A DNA stretch of 64,000 nucleotides from Bacteroidota bacterium (GTDB lineage: Bacteria > Bacteroidota > Bacteroidia > UKL13-3): positions 1 to 64,000 of the forward strand of contig CANGVA010000005.1 of assembly GCA_947457395.1 (NCBI GenBank), given 5' to 3'. A program made the translations under genes and the position numbers. The notes below the pieces were generated by a model. The model searched no databases. It worked only from the letters and a program-made list of their open reading frames with translations, and was not told the DNA's origin. Of the stretch, positions 1-64,000 are shown piece after piece (position 1 is the first letter of the stretch; every line of letters starts with the position of its first letter).

Positions 1-33
1 TCAGCATTTGCTGGGGATTTTTACTTACTGACA

Positions 34-183
34 ATGGCCTTCGTATACATCATATACTCCTCTTCGCTCGATAAGTTTTATATCGGCAGCACCACTGATT
101 TGGAAGCCAGATTAATGCAGCATAATTCCAGCTTCTTCAAACAATCTTACACTGCCAAAACCAATGACTGGGAGTTATTTTAG
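34..183 (+). pseudogene. Truncated GIY-YIG endonuclease-like gene
   Basis: An ATG at 34 opens a 49-residue frame that reads MAFVYIIYSSSLDKFYIGST, then a stretch with DLEARLMQHN, and ends DWELF followed by TAG. This matches the N-terminal half of small single-domain GIY-YIG proteins (UPF0213 type): the VYIIYS strand, the YIGST strand and the basic R/H helix are present. Family members are usually 80-100 residues and continue after the WELF-like segment with a lysine-rich helix. None of the three forward frames after 183 shows that continuation, so the C-terminal half appears lost. Function as a nuclease is therefore doubtful. A short functional variant cannot be excluded. Confidence 0.6.
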
Positions 184-229
184 CTGTAGTGGACACAACT
201 TTTTGATTTTATATGCTACCCAAATAAAA

Positions 230-254
230 AAGGCTACCAACCTTTGGTAGCCTT
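230..254 (-). terminator. Rho-independent terminator of the DUF5606 gene
   Basis: An 11-base perfect stem (AAGGCTACCAA pairs with TTGGTAGCCTT) with a 3-base loop. Read on the minus strand it is followed by TTTTTATTT, and it lies 20 bases after the stop of the minus-strand gene at 275-820. Confidence 0.85.
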
Positions 255-274
255 CATAATGGTTTGTAATAAAA

Positions 275-820
275 TCATTCTTCCGTTTTCTTTTTCCTTG
301 TGGCTTTAGGCTTAGCCTCTCCTTCGTTAGATTTTGCCTTTACTGCCTTCTTTGTTTTGGCCGTCTCAGGCTCTTCCTCAACTAGTGTTTCAGCCGATGC
401 AGTAGCTTCCGTTGCTTCCTGCTCTTCTTCCAATAATGTTGTAAAATCAAGAAGATCCTTTAATAATCCATACCAGTTTATGAGTTTTTTTATGTCGCTA
501 TCATATACACGTTCACTATCCAGCTGAATAATTTCAACTAAAAAGTTACGCAGTGCCTTTGTATCGTCTTTGGAAGTAGGAACAGGTTTGCCTGATTTTT
601 CTGCCTGATTAATTTTGACCAACACTTCTGCCATTCGCAGGTCTCCTTCAACGGTATACATGGCAATGTCATCCAATACCGAAACCCTGTCTTGAATACT
701 TGTAGGAAAACGTTTTTTTGGCTCTGCAAGGGTTTCCAGAATGAGTCCGTTTTTAGTTCTTCCGATAATTTTGTGTAGACCGCCAACACCGGCAATGGCA
801 ACAATCTCTTTTAACTTCAT
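275..820 (-). CDS. DUF5606 family protein
   Basis: 181 residues from the ATG at 820. The N-terminal part (MKLKEIVAIAG, then an IIGRTKNGLILE strand, KKRFPTS, and VSVLDDIAMYT) matches DUF5606, a small cytosolic family conserved in Bacteroidota whose biochemical role is not known. The C-terminal 60 residues are low-complexity, first Glu/Ala/Thr-rich and then Lys-rich (ending TRKKKTEE), probably disordered. A longer frame begins at 880, but the extra 20 residues overlap a good promoter at 852-880 and do not belong to the family, so 820 is preferred. A terminator follows directly. Family assignment is fairly sure; function unknown. Confidence 0.85.
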   Translation of the reverse strand: MKLKEIVAIAGVGGLHKIIGRTKNGLILETLAEPKKRFPTSIQDRVSVLDDIAMYTVEGDLRMAEVLVKINQAEKSGKPVPTSKDDTKALRNFLVEIIQLDSERVYDSDIKKLINWYGLLKDLLDFTTLLEEEQEATEATASAETLVEEEPETAKTKKAVKAKSNEGEAKPKATRKKKTEE

Positions 821-851
821 CTTTTCTATTTGGTTTATTGTATGAGGGAGG

Positions 852-880
852 CAAAAATATACTTTTTTCAATTTGTTCAA
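852..880 (-). promoter_or_regulatory. Bacteroidota-type promoter for DUF5606 gene
   Basis: On the minus strand the -7 box reads TATTTTTG (852-859), matching TAnnTTTG, with TTG about 18 bases upstream (878-880). It leaves a short leader of roughly 25 bases before the ATG at 820. Confidence 0.6.
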
Positions 881-990
881 ACCTTAAGTTTATAAACCTG
901 TAAATCAATAGTTAATAACAGAGTAAGATTAATATGATATTGGGTAAAATGCCTTAATTTCGCAGCCTGCAAAGCATTTATCTAAATACT

Positions 991-3900
991 ATGGAAACTG
1001 TTACTATCTATAAGCCCAAAAACAAAATTCGTGTAGTTACTGCTGCTAGTTTGTTTGATGGCCACGATGCTGCCATTAACATTATGCGCAGAATTATACA
1101 GGCCAGCGGTGCCGAGGTTATTCACCTTGGACACGACCGCAGTGCAGAGGAGGTTGTAAACTGTGCCATACAAGAAGATGCCAATGCCATTGCCATGACC
1201 AGCTACCAAGGCGGCCATGTGGAGTACTTTAAATTTATGTATGACTTACTCCAACAAAAAGGTTGTGATCATATTCGAATTTTTGGTGGTGGTGGGGGAA
1301 CCATATTACCTGAAGAAATAGAAGAATTACATAAATACGGCATTACACGCATCTATCACCCCGATGACGGTCGAGCCATGGGCCTGCAGGGCATGATTAA
1401 CGATATGCTGGAGAAGTGTGATTTCCCTACCGGTCAAAATTTAAATGGAGAGGTTAAACACTTATCTGAAAAAGATTATAAATCCATTGCACGCCTTATT
1501 TCGGCTGCCGAAAATGACCCAGATAATTTTAAAACTATACTACAATCTTTAAATAAAGGCAATGCGCCTGTGTTGGGTATTACCGGTACAGGTGGTGCAG
1601 GTAAGTCATCACTGGTAGATGAACTGGTTAGAAGATTCTTATTAGATTTTAAAGACAAAACCATTGCCATTATTTCAGTTGACCCTAGTAAAAAGAAAAC
1701 CGGTGGTGCATTGTTGGGTGATCGTATTCGCATGAACTCCATTAAAAATCCACGCGTGTACATGCGTTCATTGGCTACCCGTCAAAGCAACTTAGCACTT
1801 TCTAAGCATGTGCAAGAAGCAGTGGACATTGTTAAAGCGGCCAACTTTGATTTGATTGTGCTTGAAACTTCGGGTATTGGCCAAAGCGATACCGAAATTA
1901 TGGATCACAGTGATGTGGCCCTGTACGTAATGACTCCGGAATACGGTGCCGCTACCCAACTGGAAAAAATCGATATGCTTGATTTTGCCGATATCATTGC
2001 CATCAACAAATTTGATAAAAAAGGTGCATTGGATGCCTTGCGTGATGTGAAAAAACAATTCCAGCGCAACCACAAATTGTTTGATCAAAAACCTGAAGAT
2101 ATGCCGGTTTATGGCACCATTGCCAGCCAGTTTAACGATCCTGGCATGAACAGTTTATACAAAGCGGTAATGGATAAAGTGGTAGAAAAAACAGAAGCTG
2201 ATTTAAAATCTACATACGAGATTACTGATGAAATGAGTGAGAAGGTTTACATCATTCCACCTTCACGCACACGCTACTTATCTGAAATTAGTGAGAATAA
2301 CCGTAACTACGATAAGTGGGTTGATAAGCAAGTAGAAATTGCAGAAAAATTGCATGGCTTAAAAACGTCAGTCGAAACTATTAAAGCATCTAAGCTTGAT
2401 GATAAAGATAGATTGGTTAAAGCATTGGATGAGACGTATCATCAGGTGGCATTGGATTTAGATCCACGCAACCGCCAAATATTAGAAACATGGGAGCAAA
2501 AGAAAGATTTGTTCCGCAATGAATATTATGTATTCAAGGTGCGTGATAAGGAAGTTAAAATTAAAACACATACCGAATCATTATCCCATAGCCAAATTCC
2601 TAAAGTGGCTGTGCCAAGATACAAAGGCTGGGGCGATATTTTACGTTGGGCATTGCAGGAAAACTTCCCCGGAGATTTTCCTTACACCGCAGGTATTTAT
2701 CCGTTTAAACGTGAAGGTGAAGACCCTACACGTATGTTTGCCGGAGAAGGCGGACCAGAGCGCACCAATAAACGTTTTCACTACGTATCGCAAGGCATGC
2801 CTGCTAAGCGATTGAGCACTGCTTTCGATTCGGTTACGCTTTACGGAAATGACCCCGACCATCGCCCGGATATTTATGGAAAAATCGGCAACTCGGGTGT
2901 GAGTGTGTGGAGCTTGGATGCCGCTAAGAAATTGTATTCAGGTTTTAACTTAGCCGATCCTAAAACCTCGGTATCAATGACCATCAATGGTCCGGCAGCA
3001 ATTATTTGCGCATTTTTTATGAATGCAGCTATTGATCAGCAATGCGAATTGTATATCAAAGCAAATGGACTGGAAACTGAAGTTGATAAAAAGATCAATG
3101 ACATATTTAAGGCCAAAGGCATTACCCGACCAAGATACAATTCAGCCGAATTACCAGAGGGCAATGATGGTTTAGGATTGATATTACTGGGTGTAACTGG
3201 CGATCAGGTGTTACCTGCTGATGTATACAACAAAATAAAAGCTGAAACATTAAAGCAGGTTCGCGGAACGGTGCAGGCTGATATTTTAAAAGAAGATCAG
3301 GCTCAAAACACGTGTATTTTCTCAACAGAATTTTCATTGCGTGTAATGGGTGATGTGCAGCAGTATTTTATTGATAATGCCGTACGTAATTTCTATTCGG
3401 TATCTATCAGTGGATATCATATTGCTGAAGCCGGTGCAAACCCAATTACACAGCTGGCTTTAACCCTTTCCAATGGTTTTACTTTTGTGGAGTACTACCT
3501 AAGCCGCGGCATGAATATCGATGATTTTGCACCGAATTTGTCCTTCTTCTTCTCTAACGGAATAGATCCTGAATATTCTGTGATTGGACGCGTAGCTCGC
3601 AGAATTTGGGCAAAAGCCATGAAGTTGAAATACGGAGGAAACGAACGCAGCCAAATGTTGAAGTATCATATTCAAACATCAGGACGTTCACTTCATGCCC
3701 AGGAAATTGACTTCAATGACATACGTACCACATTGCAGGCCCTGTATGCCATATACGATAATTGCAACTCGCTTCACACCAATGCGTATGACGAAGCCAT
3801 CACTACACCAACTGAAGAATCAGTAAGGCGAGCCATGGCTATACAGTTAATTATTAACCGTGAGTTAGGGTTGGCAAAAAATGAAAATCCATTGCAAGGC

Positions 3901-4362
3901 TCATTCATTATTGAAGAATTGACAGATTTGGTAGAAGAAGCAGTGCTTACAGAATTTGATAGAATTACCGAGCGTGGTGGTGTATTAGGTGCTATGGAAA
4001 CCATGTACCAACGTACCAAAATACAAGAAGAAAGTTTGTATTATGAGATGCAAAAGCATACCGGTGAATACCCGATTATTGGGGTGAATACATTCTTAAG
4101 CAGCAAAGGCTCACCTACTATAGTGCCGGCAGAAGTGATTCGTTCAACTACAGAAGAGAAGGAATACCAAATTACCATGTTGAATGAGTTGAAGAAAGGC
4201 AATGCAGAGAAAGGCACAGCAATGTTGCAACGTTTGCAGCAAGTTGCTATTCACAACCAAAACATATTTGCTGAGTTGATGGAAACCGTAAAGTATTGCT
4301 CATTGGGTCAAATTACCCACGCCTTGTTTGAGGTAGGCGGGCAGTATAGAAGGAATATGTAA
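991..4362 (+). CDS. icmF: Fused isobutyryl-CoA mutase IcmF
   Basis: 1123 residues, the full length expected for IcmF. Domains in order: an N-terminal cobalamin-binding domain (about 12-145) with the DGHD motif (D23, H25) whose histidine ligates cobalt; a MeaB-type G3E GTPase chaperone (about 190-410) with P-loop GTGGAGKSS at about 198-206; a linker; and the TIM-barrel mutase domain (about 560-1123). The segment YPFKR (570-574) is typical of IcmF rather than methylmalonyl-CoA mutase. IcmF interconverts isobutyryl-CoA and n-butyryl-CoA with adenosylcobalamin, and some relatives use pivalyl-CoA or isovaleryl-CoA. It is cytosolic. Alone in its transcription unit; no mutase epimerase or carboxylase neighbours. 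The PHA locus near 58-61 kb could draw on related short acyl-CoAs, but that link is inference. Confidence 0.95.
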
Positions 4363-4399
4363 GAATTAAATAAGATTGTTATTAAGCAGACTTAGGAAC

Positions 4400-5458
4400 T
4401 TACTTTGCAACCACAATGCCTTTATTGGTTACCAAATAACTGATACCGTTGCGTGTACTGTAATAATCAACTACGTAAGCAGAATCCATACTGATAGGCA
4501 TCTTCTCGTTTTTAAAATCAAATCGTCTAACCTCTTGACCGGTGATAGCATTGAAGGTTGAATAACCAAGGTCGGAGCTGATGTATAAAAATGAATCACG
4601 GCTGTGTAAGATCTCGGTACCTGCCGGTAATCCGTTGATTTTAGATTTCAATGTCAATCCGTTTGTTGATGTATGAAACCCATTGGCATTTTTTACTATA
4701 AAGTCATCAAATAGTGTAATCTGTGGAATTATTTGAAATGAGTTTTGGAAGCCGAGGTATTCCCTGAAACGATTAAGTGAAAAACTTGCATTATCACCGG
4801 AGATGACTATGCCATTCCTTGAAATAGTCATTGTGCGATAACCGAAACTTGGAATATCTGCTGGTAGAATTGTTTCGCTTGCTACTATTCCGCTAACCAA
4901 GTTAATAAGTACCATTCGTTCATATCCGTTGGTGGAACGTATTGCTTTGTATGCATATGCCCATGCATTGCTATTTGTGCCAGGAGACAACATATCAGGT
5001 TGAATAGAATAAACGGTGTATTCCGGAAATATTCCTGATGCCGAATCCACTCTTTTTATATCAATCATATGTGCTCTTGAAAAATTCACAACTCCCGTGC
5101 GCCAGTATAAAAATATGTAATCAGATGTCACGGTAGTGCTTGTAACATAATAAGATCCGTTCTTCATAAAGGGGAATTTTTCGCTTAAGTTATTTTCAAT
5201 CCGTTCTGCCAGATAAGTAACTTGTTTCCCTGAGTTATCGAAAACATATAGATGGAATCCGTTTCGGTATGCTACCACTCCATTCCTGTCTTCATGAAAA
5301 TGTCCCTTTTGATTGGGCATTTGATTATGGATGAATGTCCACTTTTCCTGCGGCACTTCTGGTGCAGGTTGTTCATTATTTTCCTTTTTACATGAAACAT
5401 TAAAAATTAGCGTAATTAAAAGAGAAATGATGGTTAATTTTAATTTAGGCCTATTCAT
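4400..5458 (-). CDS. Predicted lipoprotein, beta-propeller-like
   Basis: 352 residues from the ATG at 5458. The start was chosen because it gives a clean lipoprotein signal peptide (basic MNRPKLKL, hydrophobic stretch, lipobox FNVSC) followed by a charged linker (KKENNEQPAPE). A longer frame starts at 5509 but would bury that signal. The mature part is made of short beta-strand-like segments (GFHLYVFDNSGKQV, DSFLYISSDLGYSTF, GISYLVTNKGIVVAK) that suggest a WD40/PQQ-like propeller, without a recognisable catalytic motif. Likely anchored in the inner or outer membrane facing the periplasm. No specific function is offered; it converges with icmF and has no obvious operon partner. Confidence 0.65.
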   Translation of the reverse strand: MNRPKLKLTIISLLITLIFNVSCKKENNEQPAPEVPQEKWTFIHNQMPNQKGHFHEDRNGVVAYRNGFHLYVFDNSGKQVTYLAERIENNLSEKFPFMKNGSYYVTSTTVTSDYIFLYWRTGVVNFSRAHMIDIKRVDSASGIFPEYTVYSIQPDMLSPGTNSNAWAYAYKAIRSTNGYERMVLINLVSGIVASETILPADIPSFGYRTMTISRNGIVISGDNASFSLNRFREYLGFQNSFQIIPQITLFDDFIVKNANGFHTSTNGLTLKSKINGLPAGTEILHSRDSFLYISSDLGYSTFNAITGQEVRRFDFKNEKMPISMDSAYVVDYYSTRNGISYLVTNKGIVVAK

Positions 5459-5675
5459 ACTAGTGGCTATCATGATTACGAAATTCGCTAATAATATCTG
5501 TTTAAGCAATTGAAATTATCTATAAAGCTGTCACAAGAAAAACCAATGCTCCTCGAAGATTTAACCAGAGTGACGTTGGTAGCTTCCTATCATTAAGTCT
5601 TTAAATTATCAGGATACTTTCTTACGTGATATTTTTATTATAAAGCCACAGGTTTAAACCCTTAGCTTTGTAGGT

Positions 5676-6863
5676 TTAATACAAAAACCCAAACAACCAC
5701 AAGGGTATTTTATTTTCAAAACCATACTCCAACATATCAGCTGCGATATAGCTATTCTTAACAGCTTTGATTTGTTTTTTGCCTTTGGTTTTGCCCCCCA
5801 CTTCAAAGGTGTATTTCCCTTCTACTAAAAAATCGCCTTGCGGGCTGTAGGAAACTTTGTAAACATTGTTTACCTGGTTATAGAAAAAGGTTTCACGTTC
5901 ATTGCCTTTGTTCAATGCCACACTTCCTATGGCATGCAATAAATTAGGATGATGCAAGTACACCTTTTCCGGCTTGGCCAATAGCGCATCGCTGCTGGCT
6001 TTGCTGCGCAATAAGTTAAGTAGTTTTGATTCTTCTAAATAATTTAAATACAACATCACCGTATTACGCGAAGTTTCTATATCTGCCGCCAATTGGGATA
6101 CGTTGGGTTGAAACGGAACCGATTGAGAAAGCATATACAGCAATTTTTTTAGCTTGTGTATATACTTCACTTCTACATGGCGCAAATAAGGTAAGTCCAC
6201 TTCCAGCATCAGGTTAATGGTGTTTAACAATTTGCGATGATAGGTAGTGGTGCTTTCTAAGTAAAACGGATAGTAACCATATTTAAGGTAGTTATCAAAA
6301 TAGGCCAAGGGCTTAACCTTTGAAACGATTTCTTTACAAATGGATAGATGATTTTTTACCAACTCTTCCAAGGTAATTTTTTCAAAGGTTGTTCCTGCTT
6401 CAATATTTAAAAATTCTCTGAATGAAAGTCCTTCCATATTGTACACAACAGCTCTTCTACTCAGATCAGCATTACCGCTCTGTATATGCAAAACCGATGA
6501 GCCGGTAAATACAACCTTGAGCTTTTTATAACGGTCGTAAATGTTTTTGAGCTCTTGCGACCAATTGGGATATTTATGAATTTCATCCAAAAATAAATAG
6601 GAACCACCTTTTTTTACCCATTCGTCAGCCAATTGGAGTAAGGGCACTTCACTAAAATAGAAATCATCCATACTGGCATACAATACATGAGGCGAGTTTT
6701 TTAATTGCTCTTTGATGTGCGTGAGTAAAAATGTGGTTTTTCCCACACCCCTTGCCCCGGTTAAGCCTATTAAACGGTCGTTCCAGTCTATATTCAAATT
6801 TCTGCGAAATTTGATTTCAAGTTGAGCCAATTGCCTGTTATGTGCTTCTAATAGCGATTCCAT
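5676..6863 (-). CDS. AAA ATPase with DUF4143-type C-terminal region
   Basis: 395 residues. Walker A GARGVGKTT (about 36-44), Walker B YLFLDEIH (about 89-96) and the sensor-like VVFTGSS (about 117-123) identify an AAA_14-type ATPase. The middle carries the usual SFREFL motif and a winged-helix-like segment; the C-terminal part has strands GDFLVEGKYTFEVGGKTKGKKQI, reminiscent of the PD-(D/E)XK-like domain seen after DUF4143. These proteins occur singly in many bacteria, often in variable regions, and their substrates are unknown. The gene is alone, with an intergenic gap on both sides. Its promoter is unusually clear (6881-6910). Transfer between strains is plausible but not shown. Confidence 0.85.
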   Translation of the reverse strand: MESLLEAHNRQLAQLEIKFRRNLNIDWNDRLIGLTGARGVGKTTFLLTHIKEQLKNSPHVLYASMDDFYFSEVPLLQLADEWVKKGGSYLFLDEIHKYPNWSQELKNIYDRYKKLKVVFTGSSVLHIQSGNADLSRRAVVYNMEGLSFREFLNIEAGTTFEKITLEELVKNHLSICKEIVSKVKPLAYFDNYLKYGYYPFYLESTTTYHRKLLNTINLMLEVDLPYLRHVEVKYIHKLKKLLYMLSQSVPFQPNVSQLAADIETSRNTVMLYLNYLEESKLLNLLRSKASSDALLAKPEKVYLHHPNLLHAIGSVALNKGNERETFFYNQVNNVYKVSYSPQGDFLVEGKYTFEVGGKTKGKKQIKAVKNSYIAADMLEYGFENKIPLWLFGFLY

Positions 6864-6880
6864 AGCTGTTAATTGTCATG

Positions 6881-6910
6881 CAAATATATCATTTATTTTA
6901 TAATTTGCAA
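6881..6910 (-). promoter_or_regulatory. Promoter of the AAA ATPase gene
   Basis: On the minus strand TTG (6908-6910), exactly 19 bases, then TATATTTG (6881-6888). This is a full match to the Bacteroidota -33/-7 consensus; the leader to the ATG at 6863 would be only about 10 bases. Confidence 0.75.
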
Positions 6911-7006
6911 TGTCTATATTTCATTTTAGTAAATTTTTTGTTATTTATATATTACTATTTAAATTGTTTTAAATAAAATCTGCTAAAAAATGGTTATTCA
7001 TATTTG

Positions 7007-7717
7007 TTACACATACAATGTATCACCTGCAGGTTGTAAAACCTGTGGTTCGTGAAATCTTCCTGACTTTATAAGTGCTGCATCTAAAGGTGTGGCACAA
7101 AAACCAACCCGATTGTTATTAGATTTCAGGATGCCAAAAAGTTGTTCAGTTGTGGTGTTGGGTTTAAGCCAGATTTCTAAATCCTCCTCTGGTATAACCA
7201 ATGGAGTCCTATGATGACCAATGGCTGCACAAATAGCAAATGCAGGTGTGGTTATAATAGCAAAGCTCACGCATACAATACCCAATGTATTGGTATAGGT
7301 GGAGGCAATAGCCCCCAGATAAAAGGTATTTGATTGTTCCGGATGGATTAGAAAAGGTTTACTAAGCTTTTCTTTTTCAGGTCCTTCAATAAATGAATTT
7401 ACCGGAATAGCCAAACGTGCATGAAGAAAAGCATGTTTATATGCCGGCATTTGATGTATGCCTATCTCCCATCCTTCTTTGTTATTTAGCTCATTGCCCC
7501 TGCCTTCTGCACGCGCATTGATAAATAACTTTTTAATATCCCACACAGGTCGAAAACCAAACTCTGCCATCAGGTAGCCTTCTGCACCCAATGCCACAGC
7601 TAACATACCCGGAGACAGATTTGCTGCCTGAGCCTTATTAAACTTTTGAGCAGTTAAATGTCTGTCGGAAAAAGCTCCGTTGTAGGTGATAGAATCCTGA
7701 TTAAAACGGCCACACAT
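7007..7717 (-). CDS. SRAP domain protein (YedK/HMCES family)
   Basis: 236 residues beginning MCGRFN. Cys2, exposed after removal of Met1, is the residue that in this family forms a thiazolidine crosslink with abasic sites in single-stranded DNA. Other family landmarks are present: NARAEG (asparagine of the active site), SFIEG (the conserved glutamate) and IGHHRTP (the catalytic histidine region). The motif usually written RCLIPADGFYEW is degenerate here (RLAIPVNSFIEG). Role: protects abasic sites during replication; cytosolic. It ends upstream of, and is co-directional with, neither neighbour closely: hutU ends 59 bases away behind a terminator. Confident family call. Confidence 0.9.
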   Translation of the reverse strand: MCGRFNQDSITYNGAFSDRHLTAQKFNKAQAANLSPGMLAVALGAEGYLMAEFGFRPVWDIKKLFINARAEGRGNELNNKEGWEIGIHQMPAYKHAFLHARLAIPVNSFIEGPEKEKLSKPFLIHPEQSNTFYLGAIASTYTNTLGIVCVSFAIITTPAFAICAAIGHHRTPLVIPEEDLEIWLKPNTTTEQLFGILKSNNNRVGFCATPLDAALIKSGRFHEPQVLQPAGDTLYV

Positions 7718-7740
7718 TTATAATATTCGGTTATAAAGAA

Positions 7741-7772
7741 AACAGGCAATACCCAAATGAATATTGCCTGTT
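7741..7772 (-). terminator. Terminator of hutU
   Basis: An 11-base perfect stem (AACAGGCAATA with TATTGCCTGTT, 10-base loop) beginning 3 bases after the hutU stop; on the minus strand it is followed by TTCTTTATAA, a modest U-rich tail. Confidence 0.75.
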
Positions 7773-7775
7773 GCG

Positions 7776-9455
7776 TTATTGCTGTGCTGAAACTTTTTTG
7801 TTCAATCGTTCTTTAATATCCAATCTATGTTTGCGAGCGGTATCAATAGCAATATCATAACCCGCATCAGCATGCCTGATAACACCCATGGCAGGATCGT
7901 TGTGTAATACCCGTTTTAATCTGCGTGCAGCATCTTCAGTTCCATCGGCAACAATCACCATTCCTGCATGTATGCTATAGCCCATACCTACACCCCCGCC
8001 ATGATGTACACTTACCCAACTGGCTCCACCGGCAGTATTGATTAATGCATTTAAAATAGGCCAATCTGCCACCGCATCACTGCCGTCTTTCATGGCTTCG
8101 GTTTCGCGGTTGGGGCTGGCAACCGAACCTGTATCCAGATGGTCTCTGCCAATAACAATTGGTCCCTTTACTTTTCCAGTTTTAACCAATTCATTAAATG
8201 CCAATGCGGCTTTTTCTCTATCACCCTGCCCTATCCAACAAATGCGGGCAGGCAAGCCCTGAAATGCGATGCGCTCCTGAGCCATATCCAGCCAGCGATG
8301 TAATGATTTATTTTCAGGAAACAACTCCCGCATTACCTGATCTGTTACATAAATATCATTCGGATCTCCACTAAGTGCTACCCAACGGAATGGGCCTTTG
8401 CCTTCGCAAAACAAAGGACGAATATATGCAGGTACAAAACCCGGAAAAGCAAATGCATTTTCTACATGACGCTGATCTTTTGCCTGTCCTCTCAAATTAT
8501 TTCCATAATCAAAAACAATGGCACCGCGCTTTTGCAATTCAATCATTAATTTAACATGATGAGCCATTGTATCCAGCGAAAGATTCACATATTTTTCAGG
8601 CTCAGTTTTGCGCATATTGTCGGCTACTTCTTCAGCCAATCCCTCAGGATAGTAGCCATTCAAAGGATCGTGAGCAGAAGTTTGGTCTGTTAGTAAATCA
8701 GGAGTAATATTCCTTTCAATTAAACGCTCAAGTAAATCAACTATATTACAGAGTACACCAATAGACAATCTTTTACCCTCTGCTTTTGCCTTAAGCGCCA
8801 AATCTATTGCCTGATCAATATCACGGCTCATTACATCCAGGTATCTTGTTTCAATGCGTTTTTTGATTCGCCATTCTACCATTTCTGCAGCCAGACAAAC
8901 ACCATCGCACATGGTTACAGCCAAAGGCTGGGCACCACCCATACCACCCAAGCCTGCAGTAACAGAAAGTGTTCCTTTGAGTGAACCACCAAAGTGCTGT
9001 CGAGCAGCTTCGGCAAACGTTTCATAGGTACCCTGTACAATGCCTTGAGAACCAATATAAATCCAACTGCCGGCAGTCATTTGTCCATACATCATCAAGC
9101 CTTTTTTATCCAACTCATGAAAAGTTTCCCAATTGGCCCATTTTGGCACCAGCATAGAGTTGGAGATGATGACACGAGGTGCATCTTTATGGGTAGGTAA
9201 AATGCCCACCGGTTTACCACTTTGAATGAGCAGGGTTTCATCCTCCTCCAAATCCTGGAGAGCTTTAACAATTAAATCAAAACTCTCCCAATTACGGGCA
9301 GCTTTGCCTATGCCACCATACACCACTAAATCTTCAGGTCTTTCTGCTACTTCAGGGTCTAAATTATTACAAAGCATGCGTAATGCAGCCTCTTGTATCC
9401 ATCCTTTGCAGCTTAGATTATTTCCGGTAGCCGCCTTTAAAACACGTTTACTCAT
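7776..9455 (-). CDS. hutU: Urocanate hydratase
   Basis: 559 residues from the ATG at 9455 ([19 protein letters not shown]). Longer frame from 9506 adds 17 residues with no family match. Urocanase converts urocanate to imidazolonepropionate, the second step of histidine degradation, using tightly bound NAD+ as electrophile. Seen: the [14 protein letters not shown] start, the NAD-binding glycine-rich [10 protein letters not shown], and the [19 protein letters not shown] block with the conserved active-site cysteine. Length is normal (about 550-570). Odd: hutH, hutI and hutG/ftcD are not in this window, so histidine degradation genes must be elsewhere if the pathway is complete. Terminated by the hairpin at 7741-7772. 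Confidence 0.95.
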
Positions 9456-9540
9456 ATTGGGTATACAATAAAGGGGCGAAAATAGTTTTAAAACATGGTG
9501 TTTCAAAAATTGAACAAGTTGTTTTATTACCAGAATACAG

Positions 9541-10635
9541 CTAATTTAAAAAGAACCGAGCTATCTTTCCACCAGCACCTGCCAACAATACCAAACTGCC
9601 TTTTTTGGCCTTTTTTACAACATGAAATGCTTGCGGATAATGCGTAAATGTATAGAAAGTATCAAAGCCATTGCAAACCCTGCTACCAATTGATGTGCCT
9701 GACGTTCCGGTTAGAATGACCAAAGGATGACCATACTTTTTATCTTCATTTATTACTTCAATTGATGATTTATATCCATTCGTATTTTCACGCCTAGTAA
9801 TGGGTAATGTAGTTAACTCTTTCATGGAGCGGATATAGACAAAATTTAATGCTGTGGTTTGTGTATCATTTACATAATCGCCACCGGCAAAAAACCAATA
9901 ACGCTTAGAGTGTGCAAGCGAAAAAGTACCCTGACTACTCTTACCTTGTATCATAGGTATACGGAATTGCGCCAATTCTTTGCCATGCTTGTTAATGAGT
10001 ATCAATCTACTTGCAGCACCGCCTGTTACAAAAGCAGCTTTTCCGTTTTTTAAACACCGGAAACTGCTGCCACTTGCTGCAAAGATGGCTTCATTTGCTA
10101 TAGAAGTAGGTGCTATAGCTGAATTAATTTGATGCCATGAGTTTCCGCCATCCATTGTTTTAAGTAAAGTAAATTTCCCACCAATAGGATCGGCTACCAG
10201 CATACCGTTTTGCTTATCCCAGAAATCCATGCCATCAAAAAAATAAGCCGAATCATTTTTTCTAAAAACCTCTTTCCAGTTTTTACCGCCATCTGTTGTT
10301 TTTAATATAACAGCAGGGGTGCCGCTGCTCATTACAATGGCCTCTTGGCTATCAAATGCTTCAATATCTCTGAAATCAGATTTTTCAAATCCGGATATCT
10401 GTTGTACTTCCAGCGTTTTACCACCATTGATGCTCCGTGCAACTGTGCCTCTGCTACCACTAATCCAAACAACATCATCATTCACCACACATAAACCCCT
10501 AAATGATGTTTTAGCTAACAGAACACCCGGTCCAATGATAAAAGATGAGCTATCAAGCAGCTGAATATGGTGTTGGGCAAAAAGTGAAACATACCATCGG
10601 CATACAAATATGAATAGGATACAGATTTTTTTCAA
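9541..10635 (-). CDS. Exported Ycf48/BNR-type beta-propeller protein
   Basis: 364 residues from a TTG at 10635; no other start fits. The first 20 residues form a signal peptide ending at SLFAQ. Several BNR/Asp-box repeats are visible: [39 protein letters not shown], each of the S/T-x-D/N-G-G-x-x-W form. This predicts a six- or seven-bladed propeller like Ycf48-related oxidoreductase-like proteins of Bacteroidota. Such propellers bind ligands or partner proteins; no catalytic motif of sialidases (RIP/FRIP) is present, so an enzymatic role is not claimed. It is divergent from the lipoprotein gene at 10656 with only 20 bases between them, suggesting a shared regulatory space. Confidence 0.75.
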
Positions 10636-10655
10636 ACGTTCGTTAATTTCGGGGC

Positions 10656-11216
10656 GTGATCAAATATACATTTTTATTTGTGCTGGCCACCTTACTAAGT
10701 GGTTGCATCGGCACCCGGATAGGCTATTTTGAAGTAAACCCCTATGCAACTATTAAGTCAAACAAAATAGACCAACCTTTACATATACGCATCAGTCCAC
10801 GCATTGGCAATGCACAAAAGTATAACTTAAATGGTATTGCTATTGAAGTTACTGAATTACATAAAAGCCTTTATTATGCCACACAAAAAGTATATGCTGA
10901 TTTGTTTGCAGAGGTAAAACCAGCCCAAACAAACGATATCGGATTCTTTATTGAACTGCAGCAAATGGAAGCAAAATGGGAAATACATGAAGTGCGCAAG
11001 AAAATAGTTGATACCTATGAAACATTTAATGAAGCATGGTGCACCATATCCTATGCCGGTAATTTATACCGAAATGATTTGCTGATAAGCCAAGCTGCCG
11101 GACAGGTAACTGTAAAGCAAAGTGAACTGAATACCCACAGGATTGATGAAGTTTATAAAGAAGGTATCAAGCAGGCCTTATCGGCAATGGCGCAGCAGCA
11201 TTTCAACCAACAATAA
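10656..11216 (+). CDS. Predicted lipoprotein
   Basis: 186 residues from a GTG at 10656. Signal sequence IKYTFLFVLATLLSGC carries a lipobox (LLSGC), so the mature protein begins at Cys17. The rest is soluble with alternating strands and helices (KSLYYATQKVYADLFAEVKPAQTNDIG, then WCTISYAGNLYRNDLLISQAAGQ), a pattern reminiscent of periplasmic lipoproteins of the LptE/DUF4136 type, but no family is confidently recognised. It precedes hpt by 52 bases in the same direction and may be cotranscribed. Upstream, TAATTTCG at 10644-10651 resembles a degenerate -7 box and would give an almost leaderless mRNA. Confidence 0.65.
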   Translation: MIKYTFLFVLATLLSGCIGTRIGYFEVNPYATIKSNKIDQPLHIRISPRIGNAQKYNLNGIAIEVTELHKSLYYATQKVYADLFAEVKPAQTNDIGFFIELQQMEAKWEIHEVRKKIVDTYETFNEAWCTISYAGNLYRNDLLISQAAGQVTVKQSELNTHRIDEVYKEGIKQALSAMAQQHFNQQ

Positions 11217-11268
11217 ACTTGCAAATCAATATGCAGGTGGTAAATTGCCCATCAAACAACACTCCCAC

Positions 11269-11808
11269 ATGTCAACCATCATTGTTCATCAAAGAAATTT
11301 TGAACCATTTATTGATTCTAATGCAATTGCCCAAAGGGTGCAGGCTATTGCTGTTGAGATAAATCAACATTATGAAGGTAAAAACCCTTTGTTTCTTGCT
11401 GTATTAAACGGAGCATTCATTTTTGCAGCCGATTTGTTAAGACATATAGCCGTACAAAGTGAAATTTCATTTGTTAAAATTGCCAGTTATGAAGGCACCC
11501 AAAGCAGCGGTGAAATAAAACAGCTAATTGGATTTACTGAATCTCTGTATAACAGACATGTCATTATTCTGGAAGATATCATTGATACTGGATTGAGTAT
11601 GCTGCATATACTAGAGCAGGTAAACGCACAACACCCAGCATCTGTTAGCGTGGCAACCCTTTTGCTAAAGCCTGCATCGCTTAGGGTACCCATAAATGTA
11701 AACTATACCGGATTTGAAATTGAAAGCCGTTTTGTATTGGGTTATGGGATGGATTATGACGGGATTGGACGCAACCTGCCACATATTTATGCAGAAAGAA
11801 TGAGTTAA
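11269..11808 (+). CDS. hpt: Hypoxanthine phosphoribosyltransferase
   Basis: 179 residues from the ATG at 11269. A longer frame starting at 11143 would overlap the preceding lipoprotein and adds nonfamily sequence. The enzyme salvages hypoxanthine and guanine to IMP and GMP with PRPP. Seen: NGAFIFAADLL (loop I region), KIASYEGTQSSGEIK (flexible loop II with the SY pair), the PRPP-binding motif VIILEDIIDTGLSM, and the C-terminal GFEIESRFVLGYGMDYDG typical of the Hpt family. Full length. The order hpt-adk-obgE is a nucleotide/GTPase cluster common in Bacteroidota, where hpt and adk are sometimes even fused. Gap to adk is 64 bases. Confidence 0.93.
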   Translation: MSTIIVHQRNFEPFIDSNAIAQRVQAIAVEINQHYEGKNPLFLAVLNGAFIFAADLLRHIAVQSEISFVKIASYEGTQSSGEIKQLIGFTESLYNRHVIILEDIIDTGLSMLHILEQVNAQHPASVSVATLLLKPASLRVPINVNYTGFEIESRFVLGYGMDYDGIGRNLPHIYAERMS

Positions 11809-11872
11809 ATGATTCAATAAACAAGTATTTTCATTTTCTTCGCAGACAAATAAATTAAAATTACTTTTATCA

Positions 11873-12823
11873 ATGTTGAATATTGTACTATTTGGCCCTC
11901 CGGGCGCAGGAAAAGGCACACAATCTGCCAAACTTATTAACAAATATGCTCTTGTTCATCTTTCAACCGGTGATATCTTTAGAGCAAACATAAAAAACCA
12001 AACTGCATTGGGTAACCTAGCTAAGAGCTATATAGATAAAGGACAGTTGGTGCCGGATGAAGTAACCATACAGATGCTGGAGTCTGAGTGTAACAAACAC
12101 CCGAAAGCAAAAGGATTCATTTTTGATGGCTTTCCGCGTACACATGCACAGGCCGCTGCGCTGGATACTTTCCTTAAAAGCAAGGGAACCGGAATTGGCA
12201 TGATGCTGGCGCTGGAAGTGGAAGAAGAAGAACTACGTAAACGTTTACTTTTACGAGGAAAAGAAAGTGGACGTGCCGATGATCAGGACCCTGCTGTTAT
12301 CCAAAAAAGAATTGACGTATACAATGCTGAAACCATGCCTGTAAAAGCATATTACAATGCACAGAAAAAATATTTTGGAGTAAATGGCATTGGTAAAATT
12401 GATGCTATTTTCAATAATCTTTGCCGCATAATTGATACATACCTGCAAGCAGCTGCTAAATCTGCGAGTAAAAAAATCGTTGCTAAAAAAACCGCTGCTA
12501 AAAAATCTAAAAAGCTTGTTCCTGTTAAGAAAACAGCTAAAAAAGTGGCTAAAAAACAGGCAAAACGTATGGTAAAGAAAGCAACTAATCAAAAGACGGC
12601 TAAGAAAATAACAAAGAAGGTTGCAAAGAAACAGGCGAAGCGTGTAGCTAAAAAAGTAACCATAAAAAAGACAGTTAAGAAAACTGCAAAAAAGCTTGCT
12701 AAAAAACAGGTGAAGCAAGTGGTAAAAAAAATAATCGCTAAAAAAGCTGGCAAGAAAGCTGCGAAGAAGACCACTAAAAAAGCGTCTATTAAACGTATCA
12801 CCAAAAAAGGAAAGAGAAGATAA
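11873..12823 (+). CDS. adk: Adenylate kinase with long lysine-rich C-terminal tail
   Basis: 316 residues, whereas bacterial adenylate kinase of this type is about 190. Residues 1-192 are a standard enzyme (2 ADP = ATP + AMP): P-loop GPPGAGKGT (8-16), STGDIFR AMP-binding motif, DGFPRT, and a short LID (RGKESGRADD) without zinc cysteines. Residues 193-316 are an uninterrupted histone H1-like tail made almost entirely of Lys, Ala, Val and Thr (repeats such as KKVAKKQAKR). The frame stays open to a TAA at 12821, so the tail is genuinely encoded. Such tails usually bind nucleic acid or polyanions; here the role is unknown. obgE starts 3 bases later, so the two are probably translated from one message. 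Confidence 0.95.
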   Translation: MLNIVLFGPPGAGKGTQSAKLINKYALVHLSTGDIFRANIKNQTALGNLAKSYIDKGQLVPDEVTIQMLESECNKHPKAKGFIFDGFPRTHAQAAALDTFLKSKGTGIGMMLALEVEEEELRKRLLLRGKESGRADDQDPAVIQKRIDVYNAETMPVKAYYNAQKKYFGVNGIGKIDAIFNNLCRIIDTYLQAAAKSASKKIVAKKTAAKKSKKLVPVKKTAKKVAKKQAKRMVKKATNQKTAKKITKKVAKKQAKRVAKKVTIKKTVKKTAKKLAKKQVKQVVKKIIAKKAGKKAAKKTTKKASIKRITKKGKRR

Positions 12824-12826
12824 CCA

Positions 12827-13822
12827 GTGCCAGAAAGTAACTTTGTAGACTACGTAAAAATTTGTTGCCGCAGTGGGAAAGGCGGTGCGGGTAACGTGCA
12901 TTTTCATCGAGATAAACACACTGCCAAAGGTGGACCCGATGGCGGTGATGGCGGGAAAGGCGGGAGCATTATTTTAAGAGGCAATAGTCAGCTATGGACC
13001 TTATTGCATTTAAAATACCGTAAGCATGTAATTGCAGAAGCGGGTGAAAATGGCGGTGCCAAGTTATGCACCGGTGCCGATGGCAAGGATGAAATACTGG
13101 AAGTGCCTTTAGGTACTGTTGCAAAAGATGCAAAAACAGGGCAGGTTCTGTTTGAGATAACTACTGATGGGCAGGAAGAAATCCTGCTATCGGGTGGACG
13201 TGGCGGTTTGGGTAATAACCATTTTAAAAGTGCCACACAACAATCCCCTCGGTTTGCGCAACCCGGTGAGCCGGGTAAAGAAGAATGGAAAATTCTTGAA
13301 TTAAAAATTCTTGCTGATGTTGGGTTAGTTGGATTTCCAAATGCTGGCAAATCAACCTTGCTTTCAGTGGTAAGTGCAGCTAAACCTGAAATTGCAGATT
13401 ATCCATTTACCACGCTGGTTCCCAATTTAGGAATGGTTTCATACAGGGATTTTAAAAGTTTTGTAATGGCAGACATTCCGGGAATTATTGAAGGTGCCCA
13501 TGAAGGCAAAGGCCTAGGTACACGATTTTTAAGGCATATTGAGCGCAATGCTACCTTATTATTTCTAATACCAGCCGATAGTAAAAACATTAAAGAAGAG
13601 TATAAGATTTTGGTAAATGAGTTGAAACTTTACAACAAAGATTTACTGAATAAAAAGCGCCTATTAGCCATTAGCAAATCTGATATGCTGGATGAAGAGT
13701 TGATGAAAGAAATGAAAAAAGAATTGCCACGTAATGTGCCGCATATATTCATCAGCTCAGCTACAGGATATAATATTACAGAGCTTAAAGATAAGCTATG
13801 GCACATGATAAATGAGGCCTGA
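12827..13822 (+). CDS. obgE: GTPase ObgE/CgtA
   Basis: 331 residues from a GTG at 12827, three bases after the adk stop. The glycine-rich Obg fold occupies about 1-160 ([24 protein letters not shown]), followed by the G domain with G1 GFPNAGKST (169-177), the switch [18 protein letters not shown] and G4 ISKSD. No extra C-terminal OCT domain. Obg is an essential GTPase that associates with the 50S ribosomal subunit and couples assembly to nucleotide status. Tight coupling to adk, which sets adenylate balance, fits that theme but is only context. Confident. Confidence 0.96.
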
Positions 13823-13872
13823 TTACATATTGAGGCAACTCATCAGTCTAATATCAAAATACTAACCATTTA

Positions 13873-16800
13873 CTAAAAGGCCCTGTTTACCCCAATTATC
13901 CATCGGTAGCGAAGGTATTGGCCATCAACAAAAGGTGTATTGCTAAGGAACAGAGGGAAGTCAACCCTGATGGTAAATGGTTTTATCTCATCATGCCTGC
14001 CCCAACGTTTGATGGTTAAAGCAGTACCCCCACCTGCACTCATCATTAAGTTTGTTTCGGCAACCAAATCTTTTGTAAGACCAAACTCACCTTGTTTAAA
14101 ATTCGCAGAAAGGGCACCTGCATCGGCAAACAAATAAGCATCCAGATGCAGATATTCTGAAATTTTGCCCGGCCTAAAGGGAACGAGTCTGTCAAAATCA
14201 ATTTCCATATTCACCGCCATCCCGCTATTTCCGGCATATAAAGGTAATTGTGAATTATCCGAATTTTTAGGAACCACATAGCCTGCATAACCTCTGATAT
14301 TTAATCCCCCACCTGCATGAAAATGATTGACATCTGCACCATAACCCAGCCATGCGGTTGGAATAAAGGCACGCGAACGTATAAACTTGTTATCCATCAT
14401 TTCTTCCGGATTTGCACCTGCCAAAAACAACCGCGACTCTGGAGCTATATCACTTCCTTCCATCAGTTGTAAAAATGTGCGGGTATGAATATCCAGTTTG
14501 CCCATGCGATGATGATTTACCCAATTTAAAAACAAGGATGAATAATCATAATCACCAAAGAAGGTAGTACGCATTCCTTCCTTAAAGATACCATAACCCT
14601 TATCGTAATTATAGTTTCGAGTAAACTCTATATTGATGGTGCTGTTTTGTTGATTGCTTCTCCACTCCTGCGGATAAAGCAGATAATCCAAATCGTTGAT
14701 AGATTCTCTGAGTAAGGATTTTACAAATACTTCAACCACTGTAGATTTTCTAAACTCCCAATCCCACCCTACTCGCGCATATTGCAAGCCATCCAACTGT
14801 TTTATGTGATAGGTAAAGTTTTGATGCTTAGCCACAGCAGTTTTGTAATAGAAAGTAAAATCAACAGGCCTGCCAGCTCTTAAACTTTCATCCCTTCCAA
14901 CAGTAGAATTATACCAAACTGTAGCTGAAATAATATGATGCTTTTGCATATACTGAGCATTAAAGTGCAAACCTGCTTTCACACCGTCAACACTATTATA
15001 CCAAACATCCGGTCTCCAGCGCATATAATAAACCTTACGATTATATGGTTGAGATTTTGCCCAATCAAATTTAAAGGTATATGGCAGTTTATGGCTATTA
15101 TCCAATTGATAGATATCTGCAAGCCTATTGGTAGGATCAATGATTACGTTAGCTATTTGTTTATCTCGAGGCAATGGAATATAGGCTTTATAGAAAGGAT
15201 TTAATACGCCCCAACCTTTCCATACAGGCAAAATAGATGCATTGGTTTTCTTTACGAAATAGGTGTTGGGGATGTGGTATTGATAAACTGAGGAATCTTT
15301 GGTAATTACAGTAAAATCAAGTGGCATCTGCATGCTGCCTTTGCGGTAAAAAAGCAGTTGGGCAGAATCATTGTTGGTTCTTTTTACATTCCATAATGCA
15401 TAATCTATGCTTTTGGTAGTTTCCATCCACTGATCAAAGAACCAGTTTAAATCAACATGAGTAAATTGAATAATACTGTTTCTAAAATCTTCGAAATACG
15501 GATGTGCCATTTTCCATTGATTAAAATAGTTCTGCATGGCTGAAAGAAACAACTCATCACCCAAAACATATTGTAAATTGTAAAGCATGGTGGCTGTTTT
15601 ATAATATACATTACCATACCCACCGCCATGATTAAGGGCTCCGTTAAAGTCATCACTGTGTGTATTTAGCGGCATATCCTCGCCATTGGCGGCATCTCGT
15701 ATATAGCCACGGTAAACAGTTTGATCCATGCGGGTAACTGGATAGGGATTTTTTGCAGTAGGCTTTACCTCGCCAAAAAGGCTTGTCATGCACCAGTTGG
15801 TTAAAAACTGAGTAAATCCTTCATCAAGGGAAGCACGGTAGGTTTCATTATTACCCACCATTCCAAAAAACCAGTTATGACCAATCTCATGTGCAAACAA
15901 ACCATAATACCCCGGAGAACTTCCGCCATCCAGTGTAAGCATGGGATATTCCATCCCATCGCGTGCATCGGCAACAATCATTTTAGGGTAGGCGTATAAA
16001 CCAATATCTCTTGAATAAACTTTTATAACGCTTGCGCAAAATGCGGCTGCATCCTGCCAACCGGAGGCATGTGGTTCCTGAGCCAGTGCTATACAGGATA
16101 CCTCACGCCCATCCGATAGAGTTATTATTTGCTCTCCAATGCGGTAGGTTGGATCAGTCGTCCATGCAAAATCATGGGTATTAACTGCTTTGTATTTCCA
16201 TGTTTTGGTAGTACCATTTGGTTGAATAATGACAGAAGGTTCGCTGTCCCATGGTTTCTTAGCAAAGTTTTTTATATCCAGTTTTTTCAGCAAGTCATCA
16301 GGCAGCACCTCCTGCTTGTTTTGCAAAACACCCGTACCATCCATGATAAAATGATTGGGCAGCGTGAGTTCAACATCATACGAACCAAAGTCGCCATAAA
16401 ACTCTTTCCCCAAATGCTGATCGGTTTCCCAGCCAAACTTGCGGTCATACACACAAATGCGCGGATACCAATGCACCACATCATAATGCTTGTTTCCCCA
16501 ATTATCTTTAAACAGCTTCATCCGCCTGCGTTGGGTGCCACCATCGTCAAAATAGGTTTTAAACTGTATTTGCACGGCAATATTTTTTCCAGGTAGCAGT
16601 GGTTGTTTTAACTGCACGCGCATAATGCTGAAATCTATGGTATAATCAGCATTATATTTAAAAACATTTGGATCAACGGCATAACCTTCCTCTGCTTTGG
16701 GCACTTCGCCTGCTTCAATTATTTTAACATAGCTAATGGTGGTACCCAATCCTGCTGATTCATATTTACCAAATTGCTGCTTAAATCCGTTTGCCAAATT

Positions 16801-17097
16801 TAGCTGCTCTAGGTAACTGCCTTTAATAAAGGCATTCTGATATAAATGAAAGTAAAGTTCATTAAGCGTATCTGGAGAATTGTTATAGTAAATCAATTCC
16901 TGTTCACCTGACACAATATCAGTCTTATCATCAAGTGTGGCCTTAATTTTATAATGCACATCCTGTTGCCAGTATCCTTCATTGGGTTTGCGATTTTTCC
17001 AGTAGTATGGATTCTCCGCAGAACGATAGGCATAGTTTTGTGACAAGCCATAAAGGCTAACACAACTCATGATAACAGAAAAGGCTATTTTTTTCAT
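13873..17097 (-). CDS. Exported M1-family metallopeptidase with barrel-like C-terminal domain
   Basis: 1074 residues from the ATG at 17097, chosen because it starts a good signal peptide (MKKIAFSVIM to YGLSQ); the longer frame from 17163 has none. Gluzincin motif HEIGH at 403-407 with the third zinc ligand E426 (HEXXH-x18-E), preceded by GMEYP, the M1 substrate-binding motif (usually GAMEN/GAMEY). So residues about 40-640 are an aminopeptidase N-like enzyme. The last 350-400 residues are unusual: many alternating aromatic strands, GGGLNIRGYAGY near 934, and FADAG...GGGTALTI...IRVDFPL, the pattern of Omp85/BamA-type barrels including an RGY motif. This predicts a peptidase tethered to the outer membrane. 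No barrel prediction was run, so this part is inference. Confidence 0.85.
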   Translation of the reverse strand: MKKIAFSVIMSCVSLYGLSQNYAYRSAENPYYWKNRKPNEGYWQQDVHYKIKATLDDKTDIVSGEQELIYYNNSPDTLNELYFHLYQNAFIKGSYLEQLNLANGFKQQFGKYESAGLGTTISYVKIIEAGEVPKAEEGYAVDPNVFKYNADYTIDFSIMRVQLKQPLLPGKNIAVQIQFKTYFDDGGTQRRRMKLFKDNWGNKHYDVVHWYPRICVYDRKFGWETDQHLGKEFYGDFGSYDVELTLPNHFIMDGTGVLQNKQEVLPDDLLKKLDIKNFAKKPWDSEPSVIIQPNGTTKTWKYKAVNTHDFAWTTDPTYRIGEQIITLSDGREVSCIALAQEPHASGWQDAAAFCASVIKVYSRDIGLYAYPKMIVADARDGMEYPMLTLDGGSSPGYYGLFAHEIGHNWFFGMVGNNETYRASLDEGFTQFLTNWCMTSLFGEVKPTAKNPYPVTRMDQTVYRGYIRDAANGEDMPLNTHSDDFNGALNHGGGYGNVYYKTATMLYNLQYVLGDELFLSAMQNYFNQWKMAHPYFEDFRNSIIQFTHVDLNWFFDQWMETTKSIDYALWNVKRTNNDSAQLLFYRKGSMQMPLDFTVITKDSSVYQYHIPNTYFVKKTNASILPVWKGWGVLNPFYKAYIPLPRDKQIANVIIDPTNRLADIYQLDNSHKLPYTFKFDWAKSQPYNRKVYYMRWRPDVWYNSVDGVKAGLHFNAQYMQKHHIISATVWYNSTVGRDESLRAGRPVDFTFYYKTAVAKHQNFTYHIKQLDGLQYARVGWDWEFRKSTVVEVFVKSLLRESINDLDYLLYPQEWRSNQQNSTINIEFTRNYNYDKGYGIFKEGMRTTFFGDYDYSSLFLNWVNHHRMGKLDIHTRTFLQLMEGSDIAPESRLFLAGANPEEMMDNKFIRSRAFIPTAWLGYGADVNHFHAGGGLNIRGYAGYVVPKNSDNSQLPLYAGNSGMAVNMEIDFDRLVPFRPGKISEYLHLDAYLFADAGALSANFKQGEFGLTKDLVAETNLMMSAGGGTALTIKRWGRHDEIKPFTIRVDFPLFLSNTPFVDGQYLRYRWIIGVNRAF

Positions 17098-17261
17098 GCA
17101 GGCAAGATAACTTTTTACATAGCAAATTTCCATCGGAGCAAGCATTAACATTAATTCAATCAATAAGTTAAAAAGTTTTATGGCTGAATTTAGTTAAGAG
17201 ATGTTTAAGTAAGAGGATAAGAACGAAGTTGTTGAAAAATGCTTTATTTGTAAGTAATTAT

Positions 17262-20200
17262 ATGAAGAAACTATACATTCTAAGCCAACCTCTACTTGTT
17301 ATAATATTCGGACTTACGGGCATCATGATGCTCCTAACACATCCTGTAAAACGAAACAAAATACCAAAGCGCGACCGCATTGAACTTGCTTGGAAACAAG
17401 AAGCTGAGTTAACTGCTGATCCCAAAACGGGAGAAGTCCCCTCAGGGCGTCTTTATGAGGCGTGGCAATATATGCAATCATTGCTTGGCGGTTATGGTAA
17501 AGCAGCCATACCGGGAGTGCAGTGGACAGAGAGAGGGCCAAACAATTGTGGTGGAAGAACGCGCGCAGTTTGTGTAGACTTAAATGATCCTACCAGAAAA
17601 ACAATTTGGGTTGGCGGGGTAAATGGCGGGCTTTGGAAAACAACCGATATAACAGCTGCACAACCAACATGGACAGTGATAAATGATTTCTTTCAAAACC
17701 TTGCCATAACCTATATAGAACAAGCACCGGCAAATCCACAAGTAATGTATTTTTGTACGGGTGAAGGGAATGGTAATATTGATGCAGCAAGGGGTTTGGG
17801 GGTTTGGAAAAGTACCAACGGTGGTAATAGCTGGACCCAACTTGCGGCAACTAATAATAGCAGTTATCATTTTTGCCAGAAAGTATTTGCATTGGGTGCA
17901 GGAGATACTGTTTTTGTTGCTACTACAACCGGTTTATACAGGTCAGTGAACGGAGGAACTGCTTTTACACGTGTTTTAGGCACATCAACAACAATTGCAT
18001 ATGATATTGAGCGTGCTGCTAATAGAACGTTATATGCTACTGTCTCTGCAGGAGGAAGCAATACAGGTGTCATTCACAAATCATTTAATGGTGGTACCTC
18101 CTGGACCGCACTAACGCTGCCCACTTACCTGAATGAAAGAGAAATTGAGATAGCGATGGCTGAAAATGATACCAATATAATATGGGGTTTGGTTGAGAAT
18201 GGGGGCAGAATAACAGCCATTATTAGAAGCAGCAATGCAGGTAACTCATGGGATACTACGGCTGCTCACCCGATTGATGCTGATCCGGGTGTTTCACAGG
18301 GCGGCACAGTTTGGAAAGATTTTAGCCGCAATCAAGCATGGTACGATTTATCCTTAGCAGTAGATCCAAACAACCCAAGTGTTTGTTTTGTGGGTGGTAT
18401 AGATTTATTCAAAACATCAAACAATGGCGGTAGCTGGCAACAAGTGTCTCATTGGTATGGAGGTTTCGGATTTCAGGAGGTGCATGCCGACCAGCATTAT
18501 GCCTTGTTTGAACCCGGCAACTCTAATGTTATTTATTTTACAAATGATGGTGGAATTTATCGTTCAAACAATGCTACAGCTACTATTCCTGTAATTGATT
18601 CCAAAGAGTATGGATATAACACCGCACAATTTTACGCATGTGCCATACATCCGGGTGCCGGTGTGAACTATTTTCTTGCCGGAGCGCAAGATAACGGTTC
18701 GCATCGATTTAGCAGTGCCGGCATCAATAGTACGGTTGAAGTAACGGGAGGTGATGGTGCACTCACCCATATTGACCAAAATCAACCACAGTTTCAGTTT
18801 ACTTCATATGTTTACAACAATTACCGTAGATCTACCAACAGCGGCAATAGTTTTACCAATGTAGATTTTGGCAATACCGGTTCGTTTATTAACCCAACTG
18901 ATTATGATGACTCTCTGAATATATTTTATGCTCATTTTACTACCAACATGTATTTGAGGTGGAATAACCCTCAAACAGGTAATGCGTGGGATACCATTCG
19001 CGTTAATACTTTTAATGGCAATGCTACACATATCAGGGTTTCACCCAATAATCTTCGCAGGGTTTATTTTGGAACCAGTAGTGGCCGTGTAGTAAGGGTT
19101 GATAGTGCCACAGCTGCTGCTGCTGCTATTACTGCAACACAGATTAACTCTGGAGCAGGTATGCCAACCGGCAGTGTCTCCTGTATTGAAGTGGAACGAG
19201 GTAATGAAAATCATATCTTGGTAACCTACTCCAATTATGGAGTGAATAGCGTTTGGGAAACCAGAAATGGTGGCACCAGCTGGACAAGCGTTGAAGGCAA
19301 TGTGCCTGATATGCCGGTGAGATGGGCTCTGTTTAATCCTGATAAACCATGGCAGGCATTACTTGCTACAGAGCTGGGAGTATGGAGTACAGACTCTCTC
19401 AGGGGCACCACTACCGATTGGCAACCATCCAACAGCGGTTTAGCCAATGTAAGGGTTACACAATTGCATATGCGCACCAGTGATAAACTGGTGATTGCAT
19501 CAACACATGGTCGTGGTTTATTTTCAAGTGATATTTTTATGGATCCATTTGCTGATTTTGCAACCAACATGCGGGTAACATACATTAGTAAACCGATACA
19601 GTTTAGCAGCACTTCATCAAAGGCAACGAGTTACTTATGGAATTTTGGAGATGGAACTACCAGCACGGCAGCAAATCCATTAAAAGTGTATTCTACTGCA
19701 GGTACTTATTCTGTATCACTTACTATTAATGGCGGTTCATCTACAAAAACCATTAATAATTTTATTACGATTTTGCCTTACAGAGGTATTCCATACTTAC
19801 TAGCAAATGGTGGCAACTTTGAGACAAACCCAACAGATTTTGCACCTGAAACATTAACAGGTACTGCATTTGTGCGTGGCAACTCAACCACAGCAGGCAA
19901 GAGTGGGGTGCGCAGTGCCAGCAATGCATGGGTAACAGGCCTAAGCGGTAATTATGTAGATAATACAACAGCCTATTTGTACTCTCCATCTTTTAATATG
20001 ACTGCCAGCGGTACTTACAACATAAGTTTTTATGCAAAGAATGCTTTTGAAATTGGTTATGACGGTTATGTGCTCCAATACAGTCTGAATGGTGGTGATA
20101 CCTGGTTATTTCTTGGCAATTCCGTTCAAACCAACTGGTATGATTTTGCAAATACAGCAGGTGGAAGACCCTTTCCAACCGGTCAGCCGTTTTTTAACGC

Positions 20201-20903
20201 CACTAGCAGCAATTATGCCTTGCGTTCATTCAATGTAAGTTCATTTGCAGGCAATAATATGGTATGTTTTCGTTTTGTTTTCAGATCAGATCAAGGCGTA
20301 ACTGCTGCAGGCTTAGCCATTGATGATTTTGAATTGACAGGACCAACAAACAATCCACTACCTGTTAGTCTCTTATCTTTTAGTGCCAAACGCACTTCAG
20401 AAAACTCAGTAGATGTAAACTGGATTACCGGAAATGAAGAAAACAACAAAGGCTTTGAAGTTGAGCGGAGCCTCAACTTTAATGATGGTTTTGAATCAAT
20501 TGGTTTTATATCCGGGAAAGGTAACAGCAAAGAGAAGCACGCCTATCGTTTTACAGATGAGAACAATCCCCATCCTCTTTCCTTTTATCGATTAAAGCAA
20601 ACAGATATGGACGGAACCTTTGTTTACTCTGATGTGGCCGTGGTGAAATCGGCTAATGACTTGCGGGAACCTAACCTTGTGCAGATATGGCCAACCACAA
20701 TTGAAAAACAGTTCTTTATTCATGGTAACTTTAGCGGTTCGGCTATACTCATGATCTTTTCAAGCAATGGTCAGTTGGTTGAATATAAAAATATAACCAA
20801 TCAGGAGAAGCTATCATTAGAAAATGTGCCTTCAGGTATCTATTTCTTAAGAATAACCGGATCTGACAACAGGCAACAAACTATTAAACTACTTGTACCA
20901 TAG
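17262..20903 (+). CDS. T9SS-secreted propeller/PKD protein
   Basis: 1213 residues from the ATG at 17262 (a TTG at 17229 is possible but less likely). After an N-terminal signal anchor (MKKLYILSQ, hydrophobic LLVIIFGLTGIMML) come two stacked VPS10/BNR-like propellers with repeats such as KSTNGGNSWTQL, YRSVNGGTAFTRV, KTSNNGGSWQQV and ETRNGGTSWTSV (about 60-755). Then a PKD domain (about 760-845, YLWNFGDGTTSTAANP), a jelly-roll/MAM-like domain (about 850-1030) and a type A T9SS sorting domain at the end (VEYKNITNQEKLSLENVPSGIYFLRI, KLLVP). The architecture is that of surface-exported adhesins or hydrolase-like propellers of Bacteroidota; no catalytic residues are recognised. Exported through the Por secretion system and probably cell-surface attached. 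Confidence 0.85.
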   Translation: MKKLYILSQPLLVIIFGLTGIMMLLTHPVKRNKIPKRDRIELAWKQEAELTADPKTGEVPSGRLYEAWQYMQSLLGGYGKAAIPGVQWTERGPNNCGGRTRAVCVDLNDPTRKTIWVGGVNGGLWKTTDITAAQPTWTVINDFFQNLAITYIEQAPANPQVMYFCTGEGNGNIDAARGLGVWKSTNGGNSWTQLAATNNSSYHFCQKVFALGAGDTVFVATTTGLYRSVNGGTAFTRVLGTSTTIAYDIERAANRTLYATVSAGGSNTGVIHKSFNGGTSWTALTLPTYLNEREIEIAMAENDTNIIWGLVENGGRITAIIRSSNAGNSWDTTAAHPIDADPGVSQGGTVWKDFSRNQAWYDLSLAVDPNNPSVCFVGGIDLFKTSNNGGSWQQVSHWYGGFGFQEVHADQHYALFEPGNSNVIYFTNDGGIYRSNNATATIPVIDSKEYGYNTAQFYACAIHPGAGVNYFLAGAQDNGSHRFSSAGINSTVEVTGGDGALTHIDQNQPQFQFTSYVYNNYRRSTNSGNSFTNVDFGNTGSFINPTDYDDSLNIFYAHFTTNMYLRWNNPQTGNAWDTIRVNTFNGNATHIRVSPNNLRRVYFGTSSGRVVRVDSATAAAAAITATQINSGAGMPTGSVSCIEVERGNENHILVTYSNYGVNSVWETRNGGTSWTSVEGNVPDMPVRWALFNPDKPWQALLATELGVWSTDSLRGTTTDWQPSNSGLANVRVTQLHMRTSDKLVIASTHGRGLFSSDIFMDPFADFATNMRVTYISKPIQFSSTSSKATSYLWNFGDGTTSTAANPLKVYSTAGTYSVSLTINGGSSTKTINNFITILPYRGIPYLLANGGNFETNPTDFAPETLTGTAFVRGNSTTAGKSGVRSASNAWVTGLSGNYVDNTTAYLYSPSFNMTASGTYNISFYAKNAFEIGYDGYVLQYSLNGGDTWLFLGNSVQTNWYDFANTAGGRPFPTGQPFFNATSSNYALRSFNVSSFAGNNMVCFRFVFRSDQGVTAAGLAIDDFELTGPTNNPLPVSLLSFSAKRTSENSVDVNWITGNEENNKGFEVERSLNFNDGFESIGFISGKGNSKEKHAYRFTDENNPHPLSFYRLKQTDMDGTFVYSDVAVVKSANDLREPNLVQIWPTTIEKQFFIHGNFSGSAILMIFSSNGQLVEYKNITNQEKLSLENVPSGIYFLRITGSDNRQQTIKLLVP

Positions 20904-20945
20904 CAATAAGCTAATTTAGTTCATGTTTTATTAGGAGCTTCTGCT

Positions 20946-20953
20946 TATCTTTG
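20946..20953 (+). promoter_or_regulatory. -7 promoter box of trhO
   Basis: TATCTTTG followed by CGG is a perfect TAnnTTTG box 25 bases before the ATG at 20979. No clear TTG at the expected -33 spacing was found. Confidence 0.6.
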
Positions 20954-20978
20954 CGGCTCATTCTAATCCATCTTGCAT

Positions 20979-21914
20979 ATGGAAAGAAAACCCTTTCTAG
21001 TTTTAGCATACTATCATTACACCCGGATAGAAAATCCGGAAGAGTTATCTGCACAGCACTTAACCTATTGTAAATCCATTGGCCTACGTGGCCGCATTTA
21101 TTTTGCACACGAGGGTATTAATGGTACTATCAGTGGAACCCGCGCAGCCTGCGAGCAATACATGGAAGATTTAAAGGCCGACCCACGCTTTGAAAAGATA
21201 GAATTCAAGGTAGATGAGGTTGATGAGCATGCCTTTACCCGTATGCATGTGAGGCCTAAAAAAGAGATTGTACACTCAGGACTACGCAATCCAAATGATA
21301 TTGATCCAACCAAGGAAACAGGCAAACATTTGCGGGGAAATGAGTTCATGCAACTGAAAGATCAGGATGATGTTGTGATACTGGACGTGCGCTCAAACTA
21401 TGAAACACGATTGGGTCGTTTTAAAAATGCCATGACGCTAGACATAGAGAACTTTCGTGAATTCCCATCAAAATTACCTGAGTTAGAGAAATACAAGGAC
21501 AAGAAAATAATTACGGTTTGCACCGGTGGCATCAAATGCGAGAAGGCCTCTGCCCTATTACTCAAAGAAGGTTTTAAAGATGTGTACCAATTGCACAATG
21601 GGATAATTGGTTATGCGAAGGAAACCGGAGGTAAAGACTTTGATGGCGTACTTTATGTATTTGATGGCAGAGTAAGCGTACCGGTAAATGATGTGAACCC
21701 AAAACCTATTGCAAGTTGCAGCAAATGCGAAAATCCAACCACGCGCAACCTTAATTGCGCCAATGTGGAGTGTAATGAGCAGTTTAATATGTGCGAAACA
21801 TGCAGTATTGAGATGGAAGGGGCGTGCAGTGAAACCTGCAAACTACATCCCAGAAAACGTCCATATAATGGCACCGGATATTATACTAGACCGCCAGTTG
21901 AAATAGCTAAATAA
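20979..21914 (+). CDS. trhO: tRNA uridine(34) hydroxylase TrhO (rhodanese-like)
   Basis: 311 residues from the ATG at 20979; a TTG two codons earlier is less likely. TrhO (YceA) makes 5-hydroxyuridine at the wobble position of several tRNAs. Seen: an N-terminal acylphosphatase-like domain (FLVLAYYHYTRIENPEE, GLRGRIYFAHEGINGTISG), a rhodanese domain (VVILDVRSNYETRLGRFKNA) with catalytic Cys181 in the loop CTGGIKCEK, and a C-terminal cysteine-rich tail (CSKCENPTTRNLNCANVECNEQFNMCETC...) that may bind zinc. Length and order match the family. Single-gene unit with its own promoter. Confidence 0.92.
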   Translation: MERKPFLVLAYYHYTRIENPEELSAQHLTYCKSIGLRGRIYFAHEGINGTISGTRAACEQYMEDLKADPRFEKIEFKVDEVDEHAFTRMHVRPKKEIVHSGLRNPNDIDPTKETGKHLRGNEFMQLKDQDDVVILDVRSNYETRLGRFKNAMTLDIENFREFPSKLPELEKYKDKKIITVCTGGIKCEKASALLLKEGFKDVYQLHNGIIGYAKETGGKDFDGVLYVFDGRVSVPVNDVNPKPIASCSKCENPTTRNLNCANVECNEQFNMCETCSIEMEGACSETCKLHPRKRPYNGTGYYTRPPVEIAK

Positions 21915-21968
21915 TTTTTGGAAACATTTATCTTGAATGTGATCCGAAAAGTGTAATACTGATACTTC

Positions 21969-22532
21969 ATGCAGCATTATCGTTTTTTATCAATCGTAAT
22001 CATCTTTCTTCTTCAATTTACAAATGGCGCATGTCAAAAAAAGATGAGTGAATATATGTTTGATGAGCATGCGGGTTTTAATGCGAGTTTTGAAATATCT
22101 AAAAATAATCTTCCGGTAAACTGGTTTCTTTATACACCTTCTACTGTTCCTTATTCCTCTTTCACATTGCAATTATCTCCAGATGCAGCTGATGGTAAGC
22201 AATCACTTTTATTTGATGTGAAAGCATGTGAAAAAACCGGTGGCTGGCGTTCTCCGGGTGTAGCTAAAGAATTGCAGGTAAAACCAGGACAAAACGTTAA
22301 AATTAAATTACAAATAAAAAATGTAGGTTGCAAATACAGGATACGGTTGCATCCTGTCAATGCAAAAGAAAAAGGTAGAGGTATTGATATCGTTCAAACC
22401 GAATCACACGATTGGAGAATGGTTACTCATGCCATAACAATTCCCGATCAAATGAATTTATTAAGATTTGAATTTAATGTTTTGTCAGCAGGAAAATGTT
22501 GGATAGATGATGTAAGAATTGATATTAAGTAA
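21969..22532 (+). CDS. Predicted lipoprotein with CBM-like domain
   Basis: 187 residues. Signal sequence with lipobox TNGAC (about 18-22), then a single beta-sandwich-like domain (FNASFEISKNNLPVNWF ... GKQSLLFDVKACEKTGGWRSPGVAKELQVKPGQNVKIKLQIKN ... CWIDDVRIDIK). The pattern, with its closing W-I-D-D-V motif, resembles carbohydrate-binding modules of the CBM4/9 kind, though binding residues cannot be assigned. Likely periplasmic or surface-facing lipoprotein. Stands alone between trhO and a convergent gene; the terminator at 22562-22592 separates them. Confidence 0.65.
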   Translation: MQHYRFLSIVIIFLLQFTNGACQKKMSEYMFDEHAGFNASFEISKNNLPVNWFLYTPSTVPYSSFTLQLSPDAADGKQSLLFDVKACEKTGGWRSPGVAKELQVKPGQNVKIKLQIKNVGCKYRIRLHPVNAKEKGRGIDIVQTESHDWRMVTHAITIPDQMNLLRFEFNVLSAGKCWIDDVRIDIK

Positions 22533-22561
22533 AGTAAATTCTAATTAGAGTTTGATTAAAA

Positions 22562-22592
22562 AACGGTTGCCTTGTAAAACAAGGCAACCGTT
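22562..22592 (-). terminator. Terminator between convergent genes
   Basis: A 13-base perfect stem (AACGGTTGCCTTG / CAAGGCAACCGTT) with a 5-base loop. Read on the minus strand it is followed by TTTTTTAAT, so it mainly ends the operon 25966-22600; it could also slow plus-strand transcription from 21969. Confidence 0.85.
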
Positions 22593-22599
22593 AAAGATA

Positions 22600-23163
22600 T
22601 TATTGTATCTTAACAGGAAATGTAACATCTGCATCCGTTGATCCTGCCTGCGGATCAGTTGATTTGGGTGCGGCAGACGTATAGTGTTTCAACACACATC
22701 TTAGCGTACCAAGAATTGAACCGTTGGCTGATGTTTGTGCGGTAAAAGCCAATCCCAGCGGCATATTTTTTCTATCGTTATCACGATTACTAATAACCAA
22801 ACGACCTGTACCTGACGTATAAAAGAACTGGTGCTCCTCACCATATTTTCTAATTTCAGGTGTAACATCCATAGCAGGCGATTTGCTCTCATCCAACAAA
22901 ACAACAGATACGTTAAAAGTGCTGTCAACAGGAAGCGTAATGGTATCTGTGGTAATAGCTGTACCGGGGCCTGCAGGCTGAGACCATTTAAATGTGCGTA
23001 CCGTGTTATTGGCTGTATTGGTAAATGTTAGCCTAACTGCGGTTATTAGTTCATTCTCATGATCATGGTCGTGGTCGTGGTCATGATCATCTTTACAAGA
23101 TGTAAAGAGTGTGGAGATAGCAATGCATGTGGCCAAAATGAATAAAAGATGTTGTTTTTTCAT
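22600..23163 (-). CDS. HD-repeat lipoprotein, metal-binding type
   Basis: 187 residues. Signal peptide and lipobox (FTSC) put the acylated cysteine at about residue 23, immediately followed by KDDHDHDHDHDHE, a run of alternating His and Asp that is expected to bind zinc, copper or nickel. The remainder is a beta-rich domain (VRLTFTNTANNTVRTFKWSQPAGPG ... TFNVSVVLLDESKSP). It is the last gene of a three-gene operon with a TonB-dependent receptor upstream (28 bases away), so it is probably a periplasm- or surface-facing metal-binding partner of that receptor. Which metal is carried is not known from sequence. Confidence 0.75.
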   Translation of the reverse strand: MKKQHLLFILATCIAISTLFTSCKDDHDHDHDHDHENELITAVRLTFTNTANNTVRTFKWSQPAGPGTAITTDTITLPVDSTFNVSVVLLDESKSPAMDVTPEIRKYGEEHQFFYTSGTGRLVISNRDNDRKNMPLGLAFTAQTSANGSILGTLRCVLKHYTSAAPKSTDPQAGSTDADVTFPVKIQ

Positions 23164-23190
23164 AATCTTATTTTTAATAGTTGTTAATTG

Positions 23191-25533
23191 TTATTGTTTT
23201 TCAGGTGTTGATAACGAAAATGGGACAGACAGGCGCAACACCAGATTAAAGCCTGTATCATCCGTAAAGTATCTGAATCTACTCAGGTAATCGCGATAGC
23301 TTGTATTAAACAAATTATGCAGGTCCATACTCAGCATCCAGCTATTGTTACTAACTTTAATATGAGTTCTTACATGAAAACCCAACAGAAAATAGGCCGG
23401 AGGCGGATCAGCGTAATCTATGCCTGAAACAAACCTAAATTGTCTCATCACATAGTTACCGCGTAACTCAACAGCAGTTTGGGTCAAGCGCTTACCATCA
23501 TTAAGCAAATAGCCTGCTTGCAAACGCAGCCTGTTAGCCGGCATAAAAATAAGAGGCTCATTGTTAGTAGCATCATTGGCATGCAGATAGGATAAAGCCA
23601 TGCCAGTTTGCCAATGCTTAAACCATATTTTATCTGCACTGATATCGGCACCATTTAACCATGCATTTGTTTGGCTAAATTGAAATGTAGGGAAAGCTCC
23701 TCTGATGGTTAAGGTAGGTTGCCTGTTAGGTCGTTGATAGATAAAATCTGTTATATAATGAGAGTAAATACCAATTTCTATTCTGCAAGTTTTGGCTTCT
23801 TTTTTAATCACAGCATCCAGCATCAGAGATTGTTCAGGCTTCAGCGTTTTATCTCCAATTTCATAAGTTGCACTGGCAGCATGCAGGCCATTGCTGAATA
23901 ACTCATTGATGGCAGGCGCACGCCATCCAGTTGAACTGGTAGCGGTAATTATCCACTGCCTAGGCAATAAACGCACCAGTGAGATAATTCCGTTGAAATT
24001 ACTGAATGTTCTGCTTTCATCCAGTTCATTAAATCTGCGGGTTGAGTTAGCATCAAGCCAGCGCATATCATAACGCAAGCCAGCCTCCAGTATCCAATTC
24101 TCATGCTCCCATTTTTCCATTAGGTATACCCCTGCTGTGCGCACATTGAAGTCAGGAATTATAAACGCTACTCCTGCAGCATCATTCTGTTGTTGCATAA
24201 AGCTTATGCCCAATTTCCCCTTCACGTGCTTTAGTAGCTCATGCTCCCATTTGATATCGGTATTAAGGCTATACAGACGCAAATCGTATGCAGGCCTGTT
24301 CCTGATGGCCTGATTGAAAGGTCGGTCGGTATCATACTCTTCACGCATATTTCGCTGATAGGATTGATGAAAAACAAGCCGGCTATTATCAGTTGCAAAC
24401 CATGTTAATTTCATGGATACCAAATCATGGGAAACTTGCTGAAAAGGTCTATCAATGTTATAGGTAAACGGATTCACAACCAATGGTTGGTTGCGTTTTA
24501 ATGCAGCCTGTAAATCATCTGCATTACCCATATGCGAACCTATAAAAATCCCCATTTGCGAATAAAACTTGCTGTAATACAACTCAGTGTGTACTCGCTT
24601 AAATCGATAGGCAGTTGCAACAGAAAAATTTCGGTCACTTAATCCGGTATTAGAAATAATATAATCAGGCGTGCGGCTATCACCAGCTTTTCTAAGACTA
24701 CCTTGTAAGCGCCAACTAAGTTGGTTGTGCTTCAGGTGGGTACCTTCAGCTGTTAATGAAACTGCACCCTGCATATTATTGCTTAAACCCTGAATCTGTA
24801 AAATACCGCACATACCTCTTTCATTTCGGTAGTCGCGTGGTGAAATTTTTATCACCCCACCTATGGCCTCAGCTCCAAACTCAACAGCGGATGCTCCCTT
24901 AATTACCTCTACCCTATTTGCAACAAAGGGATCTATTTCCGGACCATGCTCAGCTCCCCAGTTTTGGCCTTCCTGCCTTACCCCTGCATTAAGCATCAAT
25001 ACACGGTTGCTGTGCAAACCTCTGATAACAGGTTTGGCAATATTGGGTCCGCTGTTTAGTAAGGTAATACCGTTTATAACTGTCAACATTTCGCTGATAT
25101 TTTGCCCCCTGCTTTTATCAGCCTGTTCTGCATTTATAACAGATTTATGTTGCGTGCTGAAGGTTGGGTCATCAACATTGCGTTGATTCATGATAACCGT
25201 TTCATGCAGGTGATAAGATTCCGGGCACATAAAAACTTCAATCTGATCAGTTGACGGAACATTCACAACTGCTTGTACCGAATGATATCCTAAATTGGTA
25301 ACCTGCACTTTTACCTCACCTGCTCTAATTGAATCAAATAGCGTAAAGCCATATTCATTGGTAGCATGCAGGTGCCTATGCCCTTTAACAGTAACTGAAG
25401 CAGCTGTCAAGGGTTGATGTGTAATGCTATCGCGCACCCACACCTTAAGAACATAAGTTTGGTTATTTTTGGCCGGCTGAGCCTGCAGGAATGCAGACAG
25501 CAACAGGCAACAAAACACAAAAAGGTATTTCAA
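23191..25533 (-). CDS. TonB-dependent outer-membrane receptor (metal-uptake type)
   Basis: 780 residues from a TTG at 25533 that starts a good signal peptide (KYLFVFCCLLLSAFLQAQ). Domains: an N-terminal carboxypeptidase-regulatory-like domain (about 27-105), a plug (about 120-235; NRVEVIKGASAVEFGAEAIGGVI), and a 22-strand barrel ending FNLVLRLSVPFSL. The plug segment GQNWGAEHGPEIDPF is characteristic of a receptor group that is often found next to His-rich proteins; together with its two histidine-rich neighbours this points to zinc or other transition-metal import, as in ZnuD-like systems. Ligand is inferred from context, not proven. No SusD partner, so a glycan receptor is unlikely. Confidence 0.9.
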   Translation of the reverse strand: MKYLFVFCCLLLSAFLQAQPAKNNQTYVLKVWVRDSITHQPLTAASVTVKGHRHLHATNEYGFTLFDSIRAGEVKVQVTNLGYHSVQAVVNVPSTDQIEVFMCPESYHLHETVIMNQRNVDDPTFSTQHKSVINAEQADKSRGQNISEMLTVINGITLLNSGPNIAKPVIRGLHSNRVLMLNAGVRQEGQNWGAEHGPEIDPFVANRVEVIKGASAVEFGAEAIGGVIKISPRDYRNERGMCGILQIQGLSNNMQGAVSLTAEGTHLKHNQLSWRLQGSLRKAGDSRTPDYIISNTGLSDRNFSVATAYRFKRVHTELYYSKFYSQMGIFIGSHMGNADDLQAALKRNQPLVVNPFTYNIDRPFQQVSHDLVSMKLTWFATDNSRLVFHQSYQRNMREEYDTDRPFNQAIRNRPAYDLRLYSLNTDIKWEHELLKHVKGKLGISFMQQQNDAAGVAFIIPDFNVRTAGVYLMEKWEHENWILEAGLRYDMRWLDANSTRRFNELDESRTFSNFNGIISLVRLLPRQWIITATSSTGWRAPAINELFSNGLHAASATYEIGDKTLKPEQSLMLDAVIKKEAKTCRIEIGIYSHYITDFIYQRPNRQPTLTIRGAFPTFQFSQTNAWLNGADISADKIWFKHWQTGMALSYLHANDATNNEPLIFMPANRLRLQAGYLLNDGKRLTQTAVELRGNYVMRQFRFVSGIDYADPPPAYFLLGFHVRTHIKVSNNSWMLSMDLHNLFNTSYRDYLSRFRYFTDDTGFNLVLRLSVPFSLSTPEKQ

Positions 25534-25576
25534 GCCGGTTTATAATTAGCGCCTAAAAAAAGAAATATGTTAGGTA

Positions 25577-25966
25577 TTAGGCTTGTGGCGGACCTTTATT
25601 TAACAAGAGAATAGTTGTTCCCTTATAGGCTAGACACAAATAAGGCTTAAAATCAATTGAAGTATCGCCCTTTATAAATAAGAAATAATGATGGGTTAGA
25701 TTCATGGAACTGACAAAGTGAAACTGACAAGTAAAGCATTTGGTAATTTCACGCTGCAGGTGGTTCCCATGCTCACAATGACTGCCGGGAATGGGCTGAC
25801 AAAAGAAATCATCCAACTCGCAATGATGACTATTCGTAGAATCAGCTTTTAAGATGGAGGCAAGATGCTCATCTTCGGCATGGTGATGCAACGCATTAAA
25901 TGGGAATAATGTTAGCTGGAAGATAACCAACAGGGCTGAAGCAATATGTGTTACACGAGTTGTCAA
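25577..25966 (-). CDS. Small exported His/Cys-rich protein
   Basis: 129 residues from a TTG at 25966 (no ATG fits). A hydrophobic N-terminal segment (ASALLVIFQLTLFPFNAL) acts as signal peptide or anchor; it is followed by HHHAEDEH, HHCELDDFFC, HCEHGNH and CFTC, i.e. four short histidine/cysteine clusters that could ligate a transition metal. No catalytic domain is recognised. First gene of the presumed metal operon with the TonB receptor (43 bases apart) and HD-repeat lipoprotein. A periplasmic metal chaperone or sensor is plausible; a DUF2946-like relative is possible. Confidence 0.65.
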   Translation of the reverse strand: MTTRVTHIASALLVIFQLTLFPFNALHHHAEDEHLASILKADSTNSHHCELDDFFCQPIPGSHCEHGNHLQREITKCFTCQFHFVSSMNLTHHYFLFIKGDTSIDFKPYLCLAYKGTTILLLNKGPPQA

Positions 25967-25973
25967 CTAACTG

Positions 25974-25981
25974 CAAATATA
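25974..25981 (-). promoter_or_regulatory. Probable promoter of the metal-uptake operon
   Basis: On the minus strand TATATTTG followed by CAG, a perfect TAnnTTTG box, ends 7 bases before the TTG start at 25966. No matching TTG at -33 was found, so a regulator-dependent promoter is possible. Confidence 0.5.
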
Positions 25982-26029
25982 TTAAATTAACTTAGCAGGT
26001 TACATAGCATAGGCAGGCCTTAAAAGCGC

Positions 26030-27850
26030 TTACTTTCTTAGTTTACCCGTATCAATACCACGCTTCTTGGCCATATCTTCCAGTTTCTGTTCAAACTTTG
26101 ATTTTTTTACCGGCTTCTTTTTATTCTCTTGTATCTGTGAATGAAGTTTATCCTCATTTACAAACCTACGAATTGCAAGTTGCTGACCAATGGTTACCAA
26201 ATTAGAAAGAAAATAATAATAATTTAATCCGGCAGGATAACTGTTTAGCACAAACATGAAGATTAATGGCATAATATAACTCATCCATTTCATCTGACCT
26301 GTTACACCCGTCATTTGATTATTATATACGGCATAAACAATGGACGATGCTGTCATTAGGATTGTAAATAAACTTACATGATCCCCATATCCAGGTATAG
26401 TAAATGGCAGATTTAGTATGGAATCATAGGTAGATAAATCTTCTGCCCAAAGAAATGCCTGACCACGTAAATCAAAAGCAGAAGGGAAAAACTGGAATAA
26501 TGCGAATAAAATTGGTAGTTGCAGTAATACCGGCACACAGCCACCTAAAGGATTTACTCCGGCTTTGCGATACAATTTCATATTTTCCTGCTGCAGCTTA
26601 CTCATGTCTTCACCATGCTTGGCCTTTATTTCATCGAGCTCAGGCTTCAATACACGCATTTTTGCTGCTGATAAATAAGAACGATACACCAGTGGAAGCA
26701 ATACAGTTTTGATTATGAGCGTAAGCAGGAAGATGATTAGACCAAAACTGCTTACATACTGGCTCAGGAAGTGAAAAACATTGATTACAACATACTTATT
26801 TACCCAACGGAAAATACCCCAACCCATTGGGATGATGCGTTCCAGTTGCGTATCAAATTTCGCAAGCGTTTTATAGTGATTTGGACCAAAGAAAAACTTA
26901 AACGCAAAACTCTCCTTTACTCCATGGTTGTATGGCACGGTTAAAGATGCCTGCATCATACGCACATATTTACCGCTTTCATCTGTTTTGGTTTCAATGG
27001 TGCCATTATCAAACGACTTATTGGCAATAATGGTATAATTAAAATACTGCTGTTTAAATGCTATCCAACTAATTGCCGTTTTTAGGCTTTGCTTTTCGTC
27101 TGTTGTTTCTGTTATGTAAGCAGGCTCATCATCGGCATAACGATAGTAAATAGTGCTGGTACGCTTTTCTGCCTCGGCACTTTTTTCCTGCAACATGGCA
27201 TTTTGGCTAATGGTTAAATCGAGGTAGTTATTGCTGGGTGCAATTACACTTTGCATACCATGCAATTCCAAATTATAATCCACTGTACCTGTTTCTTCAT
27301 TTAGCGTATAACGCTGTTCTATATGCTGCCCGTCAGATAGTTTAAGTACCATACTCAGGCTTTTCCCATCAGCAGCAGGTAATGGCGTAAAGTAAAGATC
27401 TTTGGTTTGTATGGCTTTTGCATCCGCAGTTGCAAACGAGTAGTTAAACTCATTATCCTGCCCATCAACCAAAACCAGAGGAGTTTTGTCATAACGCTGG
27501 TATTTTTTCAATTCTACCTTGTAAATGCGCCCCCCTTTATTACTGAACGTAATTTTTAAATCATTATTCTCAAGTGTGGTAAAACTTTCTATCCCCTTTG
27601 AAAACGATGCAAAAGTTCCGAAGGCCTTCTCACTAAAGGCCGAATCTGTTGTGATTTTAATTGAATCCTGAGAAGCAATTTTGGCAGCATATGCCCTTGC
27701 CAGGCTATCTTCTCGCAATTGCACAAGTGCGATAGAGTCTTGCGCACGTTTAGTGGCTTTAATCTGTTCTTCAGAAGGCTGATTAATATAGGCAAACGTA
27801 ACCAGTATGACGAAAATGAGTGATAAACCAATAATGGAATTTCTGTCCAT
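26030..27850 (-). CDS. yidC: Membrane protein insertase YidC
   Basis: 606 residues, standard for diderm YidC. N-terminal anchor (NSIIGLSLIFVILVTFAYI), a large periplasmic beta-sandwich (about 50-350), then five core helices (FLSQYVSSFGLIIFLLTLIIKTVLLPLVYRSY and on) and a basic C-terminal tail (KKPVKKSKFEQKLEDMAKKRG) that contacts the ribosome. It inserts and folds inner-membrane proteins with or without Sec. Lies downstream of pyrG and the FkbM gene; pyrG next to yidC is a conserved Bacteroidota arrangement. A TAnnTTTG box at 27882-27889 suggests it also has its own promoter. Confidence 0.97.
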   Translation of the reverse strand: MDRNSIIGLSLIFVILVTFAYINQPSEEQIKATKRAQDSIALVQLREDSLARAYAAKIASQDSIKITTDSAFSEKAFGTFASFSKGIESFTTLENNDLKITFSNKGGRIYKVELKKYQRYDKTPLVLVDGQDNEFNYSFATADAKAIQTKDLYFTPLPAADGKSLSMVLKLSDGQHIEQRYTLNEETGTVDYNLELHGMQSVIAPSNNYLDLTISQNAMLQEKSAEAEKRTSTIYYRYADDEPAYITETTDEKQSLKTAISWIAFKQQYFNYTIIANKSFDNGTIETKTDESGKYVRMMQASLTVPYNHGVKESFAFKFFFGPNHYKTLAKFDTQLERIIPMGWGIFRWVNKYVVINVFHFLSQYVSSFGLIIFLLTLIIKTVLLPLVYRSYLSAAKMRVLKPELDEIKAKHGEDMSKLQQENMKLYRKAGVNPLGGCVPVLLQLPILFALFQFFPSAFDLRGQAFLWAEDLSTYDSILNLPFTIPGYGDHVSLFTILMTASSIVYAVYNNQMTGVTGQMKWMSYIMPLIFMFVLNSYPAGLNYYYFLSNLVTIGQQLAIRRFVNEDKLHSQIQENKKKPVKKSKFEQKLEDMAKKRGIDTGKLRK

Positions 27851-27881
27851 GAGTTTTTTGTAATTATGTTTATGGAGGCAG

Positions 27882-27889
27882 CAAAAGTA
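27882..27889 (-). promoter_or_regulatory. -7 promoter box before yidC
   Basis: On the minus strand TACTTTTG followed by C, a match to TAnnTTTG, lies 31 bases before the yidC ATG, inside the gap after the FkbM gene. Confidence 0.5.
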
Positions 27890-27922
27890 AGCCTTTTTTG
27901 TACTTTCACTAAACTAAAATGA

Positions 27923-28696
27923 TTAGCTTGTTTTTGGTATATAAGAGCCCGAATTATTGGCCTTAGCAGGTAAGAAAAAGAAATTTTGCGTGGCTGCTGC
28001 ACCAGTTTCATAAGGTAAGAGTTGCTGCCTGTTCAATACAAAAACATCATACCCCAGGTTTTTTAAATAACTAAAACACAATTGCCTGTTCTGATTATCC
28101 CATAATTCGCAATAAATGATTGGTTTGCATCTTCTTAGAAGCTGTTCTGCACCAATAAAAACCTGATATTCAAAGTTCTCTACATCTATTTTGATGGCAT
28201 TTATATTCACATCCTTCAAAGCCTCTATATCATCCAGCTTTTTCTGTCTTACCTTTAACTTCTCACCATTATTGAATTCAGTTATTTTCTCATCTACCAT
28301 ATGAGAAAGTCCTTGCATGCGGGTTCCACTAATAATAGGAAGAATCATTTCACTCTCCCGATTTTCATTGCCCAACGCACAATCAAAAACAGTAACATTC
28401 TTAAAGTCGCTCTCCGAAAGTATTTTCTTCAATACATGCAGGTTATAGGGCACAGGTTCAAACGCGTAAACATGACCCCTTGTAACCTTTTTACACAAGT
28501 GAACGGTCATGATACCAATATTGGCGCCAATATCCAATACAAGATATTCTTCTTTAATCAGCTTAAGGAAATGGTTAAAGTCGCCTTCATTTTCATCTAA
28601 ACGTAACATAGCAGATTTGAAGCGCGAGAAATAATAAAGATATGTTTCAAAACCCATTGCACGTTGCAAACAGCTTTGAATGAGTTTTTTAAACAC
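27923..28696 (-). CDS. FkbM-family methyltransferase
   Basis: 257 residues from a GTG at 28696. S-adenosylmethionine-binding motif I is clear: LVLDIGANIGIMTVHL (about 52-67), with the acidic residue of motif II in YAFEPVPYN. FkbM enzymes O-methylate sugars or polyketides; target unknown. It begins 9 bases after the pyrG stop and is followed by yidC, so it has been inserted into an otherwise conserved pyrG-yidC pair. Possible substrates are surface glycans, given the KDO and glycosyltransferase genes on the same strand nearby, but that is context only. Confidence 0.85.
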   Translation of the reverse strand: MFKKLIQSCLQRAMGFETYLYYFSRFKSAMLRLDENEGDFNHFLKLIKEEYLVLDIGANIGIMTVHLCKKVTRGHVYAFEPVPYNLHVLKKILSESDFKNVTVFDCALGNENRESEMILPIISGTRMQGLSHMVDEKITEFNNGEKLKVRQKKLDDIEALKDVNINAIKIDVENFEYQVFIGAEQLLRRCKPIIYCELWDNQNRQLCFSYLKNLGYDVFVLNRQQLLPYETGAAATQNFFFLPAKANNSGSYIPKTS

Positions 28697-28705
28697 AATA
28701 TTCAG

Positions 28706-30319
28706 TTAAGAATTACTATAAGCTATGGCAGCCTTCACAAACCTTGAGAATAGCGGATGTGGGTTAAGAACAGTACTTTTATATTCCGGATGAAACTGAA
28801 CAGCGAGGAAGTATGGATGATCTTTTAACTCCACAATCTCTGCAAGTTTTGTTTCAGGATTAATACCGCTTACTATCATACCCTTACTTTCAAAATCTTT
28901 TTGGAACTTATTATTAAACTCAAAACGATGCCTGTGTCGTTCACTTATTTTAGCTTTACCATAAGCATTATATGCTTTACTATCTTTAGTCACTTCACAT
29001 GCATAAGCGCCCAGTCGCATGGTTCCACCTTTTTGCGTAATTTTTTTCTGCTCAGGCATCATATCAATTACCGGATACTTAGTTTTCGGATTCATCTCAG
29101 TAGAGTGTGCATCTTTAAATCCCAGCACATGTCGTGCAAATTCAATAACAGCCATTTGCATACCCAAGCAGATTCCAAAAAACGGAATTCCGTTCTCTCT
29201 TGCGTATTTAATGGCCAGAATTTTACCTTCAATAGCACGGTCGCCAAAGCCTGGGGCTACCAATATCCCATCCAAATGGCCTAACTTATGCTCAACGTTT
29301 CCATCGGTAATCAGGCTTGAGTGTATATACTCCAATTTTACCTTACAGTCGTTGTGCGCACCGGCATGGATAAAGGCCTCTGCAATAGATTTGTATGCAT
29401 CTGGCAACTCAACGTATTTACCCACCAGACCAATCTTTACCTCATGCTTTGGATTTTTGAATTTTGTAAGAAAAGTAAGCCAGCTATCCATTTCCGGTTC
29501 GTTTCTGGCCGGCAGTTTCAACTTTGTCAAAACTGTTTTATCCAACTTTTCCTTTAGCATTGCCATCGGAACATCATAAATGGTTGGCATATCCAGTGCT
29601 TCTATTACGGCATTGGGTGTAACATTGCAAAACAATGCTATTTTCTTTCTAATCTCTTTGTTAATGGGATGTTCAGCACGACAAACCAAAATATCAGGTT
29701 GGATTCCTGACTCAAGCAACATCTTTACGGAGTGTTGTGTTGGTTTTGTTTTTAGCTCATGCGAAGTGGCCAGATATGGCAATAATGTTAAATGTATGAC
29801 AATACAATCTTCAGGCTTCATCTCCCAATTCATCTGACGCACAGCCTCTATATAAGGCAGCGACTCAATATCACCAACAGTACCACCCAACTCAGTTATA
29901 ATAATTTCATACTTGCCTGACTCTCCCAGCAATTTCATCCTGCGCTTGATCTCATCCGTAATATGTGGAATTACCTGAACGGTTTTGCCTAGATAAGCAC
30001 CTTCTCTTTCCTTATCAATTACATACTGATAAATGCGGCCTGTGGTAACATTGTTAGCCTGCGAGGTTGGCACATTTAAAAAACGCTCGTAATGACCAAG
30101 GTCCAGGTCCGTTTCTGCACCGTCATCCGTAACATAGCATTCCCCATGCTCATAAGGATTAAGCGTTCCGGGATCTACATTAATATAAGGGTCAAACTTT
30201 TGTATGGTAACCGAATAGCCTCTTGCCTGCAGCAATTTAGCCAGTGAAGCGGAAATGATTCCTTTACCTAAAGAAGAGGTTACCCCGCCAGTAACGAATA
30301 TATATTTTGGTGAATGCAT
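28706..30319 (-). CDS. pyrG: CTP synthase
   Basis: 537 residues. Amidates UTP to CTP with glutamine and ATP. N-terminal synthetase domain: [17 protein letters not shown] (P-loop, start), [19 protein letters not shown]-terminal class I glutamine amidotransferase: GICLGMQ with nucleophile C384 and the H-x-E near the end (FHPEYKS). Length is normal (about 535-550). Heads a minus-strand unit pyrG-fkbM-yidC. CTP is also consumed by KdsB, encoded upstream on the same strand. Confidence 0.97.
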
Positions 30320-30533
30320 AGTCTGTTGAAGAAACTGAAAATAGCTGCTTGTATTACCAAGCTTGAATCAGTTTTTACTGTACGGGAAACAAAAATACTT
30401 TTTTTAAGCATGCCTAAAAACCATAAGCCCTACTGTTTATCAAAATGTTTTCAACAAAATCGAAACCCCTTAGAGCCACGTGAGGGTTATGCTTATAAAA
30501 TCAACCTTTTGATAATAAACTATAACCGCTAAC

Positions 30534-31274
30534 CTACTCCTTATTTGCCTTTACATATGCTTCGGCCTTCATCAGGTCATCAGGGGTATCTATGGAAATG
30601 GTTTCCATATTGGTTTCTTTTAGGCGTATGTCATAACCATTTTCAAGCCAGCGTAGCTGCTCTAATGACTCTGCCTTTTCTATAGCACCTTGAGGTAAAC
30701 GGGTTAGGTCTATGAGCGTTTGGGGGCGGTATCCGTATATACCAATATGCTTGTAATAGGTAATATGCGCCTCCGGGTTTCTGCGATAAGGAATAGGCGA
30801 CCGTGAGAAATACAAGGCGTTTCCTAAACTGTTTATAACTGCCTTTACCGTATTGGGATTTTGAACCTCGCTCTCTTTATCCAGCTTTTTAATGAGCGAA
30901 GCGATATTTACCGAAGCATCATTAAAACAGGATGCTACCAACGCTATTTGTGCAGGATCAATAAATGGCTCATCTCCCTGGATATTGATAACCACATCAA
31001 CCTGCTTATTCAATTTTTTTAATACTTCCGAACAACGGTCGGTTCCACTCTGATGATAGGGTGAAGTAAGTATTGCATGTCCACCAAAGTTTTTAACCGC
31101 ATCGGCAATTCGGGCATCATCGGTTGCAACATACACCTCATCTAATTCCGTTACTTTCTTTGCCTGCTCATATACCCGTTGTATCATGGTTTTGCCACCA
31201 ATCATAATAAGGGGTTTACCCGGCAGTCGGGTTGATGCATATCGGGCGGGTATTATACCAATGATGGTTGACAT
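30534..31274 (-). CDS. kdsB: 3-deoxy-manno-octulosonate cytidylyltransferase
   Basis: 246 residues. Activates KDO with CTP to CMP-KDO for lipid A core assembly; cytosolic. Seen: GIIPARYASTRLPGKPL (nucleotide-binding start), HQSGTDRCSEV, NIQGDEPFI (metal/nucleotide site), and FSRSPIPYRR. Full length. kdsA, which with KdsB belongs to the same pathway, is at 40848-41639 on the other strand, so the pathway genes are split. 216 bases separate it from pyrG; the EamA gene ends 41 bases before its start. Confidence 0.96.
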   Translation of the reverse strand: MSTIIGIIPARYASTRLPGKPLIMIGGKTMIQRVYEQAKKVTELDEVYVATDDARIADAVKNFGGHAILTSPYHQSGTDRCSEVLKKLNKQVDVVINIQGDEPFIDPAQIALVASCFNDASVNIASLIKKLDKESEVQNPNTVKAVINSLGNALYFSRSPIPYRRNPEAHITYYKHIGIYGYRPQTLIDLTRLPQGAIEKAESLEQLRWLENGYDIRLKETNMETISIDTPDDLMKAEAYVKANKE

Positions 31275-31314
31275 GTTTCTGAATGTAAATTTCGAAGATA
31301 AAAATATTTCATTT

Positions 31315-32283
31315 CTAAAATAACCCTTGCATAGCTTGTGCTATCTCATCCCGCCAAACCAACACAAATACACCACCTACACTAATGATGGCTGCAATAA
31401 ATGAACCAAGTTCAATCTTTTCCTTACCACTTATGGCAGCTACTACCATAACGGTTATTGGCAGAAGTGAGAAAATGGTTTGTGCCAACGAAACCTCAAT
31501 AAGAGAAGCTGCAAGCAACGATATGGAAACACCTATCACAGGGCCAAAAACTGTACCTATTAAGACCGGTTTTAAGTGCTGAGGCTTGTATGCTATTTCC
31601 TTAAACTCTGCTACCAAATTGGTTCTAAATAAACCTGCAACATAGATTATTACCGTTGCAGTAAACATTCGGATCCATGTGGCATGAACCGGGCTAAGGT
31701 CTTGCCCTTCATGGGTTATCATAAGTCCTTTCTTTGCCAGCACAATACCTAACCCCTGGCAAATGGCTCCGAGGATGGCAAATAAAACACCTCGCATCAA
31801 CTCCTGCCTATTACTGCCAGCTTTGCTAAGATTATTTTTCTGATTAACCCTAATAAACCATAGCAAACCGCCAACCGATATGGCCATTCCCAGCATACCC
31901 AAAGCGCTGATATGTTCTGCAAGAAGTATCATACCCAGCAACAATGCGGCAAAAGGAGCAAACGTATTGAACAAACTGGCACGCGAACTGCCGAGCATTT
32001 TAAATGCGGTAAAAGCAAAATGATCGCCAATACTAAGCCCTACAACACCTGATAAGCCAAGCCATAACCATTCATGTAAATTCGGCAACCGAAACAATGC
32101 AATTATGGAATGAGTGGATACGCTAACCGTAACCACCGAAAGCAGTAACATAGCAAAAAGCAATCGCACACGATTAACTGATTTTGGAGAGGCCAGTTTT
32201 GCAGCGTGTGTAAAGGCAAATGTGCCAATGGTCCAACATGCAAGGGTGGTAAAGGCTGCCAATATACCGGTTGTGTAGTTCAT
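31315..32283 (-). CDS. EamA/DMT-family transporter
   Basis: 322 residues with about ten transmembrane helices in two EamA repeats (about 1-140 and 165-315). Typical features: TTLACWTIGTFAFTHAAK, GLSIGDHFAFTAFKMLGSSRASLFNTFAPF and, in the second half, GTVFGPVIGVSISLLAASLIEVSLAQTI. Drug/metabolite exporters of the inner membrane; substrates range from amino acids to purines and cannot be assigned here. Located between kdsB and a glycosyltransferase gene, all on the minus strand. Confidence 0.88.
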   Translation of the reverse strand: MNYTTGILAAFTTLACWTIGTFAFTHAAKLASPKSVNRVRLLFAMLLLSVVTVSVSTHSIIALFRLPNLHEWLWLGLSGVVGLSIGDHFAFTAFKMLGSSRASLFNTFAPFAALLLGMILLAEHISALGMLGMAISVGGLLWFIRVNQKNNLSKAGSNRQELMRGVLFAILGAICQGLGIVLAKKGLMITHEGQDLSPVHATWIRMFTATVIIYVAGLFRTNLVAEFKEIAYKPQHLKPVLIGTVFGPVIGVSISLLAASLIEVSLAQTIFSLLPITVMVVAAISGKEKIELGSFIAAIISVGGVFVLVWRDEIAQAMQGLF

Positions 32284-32350
32284 TGTTCAGCTTAGCTTAG
32301 AGAAGACTTAGACCAAACAAATAAAAAACCGGTATGCAGCATATCTTTAG

Positions 32351-33421
32351 TTAAAAATGCCTTGTTACGGCCTGAGCAATTTTTTGAGCCGGTAATTGTT
32401 CCATGCAACTGGTTCCATCCACACAGCTGCCTCTGTAAAAACACTTACAATCCTTATCAGGAGCTACAATTTCTCCTTTGCCAAACAAATCAAACTCATG
32501 CGGATTGAAGATATTATTCATCAATACAATTCTCTTGCCTAAGGCTAGCGTTATGTGCATTCCCATAGTAACCTGAGTAATAACCAAGTGGCAATGATTT
32601 ACCAGATTAATAAATTCATACAAACTAAAATAACCCAGATATGCAGCTCCACTCCGTTGCTGTATTTCTTTATTTCTGGCATCCTCTGCCTCACCTCCTA
32701 AGAGCAAGATATGCGCATCTGGGTGCTGTTTTTTAAGAATACCAACCAGCTCCACCCATTTATCAATACTCCAAAGGCGTGTAGTCCAGCGCCCGCCACA
32801 ACCGGTATTTAAACCAATGATTTTTTTATCTGTAGGTAGGTTCCATGTATAACCTTTATCATCATGGGTATCCATTAAATAAGGTTCACCCTGATGGGTA
32901 TAACCACATATTTCAAAAATTTCCCGCAGGTAGCTCTTGGTATTGGCCTTGCTCACATCATCAAACATACCGGTCATAAATTTATGAACGGCCAGCTCAT
33001 TGTAAGGCTGTATTTCATTATCCTTAAGCACAAATCCGAACTTCACTTTCGCATCAACAACCTGAAGCAATGCCCCTGCTTCCTTTTCCTTATCCAGGTT
33101 AATGGCAATGTCCCATTGGCTGTGCTGCACATACATCAATGCATTGTGATCCCATTTAAGTACTTCATCTATTTTAGAAGTCGGCAAAATATCGGGAGTC
33201 CATGTGAGCCATGTTATTTTACAACCCGGATATTCTTTACGAAACTTAATTATCAGGGGCGTGGTGCGTATTACATCACCAATGGCACCTAGTTTTATAA
33301 TTAATATACGTTTGCTCACTTTTTCATATACAGGACAATCCGCACAGTGATAGCCATGCTGCTTATGCGGTTTACAAGGAATATGGCCTTTGAAATGAAG
33401 ACAATCAGCTTTAATAGTCAT
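32351..33421 (-). CDS. Glycosyltransferase family 9 (heptosyltransferase-like), cysteine-rich
   Basis: 356 residues from the ATG at 33421; the longer frame to 33511 adds 30 nonfamily residues. The GT9 signature KRILIIKLGAIGDVIRTTPLI lies at about 36-56, and the acceptor/donor region GLNTGCGGRWTTRLWSIDKW is near 215. These enzymes transfer heptose or related sugars in lipopolysaccharide core assembly. Odd: an N-terminal cysteine cluster (CLHFKGHIPC, then CADC) and a C-terminal one (CKCFYRGSC, C before MEQL) bracket the catalytic core, suggesting a zinc- or iron-sulfur-bound state. This cluster recurs in Bacteroidota homologues from memory of the family. Confidence 0.85.
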   Translation of the reverse strand: MTIKADCLHFKGHIPCKPHKQHGYHCADCPVYEKVSKRILIIKLGAIGDVIRTTPLIIKFRKEYPGCKITWLTWTPDILPTSKIDEVLKWDHNALMYVQHSQWDIAINLDKEKEAGALLQVVDAKVKFGFVLKDNEIQPYNELAVHKFMTGMFDDVSKANTKSYLREIFEICGYTHQGEPYLMDTHDDKGYTWNLPTDKKIIGLNTGCGGRWTTRLWSIDKWVELVGILKKQHPDAHILLLGGEAEDARNKEIQQRSGAAYLGYFSLYEFINLVNHCHLVITQVTMGMHITLALGKRIVLMNNIFNPHEFDLFGKGEIVAPDKDCKCFYRGSCVDGTSCMEQLPAQKIAQAVTRHF

Positions 33422-33574
33422 GATAAAACGAAGATAAAAAAAGCGAATATATGGGGTAAACAGGTAAGGCGCAAACCAAAGAAACCCAAAAGAAGAGAAA
33501 AGTTCAGGCAATTTGTCATGCCAACAAGGGTTTGGTAATGAATTTGTATATTGCTTCCGTACAAATTTAAAAAC

Positions 33575-34168
33575 ATGAAAAGAGGAACAATTATTCTTTT
33601 AGTGGTGGCAGGCTTATTTCTGCTGCTTATTTTTAACGGCTGTGGCAGCTACAACAATATGGTGAGCAAGAGAGAAGCCACAGAATCAGCCTGGGCGCAG
33701 GTAGAAAATGTTTACCAGCGCAGAATGGACCTGATACCTAACCTTGTAAACACTGTAAAAGGTGTGGCTAACTTTGAGCAAAAAACACTTACTGATGTTA
33801 TTCAGGCGCGTGCCAATGCAAGTTCTATTAAAGTAGATGCAAGCAAATTGAGTCCGGAGCAAATACAAAAATTTCAGGCGTCACAAGGTGAACTATCTCA
33901 GGCGTTGGGAAGATTGATGGTGGTGGCTGAGCAATATCCGCAATTAAAAGCCACTGAAAATTTTCTTGAACTGCAATCGCAACTAGAAGGCACCGAGAAT
34001 AGAATAACCACCGAAAGACAAAAGTTTAATGATATTGTAAAGCAATACAATACATATATACGCAGATTTCCTCAGGTACTTTATAGCGGCATCTTTGGTT
34101 TTGAGAAAAGAGGTTATTTTGAAGCCACAGCAGGCGCAGAAAAAGCACCTGAAGTAAAATTTGAATAA
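33575..34168 (+). CDS. lemA: LemA family protein
   Basis: 197 residues from the ATG at 33575 (the longer frame is eight residues and nonfamily). N-terminal hydrophobic segment with lipobox-like FNGC, then the LemA helical domain (SYNNMVSKREATESAWAQVENVYQRRMDLIPNLVNTVKG; YPQLKATENFLELQSQLEGTENRI). LemA proteins are membrane-anchored with unknown function and are often near TPM-domain genes, as here. A strong terminator (34187-34232) separates it from the two TPM genes, so it may be mostly monocistronic. Confidence 0.93.
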   Translation: MKRGTIILLVVAGLFLLLIFNGCGSYNNMVSKREATESAWAQVENVYQRRMDLIPNLVNTVKGVANFEQKTLTDVIQARANASSIKVDASKLSPEQIQKFQASQGELSQALGRLMVVAEQYPQLKATENFLELQSQLEGTENRITTERQKFNDIVKQYNTYIRRFPQVLYSGIFGFEKRGYFEATAGAEKAPEVKFE

Positions 34169-34186
34169 TTTAAACACACCATTCAC

Positions 34187-34232
34187 AGCCACAGATTTCA
34201 CTAAATACAATGGTTGAAATCTGTGGCTTTAT
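34187..34232 (+). terminator. Terminator/attenuator between lemA and the TPM genes
   Basis: A 14-base perfect stem (AGCCACAGATTTCA at 34187-34200 with TGAAATCTGTGGCT at 34215-34228) followed by TTTATTTT. It lies 19 bases after the lemA stop and 7 bases before the next ATG. Confidence 0.85.
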
Positions 34233-34238
34233 TTTGTT

Positions 34239-34685
34239 ATGGCAAAACATTTTTTTACTACTGCAGAACAAAACGGCATTATTGAAGCCATAAAGCAGGC
34301 CGAACTAAATACATCCGGAGAAATACGTTTGCATATTGAGGCCCACTGCAAAACAGATGCGTATGAACGCGCACGGCAGGTGTTTGAACAATTGGGCATG
34401 CATGCAACCGATCAGAAAAACGGAGTGCTTTTTTATGTAGCCTATAAAGATCATAAACTTGCCATACTTGGAGATAAAGGTATTCACGAAAAGGTAACGC
34501 AACAGTTTTGGGAAGAAGAAAAAGAATTGCTTCGCAGTTATTTTAAACAAAATAAATATGCCGAAGGACTGACAATAGCCATTAACAAAGCCGGAGAAAA
34601 ATTACAAGCATATTTCCCTTATCAGAAAAATGATACCAATGAGTTGAGCAATGATATTTCTTTTGGAGGAGGTAAAAATGCGTAA
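34239..34685 (+). CDS. TPM domain-containing protein
   Basis: 148 residues. A single TPM domain (PF04536 type): ITEAIKQAELNTSGEIRLHIEAHC..., FEQLGMHATDQKNGVLFYVAYKDHKLAILGDKGI and a helical C-terminal part. No signal peptide, so probably cytosolic or peripheral. The strong purine-rich sequence GGAGGAGGT near its end is the ribosome site for the next gene. Its own start lies only 7 bases after a terminator, so a promoter may overlap the hairpin (TTATTTTG at 34230-34237). Confidence 0.88.
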   Translation: MAKHFFTTAEQNGIIEAIKQAELNTSGEIRLHIEAHCKTDAYERARQVFEQLGMHATDQKNGVLFYVAYKDHKLAILGDKGIHEKVTQQFWEEEKELLRSYFKQNKYAEGLTIAINKAGEKLQAYFPYQKNDTNELSNDISFGGGKNA

Positions 34686-35439
34686 AATTTACCTGCTTCT
34701 AACCACGCTTTTTTTAACGGCAACCTTGCCAATGCAAGTGTTGGCAAAAGATATTCCGGCTAAGCCCAATCCTCCCCGACTGGTTAATGATTACACCCAA
34801 ACTCTTAGCACTGCAGCGCAACAACAACTGGAGCAAAAACTGGTAGCATATTTCGATTCGACCTCTACGCAAATTGCCATTATTATTGAACAATCCTTAG
34901 ATGGTGATGATTTGTTTGACTACTGCCAGCGCCTGGCAACCGGCTGGGGTATTGGAGAGCAAAACAAAAACAACGGATTGCTTATTTACATTGCCTTAGC
35001 CGACAGAAAAATCAGGATACATACAGGATATGGGATGGAGGCCACCATTACGGATGCACTTTCCAAACGTATTATTGAAAAAAATATCAAACCCAATTTT
35101 AAGGCTGGCAATTATTATCAGGGGTTGGATGAAGCAACCGACATCATTATTCAAGCTGCTTCCGGAGAGTATGAGTATGACCGAACACAAGGCAATGAGC
35201 CAAATACAAAGGCAATACTGAAGATAATCTTCATCATTATTATCATCATAATTGTGATTTCTAAATTTGGTGGAGGCCGCGGAGGCAGAAGAGGCAGCGG
35301 ATTTGGCGGACCCATATTTTGGGGTGGCACATTTGGTAGCGGTGGTTTTTCATCCGGTGGAGGAGGTTTTGGTGGCGGTGGGTTTGGCGGCTTTGGTGGC
35401 GGAGGATTTGGCGGAGGCGGCAGCAGCGGAAGCTGGTAG
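34678..35439 (+). CDS. Exported TPM domain protein with glycine-rich tail
   Basis: 253 residues from the ATG at 34678, overlapping the previous gene by 8 bases with a strong Shine-Dalgarno (GGAGGAGG), so the two are translationally coupled. Signal peptide (MRKIYLLLTTLFLTA ... QVLA), TPM domain (about 30-170; TSTQIAIIIEQSLDGDDLFDYCQRLATGWGIG, DRKIRIHTGYGMEATI), one transmembrane helix (IIFIIIIIIIVISKF) and a Gly/Ser/Phe-rich tail of about 55 residues ending GGSSGSW. YgcG-like. TPM phosphatase activity is known for a plant relative; bacterial function is unclear. Confidence 0.9.
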   Translation: MRKIYLLLTTLFLTATLPMQVLAKDIPAKPNPPRLVNDYTQTLSTAAQQQLEQKLVAYFDSTSTQIAIIIEQSLDGDDLFDYCQRLATGWGIGEQNKNNGLLIYIALADRKIRIHTGYGMEATITDALSKRIIEKNIKPNFKAGNYYQGLDEATDIIIQAASGEYEYDRTQGNEPNTKAILKIIFIIIIIIIVISKFGGGRGGRRGSGFGGPIFWGGTFGSGGFSSGGGGFGGGGFGGFGGGGFGGGGSSGSW

Positions 35440-35538
35440 TGTTTTGAGTGTTGAATGGAGTATCTTATTGGCAATAAAGTTATGTAGTTATAGTTTTTAT
35501 TAGAAATGCCATACATTAACCTCGATAGTTCAACTTAT

Positions 35539-35594
35539 AAACTGCTCAAAGCTATATAGCCACATCTCCAATTTTATAATGAGTTAAACACAAA
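35539..35594 (+). repeat. Direct repeat copy 1 flanking the accessory islet
   Basis: 56 bases, starting AAACTGCTCAAAGCTATATA, with a near copy at 37406-37460. The shared core is a palindrome GCTATATAGC plus CAATTTTATAATGAGT, identical in both. Apart from about six scattered mismatches and one length difference the copies agree throughout. Neither copy lies in a gene. The 339-base gap 35440-35778 otherwise shows only the hairpin at 35706-35752. Confidence 0.75.
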
Positions 35595-35705
35595 TGGTGT
35601 CCAAGGTGTTCAATATCTCTTATACTATATAGAAAGGGTAGATTCAATGTGGGACGATTGATTAAAACGAAAATGGGATATTTGGTTTATTCACATAAAC
35701 TAGAA

Positions 35706-35752
35706 ATCCTTGGTTTCCATAAAAAATTATCATTTGAATGAAAACCAAGGAT
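35706..35752 (-). terminator. Stem-loop after the islet operon
   Basis: An 11-base stem (ATCCTTGGTTT with AAACCAAGGAT), extended by a looser CAT/ATG pairing, with a long AT-rich loop. It lies 27 bases beyond the stop of the 67-residue gene on the minus strand, with only a short U-run (TTTCTAG) after it, so it may be a weak terminator or an RNA structure. Confidence 0.5.
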
Positions 35753-35778
35753 AAAATATGATATGTATAGCCATTAAT

Positions 35779-35982
35779 TTAAAAAAATAGATTAAAAGAT
35801 TCTAATATGTAGAATATCAATCCAAAAATTACAAAGAATAACCCAAATAAGTATAATATTTTTTTTACGTTAAATTCTTTTTCTTTAGCATAATCATTAT
35901 ACAAACTAACTGTAGCTATACAGAGAAGAAGAATTAGCGGTATTTTAAAAAGTATAATTTTATAGATCATAGAACTAAACAT
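35779..35982 (-). CDS. Small two-helix membrane protein (islet)
   Basis: 67 residues. Two hydrophobic helices (IILFKIPLILLLCIATVSLY and ILYLFGLFFVIFGLIFYILE) joined by a short charged loop (NDYAKEKEFNVKK). No family recognised. Its ATG overlaps the stop of the upstream gene by one base (TGATG), so it is translationally coupled to the exported glycine-zipper protein. Size and topology resemble immunity proteins of class II bacteriocins, but there is no sequence proof of that. Confidence 0.55.
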   Translation of the reverse strand: MFSSMIYKIILFKIPLILLLCIATVSLYNDYAKEKEFNVKKILYLFGLFFVIFGLIFYILESFNLFF

Positions 35983-36770
35983 CAGTCATTAGCTGTCCAT
36001 AAGGAAAAAGAATATTTTAAGATATTCAGTGAATGTCTCATTATCAGTTTCTCCTCTTCACTAAAATTATTACTAATGCTTACTAGACTAATTTCAGAGT
36101 TAATGTAGGCCAAACCACTTTCTATATTTTTGTTTTCCAGACCTAATAATGTATTCAAAACTCTTTTATATTCATCACTTAAACGAGTGTTTCCATAATC
36201 TTCTGCAATCATGTTTGCGTGATCATTGATCGATGTATTAATCCCCATTGGAGTAATTAGTTGAATTAATTTCGCCTTTGTATACTGTTGTTTAATTTCA
36301 TTTATACTTAAATGAAACTCATTGGATAAAAATGTACAAAGTGGCTCGTACAAAGCGTCAATGTAGCTCTCAGGAGTTCTATAACCTTGCCCAGAATTAT
36401 TGATAAAGTTCACTAAAAAGGTATTATGAAGATAGCCTGACCTTTCAAATTCGTTCATATATGAAATAGTTTGTGGGTTAGCAGGAGGAATTACCGGTCG
36501 TAATAGTCCACCTGGATTATGCCTTTCCATGTAAAGCCATCCAGATGCAGCACAACCATCTACAACTATACCAAGAGCCATTCCATGAGCTCCGCCAATC
36601 CTTCCCCATTTATATCCTTGATAAGATCCGCCAACATCCGCGCCTAGATAAGTTCCAAGTGTTATCCAATTTATCATTGGCTTACTTTTATTATAGTATG
36701 ACGCCTGATTGCTTGCGTCTAAATTCGCAAAGACTAATAAAGTTGTAATAACTAAAAGATATTTTCTCAT
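35982..36770 (-). CDS. Exported glycine-zipper protein (islet)
   Basis: 262 residues from the ATG at 36770 (the frame extends to 36788 but the signal peptide MRKYLLVITTLLVFANLDAS starts here). After the signal peptide comes a stretch rich in small residues (LGTYLGADVGGSYQGYKWG, then GGAHGMALGIVVDGC) resembling glycine-zipper membrane segments of bacteriocins and colicin-like toxins. The remaining 180 residues are soluble and mostly helical, with no recognised domain. Codon use and base composition look more AT-rich than the neighbours. Coupled to a small membrane protein downstream and divergent from an XRE regulator, all between direct repeats. Toxin-like function is inference. Confidence 0.6.
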   Translation of the reverse strand: MRKYLLVITTLLVFANLDASNQASYYNKSKPMINWITLGTYLGADVGGSYQGYKWGRIGGAHGMALGIVVDGCAASGWLYMERHNPGGLLRPVIPPANPQTISYMNEFERSGYLHNTFLVNFINNSGQGYRTPESYIDALYEPLCTFLSNEFHLSINEIKQQYTKAKLIQLITPMGINTSINDHANMIAEDYGNTRLSDEYKRVLNTLLGLENKNIESGLAYINSEISLVSISNNFSEEEKLIMRHSLNILKYSFSLWTAND

Positions 36771-36911
36771 ATTGATATGTCTTCCCATTGCACAACATGT
36801 GCAACTTTGTGCTTTACAAATCTGATAGTATTTATTTAGTATTTTAACTGCTAATATAATTGTTTCAATTGTTAAAACTTTTTTTTAATTTGTTTTACAA
36901 TTAATAAGTTT

Positions 36912-37295
36912 ATGGTATTGGATAGTACTAAAATAAAGAAAGCAAGAGGAAGAGCCAAACTTTCACAAACTGACCTTGGCTTTTTAATCGATGTATCTCA
37001 AACAACGATTTGGGAATGGGAACAAAAAGACCATGATGTAAAGTTAGATTATATTCTAGCGATAAGTGAGTAATTAGACTTAGACCTGCAAGATTTGTTA
37101 AAGGATGGAACAACAATTAATATTCAGCATAATCACAACAACAAAGTAAGCAACAACTCAGCTCCTTGCATGAATATTACAATTGAATCATACCAATTGC
37201 AACAAGAGTTGATACAAGTACTCAAACATAATATTGAGCTGCTAAGAGAAGAGAACGCAAAACTGAAGCAAGATTTAAAGAAAATTAATAATTAG
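36912..37295 (+). pseudogene. XRE-family regulator interrupted by an in-frame stop
   Basis: The ATG at 36912 starts a helix-turn-helix domain (KIKKARGRAKLSQTDLGFLI, then SQTTIWEWEQ) that ends at TAA 37071-37073 after 53 residues. The same frame continues without any shift as LDLDLQDLLKDG, a linker and a coiled coil (QLQQELIQVLKHNIELLREENAKLKQDL) to the TAG at 37293. The sequence around the stop (LAISE-stop-LDLDLQDLLKDG) reads as an XRE domain whose glutamine- or glutamate-type codon became TAA. So the full-length gene of about 127 residues is broken by one base change; the HTH fragment alone might still be made. Reinitiation at a TTG near 37095 is possible. Confidence 0.7.
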
Positions 37296-37405
37296 TCCCC
37301 TTTCCACAAGCCCTGAGTACTTAGTTCTATGAGCGAGTTAAACCTCGTTGAAATACCTAAAGAACTTACAATAATGATTAGCCTTGAATCTATTAATTAA
37401 TCCAC

Positions 37406-37460
37406 AAACTGCTCAACGCTATATAGCAGCAACACCAATTTTATAATGAGTAACCACAAA
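37406..37460 (+). repeat. Direct repeat copy 2 flanking the accessory islet
   Basis: 55 bases, AAACTGCTCAACGCTATATA onward, matching copy 1 at 35539-35594. Together they enclose the XRE pseudogene, the exported protein and the small membrane protein. The rest of the 328-base gap 37296-37623 shows no gene, terminator or promoter I can support, only AT-rich sequence. Confidence 0.75.
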
Positions 37461-37623
37461 GTAGCAGAACACGCATGAGAACTGTTAAATAATCAAGAGA
37501 CAATCTTTTAGTCTTCTTATCTGTCAATCTTTAGATAATAGATACAGAGTTACAAGGAAGCAAGATGCAAGGCCATATATGAAATAAGAAAATTTATGTA
37601 ATTTGGCTACTCAAAAATTACTT

Positions 37624-38343
37624 ATGCTCGAACAGCTTGACCTTACTAAAATACTGGTGCTCGATATTGAAACGGTACCTCAACAACCCGGGTTTGATTC
37701 ATTACCTGAAAAATGGAAAAGCCTTTGGGAGAAAAAAGCCGCATTTCTTAAAAAACAGGAAAATGAATCGGCTGCCGAAATATATAACCGTGCAGGTATT
37801 TATGCAGAGTTTGGTAAAATCATTTGCATATCTGCCGGATTTTTTAACAGAAGCGGCAATAGCTGGCAGTTTCGGGTAAAATCATTTTATGGCGAGGATG
37901 AAACAATTGTATTAAAAGAATTCAATACCCTACTGGAACGTTATTTCAATCAGCCCGACCATTTATTGTGCGGCCATAATGCCAAGGAGTTTGACTTCCC
38001 TTACCTGTGCAGGCGCATGCTCATTAACGGTATTTCCATTCCTTCTATTCTTAATATTGCAGGAAAAAAGCCATGGGAGGTGCAACACCTCGATACGATG
38101 GAATTATGGAAGTTTGGCGACTTTAAAAGTTTTACTTCACTTGAATTACTTGCCACCACATTTAATATTCCAACACCTAAGGATGACATTGATGGAAGCA
38201 TGGTTTGGAAAGTTTTTTGGCAAGAAAACAACCTTGAACGTATTGCAAGCTATTGCCAGAAAGATGTGGTAACAGTTGCACAGCTTTTGCTTCGTTTCAG
38301 AGGCGAAAAACTGTTAGAGGAGTCAGACGTTATATTTTCTTAA
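37624..38343 (+). CDS. PolB-like 3'-5' exonuclease domain protein
   Basis: 239 residues from the ATG at 37624 (a TTG at 37603 would add seven residues). A DnaQ/DEDD-type exonuclease related to the proofreading domain of family B polymerases (PF10108 type): exo I LDIETVP (D and E metal ligands), exo [14 protein letters not shown] (Asp), exo III YCQKDV (Tyr/Asp). No polymerase domain, so a stand-alone nuclease that trims DNA or RNA 3' ends. Ends 12 bases before pdxJ; the two are likely cotranscribed. Confidence 0.9.
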
Positions 38344-38354
38344 CTGCTATTTAC

Positions 38355-39071
38355 ATGACCAAACTTTCTGTAAACATTAATAAAATTGCTACCCTCAGAA
38401 ACTCAAGAGGTGGAAACAACCCAGATGTAATAAAAGCAGCAATAGACTGCGAGCGTTTCGGTGCCGATGGTATAACTGTGCACCCCAGACCTGATGAGCG
38501 GCACATACGATATACAGATGTATATGCGCTGAAAGAAGCAGTGAAAACAGAATTGAATATTGAAGGAAATCCGCGTGAGCAAAAATTTATAGATTTGGTA
38601 CTTGCTGTTAAACCCACACAGGTTACACTGGTGCCAGATGCACTGAACCAGCTCACCTCTGATCACGGCTGGGACACCATTACACACAAAACATTCCTTA
38701 TTGATACCATTCAGAAATTTAAGTCGCATGGCATACGTACATCAATTTTTGTTGACCCCGATTTGAAAATGATAGAAGCCGCCCCTGAAACAGGTACCGA
38801 TAGAATTGAGCTATATACAGAAAGCTATGCGCATGGATATACAAAGAATAAGAAAAGCGCTGTTGCTCCATTTATAGTTGCTGCAAAAAAAGCTAATGAG
38901 CTGGGCTTAGGAATCAATGCCGGACACGACTTATCCTTAGATAACCTGCAGTTCTTTAAACAACAAATTCCTGCTTTGCTGGAAGTAAGCATTGGCCATG
39001 CCTTGATTTGTGATGCCTTATATTACGGCCTTGAAAATACCATACAGTTATACAAACGTAAACTTACCTAA
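38355..39071 (+). CDS. pdxJ: Pyridoxine 5'-phosphate synthase
   Basis: 238 residues from the ATG at 38355; the longer frame from 38253 overlaps the exonuclease gene. Condenses 1-deoxy-xylulose-5-phosphate with 3-amino-2-oxopropyl phosphate in vitamin B6 biosynthesis. Seen: [57 protein letters not shown] and [10 protein letters not shown]. Full length. Between an exonuclease and an M28 peptidase in the same direction; gap to the latter is 11 bases. Confidence 0.96.
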
Positions 39072-39082
39072 ACTTATTTACC

Positions 39083-40819
39083 ATGAAACAACTGTTTGCG
39101 CTCATACTCATACTTAACTTTCGTATGGCTTTCTCACAGCCTCTTACCCATCCGCTAGCTGAACAAATATTGTTGGGTAATTATAATCCGACAGCCTATG
39201 CACCCAACCAAACATTTACCAAACAGCAACTGATAGAAGGAATATGGAGTAATATTAATAAAGACTCATTGTTGAGTTATTTAAAACAACTTTCCTCATT
39301 TTACAATCGCAACACAGGTTCAGATACCTTATCAAACAGTAAAGGTATAGGAGCAGCACGCAGGTGGGTATTTAATCAATTTAACTCCTTTTCGGCCGGA
39401 GCACAAAACAGACTTATTACTACTTACCACCAATTTGATAAAAGCATTTGCGGACAGTTAAGGCATAGAAATATTTTAACCATACTCCCCGGAATTGATA
39501 CAACGGATAAAGGCATACTGCTAATTGAAGCACATATGGATAGCCGTTGCGAAGATGTATGCGATACTGCATGTATGGCAAATGGCATGGAAGATAACGG
39601 AAGCGGCACGGCACTGGTTATGGAGCTGGCCAGAGTTATGAGTAAATATGCCTATAAAAACACCATTATATTTATGGTAACAGTTGGTGAGGAACAGGGA
39701 CTGGATGGGGCTACTGCATTTGCAAACTATTGCGCACAAAAAGGAATAAAAATTGAAGCTGTGCTAAACAATGATATTATTGGTGGCATACAATGCGGCA
39801 AAACTGCATCACCTCCTGGATGTCCGGGAGAAAACACCATTGATAGCAGCAGTGTTCGTTTATTCTCATTCGGCACCAATCTTTCCATACATAAAAACCT
39901 TGCACGCTTCATTAAGATGCAATTTATGGAAGAGGCACAACCTGTTATTGATATTCCTTATCAAATTCATATAATGAATGCAGAAGACAGAACAGGACGC
40001 GGAGGTGACCATATTCCTTTCAGGCAACTGGGGTTTCCTGCCATCAGAGGCACATCCACACATGAACATGGCGATGCGCAAATCAATACCGGCTACACAG
40101 ACCGCCAACATACCACACGTGATATTCTTGGTAAAGACTTGAATACAGATGGTATACTTGATAGCATGTATGTGAACATAAACTACCTGAAAAGAAATGC
40201 CATGATAAACGCAACCGCACTTGCAATGGCAGGTACAGGCCCGGTAGGTTCTCCTGTATTTGAATTAGGAAATGATGGGAATGGCATCACCATTCGTATC
40301 ACACCCATGCCTGGAATTACTAAATACAGGGCTGGCATACGAACAACCCGAAATGATTTTGATACGCTGCTTGAACTAAATAGTATAACTGAAACAAAAC
40401 TATATGGCGTAAAAAAAGATACATTTTATTTTATAACCGTAATGGCAGTTGATGCAAACGGCATTGAAAGCCGATTTGCACAGGAAAAACAGGTAAAGGC
40501 AATTGCACAAGCACCAACAGGCCTGCATGAAAAGGAAGTACAAAAGAAACGCATGGAATTATTGCCTGCCGCACCCAACCCGTTTGATGAAACAACAACG
40601 ATAGGTGTAATGGTAAATGAACTACCTTTTGAACAAGATGCTGCAATACTGATACGAGATGCATCCGGAAAAGTGATAGCAACATTGCCTTTTACAATTA
40701 AAGAAGGTCTGAATGAAATATTATATGAGCATGGTTTCGGACAGAATGGAGTCTACTACTATTCCCTGCAGGTAGGCAGCCAAACCTATGAAACACGCAA
40801 GCTTATTTTTAATAAGTAA
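39083..40819 (+). CDS. Secreted M28-family peptidase with T9SS tail
   Basis: 578 residues. Signal peptide ([18 protein letters not shown]), then an M28 zinc aminopeptidase domain with the metal ligands in AHMDS (His, Asp nearby), MEDNGSG (Asp), GEEQG (Glu pair), NNDIIGG (Asp) and a C-terminal [12 protein letters not shown] (His). A fibronectin-like linker (about 390-490) precedes a T9SS type A sorting domain ([12 protein letters not shown] ... [22 protein letters not shown]). So it is exported across the outer membrane and probably cleaves peptides for nutrition. Overlaps no neighbour; kdsA follows after 28 bases with its own promoter box. Confidence 0.9.
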
Positions 40820-40835
40820 GGCCCATATTTATTAC

Positions 40836-40843
40836 TACATTTG
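40836..40843 (+). promoter_or_regulatory. -7 promoter box before kdsA
   Basis: TACATTTG followed by CC matches TAnnTTTG; it ends 4 bases before the kdsA ATG, which would give a nearly leaderless mRNA. Confidence 0.5.
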
Positions 40844-40847
40844 CCAC

Positions 40848-41639
40848 ATGAATTTATACGATAAAATAAAATCTGAAACCTTTTTAATTGCCGGACCCTG
40901 TGTTATTGAGAATGAAGACATGGTAATGCACCTTGCTGAAAAGATTGCATCCATTGCACAGGAACTTAAGTTAACCTATGTTTTTAAAGCTTCATTTGAC
41001 AAAGCAAACCGCACTTCATTAGACTCATACAGGGGTGGTGGTATAGAAAATGGGTTGAAGATTTTACAGAAAGTAAAAGATACATTTAACCTACCCGTAA
41101 CCACAGATGTTCATGAAAGCAACCAGGCAAAAGCTATAGGTGAAGTGGTAGATATCATACAAATTCCGGCTTTTTTGTGCAGGCAAACAGATTTATTAGT
41201 AGAGTCGGCTAAAACCGGTAAAATCGTAAATATTAAAAAAGCTCAATTCCTTTCAGGATTTGACATGAAACATGCCATAAAGAAAGTGGAGGGAGCAGGT
41301 AACAGGCAAATCATACTTACAGAAAGAGGAACCATGTTTGGCTACAACAACCTGGTTGTTGATTTTAGAAATTTGGTTGATATGAAAACATTTGGTTATC
41401 CGGTGTGCATGGATGTAACGCATAGCGTACAACGCCCAGGTGGACTTGATGGTAAAAGCGGAGGTAACAGAGAATACGCGCCATATATGGCTAAAGCAGC
41501 AGCTGCAGTGGGTGCTGATGGATTTTTCTTTGAAGTACACGAAAACCCTGATCAGGCATTAAGCGATGGCCCGAATATGATTCCGCTTAAAGACTTTAAA
41601 CAACTGCTGCAGGATACCATTATTCCGTTTAGGAAGTAA
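40848..41639 (+). CDS. kdsA: 3-deoxy-8-phosphooctulonate synthase
   Basis: 263 residues from the ATG at 40848. Condenses arabinose-5-phosphate with phosphoenolpyruvate to KDO-8-phosphate. Seen: [13 protein letters not shown] (start), [37 protein letters not shown], and [21 protein letters not shown]. The C-R-Q triad in PAFLCRQTD and EVHENPD place it in the standard family. Together with kdsB (30534-31274) this shows an LPS outer membrane. Followed closely by a HAD phosphatase gene. Confidence 0.97.
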
Positions 41640-41681
41640 TATCAGTGCATTCTTTCAATCAATATTAGACAATACCTACAC

Positions 41682-42347
41682 GTGCTATTATCAGCGCATA
41701 AAGAATTAAAGGCCGTTATTTTTGATATGGATGGCCTACTGGTTAATTCAGAACCATATTGGAAATTAGCTGAGAAAAAAGTATTCGGGCAATATGGGCT
41801 TAACCTGAGTGATGAGTTGCTCAGACAAGTAATGGGATTCAGGCTTAGTGAGGTGGTTAAATACTGGTATACCTATCAACCCTGGCCAAACCCTGATTTT
41901 AAAGATACAGAAGAAGCTATTCTGAATGATGTAACCGAACGTATACTTGCCCATGCAGATGCCATGCCCGGAGTATATACAGTTTTAGAAAAATGTAAAC
42001 AGAGTGGATATAAGATGGCCATTGCCTCCTCCTCTGCAATGAGATTAATTGAAGCTGTGGTAAACAAATTACAGATACAGGACTTTTTTGATGTAATGTG
42101 GTCGGCTGAATTTGAGCCGTATGGCAAACCACACCCGGGCATATTTATTAGCACTGCAAAAAAATTAAACACAGCACCAGAACATTGCTTGGTGTTTGAA
42201 GATGCCATTAATGGTGTTATAGCAGCCAAGGCTGCAAAAATGTTTTGCATTGCCGTTCCTGAAGAAGCAACCTATCATGATCCACGTTTTGCTATAGCAG
42301 ATGAAAAAATTAGCAGCCTTACTCAGTTGGTTTTTTCTTCCACTTAA
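41682..42347 (+). CDS. HAD-family phosphatase (HxpB-like)
   Basis: 221 residues from a GTG at 41682. HAD subfamily IA: motif I FDMDGLLVNSEPYW, motif II ASSSAM, motif III/IV VFEDAINGV. The start resembles hexitol phosphatase B / 2-deoxyglucose-6-phosphatase. Acts on small phosphosugars in the cytosol; its place after kdsA suggests a KDO-8-phosphate phosphatase role only weakly, since that enzyme (KdsC) is a different HAD type. Its 3' end overlaps the convergent thioredoxin-like gene by 29 bases. Confidence 0.85.
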   Translation: MLLSAHKELKAVIFDMDGLLVNSEPYWKLAEKKVFGQYGLNLSDELLRQVMGFRLSEVVKYWYTYQPWPNPDFKDTEEAILNDVTERILAHADAMPGVYTVLEKCKQSGYKMAIASSSAMRLIEAVVNKLQIQDFFDVMWSAEFEPYGKPHPGIFISTAKKLNTAPEHCLVFEDAINGVIAAKAAKMFCIAVPEEATYHDPRFAIADEKISSLTQLVFSST

Positions 42348-42948
42348 TACCGCAACCAATGGCTTTGGTTTGATTGATTGAAATACTTTTGCCTGCCAGC
42401 AAAGCATCAACCGCCTGTTCTACATATTTCTGCTGAGCTGCAGTTGCATCTTCATAATTATCATCAATTGCGCCAATATACTTTACCAGGTTGCCTTTTT
42501 TAGACTTCTGCAAAATAAACACATGCGGTGTGCGGGTAGCACCATATGCTTTGGCTATTTCCTGTGTTTCATCATATAAATAAACAAAGGGGTAGCTTTT
42601 CTCTTTGGCAAGCTTCTGCATATTCTCATAAGAATCTTCAGGCTCGCGGTCTTTATCATTTGGATTGATAGCAATTACCGGATAGCCTTTAGATTCATAC
42701 TTCTGATGCAACTCAATAATACGTTGCTCATATGCTTGCGAGAACGGACAGTGGTTACATGTAAAGATCACGATAAACCCTTTGGCATTTTTGTAATCAG
42801 CCAAACTCACCATGTTACCATCTACATTTTTTAGTGAAAAATCTGAAGCCTTATCGCCAATTTTAGAACCGGATGTATGGTTAATGTTAAATGCAGCTGC
42901 TAACATAAAGATAGATGCAGCCAAGATTAGATGTATTTTTCTCATCAT
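42319..42948 (-). CDS. Exported thioredoxin-like (AhpC/TSA) protein
   Basis: 209 residues with an N-terminal hydrophobic segment (IHLILAASIFMLAAAF) and a redoxin fold: IGDKASDFSLKNVDG, FIVIFTCNHCPFSQAYE with the CxxC in CNHC, and GATRTPHVFIL with the cis-proline. Likely periplasmic thiol reductase or peroxiredoxin-like. Its ATG overlaps the stop of the TlpA-like gene by one base (TAATG), so the two are translated together. It overlaps the convergent HAD gene by 29 bases at its 3' end. Confidence 0.87.
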   Translation of the reverse strand: MMRKIHLILAASIFMLAAAFNINHTSGSKIGDKASDFSLKNVDGNMVSLADYKNAKGFIVIFTCNHCPFSQAYEQRIIELHQKYESKGYPVIAINPNDKDREPEDSYENMQKLAKEKSYPFVYLYDETQEIAKAYGATRTPHVFILQKSKKGNLVKYIGAIDDNYEDATAAQQKYVEQAVDALLAGKSISINQTKAIGCGIKWKKKPTE

Positions 42949-43430
42949 TATTTAAATTGTTTTACGAGTTCGTTGAGTTTTTCAAAGGTTAGCTCCCCTT
43001 CATGAAATGCTTCCTGCTTCAAAGATGCCTTTACTAACCAAGTTGCGGGTATGGCACCGCTCCAATTTTTGCTTACCAGTTCAATCCAGTCATTGGCATT
43101 GGTTTCATTCATAAACAACACCCTTGATTGTATTTGCTTGTCTGAAATAAACTGCGGCAATCTATCTGTTAATGCTTTTTTGGTATCATTGCTTACCAAT
43201 ACTACCCTAATTTTTTTATCCTGTGTTTGCTTATGCAACTGCTCAAAATAAGGTAGCTCGGCTACGCACGGTTTACACCAGGTAGCCCAAAAATTTATTA
43301 TATAAAGCGTATCGTTGGTTGTATTATTTCTAATGTTTTCAATCCACGACTTGTTTACCTGCTGAATTTGCTGTGCATACAAAAATTGCCCTGAGCCTAA
43401 TAACCATATCAACCAACAGAATTGCCTCAT
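42948..43430 (-). CDS. TlpA-like thioredoxin protein
   Basis: 160 residues: signal peptide (MRQFCWLIWLLGSGQFLYAQ), then a thioredoxin domain with FWATWCKPCVAELPY, i.e. a CxxC of the WCKPC kind. Periplasmic TlpA/ResA type reductase. Coupled at its start to the VWA gene (ATGA overlap with the stop of the preceding gene) and at its end to the thioredoxin-like gene, forming a three-gene unit on the minus strand. Confidence 0.88.
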   Translation of the reverse strand: MRQFCWLIWLLGSGQFLYAQQIQQVNKSWIENIRNNTTNDTLYIINFWATWCKPCVAELPYFEQLHKQTQDKKIRVVLVSNDTKKALTDRLPQFISDKQIQSRVLFMNETNANDWIELVSKNWSGAIPATWLVKASLKQEAFHEGELTFEKLNELVKQFK

Positions 43431-44521
43431 TTTACTTTTTTTCTTCTGTTTCGTTCATAATCCTCAAATACAAAATCACCCAACCCATTTAGTGAGCTGT
43501 AGAAAGCCTTGCCATTATTAGTTTTGGTAAACTCCTGCACAAATTCCTGCAAATAAGGATCACTGGCTATCATAAATGTAGTAATGGGTATGCCCATTCT
43601 GCGACATTGCGCGGCCATGGTAAGTGTTTTATTCAATATTTTCCGGTCTAACCCAAAGCTGTTTTTATAATAGCGGTTACCTTCTTTAAGGCACGTTGGC
43701 TTACCATCTGTTATCATAAATATCTGCTTATTGGGATTTTTACGTTTGCGGAGTAAATCCATAGCCAGTTCCAAACCAGCATAGGTATTGGTATGATAAG
43801 GACCAACCTGCAAATAAGCCAAGTCTTTCAATTCAATGGGCCAGGCATCATTCCCAAAAACTAAAATATCAAGAGTATCTTTAGGATATCGGGTTTTTAT
43901 TAGTTCCGCCAATGCCATGGCAACTTTTTTTGCGGGGGTAATGCGGTCTTCACCGTACAAAATCATGGAGTGCGATATATCTATCATTAACACGGTTGAA
44001 GTTTGGCTTTTGTGCTCGCGTTCCCTCACCTCCAAATCATCCTCGGTAATTTTAAAGGAATCAATACCATGATGTATTTGGGCATTTTGCAAGGATGCTG
44101 TTAAATCAATCTGATCAGACTGGTCGCCAAAAATAAATTTTCGGGTATCAGCACTTATTTCATCTCCCCTGCCATTGTGCGTGGTCTTATGATTTCCCTG
44201 AGAGGTACGCTTAAGTTTACCAAAAATTTCTTCCAGTGCCTGTTTGCGTATTTCCTTATTGGTTCTTGCTCCTGGGTTAATTTCCCCTGATAACGGATTT
44301 TCCTGGACATATCCTTTGTTTTTTAGCTCATCAATAAAATCTCCCATGCCGTACTCCGGCTTGGTAATACCATGTTTTAAATCAATCTGATTCATCCAGT
44401 CAATTGCTTCGGCAACATCGCCATTGGTGTACTGCATTAATTGCAAAAACAATTTCAGCAACTCATCAAAAGTATTACCGTTAGGTTGAGGAACATATTT
44501 TGTAAAGCCAAATCCAGTCAT
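43427..44521 (-). CDS. VWA domain protein
   Basis: 364 residues. C-terminal von Willebrand A domain (about 170-364) with the MIDAS motif DISHS (DxSxS) near 177 and the ITDGKPT motif. The first 150 residues are helical with no clear domain. Such proteins usually pair with a MoxR-type AAA ATPase and act in metal insertion or protein maturation; none is encoded in this window next to it. First gene of the operon with two thioredoxins, so a redox-linked maturation task is possible. Cytosolic (no signal peptide). Confidence 0.85.
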   Translation of the reverse strand: MTGFGFTKYVPQPNGNTFDELLKLFLQLMQYTNGDVAEAIDWMNQIDLKHGITKPEYGMGDFIDELKNKGYVQENPLSGEINPGARTNKEIRKQALEEIFGKLKRTSQGNHKTTHNGRGDEISADTRKFIFGDQSDQIDLTASLQNAQIHHGIDSFKITEDDLEVREREHKSQTSTVLMIDISHSMILYGEDRITPAKKVAMALAELIKTRYPKDTLDILVFGNDAWPIELKDLAYLQVGPYHTNTYAGLELAMDLLRKRKNPNKQIFMITDGKPTCLKEGNRYYKNSFGLDRKILNKTLTMAAQCRRMGIPITTFMIASDPYLQEFVQEFTKTNNGKAFYSSLNGLGDFVFEDYERNRRKKVK

Positions 44522-44596
44522 GTTAACTAAACGAAGATAGGGTAAAAAGTGTTTATAAAATAGATAGATTTAAGCCCCTGTTGTGCATATTTTATT

Positions 44597-44604
44597 TATG
44601 TTTG
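44597..44604 (+). promoter_or_regulatory. -7 promoter box before the endonuclease/phosphatase gene
   Basis: TATGTTTG, a match to TAnnTTTG, lies 24 bases before the ATG at 44628. No matching -33 element was found. Confidence 0.45.
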
Positions 44605-44627
44605 ACGAATAAATACGACCTCTTGAA

Positions 44628-45644
44628 ATGAAAAAACTGCTATCAGCTTTACTACTCATTTGCACCATTCATGTTCTTCACGCACAGAAGAGTGTATGCA
44701 TTGCGTTTTACAATCAGGAAAACTTATTTGATACCATTGATGACCCGCTAAAAGACGATAATGAATTTCTACCAACAGCCGAAAAACAATGGAATACACA
44801 GAAATACCTGACAAAACTGGAAAATATGAGCAGCGTGCTTAGTGCCATGAATGAAGGTCATGGTCCGGATATACTGGGCATGTGTGAGATTGAAAATGCA
44901 CAGGTATTAACCGACCTTTCATCCCATAAAAATATAAAAGGCATGCATTACAAATCTGTTCATTTTGAAGGGCCGGATAAAAGAAGTATAGACAATGCGT
45001 TATTATATAAGTCTGGTTTATTTAAAGTACTGTATGCAGTTGCTGTGCCGGTAAATTGGCCTGCTGATGCTGATTTTAAGACGAGGGATATCCTGTATGT
45101 AAAGCTTGAAACCAAGAGCAAAGACCAGCTGGTATTATTAATCAATCACTTCCCATCAAGATCTGGAGGTGAGCTAGAATCAAGACCCAAGCGACTTTAT
45201 GTAGCATCTGTGCTGCGCAACATAGTGGATACCATATTGGAGAAAGATCCGAATGAAAACATTATTATAATGGGAGATTTTAATGATGAGCCATCGGATG
45301 CTAGTATAGATTCAGTGCTAAGAGCAAAAGAGAGTATGTATAACCTGTATGGTGGGAATCTTTATAATCCCATGGTTGAAATTCAGCAAACCGAGATGGG
45401 CTCATATATGCATCGCGGGAAATGGAATGTGCTTGACCAGATTATCTTAAGCAACGGTTTGGTTATAGGTAATCGTAAATATATTTTAAGGAAAGAATCG
45501 GCAGATATTTTTAAACAACCCTGGATGCTTGAAACTGAGCAGAAGTTCAAAGGATCACCAAAAAGAACATATGCCGGAAACAAATATATTGGAGGATATA
45601 GCGATCACTTGCCTGTTTACCTTTATCTTGACCTTAAAAAATAA
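44628..45644 (+). CDS. Exported endonuclease/exonuclease/phosphatase family protein
   Basis: 338 residues. Signal peptide (MKKLLSALLLICTIHVLHA), then the EEP fold: FYNQENLFDTIDDP, GMCEIEN (metal-binding Glu), LINHFPSRSGG, IIMGDFNDEPSDAS (catalytic Asp/Asn) and SDHLPVYLYLDL (Asp-His pair). Members cut DNA, phosphodiesters or lipid phosphates; the periplasmic or secreted location and this arrangement resemble Bacteroidota extracellular nucleases. Substrate not determinable. The CCC1 gene starts 5 bases after its stop, so they are cotranscribed. Confidence 0.9.
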   Translation: MKKLLSALLLICTIHVLHAQKSVCIAFYNQENLFDTIDDPLKDDNEFLPTAEKQWNTQKYLTKLENMSSVLSAMNEGHGPDILGMCEIENAQVLTDLSSHKNIKGMHYKSVHFEGPDKRSIDNALLYKSGLFKVLYAVAVPVNWPADADFKTRDILYVKLETKSKDQLVLLINHFPSRSGGELESRPKRLYVASVLRNIVDTILEKDPNENIIIMGDFNDEPSDASIDSVLRAKESMYNLYGGNLYNPMVEIQQTEMGSYMHRGKWNVLDQIILSNGLVIGNRKYILRKESADIFKQPWMLETEQKFKGSPKRTYAGNKYIGGYSDHLPVYLYLDLKK

Positions 45645-45649
45645 CAATC

Positions 45650-46333
45650 ATGCACGAAGAAAAACACTTTGAAGGCTCAGAAGTTGTCAGAGATATTGTA
45701 ATTGGTATGAGTGACGGACTTACCGTTCCTTTTGCCTTAGCTGCAGGTCTAAGTGGAGCTATTAGCGATAACAGTATCATTGTTACTGCAGGTATTGCTG
45801 AGATTGTAGCCGGATCAATAGCCATGGGCTTAGGCGGTTACCTTGCAGGTAAAACAGAAATAGAACACTATGATGCTGAGTTAAAGCGTGAGTATTATGA
45901 AGTAGATGTTTTTCCTGAAAAAGAAAAACAAGAGGTAAGTGAGATTTTTGAATCCTACGGATTAAGCCCGCAATCAACAGAAGTGGTGGTAAATGAAATG
46001 TCGAAGGATAAGGATAAGTGGGTAAATTTTATGATGCGGTTTGAATTGGGCTTGGAAAAACCGGATATCAACCGTGCCAGAGAAAGTGCACTCACTATTG
46101 GCCTATCCTATATTGCAGGAGGTATTGTACCACTTGTTTCTTATTTCTTTACAGATACAGCCACTGATGGATTATTCTACTCTTGTATTATCACCACACT
46201 TTGCTTGTTTGTTTTTGGCTTTCTGAAAAGTAAAGTAATTGGCCAGCCGCCATTTTACGGTGCACTTCGCATTACTCTGATAGGTGCATTGGCAGCAACT
46301 TCTGCATATTATGTTGCGCACCTGATAAATTAG
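45650..46333 (+). CDS. VIT1/CCC1-family metal transporter
   Basis: 227 residues with about five transmembrane helices. The signature VVRDIVIGMSDGLTVPFALAAGLSGA sits at the start, followed by ITAGIAEIVAGSIAMGLGGYLAGKTE, the acidic cytosolic insertion and two C-terminal helices (YSCIITTLCLFVFGFLKS; LIGALAATSAYYVAHLI). Members move ferrous iron or manganese out of the cytosol into a compartment or the medium; here in the inner membrane. Cotranscribed with the exported EEP enzyme; no functional link evident. Confidence 0.9.
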   Translation: MHEEKHFEGSEVVRDIVIGMSDGLTVPFALAAGLSGAISDNSIIVTAGIAEIVAGSIAMGLGGYLAGKTEIEHYDAELKREYYEVDVFPEKEKQEVSEIFESYGLSPQSTEVVVNEMSKDKDKWVNFMMRFELGLEKPDINRARESALTIGLSYIAGGIVPLVSYFFTDTATDGLFYSCIITTLCLFVFGFLKSKVIGQPPFYGALRITLIGALAATSAYYVAHLIN

Positions 46334-46451
46334 GGCACAATCCTCCATTATTTTTGTATTGTAATGGATGCACCCGCCAACTGAAGGTTTTAAAATGTTA
46401 GCATGGCATATAAAAGATTAGCACTAAACAAATTAGTAATCAAATAAATTA

Positions 46452-46970
46452 ATGAAACGGTTATCGATACAGCATAGGAATCTGATTATTTTAGTGATGC
46501 TTCTTTTATCGCCACCGCTATTTGGCCAAAACAGAATTGAGATTGGTAGAGCAATTGATAACCAATACGCTATTACTGCTGATACGACCATACTTAAAAA
46601 AAGCCTCCAAATCACACTGGCTGATGGCACCCAAATTCATCAGCTGCATATTGACTCAGAAGGAAAAAACCATTACTTGGTTGGAACAGGAATCTATAAG
46701 GGCTATAAGAAAATAATTGCGGTGACATTGAACTATGATATTATGACCCGGACATGGTATGCCGAAAAAGGGAATGGCCATGTTACCTGTGCGTCTGCAG
46801 CTTGCAAAGATTGTAAACTATTTAAAGAAAACGGACAGGTTATTGGGTGCCATTGCACAGATTTGGGAACAGTTAGTAATCAATGTAATTTCACAAAAAA
46901 AGAACTGAGCCTCTTTTATTCAAACTACACACGCCTTGTTACCCAACAAAATCAACTATTAAAGAAGTGA
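46452..46970 (+). CDS. Exported cysteine-cluster protein of unknown family
   Basis: 172 residues. Signal peptide (NLIILVMLLLSPPLFGQ) followed by a beta-rich segment (ITLADGTQIHQLHIDSEGKNHYLVGTG) and a cluster of six cysteines in about 45 residues: CASAACKDC, then GCHC, then QC near NFTKK. The spacing would suit disulfides or a metal site. No family recognised. It sits alone between the CCC1 gene and the BatA gene; no promoter box was found for it. Confidence 0.6.
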   Translation: MKRLSIQHRNLIILVMLLLSPPLFGQNRIEIGRAIDNQYAITADTTILKKSLQITLADGTQIHQLHIDSEGKNHYLVGTGIYKGYKKIIAVTLNYDIMTRTWYAEKGNGHVTCASAACKDCKLFKENGQVIGCHCTDLGTVSNQCNFTKKELSLFYSNYTRLVTQQNQLLKK

Positions 46971-47109
46971 ATCCATGAGACTAAACTTTGCCACTACTTT
47001 GTTATCGTATAACCTTTATGAATTGAATTGCAATAAAGCAAATCCAACCAAGATTACGTTTTACAATAAGATTTCTTAGCTAGTCTAAGTATTATTATCT
47101 TTCGCTCGC

Positions 47110-49149
47110 ATGATTTTTCTAAATCCGTCATTTCTTTGGGCACTTTCGCTACTAGCTATCCCTGTCATTATTCACCTGTTTAACTTCCGCAGGTATAAAA
47201 AACAGGTATTTAGCGATATCCGCTTTTTAAAACAGGTACAGGAGGAGAGCAAAGCCAAACGTAAACTGAAAGAATGGCTAATTCTGGCTGCACGCATGCT
47301 GGCCATTGCATTGCTTGTAATTGCCTTTGCACAACCATACAAACCGGCACGCCTGCAGCAGGGAATCAGCCAGCAGAAACGAATCAGTATTTATATTGAT
47401 AATTCATTCTCAATGAACAATGAAGGCCCCGAGGGACAACTGTTGGATGCTGCAAAAGAAAAAGCAAGGGCAATTGTATCTGTATACGCCAATACAGATC
47501 AGTTTCAAATTATTACCAATGAATTAACCGGTAAACAATTGCGCATGGTTGCAAAAGATGATGCCCTTGAGCTCATTGATGCCATACAAATATCACCTGC
47601 AGTGGCATCACTTGATGAGATATACAGCAAACAAAAAAATGCTATTCGAGAATCAGGCTCAGGATCAGCTTTTGTATATTATATCAGTGATTTCCAAAAA
47701 AGTACACTCAAGCCAGATGTTTTTAAACCTGACAGTGGGTTATTCATCTCATATCTGCCCGTTGAGGCTAATCAATATAGCAATCTTTATATTGATTCAG
47801 TGTGGCTAAACAGCCCTGCACTCCGTTTAAATGAACCAAACAAACTCATAATCAGGATAAGTAATATAAGCAGCCACCCTGCAGAAAATATTGCTATACA
47901 ACTTAAACTAAACGGGGTTCAAAAAGGCATGGTAAATATAAACTGTGACGCCAACAACACTGTTAAAACTGAGATAGAATTTACCCCCACCACAGCGGGC
48001 TGGCTTAAAGGTGAGGTATCGGTTATCGACCATCCGATAACCTTTGATGATAAATACTTTTTTAGCTTATACCCCATTTCCGGCAGCAATATTTATTGCA
48101 TCAACGGCAATAAGCCCAATAGCTATATAAGTGACTTGTTTGAGGTAGATAAACTGTATAAACTTACCCAAAGCAAACAAGATCTGATTAACTACAGTGA
48201 TTTAAAAAAATATGAGCTGATCATATTAAACGAATCTGATAGGTTATCAACCGGATTAACAGATGAAATAATCAGATATGTGAGCAATGGTGGCCACCTA
48301 CTAATTGTGCCTGCTGCCGATGGTTCTTCTGCCGCAACTTTAAGAAGTTTACTTCCATACTTTAATATGCCCGAACTCTTGAACAGCGAAAATGCAGCAC
48401 TGCAGATTAATAATCTGAATCTGCAAGATGATCTTTTTAAATCCGTATTTAGCAAGGTACCACAGCAAATGGATTTTCCTGTGGCAAAGCAGTATTATCC
48501 TGTAAATATCACACAAGCCGTAAGAGGAAAAGCTTTAATATCATTAAACAATGGCGCACCGCTACTATGGCAAACAGGCTATGGAAAAGGTAAAGTCTTT
48601 TTGTTTACCATACCTTTTCAAACAAACTGGAGCAATTTTACCACCCATTCTCTCTTTGTACCTACCCTTTTAAAAATAGGTCAGGGCGCTCAAAAACAAT
48701 TGCCATTGGCTTATACCATAGGCAAGCAAAAATGGATTGTTATGCCAGAGTGGCAAGGTGCAGACAAGGAAAAACTGGTTGAAATAAAAGGTGATAAAAT
48801 TGCGCTATCTACGGATGTTATAAATAAAAACGGCCTTCAGCAAATTTATGTTGACCGTGAACTTGCATTTGCAGGTAATTATGCTATTTTAAGCAAAGTT
48901 GATAAAGTTGAAATCAGTGCAGTTTCAATGAATTATGTCAGGTCCGAATCTAATCTGGAGACCCTCAAAGCCTCAGAATTAGATGAATTAGCTTCTCAAT
49001 CGGCACAAACCCGTGTAATCAACACCGAAACCTCCTCCTTAAGCTATGAACTGGCAAATGAACTGAATGGAACACAGTTTTGGCGTATTTGTGTAATATT
49101 AGCTTTGCTTTTTGTACTGTTTGAAATACTTTTGCTTAAACTTAAATAA
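47110..49149 (+). CDS. BatA-domain membrane protein with VWA-like core
   Basis: 679 residues. The N-terminal 75 residues are the BatA domain: a membrane helix (FLWALSLLAIPVIIHLF), the conserved NFRRYKKQVFSDIRFLK and a second helix (AARMLAIALLVIAFAQP). Next a VWA-like domain with DNSFSM (DxSxS) near 98, then a beta-sandwich and a DUF-like segment, and a C-terminal helix (ICVILALLFVLFEILLLKL). Related to aerotolerance (Bat) proteins; proposed roles are envelope or redox stress, all unproven. TATCTTTC at 47096-47103 could be a degenerate promoter box. pyrC-like gene follows after 40 bases. Confidence 0.88.
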   Translation: MIFLNPSFLWALSLLAIPVIIHLFNFRRYKKQVFSDIRFLKQVQEESKAKRKLKEWLILAARMLAIALLVIAFAQPYKPARLQQGISQQKRISIYIDNSFSMNNEGPEGQLLDAAKEKARAIVSVYANTDQFQIITNELTGKQLRMVAKDDALELIDAIQISPAVASLDEIYSKQKNAIRESGSGSAFVYYISDFQKSTLKPDVFKPDSGLFISYLPVEANQYSNLYIDSVWLNSPALRLNEPNKLIIRISNISSHPAENIAIQLKLNGVQKGMVNINCDANNTVKTEIEFTPTTAGWLKGEVSVIDHPITFDDKYFFSLYPISGSNIYCINGNKPNSYISDLFEVDKLYKLTQSKQDLINYSDLKKYELIILNESDRLSTGLTDEIIRYVSNGGHLLIVPAADGSSAATLRSLLPYFNMPELLNSENAALQINNLNLQDDLFKSVFSKVPQQMDFPVAKQYYPVNITQAVRGKALISLNNGAPLLWQTGYGKGKVFLFTIPFQTNWSNFTTHSLFVPTLLKIGQGAQKQLPLAYTIGKQKWIVMPEWQGADKEKLVEIKGDKIALSTDVINKNGLQQIYVDRELAFAGNYAILSKVDKVEISAVSMNYVRSESNLETLKASELDELASQSAQTRVINTETSSLSYELANELNGTQFWRICVILALLFVLFEILLLKLK

Positions 49150-49189
49150 ACAAATTGCAACAGCTTTGTTGTAAAGCGTTTACCTCATA

Positions 49190-50470
49190 ATGAAACTTGT
49201 TATTCTAAATGCCATTGTTTGCGACCCACAATCGGCAATGCATGGAAAAAAGTGCGATTTGCTGATAAGTAGCGGAATTATTGATGATATTCAGCCATCA
49301 GCTAAAAAAGTTTTTGAAAAAAGCAGTACTAAATCTTGGGATGTAAAAGGTGCCCTGCTTAGTCCGGGCTGGTTTGATATGAGAGCCTCCTTGCGTGAGC
49401 CGGGTATGGAACATAAAGAAAATCTGGAAAGTGGAGCATTGGCAGCAGCAGCAGGTGGATTTACCAGGGTAGCCTGCTTACCGGATACAGATCCCACTCT
49501 GCAAACAAAAGCAGATATTGAGTTTATTTATCGAAAAAGTGAAGATTTACCTGTGCACCTGCTCCCTTATGGCGCCATTACCAAAAACAGAGAAGGAACC
49601 GAGCTGAATGAATTATATGATATGCACCTAGCCGGAGCAATCGCCTTTACTGATGCAAATAAATGCCTGATGCATGCAGGAATAATGATGAGAGCCATGC
49701 AATATGCAGCTAATTTTGGTGGTATTTTATTAAGCCACGCACAGGATCAACATCTGGCAACAGGTGGCCGTATGCATGAAGGTGCCATGAGCGTAAATCT
49801 AGGCTTAAAAGGCATCCCAAATATTGCAGAAGAGGTAATTGTTGCAAGAGATATCGAGTTGGCAAGATATGTTAATACCCCGTTGCACTTTTCCCATATT
49901 TCTTCCAAAGGCAGTGTTGAACTCATAAGAAAAGCGCGCAAGCAAGGCTTGCAAATAACTGCAGACGTATCGGTAGCGAGTCTGGTTTTTACCGATGAAA
50001 ATCTGCATGATTTTAACAGTAATTATAAAGTACTTCCTCCGCTACGTGGCAAAGCAGATCAAAAAGCATTATGGGATGGTGTTGCAGATGGCACCATTGA
50101 TTGCATTGTGAGCGATCATCAGCCGGAAGATACCGAACATAAGGCTGTTGAGTTTGAGTACGCTGCATATGGAATGATACAACTGCAGACAGCCTATTCA
50201 CTACTCAATATGTTTAAGCCAAAGCAGCTTGATAATGGAATGCTTATAAAAGCACTCTCCATCAACCCAAGAAAGATATTAAAGCAAAAGGCTGTTAGCA
50301 TAACCAAAGGAGCAAGTGCAGAAATAACGATATTTAACCCAACTGCAACTTGGGAGTACCATGCAGCAAGCAATCTTTCCAAGTCGGTAAATAACCCTGT
50401 AATGAGCCAAACCTTAACAGGTAAAGTTTTAGGAATTATAAATAAAGATCAGCTAATTAAAAACATATGA
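49190..50470 (+). CDS. Dihydroorotase homologue lacking the zinc-binding HxH
   Basis: 426 residues with the full dihydroorotase fold, starting MKLVILNAIVCDPQSAMHGKKCDLLI. In active enzymes the first metal motif reads HxH before the LREPG loop (GLIDLHVHLREPG); here it is WFDMRASLREPGMEH, so both histidines are missing, and the catalytic lysine region is not obvious. Other landmarks remain: GGFTRVACLPDT, LSHAQDQ, HFSHISSKG, SDHQPEDTEHK. The protein is therefore probably not a working zinc dihydroorotase; such homologues exist in Bacteroidota and may be regulatory or structural partners. The next gene overlaps its stop by 4 bases. Confidence 0.85.
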   Translation: MKLVILNAIVCDPQSAMHGKKCDLLISSGIIDDIQPSAKKVFEKSSTKSWDVKGALLSPGWFDMRASLREPGMEHKENLESGALAAAAGGFTRVACLPDTDPTLQTKADIEFIYRKSEDLPVHLLPYGAITKNREGTELNELYDMHLAGAIAFTDANKCLMHAGIMMRAMQYAANFGGILLSHAQDQHLATGGRMHEGAMSVNLGLKGIPNIAEEVIVARDIELARYVNTPLHFSHISSKGSVELIRKARKQGLQITADVSVASLVFTDENLHDFNSNYKVLPPLRGKADQKALWDGVADGTIDCIVSDHQPEDTEHKAVEFEYAAYGMIQLQTAYSLLNMFKPKQLDNGMLIKALSINPRKILKQKAVSITKGASAEITIFNPTATWEYHAASNLSKSVNNPVMSQTLTGKVLGIINKDQLIKNI

Positions 50471-51108
50471 GTAATGCTATAAAGGCCTTAGAGGCGCTGT
50501 ACAAGGCGTTTTCTGATAAAGGAGATGTAAATGCACCGGCTGAATTGCTTAACTTATTTAGTTCAAGCCAAGACTTTTTGGCCAAAGTAAAAATGTTTGA
50601 TGAGATAACCGCTGCTCATCCGCAAACCGAGGCGCTTAATGAATATGCCTTTGATTTGCTGATGTCTCATCACCTGGAAAATCATAACCATGACGAAGAT
50701 TATTTCGACTCAAAAGAGTGGATGGATATTGAAGACAAAACAATTGAACGTGGAACAGAACTATTAAATATGCTGCTTTACCTGAGTGAGACAACGGATT
50801 CTGATACCCCTGTTGAACTAGAAGATTTTCTGTATGAATTTTTGCTTGTTGATGAAGATGAATTTCAGGACGAGCACCATATTTACGAAGACCTGATTAC
50901 GCATCAGGAAATTACAGAAGAAAATTTGGATACCATTTTAAACATAGGTAAAGAAGTCAGCGAACGTTCTGAGATCAAAGAATTGTTTACACCACTTGTG
51001 CTATTTTTTAAGGAACCTGATGCTAAAAACATCACCAAAGAGCAGCACCACAAGCTGGCACCGATTGAACGGGCTCTACTTGCAGCGCTGCTGGCTTATT
51101 ATGCTTGA
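50467..51108 (+). CDS. Acidic protein of unknown function
   Basis: 213 residues. Start overlaps the stop of the dihydroorotase homologue (ATGA), so the two are coupled. Strongly acidic, mostly helical (SHHLENHNHDEDYFDSKEWMDIED, EFLLVDEDEFQDEHHIYEDL). No signal peptide, no recognised domain; the coupling suggests a partner for the inactive dihydroorotase-like protein or a shared expression control. Clusters of His and Asp (HHLENHNHDEDYFD) could bind divalent metal, which is speculation. Confidence 0.6.
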   Translation: MSNAIKALEALYKAFSDKGDVNAPAELLNLFSSSQDFLAKVKMFDEITAAHPQTEALNEYAFDLLMSHHLENHNHDEDYFDSKEWMDIEDKTIERGTELLNMLLYLSETTDSDTPVELEDFLYEFLLVDEDEFQDEHHIYEDLITHQEITEENLDTILNIGKEVSERSEIKELFTPLVLFFKEPDAKNITKEQHHKLAPIERALLAALLAYYA

Positions 51109-51570
51109 GCATAAGAACTGTTATCGCGCATCAGCTTAATTTATAACTTATCCTTGATTACAAATCTGGCAAAGGCATACTTTTATTTACAATTCGTGTG
51201 CTTTATATAATGATGGAATAAATTAAAATTTCATTTTTTTATCAATTGTAAACGTACATCAATCTTTCCAAACTTTGTAGCCGAAAAGGCTATATAATTC
51301 TTATTTACAATAACTTATAACATGCCATTTTAGCGTGTACAAACGTTTAAATACGTTTACTAACGGAATTAAACGGAAGTAATACGACTAAGGGTTGGGG
51401 GTTGCCACAACTTTGCATCGTCATTTCGAAACAATGGCTCAAACATTAAAGCCTGCGTTAAAAGATGACACCCACTTACCTGTTGCTTAGTTTGCAAAGG
51501 GCGCCCGCAAGACGAAGAGCAGGTAGGCAGGGAATCTAAATTAATGTTAAACTTTAAAAACAAAAAAATC
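51109..51570. other. Long leader/intergenic region before ssb
   Basis: 462 bases without a supported gene. It holds related inverted elements GTAAACGTAC (51248-51257), AAACGTTT (51341-51348) and TACGTTTAC (51352-51360), a possible box CAACTTTG near 51407, and a tiny ATG-to-TAG frame of 18 codons (51434-51490). The last 150 bases carry small palindromes (GGGCGCCC) and a loose CTTACCTG / CAGGTAGG pair, so a structured 5' leader is possible. None of these is proven. Confidence 0.4.
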
Positions 51571-51912
51571 ATGAACAATTTAAGAAACAGCGTTCGCCTA
51601 ATTGGCCGCCTTGGACAAAGCCCAGATGTTAAAAAACTCAACGGAGGAAAAACACTTGCAAAATGCAGCATTGCTACTACAGAAGTTTATCGCAACGATA
51701 GCGGTGAGAAAGTGGAAGAAACACAGTGGCATAATGTAATTGCCTGGGGCAAACAAGCTGAAGTGATGGAGAAGTATGTAAAGAAAGGTCAGGAAGTAGC
51801 CATTGAAGGTAAACTGAGCACCCGCTCATACACCGACAAAGAAGGCAACAAGCGTTATGCTACCGAAATAGTAGTAAACGAACTGCTCATGTTAGGCAAC
51901 AAGAAAGACTAG
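51571..51912 (+). CDS. ssb: Single-stranded DNA-binding protein (short form)
   Basis: 113 residues from the ATG at 51571 (the frame from 51544 adds nine nonfamily residues). One OB-fold: MNNLRNSVRLIGRLGQSPDVK, CSIATTEVYRND, TQWHNVIAWGKQAEV, VAIEGKLSTRSY and VNELLML. It ends at LGNKKD, without the Gly/Pro-rich linker and acidic tail (ending DDDIPF in E. coli) that binds partner proteins. Short SSBs like this are seen as second copies in Bacteroidota and in phages. Long untranslated leader upstream; strong terminator downstream. Confidence 0.92.
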   Translation: MNNLRNSVRLIGRLGQSPDVKKLNGGKTLAKCSIATTEVYRNDSGEKVEETQWHNVIAWGKQAEVMEKYVKKGQEVAIEGKLSTRSYTDKEGNKRYATEIVVNELLMLGNKKD

Positions 51913-51922
51913 TCTTAGATTA

Positions 51923-51972
51923 GCCCCTGCAGTTATCCAACCGTTTTGTGATAATGCTGCAGGGGCTTTTTT
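51923..51972 (+). terminator. Terminator of ssb
   Basis: A 10-base perfect stem (GCCCCTGCAG with CTGCAGGGGC) with a 24-base loop, followed by TTTTTT, starting 10 bases after the ssb stop. Confidence 0.9.
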
Positions 51973-51986
51973 ATCTTTAGCTACGC

Positions 51987-53099
51987 GTGAAAGACCTTAT
52001 ACAAAAGCAAGATTTGTTATATCAGATAGCCATTACTTGTATACCAGGAGTTGGAGATGTAATTGCTAAAAATTTAATTAGTTATTGCGGTAGTCCTGAA
52101 CAGGTATTCAAGCAAAAAAAATCAAAGTTATTACGTATACCGGGCATCGGAGAAAAACTGGCTGATGCAATACTATCTTTCAATGACTTTTCAAAAGCTG
52201 AGACTGAAATAGAATTTATTGAAAAACATCATATACAGCCCTTGTTTTATCTGGATAAGGCATATCCGCACCGACTCAAAAATCATGTGGAATCACCCGT
52301 AATGCTTTATTATCTGGGCACTGCCGATTTAAACGCGCCCAAAATAGTAGGGATTGTAGGCACAAGAAAAGCAACAGATTACGGTAAGGCATTTGTTGAT
52401 GAACTCTGCGCTGGCTTGGCAGATACAGGCTGCTTGATATTGAGCGGACTTGCATACGGGATAGATATACAGGCCCACCGTGCGGCTATTAAAAACAAAC
52501 TGCCAACCGTAGGTGTAATGGCACATGGCCTTGACAGGATTTATCCGGGCCAACATAAAGCAACTGCAAAAAAAATGCTTGAAAACGGTGGCCTGCTAAC
52601 TGAATTTACCAGTGGCAGCATACCCGATAGAGAAAATTTTCCAAAACGTAACCGCATAGTTGCCGGTTTATGTGATGTGCTGGTAGTTGCTGAAACAGCA
52701 ACCACCGGAGGTGCCATGATTACCGCAGAAATTGCCAATTATTTTAATAAGGAGGTAATGGCATTGCCGGGCAGAGTAAATGAAATTTACTCACGAGGAT
52801 GCCACCTGCTAATTAAAAAAAACAAAGCAGCCATTATAACCTCTGTTCATGATTTATTGGAGTTAATGAACTGGGATTTACCTGCAGCTAACAAACCTAA
52901 ACAGATACCATTGCATCTGGGCTTAACAGATGAGGAGCAACTCATAATCAACTATATTAGAAAAAAGCAAAAGCCAGGGATTGATGATATTTCCTTTGAA
53001 CTTGAATTGGATCCTGGAATACTATCCTTTACACTACTTGATTTGGAGTTTAGGGGGATTATTAGGCAATTACCCGGCAAATTTTTTGAATTAGTGTAG
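51987..53099 (+). CDS. dprA: DNA-processing protein DprA
   Basis: 370 residues from a GTG at 51987. N-terminal helix-hairpin-helix region (ACIPGVGDVIAKNLI, IPGIGEKLADAI), Rossmann-like DprA core (IVGTRKATDYG; GLAYGIDIQAHRAA; GLDRIYPGQH; FTSGSIPDRENFPKRNRIVAGL) and a C-terminal winged-helix (DEEQLIINYIRKKQKPGIDDIS). Binds incoming single-stranded DNA and loads RecA in natural transformation; widely kept even in non-competent bacteria. Follows ssb, a sensible neighbour, but is separated from it by a terminator. Alkaline phosphatase follows after 9 bases. Confidence 0.95.
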   Translation: MKDLIQKQDLLYQIAITCIPGVGDVIAKNLISYCGSPEQVFKQKKSKLLRIPGIGEKLADAILSFNDFSKAETEIEFIEKHHIQPLFYLDKAYPHRLKNHVESPVMLYYLGTADLNAPKIVGIVGTRKATDYGKAFVDELCAGLADTGCLILSGLAYGIDIQAHRAAIKNKLPTVGVMAHGLDRIYPGQHKATAKKMLENGGLLTEFTSGSIPDRENFPKRNRIVAGLCDVLVVAETATTGGAMITAEIANYFNKEVMALPGRVNEIYSRGCHLLIKKNKAAIITSVHDLLELMNWDLPAANKPKQIPLHLGLTDEEQLIINYIRKKQKPGIDDISFELELDPGILSFTLLDLEFRGIIRQLPGKFFELV

Positions 53100-53104
53100 C
53101 TTTG
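53097..53104 (+). promoter_or_regulatory. -7 promoter box before the alkaline phosphatase gene
   Basis: TAGCTTTG matches TAnnTTTG and overlaps the dprA stop codon; it ends 4 bases before the ATG at 53109, implying a nearly leaderless transcript. Could be chance. Confidence 0.4.
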
Positions 53105-53108
53105 CTCT

Positions 53109-54191
53109 ATGAAAAAAATCAGAGCATGTATATTTTATCTGGCATTGTTATGCACAGGAGCAGCTAACTTTTCTTTTACCCTCCTACCCTCTGTTACCAA
53201 ACCCCGTAATATTATTTTAATGATTGGAGATGGCATGGGACTTGCACAGATTAGCTCTGCAATGCCGTTTTATAATGGTGTAAACGCCTTTGAAAGATTT
53301 AAGGTAATTGGCTTAAGTAAAACCTCATCTGCCGATAACTACGTAACTGATAGCGGTGCAGGTGCAACTGCCATATCTATAGGTAAAAAAACATATAATA
53401 ATGCCATTGGCGTTGATAAGGATAGCATGCCGCAAACCGGATTATTTGAATTGGCCAAACTAAATGGACTTTCAACGGGGGTGGCTGTAACATCATCAAT
53501 TGTTCATGCTACTCCTGCCTCGTTTTATGCACATATTAAAAACAGACGTTGGTATGAAGATATTGCTGCAAGTCTACTAAACAAGCAATGTGATATTGCT
53601 ATTGGCGGAGGATATCAGTTTTTCACTAACAGAAAAGATAAACGTTATTTAACAAAGGAACTGGAACAAAGCGGCTATAAGGTAATCATAGATAGTGGTA
53701 GCTTTAAACCGATTACAAACCCTCGTTTTATTTATTTGGCTGCGGCTGATGGGATGCCAAGAATCCAACAGGGTCGCGGTGATTTTTTACAAAAAGCCTC
53801 CTTATGTGCTATAGAAAACCTGAGTAAAAATAAACAGGGTTATATGCTGATGATTGAAGGCTCGCAAATAGATTGGGGCGGACATGAAATGAATTTTGAT
53901 TACATGAAAGCTGAGTTAATTGATTTTAACAATGTAATAAACATGGTACTAGATATGGCAGTAAGAGATAAACATACGCTGGTTATTGTAACTGCCGATC
54001 ATGAAACAGGAGGGCTGGCATTAACAGAGGATGATAAACAACGCATGCAGTTTATTCCCAAATATACTTACCATGAACATACAGGTATTATGGTACCTGT
54101 ATTTGCCTATGGACCCGGAGCGGAATCATTTGGGGGTATATATGAAAATACCAGCCTCTTTGATAAGATTAATCAATTAATGGGTTGGTAA
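53109..54191 (+). CDS. Exported alkaline phosphatase
   Basis: 360 residues. Signal peptide (MKKIRACIFYLALLCTGAANFSF), then the alkaline phosphatase fold: NIILMIGDGMGLAQI (first metal aspartate), VTDSGAGATAI with the serine nucleophile, ASFYAHIKNR, MLMIEGSQIDWGGHEM (metal-binding Glu, Asp, His) and VTADHETGGLAL (Asp-His). Length is shorter than E. coli PhoA, which is usual in this clade. Releases phosphate from organic esters in the periplasm. A small membrane protein is coupled at its end. Confidence 0.93.
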   Translation: MKKIRACIFYLALLCTGAANFSFTLLPSVTKPRNIILMIGDGMGLAQISSAMPFYNGVNAFERFKVIGLSKTSSADNYVTDSGAGATAISIGKKTYNNAIGVDKDSMPQTGLFELAKLNGLSTGVAVTSSIVHATPASFYAHIKNRRWYEDIAASLLNKQCDIAIGGGYQFFTNRKDKRYLTKELEQSGYKVIIDSGSFKPITNPRFIYLAAADGMPRIQQGRGDFLQKASLCAIENLSKNKQGYMLMIEGSQIDWGGHEMNFDYMKAELIDFNNVINMVLDMAVRDKHTLVIVTADHETGGLALTEDDKQRMQFIPKYTYHEHTGIMVPVFAYGPGAESFGGIYENTSLFDKINQLMGW

Positions 54192-54439
54192 TGGATGTAA
54201 AACTATTTTGGCTTTTATTGGCCGTAATTATAATTGTAATTTTCTTTTATGCGGTGCTACCTAAACTAAAACTAGGACATAAAAGCGGCATTATTTTCAG
54301 AAGCATTTTATTTGGCACCATGATGAGTTACCTATCCTATGATTTTGTACAAAAAGAAAAATATAGCTATTTAATTGTAATTGTGCTAGGAACAATAGGT
54401 TTTGTGCTGATGGTGACCAATATGAAAAGTAAAAAATAA
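54191..54439 (+). CDS. Small membrane protein
   Basis: 82 residues from the ATG at 54191, which overlaps the alkaline phosphatase stop by one base (TAATG), so it is coupled. Three hydrophobic segments: KLFWLLLAVIIIVIFFYAVLP, GIIFRSILFGTMMSYLSYDF and YLIVIVLGTIGFVLMV. No recognised family. Perhaps a membrane anchor or accessory for the phosphatase; nothing more can be said. Confidence 0.6.
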   Translation: MDVKLFWLLLAVIIIVIFFYAVLPKLKLGHKSGIIFRSILFGTMMSYLSYDFVQKEKYSYLIVIVLGTIGFVLMVTNMKSKK

Positions 54440-54440
54440 A

Positions 54441-54463
54441 CCCCGGTGGTTTTCCGGGGTTTT
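54441..54463 (+). terminator. Terminator after the phosphatase operon
   Basis: Stem CCCCGG / CCGGGG with a 7-base loop, followed by TTTTC, directly after the stop at 54439 and before the convergent lysozyme gene. Confidence 0.75.
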
Positions 54464-54488
54464 CATATATATGAAAGGTGAAATCAAC

Positions 54489-55268
54489 CTATTTCTTACA
54501 TAGCGCCTTCAGATCATCCAACTCGCCTTTAAAAACATTAAAATCAACAGTTCCGCGTATGCCGTTTACACGACCCCGGTCGCTGTGTTGCCAGAAATGC
54601 CAGTCGTTCATTTTATAATTGAGGTCAGGCGTTTTATAGTGTGCAATCCACAACGGATATCTTTTAAACTCTGAGCCTGTTAGATAAGATTTATAAAAGC
54701 CGTAATTAGTATATAAAATAGGTTTCATTCCGTACCTCTTTTCAACCATTACCAACCAACGCTTCAAATTCTTTTTTAATCTTGCAGGCGGGCAACTACC
54801 CCTCATTTCAATATCGAGAACCGGAGGCAAATCACCCTTCTCCAATTTAGGTACCATTCTGAAAAATAAAGATGCTTGCTCTTCCGCAGTGAGGTGAGGT
54901 CGGTAAAAATGATAAGCTCCTCGAAGTAATCCGGCTTCTTTTGCTTCTCTCCAGTTTTCTTTAAAGTAATCATCAACCACGGTGCGGCCTTCTGAAGCCT
55001 TAATAAAAGCAAATGAAAAGGAAATATTATTGTGTTCCATTTTGCTCACAGCTTCCCAGTCAATGTCTCTTTGATGACGAGAAACATCAATACCATGTAA
55101 TTCATAATCAGCCGGAAGTTCGATACCAAAGGATGGATAAGATGGTGACGCATTAACCTTAATCAGGCCAGACTCAGCTGTAACCTTGCCATTATTTAAT
55201 AGCAGCATCCCGCAGCCAAAAACAACCGCTATACAAGCACCTGTAAATAAAAACTTTGTTCCTTTCAT
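54489..55268 (-). CDS. GH25-family lysozyme-like protein, exported
   Basis: 259 residues. Signal peptide or anchor (FLFTGACIAVVFGCGMLLL), then a glycoside hydrolase family 25 domain (about 50-259): GIDVSRHQRDIDWEAV with the active-site aspartate, FIKASEGRTVVDDYFKENWREAKEAGL, YHFYRP, LDIEMRG with the second Asp-Glu pair, YTNYGFYKSYL, and WQHSDRGRVNGIRGTVDFNVFKG. Cleaves N-acetylmuramic acid bonds of peptidoglycan; likely periplasmic cell-wall remodelling. No phage genes around, so it is a host enzyme. TAATTTCG (minus strand, 55291-55298) may be a degenerate promoter box. Confidence 0.9.
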   Translation of the reverse strand: MKGTKFLFTGACIAVVFGCGMLLLNNGKVTAESGLIKVNASPSYPSFGIELPADYELHGIDVSRHQRDIDWEAVSKMEHNNISFSFAFIKASEGRTVVDDYFKENWREAKEAGLLRGAYHFYRPHLTAEEQASLFFRMVPKLEKGDLPPVLDIEMRGSCPPARLKKNLKRWLVMVEKRYGMKPILYTNYGFYKSYLTGSEFKRYPLWIAHYKTPDLNYKMNDWHFWQHSDRGRVNGIRGTVDFNVFKGELDDLKALCKK

Positions 55269-55425
55269 TATTTGAAAAACTATTATTTTTCGAAATTAGG
55301 ATTTACAAATTTATAAAATGTGTATAACATGTGCGCAATTGTCAACAAAATAAGGGGTAATAGTATGCCAAATTGTACAAACAGCTTTAAAAGGTATAGA
55401 TTTTCAAGTCATTAATAATGTGTAA

Positions 55426-55455
55426 TTGGATTTTAACAGGTGGTGCTTATATTTG
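55426..55455 (+). promoter_or_regulatory. Promoter of tRNA-Met
   Basis: TTG (55426-55428), exactly 19 bases, then TATATTTG (55448-55455), the complete Bacteroidota -33/-7 consensus, 14 bases before the tRNA. Confidence 0.85.
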
Positions 55456-55469
55456 CAGCCCAATAAAAT

Positions 55470-55543
55470 GGCGAGGTAGCTCAGATGGTTAGAGCGCAGG
55501 ATTCATAACCCTGAGGTCACGGGTTCGACTCCCGTCTTCGCTA
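55470..55543 (+). tRNA. tRNA-Met (anticodon CAT, elongator type)
   Basis: 74 bases with a complete cloverleaf. Acceptor GGCGAGG pairs with CTTCGCT (two G-U pairs), discriminator A at 55543, TA after the acceptor (U8, A9), D arm GCTC...GAGC, anticodon loop TTCATAA with anticodon CAT, T arm ACGGG-TTCGACT-CCCGT. The CCA end is not encoded. In the anticodon stem, positions 31 and 39 form an A-C mismatch (CAGGA / CCCTG). An isoleucine tRNA with lysidine also has CAT, but the body matches elongator Met. Promoter and terminator are both clear, so it is a single-gene unit. Confidence 0.95.
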
Positions 55544-55550
55544 CAGTCAA

Positions 55551-55578
55551 AACCGCAGTATTTACTGCGGTTTTTTTT
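55551..55578 (+). terminator. Terminator of tRNA-Met
   Basis: Palindrome AACCGCAGTA / TACTGCGGTT followed by eight T residues, 7 bases after the tRNA. Confidence 0.9.
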
Positions 55579-55593
55579 ATTGGTAGGCCTGCA

Positions 55594-55623
55594 TTGTTAA
55601 AAACGCTTCAATTAATATCTTCG
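55594..55623 (+). promoter_or_regulatory. Promoter of the membrane TPR protein gene
   Basis: TTG (55594-55596), exactly 19 bases, then TATCTTCG (55616-55623), a TAnnTTTG box with T-to-C at the seventh position; the ATG follows 4 bases later. Confidence 0.6.
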
Positions 55624-55627
55624 AAAA

Positions 55628-57889
55628 ATGCAACCATTTGCAGCTAGACTAGCTTATATCCTGATATTTTTATGCGCAACAGCGCTATCGCTTCAATCCA
55701 TAATTGAACCCGACTTATGGTGGCAATTGGCCACAGGCAAACAAATACTCCAAAATCTTAAGATTCCAACCCATGATTCTTTTAGCTTTACTTATGATGG
55801 CACCCTCTGGATTAATATCAAGTGGGGCTCAGAACTGCTCATGGCGCTTGTTGAACAAATACTTGGACCTGAATGTGTACCTCTTATTCAAACCTTGGTA
55901 TGGGGAGGCATTTTGATTTTTGTCATTCTATATATCAACTACTTTATAAAAGCTCATTCAATCGAGCATTATAAAACACCGGTTTTGCTAATCATACTCA
56001 GCTTATGTTTACTATCCATTAGTTACCGGATGAATGCAAGGCCTGAAATGTTTACCCACCTGTTTACGATTGCTTTTATTTATTTACTGAAAGTCAGAAT
56101 AAAAAATAAAAGTACACTGCTTTTAATTTTTATCTTACAAGTATGCTGGACCAATTTACATGAGGCTTTTGGAATGGGTGTGGTTATTTGTGGTATTTAC
56201 ACCCTTGGGTATTTGGCCGATTACTTGATTCGCAAGGAACAATATATCCTGAAGGCATTCATTCACTCATGCATTGCAACATTTACAGCATTTGTAGCTA
56301 TAGCCATCAATCCTTATGGCACCAAAATGTATGCGCAGATTTATGAAATTTACTCCCAGTTGGGCTCAAATAAGTTTACAACTGAGTTAGAGCCTTACAC
56401 ATCCTATTTTTACTGGAAATGGCCTGCATACCTGCAACTAACTCTACTAACCGCAACGTTAGCTTTTTTAATAGGCAGCATACTCAAGGTAAAATCTGGA
56501 AAAAGACTAAAACATTTCTCGTTAACCTACGGAATGAGTTCAATCATTTTGCTTGCGGCATTTACCTATCTGGCAAAGGATGCATACAGGAATATTCTGT
56601 TTATATATTGGGCAATCATTCCATTTTTAATTCCACTTATAGTGGCCATTATCAGAATCCCTGAAAAAAAAATCAAACTCTACCAATCAGTCACAATCAC
56701 AAGCGTAATTATTATTGCATGGCATCTTATTTTTTATGTTGGCATTGTAAGTAACAAATTTTACAAGCTAACCTATACTAACCAATGCTTTGGGCTACAG
56801 ATTCACTCAGCAAAAAATCCAGCAGGTGCTGCATTATTCATGCAATCCAAGGGTATGCAACAACAAAAACTCTATACAGATTATTTATCTTCATCATACT
56901 TCCTATATAAACTTCAGCCTGATTTTCGCTCATTCATTGATTTACGTGATCTTGATATATTTCCTGATTCATTTTTCCGGGCAAACACCGAGGCCATATA
57001 TTTATATGATAAGTTTAAATTGCTTGAACAAACATATTCGCTTACCGGAGCAGCCGTTTTAAATAATCAATTTGATAAGCTATGCAAAAACCTGTATAAA
57101 GATAGTACCTATGCGCTGGTATATGCCGATGCATTAATTTCTGTTTTTTCAAAAACAAAGAGTAAAAGTTCGGAGTATGCAGACGTGTTCAGGACCCATC
57201 CAACTTCGATTTCAGGATCATTTGCAACATTTATTAATCATTTATTTAATCCATGGTGGAAGCCATATGAAGCAACTGAAGCAGAGACAAACGATGCCAG
57301 GTTAACATATTATAAGAGAATGGGCGATAACCAAAAACTGCTACAACTTCTTGAAAGTTTGAAGCAGAATAATGCACCGTTAAGCATTACCGCCTTGAAC
57401 ATAAGCGGCAGCTATTATTTGGAGCAAGCCTTACAAGATACTGCCGGCAGACAGGAAGCACTTGACTCAGCACGTCATTATTTTAATTTAGCGGTAAATA
57501 ATAATCCAGCAAACGCTGAGAGTCATTTTAATTATGGTTTATATTATTTAAATACCGGTAACTATAAAAAGGGTGCCATGAGTTTTGCGCAATCAGCCGA
57601 ATTAAACCATGATTTTTTAAACGGTCACCTGTATGCGGCAGAATGCTATAAGATGTTGGTTGAAAGTGGCAAGACAGCTGAGTATTTAGATCCGCTCATC
57701 CATCATCTTAAACTGGCTGATAAAATGATGCCAAATAACCCAAATGTAATTTGGAATTTAGGTATGGCTTATTATCGTAAAAAAAACTGTGCCAAAGCGG
57801 TGCCCTTATTGGAGCAATCCTTGTTTTTTAATGAGTTGAGTGAGGAAGATAAACTTATTGCAAAACAAAGTATTGCTAACTGCAAATAG
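55628..57889 (+). CDS. Polytopic membrane protein with C-terminal TPR repeats
   Basis: 753 residues. About ten hydrophobic helices in the first 380 residues (LAYILIFLCATALSL, VPLIQTLVWGGILIFVILYI, SVTITSVIIIAWHLIFYV). The IEPDLWWQLATGKQIL motif at the start of the first loop is typical of GT-C-like or glycan-ligase-like membrane families. A soluble part of about 200 residues follows, then two to three TPR units near the end (AESHFNYGLYYLNTGNYKKGAMSFAQSAELNH, NPNVIWNLGMAYYRKKNCAKAVPLLEQSLFF). Function unknown; possibly handles lipid-linked sugars or O-glycosylation. Stands between tRNA-Met and phaJ. Confidence 0.75.
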   Translation: MQPFAARLAYILIFLCATALSLQSIIEPDLWWQLATGKQILQNLKIPTHDSFSFTYDGTLWINIKWGSELLMALVEQILGPECVPLIQTLVWGGILIFVILYINYFIKAHSIEHYKTPVLLIILSLCLLSISYRMNARPEMFTHLFTIAFIYLLKVRIKNKSTLLLIFILQVCWTNLHEAFGMGVVICGIYTLGYLADYLIRKEQYILKAFIHSCIATFTAFVAIAINPYGTKMYAQIYEIYSQLGSNKFTTELEPYTSYFYWKWPAYLQLTLLTATLAFLIGSILKVKSGKRLKHFSLTYGMSSIILLAAFTYLAKDAYRNILFIYWAIIPFLIPLIVAIIRIPEKKIKLYQSVTITSVIIIAWHLIFYVGIVSNKFYKLTYTNQCFGLQIHSAKNPAGAALFMQSKGMQQQKLYTDYLSSSYFLYKLQPDFRSFIDLRDLDIFPDSFFRANTEAIYLYDKFKLLEQTYSLTGAAVLNNQFDKLCKNLYKDSTYALVYADALISVFSKTKSKSSEYADVFRTHPTSISGSFATFINHLFNPWWKPYEATEAETNDARLTYYKRMGDNQKLLQLLESLKQNNAPLSITALNISGSYYLEQALQDTAGRQEALDSARHYFNLAVNNNPANAESHFNYGLYYLNTGNYKKGAMSFAQSAELNHDFLNGHLYAAECYKMLVESGKTAEYLDPLIHHLKLADKMMPNNPNVIWNLGMAYYRKKNCAKAVPLLEQSLFFNELSEEDKLIAKQSIANCK

Positions 57890-57904
57890 CCGTTCAGTAT
57901 TTTT

Positions 57905-58318
57905 TTACCAAACGTAATGCTTTTTATTCATCAGCAGGGCTTCACCAGTTATGGTTTCTGCACCTGTAGCCTTATCAATCACTTTAGTTTCAAATAGAAC
58001 CCTATTTTTTTCAGGAAATATTTCCCTTACTGTGATAACAGCCTGGTAAGGCGTTCCAACAAACATTGGTTTAAGAAAAGTTGTATGCTGCTTCATATAT
58101 ATTTGGCCATCCGGATAAAGAAGGGTACCAAATATTTTAGTAAAAACACTTGCACTATAATGTCCATGTATGATGCAACGTCCGAACATACTTGCCTTAC
58201 CGGCTTCATCATCAATATGCAGAGGGTTGGTGTCGCCAGAAATTTGTGCGTAAAGGTTTACATTCTCCTGCGTGTAAGTAATATCATGCGTAAAAACATC
58301 TCCAACTTGTGGTGCCAT
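57905..58318 (-). CDS. phaJ: MaoC-like enoyl-CoA hydratase, PhaJ type
   Basis: 137 residues from the ATG at 58318 (a TTG at 58327 would add three). Hot-dog fold with the hydratase-2 motif SGDTNPLHIDDE; D29 and H34 are the expected catalytic pair of (R)-specific enoyl-CoA hydratase, which makes (R)-3-hydroxyacyl-CoA, the substrate of PHA synthase. Also FGRCIIHGHYSASVFTKI. It sits divergently 275 bases from phaE, which supports the PHA role, although MaoC proteins also act elsewhere, so the symbol is tentative. Confidence 0.78.
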   Translation of the reverse strand: MAPQVGDVFTHDITYTQENVNLYAQISGDTNPLHIDDEAGKASMFGRCIIHGHYSASVFTKIFGTLLYPDGQIYMKQHTTFLKPMFVGTPYQAVITVREIFPEKNRVLFETKVIDKATGAETITGEALLMNKKHYVW

Positions 58319-58511
58319 AATTATCAATTAATTTGATGCGCAAGATAAATTGATTGTCATTACTTTCTATTATTAATGATATAATTCAGGTTTTAGGCTG
58401 TAAAAAAACTAACTGACAAAAATCATACAGGCTGCAATGCAATGTAGACAAGGGATACAAAGCCATAAGGTTAATCTAACCTCTTTAACGCTGAAATTTT
58501 GGAATTTGTAC

Positions 58512-58519
58512 TAATTTTG
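58512..58519 (+). promoter_or_regulatory. -7 promoter box before phaE
   Basis: TAATTTTG followed by CGG, a match to TAnnTTTG, 73 bases before the phaE ATG. No TTG at the expected -33 position. The leader between them contains TTTTACAAACG sequence but no clear riboswitch. Confidence 0.5.
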
Positions 58520-58592
58520 CGGCCGCTTTTAAAAACCTAATTAAACGGTTTGTTTTAACAGCGCTTTTACAAACGAAAAACAATCTAAAAAT

Positions 58593-59879
58593 ATGGAAAA
58601 TAATAACAAAAATCTCTTCGAAACAATGGCCAACATGCAGAAGCAAGCAGTTGAGAACATGACTGCCGCCACTGAACAAATGCAGAAAGCTATGCTAAAT
58701 ACCGATCTAAGTTCAGATTTCTTTAAAAAATGGTACGATTCTCAAATGTCGTTTTTTAATCAACAAACACAAACCACTCATAACAACAATCCAATGGATT
58801 TTTTTAACACCTGGATGAACAACCAAATGAATTTTGCCAAAAACTGGATGGATACATCACAGCAAATGACAAAATCTTTCAATATGGGTAACAGCAACCA
58901 AGAGCAGATGAACAATTTGATGAATCTGTATAACTCATGGATGAATAGCTTGACAAGCACTTATACTGAAATGTATAAAAACTTTCAAGGCAATCTTACT
59001 TCAAAAGACGCATTTTCAGGTATGTTCAATAATGCAGAGATGTATATGAAGGCATTTGAATTGTGGATGCCCATGTTCAAATCTATGCAGGATAAAACAT
59101 TTACTCCTGAGATGTTTAAGCAATTATTTAACGCACCGTTATACAAGGAAATGATGGACAAGATGTTTGGCATGCAACCTGATTTCATGAAAATCTTCAT
59201 GAACAACGATGCAATGAAAGAGCAAATGAATAAGATAATGGATTTGAATAAAGGTATGTTTGATAGCTATAAAAATATGATGCAGTCAAATACTCCTGAT
59301 ATGAACCAATATTTTGGTAACATGAATAATGGATTCAAACAGATGGTGGATATGATGCAAAATGCGGCTGCACCATTAATGAAGCTATTGCCTGCTAATA
59401 AGCAAAAACAACAAATAGAATCAATGAATCAGATTGCGACATTGTTTAACCATTTTAACATGCTGAATACAAAAATTCAGTATCACATGTACCAAACTGG
59501 CTTAAAGGCATCTGAGGAGGTGGCAGAAAACATGTATGAGAAATTACGTAAGGGGGAGGAAATCAAAGGTTTTATCAATCTGTATAGCGAGTGGCTAAAC
59601 ACCAACGACAAGCATTTTGTAAATCTGTTTAGCTCTGAAGAGTACTCAAAACTACAAGGCGAATTAAATTCAGTTGGCATGCAATTAAAGCGCCACATGG
59701 ATTTACAAATGGAAGAAACTTTAGCAGGCCTACCTTTTATTAACAGAAGTGAAATGGATGAATTATATAAAACTATCCATGAATTAAAAAAACGTGTAAA
59801 CCAGCTGGAAAAACAACTGGATGCCGAGCCTGAAACTACAGAAACAAAAGTAACACGCAAAACAGCTAAAAACGCATAG
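58593..59879 (+). CDS. phaE: PHA synthase class III subunit PhaE-like
   Basis: 428 residues, rich in Met, Asn and Gln, almost entirely helical. Two regions fit PhaE: the N-terminal repeats (MENNNKNLFETMANMQKQAVEN, FFNTWMNNQMNFAKNW) and a central helix bundle (MFKQLFNAPLYKEMMDKMFGMQPDFM, MNKIMDLNKGMFDSYKNMMQ), with a coiled-coil end (INRSEMDELYKTIHELKKRVNQLEKQL). Longer than the 350-residue type members; a basic tail KVTRKTAKNA is extra. In class III synthases PhaE pairs with PhaC and both are needed for activity. A terminator separates it from phaC. Confidence 0.85.
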   Translation: MENNNKNLFETMANMQKQAVENMTAATEQMQKAMLNTDLSSDFFKKWYDSQMSFFNQQTQTTHNNNPMDFFNTWMNNQMNFAKNWMDTSQQMTKSFNMGNSNQEQMNNLMNLYNSWMNSLTSTYTEMYKNFQGNLTSKDAFSGMFNNAEMYMKAFELWMPMFKSMQDKTFTPEMFKQLFNAPLYKEMMDKMFGMQPDFMKIFMNNDAMKEQMNKIMDLNKGMFDSYKNMMQSNTPDMNQYFGNMNNGFKQMVDMMQNAAAPLMKLLPANKQKQQIESMNQIATLFNHFNMLNTKIQYHMYQTGLKASEEVAENMYEKLRKGEEIKGFINLYSEWLNTNDKHFVNLFSSEEYSKLQGELNSVGMQLKRHMDLQMEETLAGLPFINRSEMDELYKTIHELKKRVNQLEKQLDAEPETTETKVTRKTAKNA

Positions 59880-59900
59880 TTAAATTGAGGTTTAATAGAT

Positions 59901-59952
59901 AGCCACAATCAGCCCTGATTTAAACGGGGTTGATTATGTGGCTGTTTTTTTT
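59901..59952 (+). terminator. Terminator between phaE and phaC
   Basis: Stem AGCCACA-ATCA-CCC with GGG-TGAT-TGTGGCT (small internal bulges), followed by eight T residues. It begins 21 bases after the phaE stop and ends 28 bases before phaC, so most phaC expression should come from read-through or a promoter inside this gap. Confidence 0.8.
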
Positions 59953-59980
59953 GATGTTGGATAAAATAAAGTAATAACCT

Positions 59981-61039
59981 ATGATGAATATAAATGCTGC
60001 AGGTCTGATGGAAGAAATGACCAAAACCAGCGAGAAACTGGTTAAAGGATATGAGGCACTTCAAAAAATAAATGAAGTTGAAATTGCCACTACTCCCAAA
60101 GAATTAGTATGGCAAAACGATCTGGTAAAACTATATCACTATAAAAGAGAAACGCCTGCCAAGTGTAAGATTCCAGTGCTTGTTTCCTTTGCAATCATGA
60201 ACCGTCATGATGTGCTTGATTTACAGCCAGACCGAAGCTTAATGAAAAAACTCCTTGATGAAGGTTTAGATATTTTTATTATGGATTGGGGATACCCCAA
60301 ACGCCAGCATCGTTATTTAACAATGGAAGACTATATTTTAGGATTTATGAACGATGCCGTTGATTATGTACGTAAATCTACCAAAAACAACAAAATACAT
60401 AAGATGGGCATTTGCCAGGGTGGTACCTTTAGCGCAATTTATGCCTCTATATTCCCTGAAAAACTACAATCACTAACTACTTACGTTGCTCCTTACGATT
60501 TTTCAGGAAATGAATGTATGCTTTACCGTTGGACTAAAGACATAGATATTGATGCCATGATTGATGCCAATGGCGGTTTGGTAAAAGCGGATATGATTGA
60601 TAATGGTTTTGCCATGCTTAAGCCGAGTATGAATGTAGCCAAGTATATTGGACTGATGGATAGTTTAGAAGACGAAGCCAAATTGATGAACTTTTTAAGA
60701 ATGGAAAAATGGAAAGCAGATTGCCCTGATCAAGCAGGTGAGATGTTTCGCAAATACATAAAGGATTTATGGCAGGCAAACAAGCTTATAAAAGGTGAAT
60801 TTGAACTGGGCGGACACACAGTGAACCTTAAAAATGCCACTATGCCGTTTTTAAACATCTATGCAACTGATGACAATATCATTCCCAACTCATCTACCAT
60901 ACCTGTAAACGAGGTGATAGGTTCTAAAGACAAAGAAATGTATCCATTTCCGGGCGGACACATTGGTGTATTTGTAGGGGCTCGCTCACAAAAAGAACTT
61001 GCGCCTAAAGTGGCACAGTGGGTATTAGACAGGAGCTGA
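59981..61039 (+). CDS. phaC: PHA synthase class III catalytic subunit PhaC
   Basis: 352 residues, the short class III length. Alpha/beta-hydrolase synthase with the lipase-like box GICQGG: nucleophile C145; D297 (or D298) in YATDDNIIPNSS and H327 in GGHIGVF complete the triad. Motifs LDEGLDIFIMDWGYP and LTTYVAPYDF are typical. Polymerises (R)-3-hydroxyacyl-CoA into polyhydroxyalkanoate granules together with PhaE. PHA synthesis is uncommon in Bacteroidota. Followed by a GC-rich hairpin and an alpha/beta hydrolase gene. Confidence 0.93.
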   Translation: MMNINAAGLMEEMTKTSEKLVKGYEALQKINEVEIATTPKELVWQNDLVKLYHYKRETPAKCKIPVLVSFAIMNRHDVLDLQPDRSLMKKLLDEGLDIFIMDWGYPKRQHRYLTMEDYILGFMNDAVDYVRKSTKNNKIHKMGICQGGTFSAIYASIFPEKLQSLTTYVAPYDFSGNECMLYRWTKDIDIDAMIDANGGLVKADMIDNGFAMLKPSMNVAKYIGLMDSLEDEAKLMNFLRMEKWKADCPDQAGEMFRKYIKDLWQANKLIKGEFELGGHTVNLKNATMPFLNIYATDDNIIPNSSTIPVNEVIGSKDKEMYPFPGGHIGVFVGARSQKELAPKVAQWVLDRS

Positions 61040-61059
61040 TACATTCTGCTATACTTTTT

Positions 61060-61090
61060 ACGCGCGCCTTTGCTTTGCAAAGGCGCGCGT
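61060..61090. repeat. GC-rich perfect hairpin after phaC
   Basis: A 14-base perfect inverted repeat (ACGCGCGCCTTTGC with GCAAAGGCGCGCGT, 3-base loop). Neither strand has a T-run after it, so it is not a standard terminator, and CGCGCG is rare in this AT-rich window. It begins 21 bases after the phaC stop and overlaps the start of a possible upstream extension of the hydrolase frame. Confidence 0.7.
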
Positions 61091-61132
61091 ATTGCTTACA
61101 GCCAACTTAACATCTATATTGAACCCGTAATA

Positions 61133-61999
61133 ATGCATAGCAACTTCTATCCTTTTCAGATAAACTATATCCGCATCAACGGTGCAGATGACTTGAACAT
61201 TGCTTTTTGTGATGAGGGGAACGGGGAAAAGACCTTATTATTTGTGCATGGCCTAGCCAACTGCCTTCCAGTATGGGCCGAACAAATAAAACAGCTATCA
61301 AAACAATATAGATGTGTTGCCATTGATTTACCAGGTAATGGCCTTTCCTCACATGGAGGGTATCCCTATTCCATGTTTTTTTATGCCGAAACGATTCGCC
61401 AGTTTATAGTACAACAGCGCCTTCAGAATATAATCCTAATAGGCCACTCCATGGGTGGGCAGATAGGCATGGTAGCTTCCCTTCGCTATCCATATTTATT
61501 TGAAAAGCTTGTGCTCATGGCACCTGCTGGCATAGAGTATTTTCATGCACACGAACAGATTTTTATGATTCAACTGCTAGGATTAGGTGAATATATATAC
61601 TCAGACGCATTTCATCTGGAACAAACTATCAGAGAGGGCTTTTATATGAATGACGGTAAAGCGGAAAAACTAAGCAATGAACTCAAAAAGATATTGCAAA
61701 TGCATAAAAGTAAGGCATGGAAAAACATGTGTAAGCGCTCTATTGAAGCCATGCTAACAGAACAAGTGCAATCATTTTTACCACAACTCCAGCTACCTGT
61801 GTTAATGTTGTTTGGCAAGGAGGATAAGCTAATACCAAATAGAATAGTTCACCCCCATGAAACAACCAGCAGTATTGCAAATAAGGGTGCAGCACTTATA
61901 CCTAACTGCACACATCAAATTATCCCGGATTGTGGCCACTTTTTACAAATTGAAAAACCGGAAATAATCAATAAGCTTATCTCAAATTTTGCAGATTAA
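61133..61999 (+). CDS. Alpha/beta hydrolase
   Basis: 288 residues from the ATG at 61133; the frame runs back to 61070 but that part crosses the hairpin. Triad: nucleophile Ser in GHSMGGQIG, Asp in FGKEDKLIPN, His in CGHFLQIE; oxyanion HGLANC and the LPGNGLS strand are typical. Close to PHA genes, so a PHA oligomer hydrolase or depolymerase is possible, but many ester hydrolases look alike. No signal peptide, hence cytosolic. Confidence 0.85.
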   Translation: MHSNFYPFQINYIRINGADDLNIAFCDEGNGEKTLLFVHGLANCLPVWAEQIKQLSKQYRCVAIDLPGNGLSSHGGYPYSMFFYAETIRQFIVQQRLQNIILIGHSMGGQIGMVASLRYPYLFEKLVLMAPAGIEYFHAHEQIFMIQLLGLGEYIYSDAFHLEQTIREGFYMNDGKAEKLSNELKKILQMHKSKAWKNMCKRSIEAMLTEQVQSFLPQLQLPVLMLFGKEDKLIPNRIVHPHETTSSIANKGAALIPNCTHQIIPDCGHFLQIEKPEIINKLISNFAD

Positions 62000-62254
62000 A
62001 AAAATTTTAAATAAAGGAACAACAATCGGAGTAGCTAACCTAGATTAAATACTTGATAACTTTCAAAAGTTTGATTGACTTATAAAGATGAATAATTTTT
62101 TTGCATAAGAAAGCTATAAAGAGCAACCCTGAGTTGGAATACGCTTGGTTAAGTATTGAAAAAACAATCAAATCAGCCAGTAATCTTTCATTTTCGTAGT
62201 CTTGTAAATTTTCAATAGTATAAAACATCAATAGTAAACTGGCGTTTTTATGCC

Positions 62255-62893
62255 ATGAACAAAGCAATCTTTCTCTTCACATTCATTTTTTTCTGCTCCT
62301 GCTCATCTATCAGGCACATTGAATATGATATTGATAAAAGCATTAACTTCAATAAACTAAACACTTACGCATGGCTTCCTTCTCAAGATCAGCAGTACGT
62401 AGACCAGCGTTACAATAACCAAATCATTGAAAATAACATAAAAATGTATGCAGCAGATGCATTAACCAAAAAAGGACTAAAACTAAGCATTGATAGTCCT
62501 GAGGTATTATTTTTTTACGACTTGCAAATAGAAAAAGGTACTTATTCCATTCAAACGCCAGTCTATTCTCACCCCCACAACTTTATTCCACCACCACCCC
62601 CAATTATGTTTAACCCGGGATTGACTCCGGATCAGCAAGCCATTAGGCAGCAACAAATGCAACAACAATGGGCCATGCAACAATGGATGCCTCCTCAAAT
62701 TATAGGCTATGAAACCAGGCAAATTCCTTTTAAAACAGGAACCTTAACCATTATCGCTATTGATAGAAAGACCAACAGAATGGTATGGAGAGGATGGGCC
62801 GAATCATGCGTAACGGATCCTACAAATTACAGAGATAATCTGGAAAGAAAAATACATGTAATTTTCAGAAGCTATCCTGGCGTGCGCTCCTAA
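62255..62893 (+). CDS. DUF4136 family lipoprotein
   Basis: 212 residues with lipobox FFCSC (the acylated cysteine near residue 14-16). DUF4136 core (IRHIEYDIDKSINFNKLNTYAWLPS, ADALTKKGLKLSIDSPEVLFFYDLQI, TLTIIAIDRKTNRMVWRGWAES). An insertion of about 70 residues between strands is proline- then glutamine-rich (PPPPPIMF, QQAIRQQQMQQQWAMQQW). Predicted outer- or inner-membrane lipoprotein; role unknown. The 255-base gap before it shows nothing definite. Confidence 0.85.
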   Translation: MNKAIFLFTFIFFCSCSSIRHIEYDIDKSINFNKLNTYAWLPSQDQQYVDQRYNNQIIENNIKMYAADALTKKGLKLSIDSPEVLFFYDLQIEKGTYSIQTPVYSHPHNFIPPPPPIMFNPGLTPDQQAIRQQQMQQQWAMQQWMPPQIIGYETRQIPFKTGTLTIIAIDRKTNRMVWRGWAESCVTDPTNYRDNLERKIHVIFRSYPGVRS

Positions 62894-62938
62894 TGAATGG
62901 TTATGAAATTACATCAAACAAAATGCTGTAATACTTGA

Positions 62939-63346
62939 TTATTGCTCCACAGGAAAGCCCTCGGACTGCCAGCGCTTAATTCCGCCATCCAGCTCGTAAA
63001 CAGAAGTGAATCCTTTTTTACGCATCATCTCCGTGCACTCTGCACTTCTACCGCCAATACCACAATAAATCATATAGCTGGCTGTGCGGTTAAGTTTATT
63101 AACCTCTTTCTCAAAATCATCACTGAAAATATCCAGTAACCGGGCACCCTTCAAATGACCCTTTCTAAATTCACCAAGCGTGCGAACATCTATGAGCACA
63201 ACCCCACCCTGCTGTAAACGCTCATTAAATAACTTGGGGCTAACCAGCTGAATGTTTTGTTTAGTTGAATTTTTTGATGTCTGCGCAAAAGAAAAAACCG
63301 TAACAGAAATCATAAAGGCGCAAATTAAATACTTAGCAAAACTCAT
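62939..63346 (-). CDS. Periplasmic rhodanese-like protein
   Basis: 135 residues: signal peptide (MSFAKYLICAFMISVTVFSFA), then a single rhodanese domain (VVLIDVRTLGEFRKGHLKGA) with the active-site loop CGIGGRS and C at about 101, ending GGIKRWQSEGFPVE. Single-domain periplasmic rhodaneses take part in thiosulfate or cyanide detoxification or shuttle sulfane sulfur; the partner is not known. TAGTTTTG on the minus strand at 63368-63375 may be its -7 box. Confidence 0.88.
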   Translation of the reverse strand: MSFAKYLICAFMISVTVFSFAQTSKNSTKQNIQLVSPKLFNERLQQGGVVLIDVRTLGEFRKGHLKGARLLDIFSDDFEKEVNKLNRTASYMIYCGIGGRSAECTEMMRKKGFTSVYELDGGIKRWQSEGFPVEQ

Positions 63347-63390
63347 TTATTATGCATTATTAAGAATCAAAACTATTGAAAAAACTTGGA

Positions 63391-64000
63391 TTAATTAGCG
63401 CTATGAGCTGTATGCTGCAGATGATATTGAATAAGTGGCTGCTTCCAGTTTCGAACACCGGTTTTAACCTGAGCTCCCAGCTGATTCAGGATACTGTATA
63501 AGCCAAAGTAAGTGCGGTTTATGTAAAGTGCGTGTTGTGAGCCTCTGCCCTCTTTTGATTCCTTAAGCTCCTTCATTTTACTTACCTCTTCCCCCATCTC
63601 ATAAATTTCGTTGATGTAGCTGTTGTTACCAAAATCAAAAACTTCATAATCGAAAGGTCTGCGTAACAAATTTGTCATTCGAATAAAAGCATCTGTAATC
63701 TTATCTTTTACTGAATCTGAATCCTGATTGCTGATTATTTGCTGCTGTAGCATGATGTTTTTAATAACATTCATATCACACATTATTTCCGGTACAAGCA
63801 AAGCAAAGTAATTAAAGTAAAAATCATCAGGAATTTCTTTTACACAGCCAAAATCAATCACCCCCAATACACCATTTGTTTTCATGATAAAGTTTCCAGG
63901 ATGCGGATCTGCATGCACTGCTTTTAGCTCATGTACCTGCAAATCATAAAAATCCCACATAGCCTGACCAATTTTGTTTTTTATCTCTTGGCTTGGGTTG
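63391..64000 (-). CDS. ABC1/UbiB-like atypical kinase, 3' part
   Basis: At least 203 residues are visible, continuing past the window edge at 64000 (the frame stays open to the last base; the ATG at 63960 is internal). The ABC1 motifs appear: HADPHPGNFIM (catalytic loop) and GVIDFGCVKEIP (DFG-like metal motif). These kinases support ubiquinone or menaquinone-type lipid metabolism; Bacteroidota copies are often AarF-like. The C-terminal tail after the kinase core lacks obvious membrane helices. Confidence 0.85.
   Translation of the reverse strand, partial: NPSQEIKNKIGQAMWDFYDLQVHELKAVHADPHPGNFIMKTNGVLGVIDFGCVKEIPDDFYFNYFALLVPEIMCDMNVIKNIMLQQQIISNQDSDSVKDKITDAFIRMTNLLRRPFDYEVFDFGNNSYINEIYEMGEEVSKMKELKESKEGRGSQHALYINRTYFGLYSILNQLGAQVKTGVRNWKQPLIQYHLQHTAHSAN

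What the first reader, a model, noticed from the sequence alone, without database searches (positions are those of the whole stretch)
35539..37460. Repeat-bracketed islet with an exported glycine-zipper protein, coupled membrane protein and broken XRE regulator
Seen: two 55-base direct repeats enclose about 1.8 kb of AT-rich DNA with a signal-peptide glycine-zipper protein, a one-base-overlapping two-helix membrane protein, and a divergent XRE gene. Known: bacteriocin-like toxins and their small membrane immunity partners are often arranged this way, with an XRE regulator. Inference: a candidate contact- or secretion-dependent effector/immunity cassette, mobile between repeats. I do not recognise either protein.
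Basis: partly seen in the sequence, partly recalled or inferred. Interest (0 to 1): 0.65.

Follow-up and report, generated by a model that had tools for sequence, protein, structure and literature searches.

The report
XRE-controlled secreted-protein islet in Bacteroidota
A 1.8-kb piece of foreign-looking DNA has been inserted between two housekeeping genes of an uncultured Bacteroidota bacterium, bringing a switch gene (now broken) and a pair of genes for an exported protein and a small membrane partner that resemble nothing known; related bacteria put different exported proteins under the same kind of switch, as expected of weapons or surface factors that are swapped quickly, but no toxic activity has been shown.

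Summary
In detail: two direct repeats (55 bp, 88% identical, the only copies in the 2.54-Mb genome) bracket ~1.8 kb of the most AT-rich DNA in the window. It holds a 262-aa signal-peptide, GxxxG-rich protein, a 67-aa two-helix membrane protein (TGATG overlap) and a divergent XRE gene stopped at codon 54. Neither cargo protein has a convincing homologue in any library or genome set searched. The XRE gene does have relatives: in all six closest cases with readable context (window included) it is divergent from a signal-peptide gene. In two genomes the same site beside prmC carries unrelated cargo between 90–93% identical outer flanks. So this is a horizontally acquired, XRE-linked exported-protein islet of a recurrent, cargo-swapping type. 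An effector/immunity role is the best single guess (~0.4) but rests on architecture only; a non-toxic surface factor or decaying DNA remain possible. How it inserted is unresolved: no integrase, no attC-like fold, no tRNA. The broken regulator may leave the pair constitutive or decaying.

The parts
35539..35594 (+). direct repeat copy 1 (left junction of the islet)
   Evidence: aligns with the single copy in sister genome G001, 39/57 columns
37406..37460 (+). direct repeat copy 2 (right junction); 49/56 identical to copy 1
   Evidence: 41/57 columns against G001
35982..36770 (-). 262-aa exported protein: signal peptide (residues ~1-20), GxxxG-rich segment 39-67, predicted helical C-terminal half; no homologue found
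35779..35982 (-). 67-aa two-helix membrane protein, translationally coupled (TGATG) to the 262-aa gene; no convincing homologue
35706..35752 (-). 20-nt inverted repeat just after the 67-aa gene, possible operon terminator
   Evidence: I1, 85% complementary
36912..37073 (+). XRE/HTH_3 regulator, divergent from the operon, stopped at codon 54 (TAA 37071-37073)
37074..37295 (+). in-frame remainder of the XRE gene (end of HTH and C-terminal tail), out of reach unless the stop is read through or translation restarts at TTG 37095
36771..36911 (.). 141-bp divergent promoter region; contains TTGCACA-ACA-TGTGCAA (36788-36804), a possible operator (weak; motif not shared with relatives)
34678..35439 (+). 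left flank: TPM-domain protein (LemA-TPM-TPM gene cluster), conserved neighbour
37624..38343 (+). right flank: PolB-type 3'-5' exonuclease gene followed by pdxJ, conserved neighbour

Best explanation
A horizontally acquired islet inserted, after the split from the sister species, into the TPM-exonuclease intergenic region, leaving the target sequence duplicated on both sides (supported by the empty site and repeat comparison). It carries a regulated exported-protein module: an XRE regulator reading away from a two-gene operon for an exported GxxxG-rich protein and a coupled small membrane protein (shown by sequence). Most likely mechanism (inferred): the 262-aa protein is exported through Sec and acts on the envelope of competing cells, with the glycine-rich segment inserting in or oligomerising at a membrane; the 67-aa membrane protein protects the producer or assists export; the XRE normally represses the divergent operon and is now truncated, so the operon may be constitutive or controlled by a weaker HTH fragment. 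Islet origin and module architecture: about 0.9. Toxin/immunity function: about 0.4, which is the confidence given below.
For: Empty site with one repeat copy in G001, flanks aligned across the junction; TPM-exo adjacency without islet also in G009 and G007. The two repeats resemble each other (49/56) more than either resembles G001 (39/57, 41/57), so the duplication is probably younger than the split. Lowest G+C of the window. TGATG coupling, two helices, signal peptide, seven GxxxG. Closest XRE relatives: all six with readable context (window included) are divergent from a signal-peptide gene, against a loose 39% of window genes having such an N-terminus in any orientation. Second genes in G043, G047 and G015 carry thioredoxin-like domains. 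G043 and G051: same site beside prmC, outer flanks 93% and 90% identical, XRE 51% over 83 residues, cargo without mutual BLAST hit at E<1; rapid cargo turnover is typical of antagonism or surface factors (general knowledge). A more distant XRE relative in G439 is divergent from a double-glycine-type peptide gene and next to a C39-peptidase-like transporter start, as in a bacteriocin locus (read from sequence, not tested with a profile).
Against: No homologue of either cargo protein, so no functional transfer. The structure model is unusable (pLDDT 43) and Foldseek found nothing at E<=0.001. No delivery gene in the islet. Other cargoes in the wider XRE set include ordinary exported proteins such as a metallopeptidase-like one in G013/G022, so the regulator family is not specific to toxins. 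Exported proteins are common in these genomes, so the association is an enrichment, not exclusive.
Confidence: 0.4

Rival explanations
1. A non-toxic regulated surface or secreted factor (adhesin, aggregation or envelope-modifying protein) whose small membrane partner helps export or anchoring; the XRE controls it in response to stress or phase, and cargo turnover reflects escape from phage or predators.
For: XRE relatives also stand divergent from metallopeptidase-like and other ordinary exported proteins; in G043, G047 and G015 the second gene is a thioredoxin-like protein, suggesting folding or maturation partners rather than immunity.
Against: The window partner is a bare 67-aa two-helix protein with no redox domain, closer in form to immunity proteins; unrelated cargo at one site is more usual for antagonism.
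Confidence: 0.3
2. Decaying passenger DNA: a once functional module whose regulator has been broken and which has no present role.
For: In-frame stop in the XRE gene; 12% divergence between the repeat copies; no relatives conserving the cargo.
Against: The 262- and 67-codon frames and their coupling are intact although AT-rich DNA closes frames quickly (300-codon open frame against at most 140 in shuffles).
Confidence: 0.17
3. A phage- or satellite-derived cassette (superinfection exclusion or lysogenic conversion genes under a repressor).
For: XRE scores on phage repressor families; exported and membrane proteins are common conversion genes (general knowledge).
Against: No match of the 262-aa protein in phages, none to that protein or the repeat in viral contigs, significant PHROGs hits only to the HTH, no integrase or structural gene; XRE relatives lie in non-phage context.
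Confidence: 0.08
4. Ancestral islet lost from the sister species by recombination between the two repeats, rather than gained here (a rival on origin only, compatible with any function).
For: One repeat copy would remain after such a deletion, as seen.
Against: G009 and G007, other genera, also have TPM-exo adjacency without islet, and the two repeats are closer to each other than to the G001 copy.
Confidence: 0.08

Closest known systems
Cdz contact-dependent glycine-zipper bacteriocins of Caulobacter (eLife 2017, PMC5380434)
   Same: Glycine-zipper (GxxxG) protein, small transmembrane partner in the same operon, reported patchy distribution and horizontal acquisition, divergent gene arrangement.
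   Different: Cdz toxins are 84-86 aa with RTX-like leaders and are secreted by an adjacent type I system cdzAB; here 262 aa with a Sec-type signal, no transporter in the islet, XRE regulator; no sequence relation was found or tested directly.
Bacteroidetocins and other double-glycine-leader bacteriocins with C39 ABC transporters (PMC6671954 for bacteroidetocins, abstract only)
   Same: Bacteroidota antagonism peptides; an XRE relative in G439 (L150) stands beside a locus of the double-glycine type.
   Different: No double-glycine leader, C39 peptidase or ABC transporter here; the protein is far larger.
XRE-linked exported Cys-containing proteins of the same taxonomic family (G043, G051, G047, G015, G020; L117-L121)
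   Same: Homologous XRE (28-47% identity), divergent operon starting with a signal-peptide gene, followed where readable by a partner gene, lodged among unrelated housekeeping genes.
   Different: Cargo unrelated: Cys-rich proteins with thioredoxin-like partners in G043, G047 and G015; a two-Cys GxxxG protein and a 67-aa membrane protein here. No bracketing repeats comparable to the 55-bp pair were found around L117, L118, L120 or L121.
Integron gene cassettes and small integrase-less genomic islets
   Same: Small cargo DNA bracketed by short repeats, empty site with one copy.
   Different: No attC-like fold, no integrase, only one islet, repeat not dispersed.

Membership tests
Repeat-bracketed genomic islet | direct repeats at both ends and an empty site with one copy in a relative | tested here: met
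Repeat-bracketed genomic islet | recombinase or integrase, or use of a tRNA/RNA gene as target | tested here: not met
   no such gene among the islet ORFs; no tRNA or credible RNA family at the site; typical of such islands but not required of all
Cdz glycine-zipper bacteriocin | glycine-zipper motif | tested here: met
   GxxxG starting at 39,43,48,52,56,59,63
Cdz glycine-zipper bacteriocin | adjacent type I secretion genes | tested here: not met
   islet ORFs and flanks LemA/TPM and exo/pdxJ
Cdz glycine-zipper bacteriocin | small (about 5-10 kDa) toxin with RTX-like N-terminus | tested here: not met
   262 aa with a hydrophobic Sec-type N-terminus; definition from PMC5380434
Cdz glycine-zipper bacteriocin | small membrane protein that gives immunity | not testable with these tools
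   67-aa two-helix protein is present; function needs an experiment
Double-glycine bacteriocin (bacteroidetocin type) | double-glycine leader and C39 ABC transporter | tested here: not met
   islet ORFs
Type II toxin-antitoxin | cytosolic toxin with adjacent HTH antitoxin in one operon | tested here: not met
   exported protein, divergent HTH gene; no PADLOC hit for the cargo
Integron cassette | attC site folding as a hairpin on one strand | tested here: not met
   DNA folding of both repeats no better than shuffles, z 0.27 and -0.34
XRE-linked exported-protein module of this taxonomic family | homologous XRE divergent from a signal-peptide gene | tested here: met

The most novel reading that the evidence does not exclude
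The islet is one member of an undescribed, order-wide set of XRE-linked 'secreted cargo plus partner' modules in uncultured Bacteroidota, in which the regulator is kept and the exported cargo with its partner is repeatedly replaced at fixed sites; an interbacterial competition system with orphan toxins exported through Sec.
Probability: 0.2. Interest if true: 0.62.

Novelty: new variant of a known kind. Interest (0 to 1): 0.4.

Why it matters
If the cargo is antagonistic, a small regulator family would serve as a handle for finding orphan secreted effectors in uncultured Bacteroidota that homology searches cannot see: look divergent from the XRE gene. The insertion with a clean empty site gives a defined before/after pair, and the G043/G051 site a case of cargo exchange between conserved flanks.

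Tried and rejected
Homology of the 262-aa protein: Pfam, NCBIfam and PADLOC gave nothing; PHROGs and PDB sequence search gave only chance-level hits; GTDB genome and viral peptide-pattern scans, plasmid and phage tblastn empty; class search hits at E 2e-4 to 0.5, of which the best three were inspected (L064 a serine-hydrolase-like ORF, L065 without a plausible matching gene, L066 antisense to an OmpA-type ORF), judged chance. The peptide-pattern scans reach close relatives only. 67-aa: only weak hydrophobic hits (DUF1600 E=0.004, SLATT_4 E=0.05, below cut-offs) not accepted; loose genome hits at E 9e-4 to 0.05 not followed. Single-sequence structure (pLDDT 43) and Foldseek uninformative. Repeat as attC-like hairpin, tRNA or RNA target, dispersed repeat or viral sequence: rejected. 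Longer duplication to the left of copy 2: only suggestive. Shared operator motif among XRE modules: none apparent. Bracketing repeats at the other XRE modules: none comparable found. The 249-aa protein found beyond the XRE cargo in four relatives gave no match in the window's genus (without a positive control). Literature searches for such XRE-exported-protein islets found nothing directly relevant.

Full report
Observation. The two direct repeats, the AT-rich interior, the 262-aa and 67-aa coupled genes and the divergent, interrupted XRE gene are all there. Copy 1 is 35539-35594, copy 2 37406-37460, 49 of 56 alignment columns identical with one gap. No other copy exists in the window or in the 2.54-Mb genome. 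The interior G+C is 31.3% against 38.9% for the window, 3.8 s.d. below the mean. The 262-aa frame is embedded in 300 open codons; 1000 Markov shuffles never exceeded 140. The junction reads GAC TGA TG TTT, a one-base stop-start overlap.

The insertion. In the only other genome of the genus found here (G001, L005) the TPM-domain gene is followed by the exonuclease gene and pdxJ with a short intergenic region and no islet. Joining the window's outer flanks gives a continuous alignment with that region, including one copy of the repeat. Two genomes of other genera (G009, G007) also show TPM next to the exonuclease gene without islet. The repeats match each other at 49/56 columns but the G001 copy at only 39/57 and 41/57, so the duplication most likely arose in this lineage after the split. 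Outside the 55-bp core the inner sides do not resemble the outer flanks (only a weak hint on the left of copy 2). The insert carries no recombinase; the repeats do not fold, are not in a tRNA or RNA gene and their core is absent from viral contigs. Integration by a recombinase acting in trans and repair-type insertion with target duplication are both open. A 12% difference between the copies argues against recent mobility.

The cargo. Neither protein matches any family accepted at its cut-off. The 262-aa protein matches no plasmid or phage record, no viral or GTDB contig by peptide pattern and no PDB sequence beyond chance. In the 64 genomes of its order and 395 of its class, only chance-level hits appeared; the best three were inspected and are unrelated genes or antisense frames. 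Sequence features: signal peptide, seven GxxxG between residues 39 and 67, helical C-terminal half in a low-confidence model; two-helix 67-aa partner.

The regulator is the informative part. Read through its stop, it has relatives within the taxonomic family, with an XRE domain and a C-terminal extension. In each of the six closest cases whose upstream side is not cut by a contig end (window, G051, G015, G043, G020, G047) the gene is divergent from a signal-peptide gene. In G043, G047 and G015 this exported protein has 6-8 Cys and the next gene is a thioredoxin-like protein (for G015 by 38% identity to the G047 protein). G043 and G051 occupy the same place beside prmC: outer neighbours 93% and 90% identical, XRE 51%, cargo without any BLAST match at E<1. 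So the regulator and site are kept while cargo is replaced. More distant relatives are often divergent from exported proteins too, and one stands beside a double-glycine-type peptide gene and a C39-like transporter start (read by eye); others serve ordinary exported proteins, so the link is to export in general and only sometimes to antagonism. My signal-peptide test is a heuristic with a 39% background in window genes; the six close cases are few and related, and several relatives were part of the query alignment, so I treat this as strong support for the architecture and weak support for the toxin reading.

Function. The most probable single mechanism is an XRE-regulated exported effector with a membrane partner that protects the producer or assists export; about 0.4. 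Shown: islet and empty site, architecture, coupling, GxxxG segment, regulator family context. Predicted: signal peptide and membrane helices. Inferred: regulation by the XRE, membrane activity, immunity, competition. The broken XRE suggests that the operon is now unregulated or that the module is decaying; an assembly error at one base cannot be excluded.

Comparison. It works, at most, like Cdz (glycine zipper plus small membrane immunity protein; PMC5380434) but fails that family's size, leader and type I secretion tests, and it is not a double-glycine bacteriocin, a type II toxin-antitoxin system or an integron cassette. It is best filed as a new variant of horizontally acquired, XRE-linked exported-protein islets, with orphan cargo.

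Noticed in passing
L150 (G439:C447): XRE relative divergent from a 116-aa peptide gene with a double-glycine-like (CVHGG) leader and next to a C39-peptidase-like transporter start: a probable bacteriocin locus.
   Followed up: partly
L117 and L118 (G043, G051), beside prmC: Same site and related XRE, but unrelated exported cargo between outer flanks 90-93% identical: apparent cargo exchange.
   Followed up: yes
L118:6377-6449 and 6540-6612: 73-nt block repeated (79%) between the XRE gene and the exported-protein gene, one copy with TATCAG...CTGATA; possible duplicated operator.
   Followed up: no
L117:2924-4368, L118:8674-10178, L119:588-1701, L120:3716-4826: Conserved pair (123-144 aa and 222-251 aa exported proteins, the latter with a VECPIYKCN motif) at the far side of the cargo in four genomes of two genera; the 249-aa one was not found in the window's genus.
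   Followed up: partly
L131 and L134 (G022, G013): More distant XRE relatives divergent from a metallopeptidase-like exported protein and followed by a glycosyltransferase-like and an ABC-transporter gene.
   Followed up: no
L118:9061-9174: Four copies of a 34-nt repeat spaced 26-27 nt apart between genes.
   Followed up: no
window 35706-35752: 20-nt inverted repeat after the 67-aa gene, terminator-like but without a clear T run.
   Followed up: no
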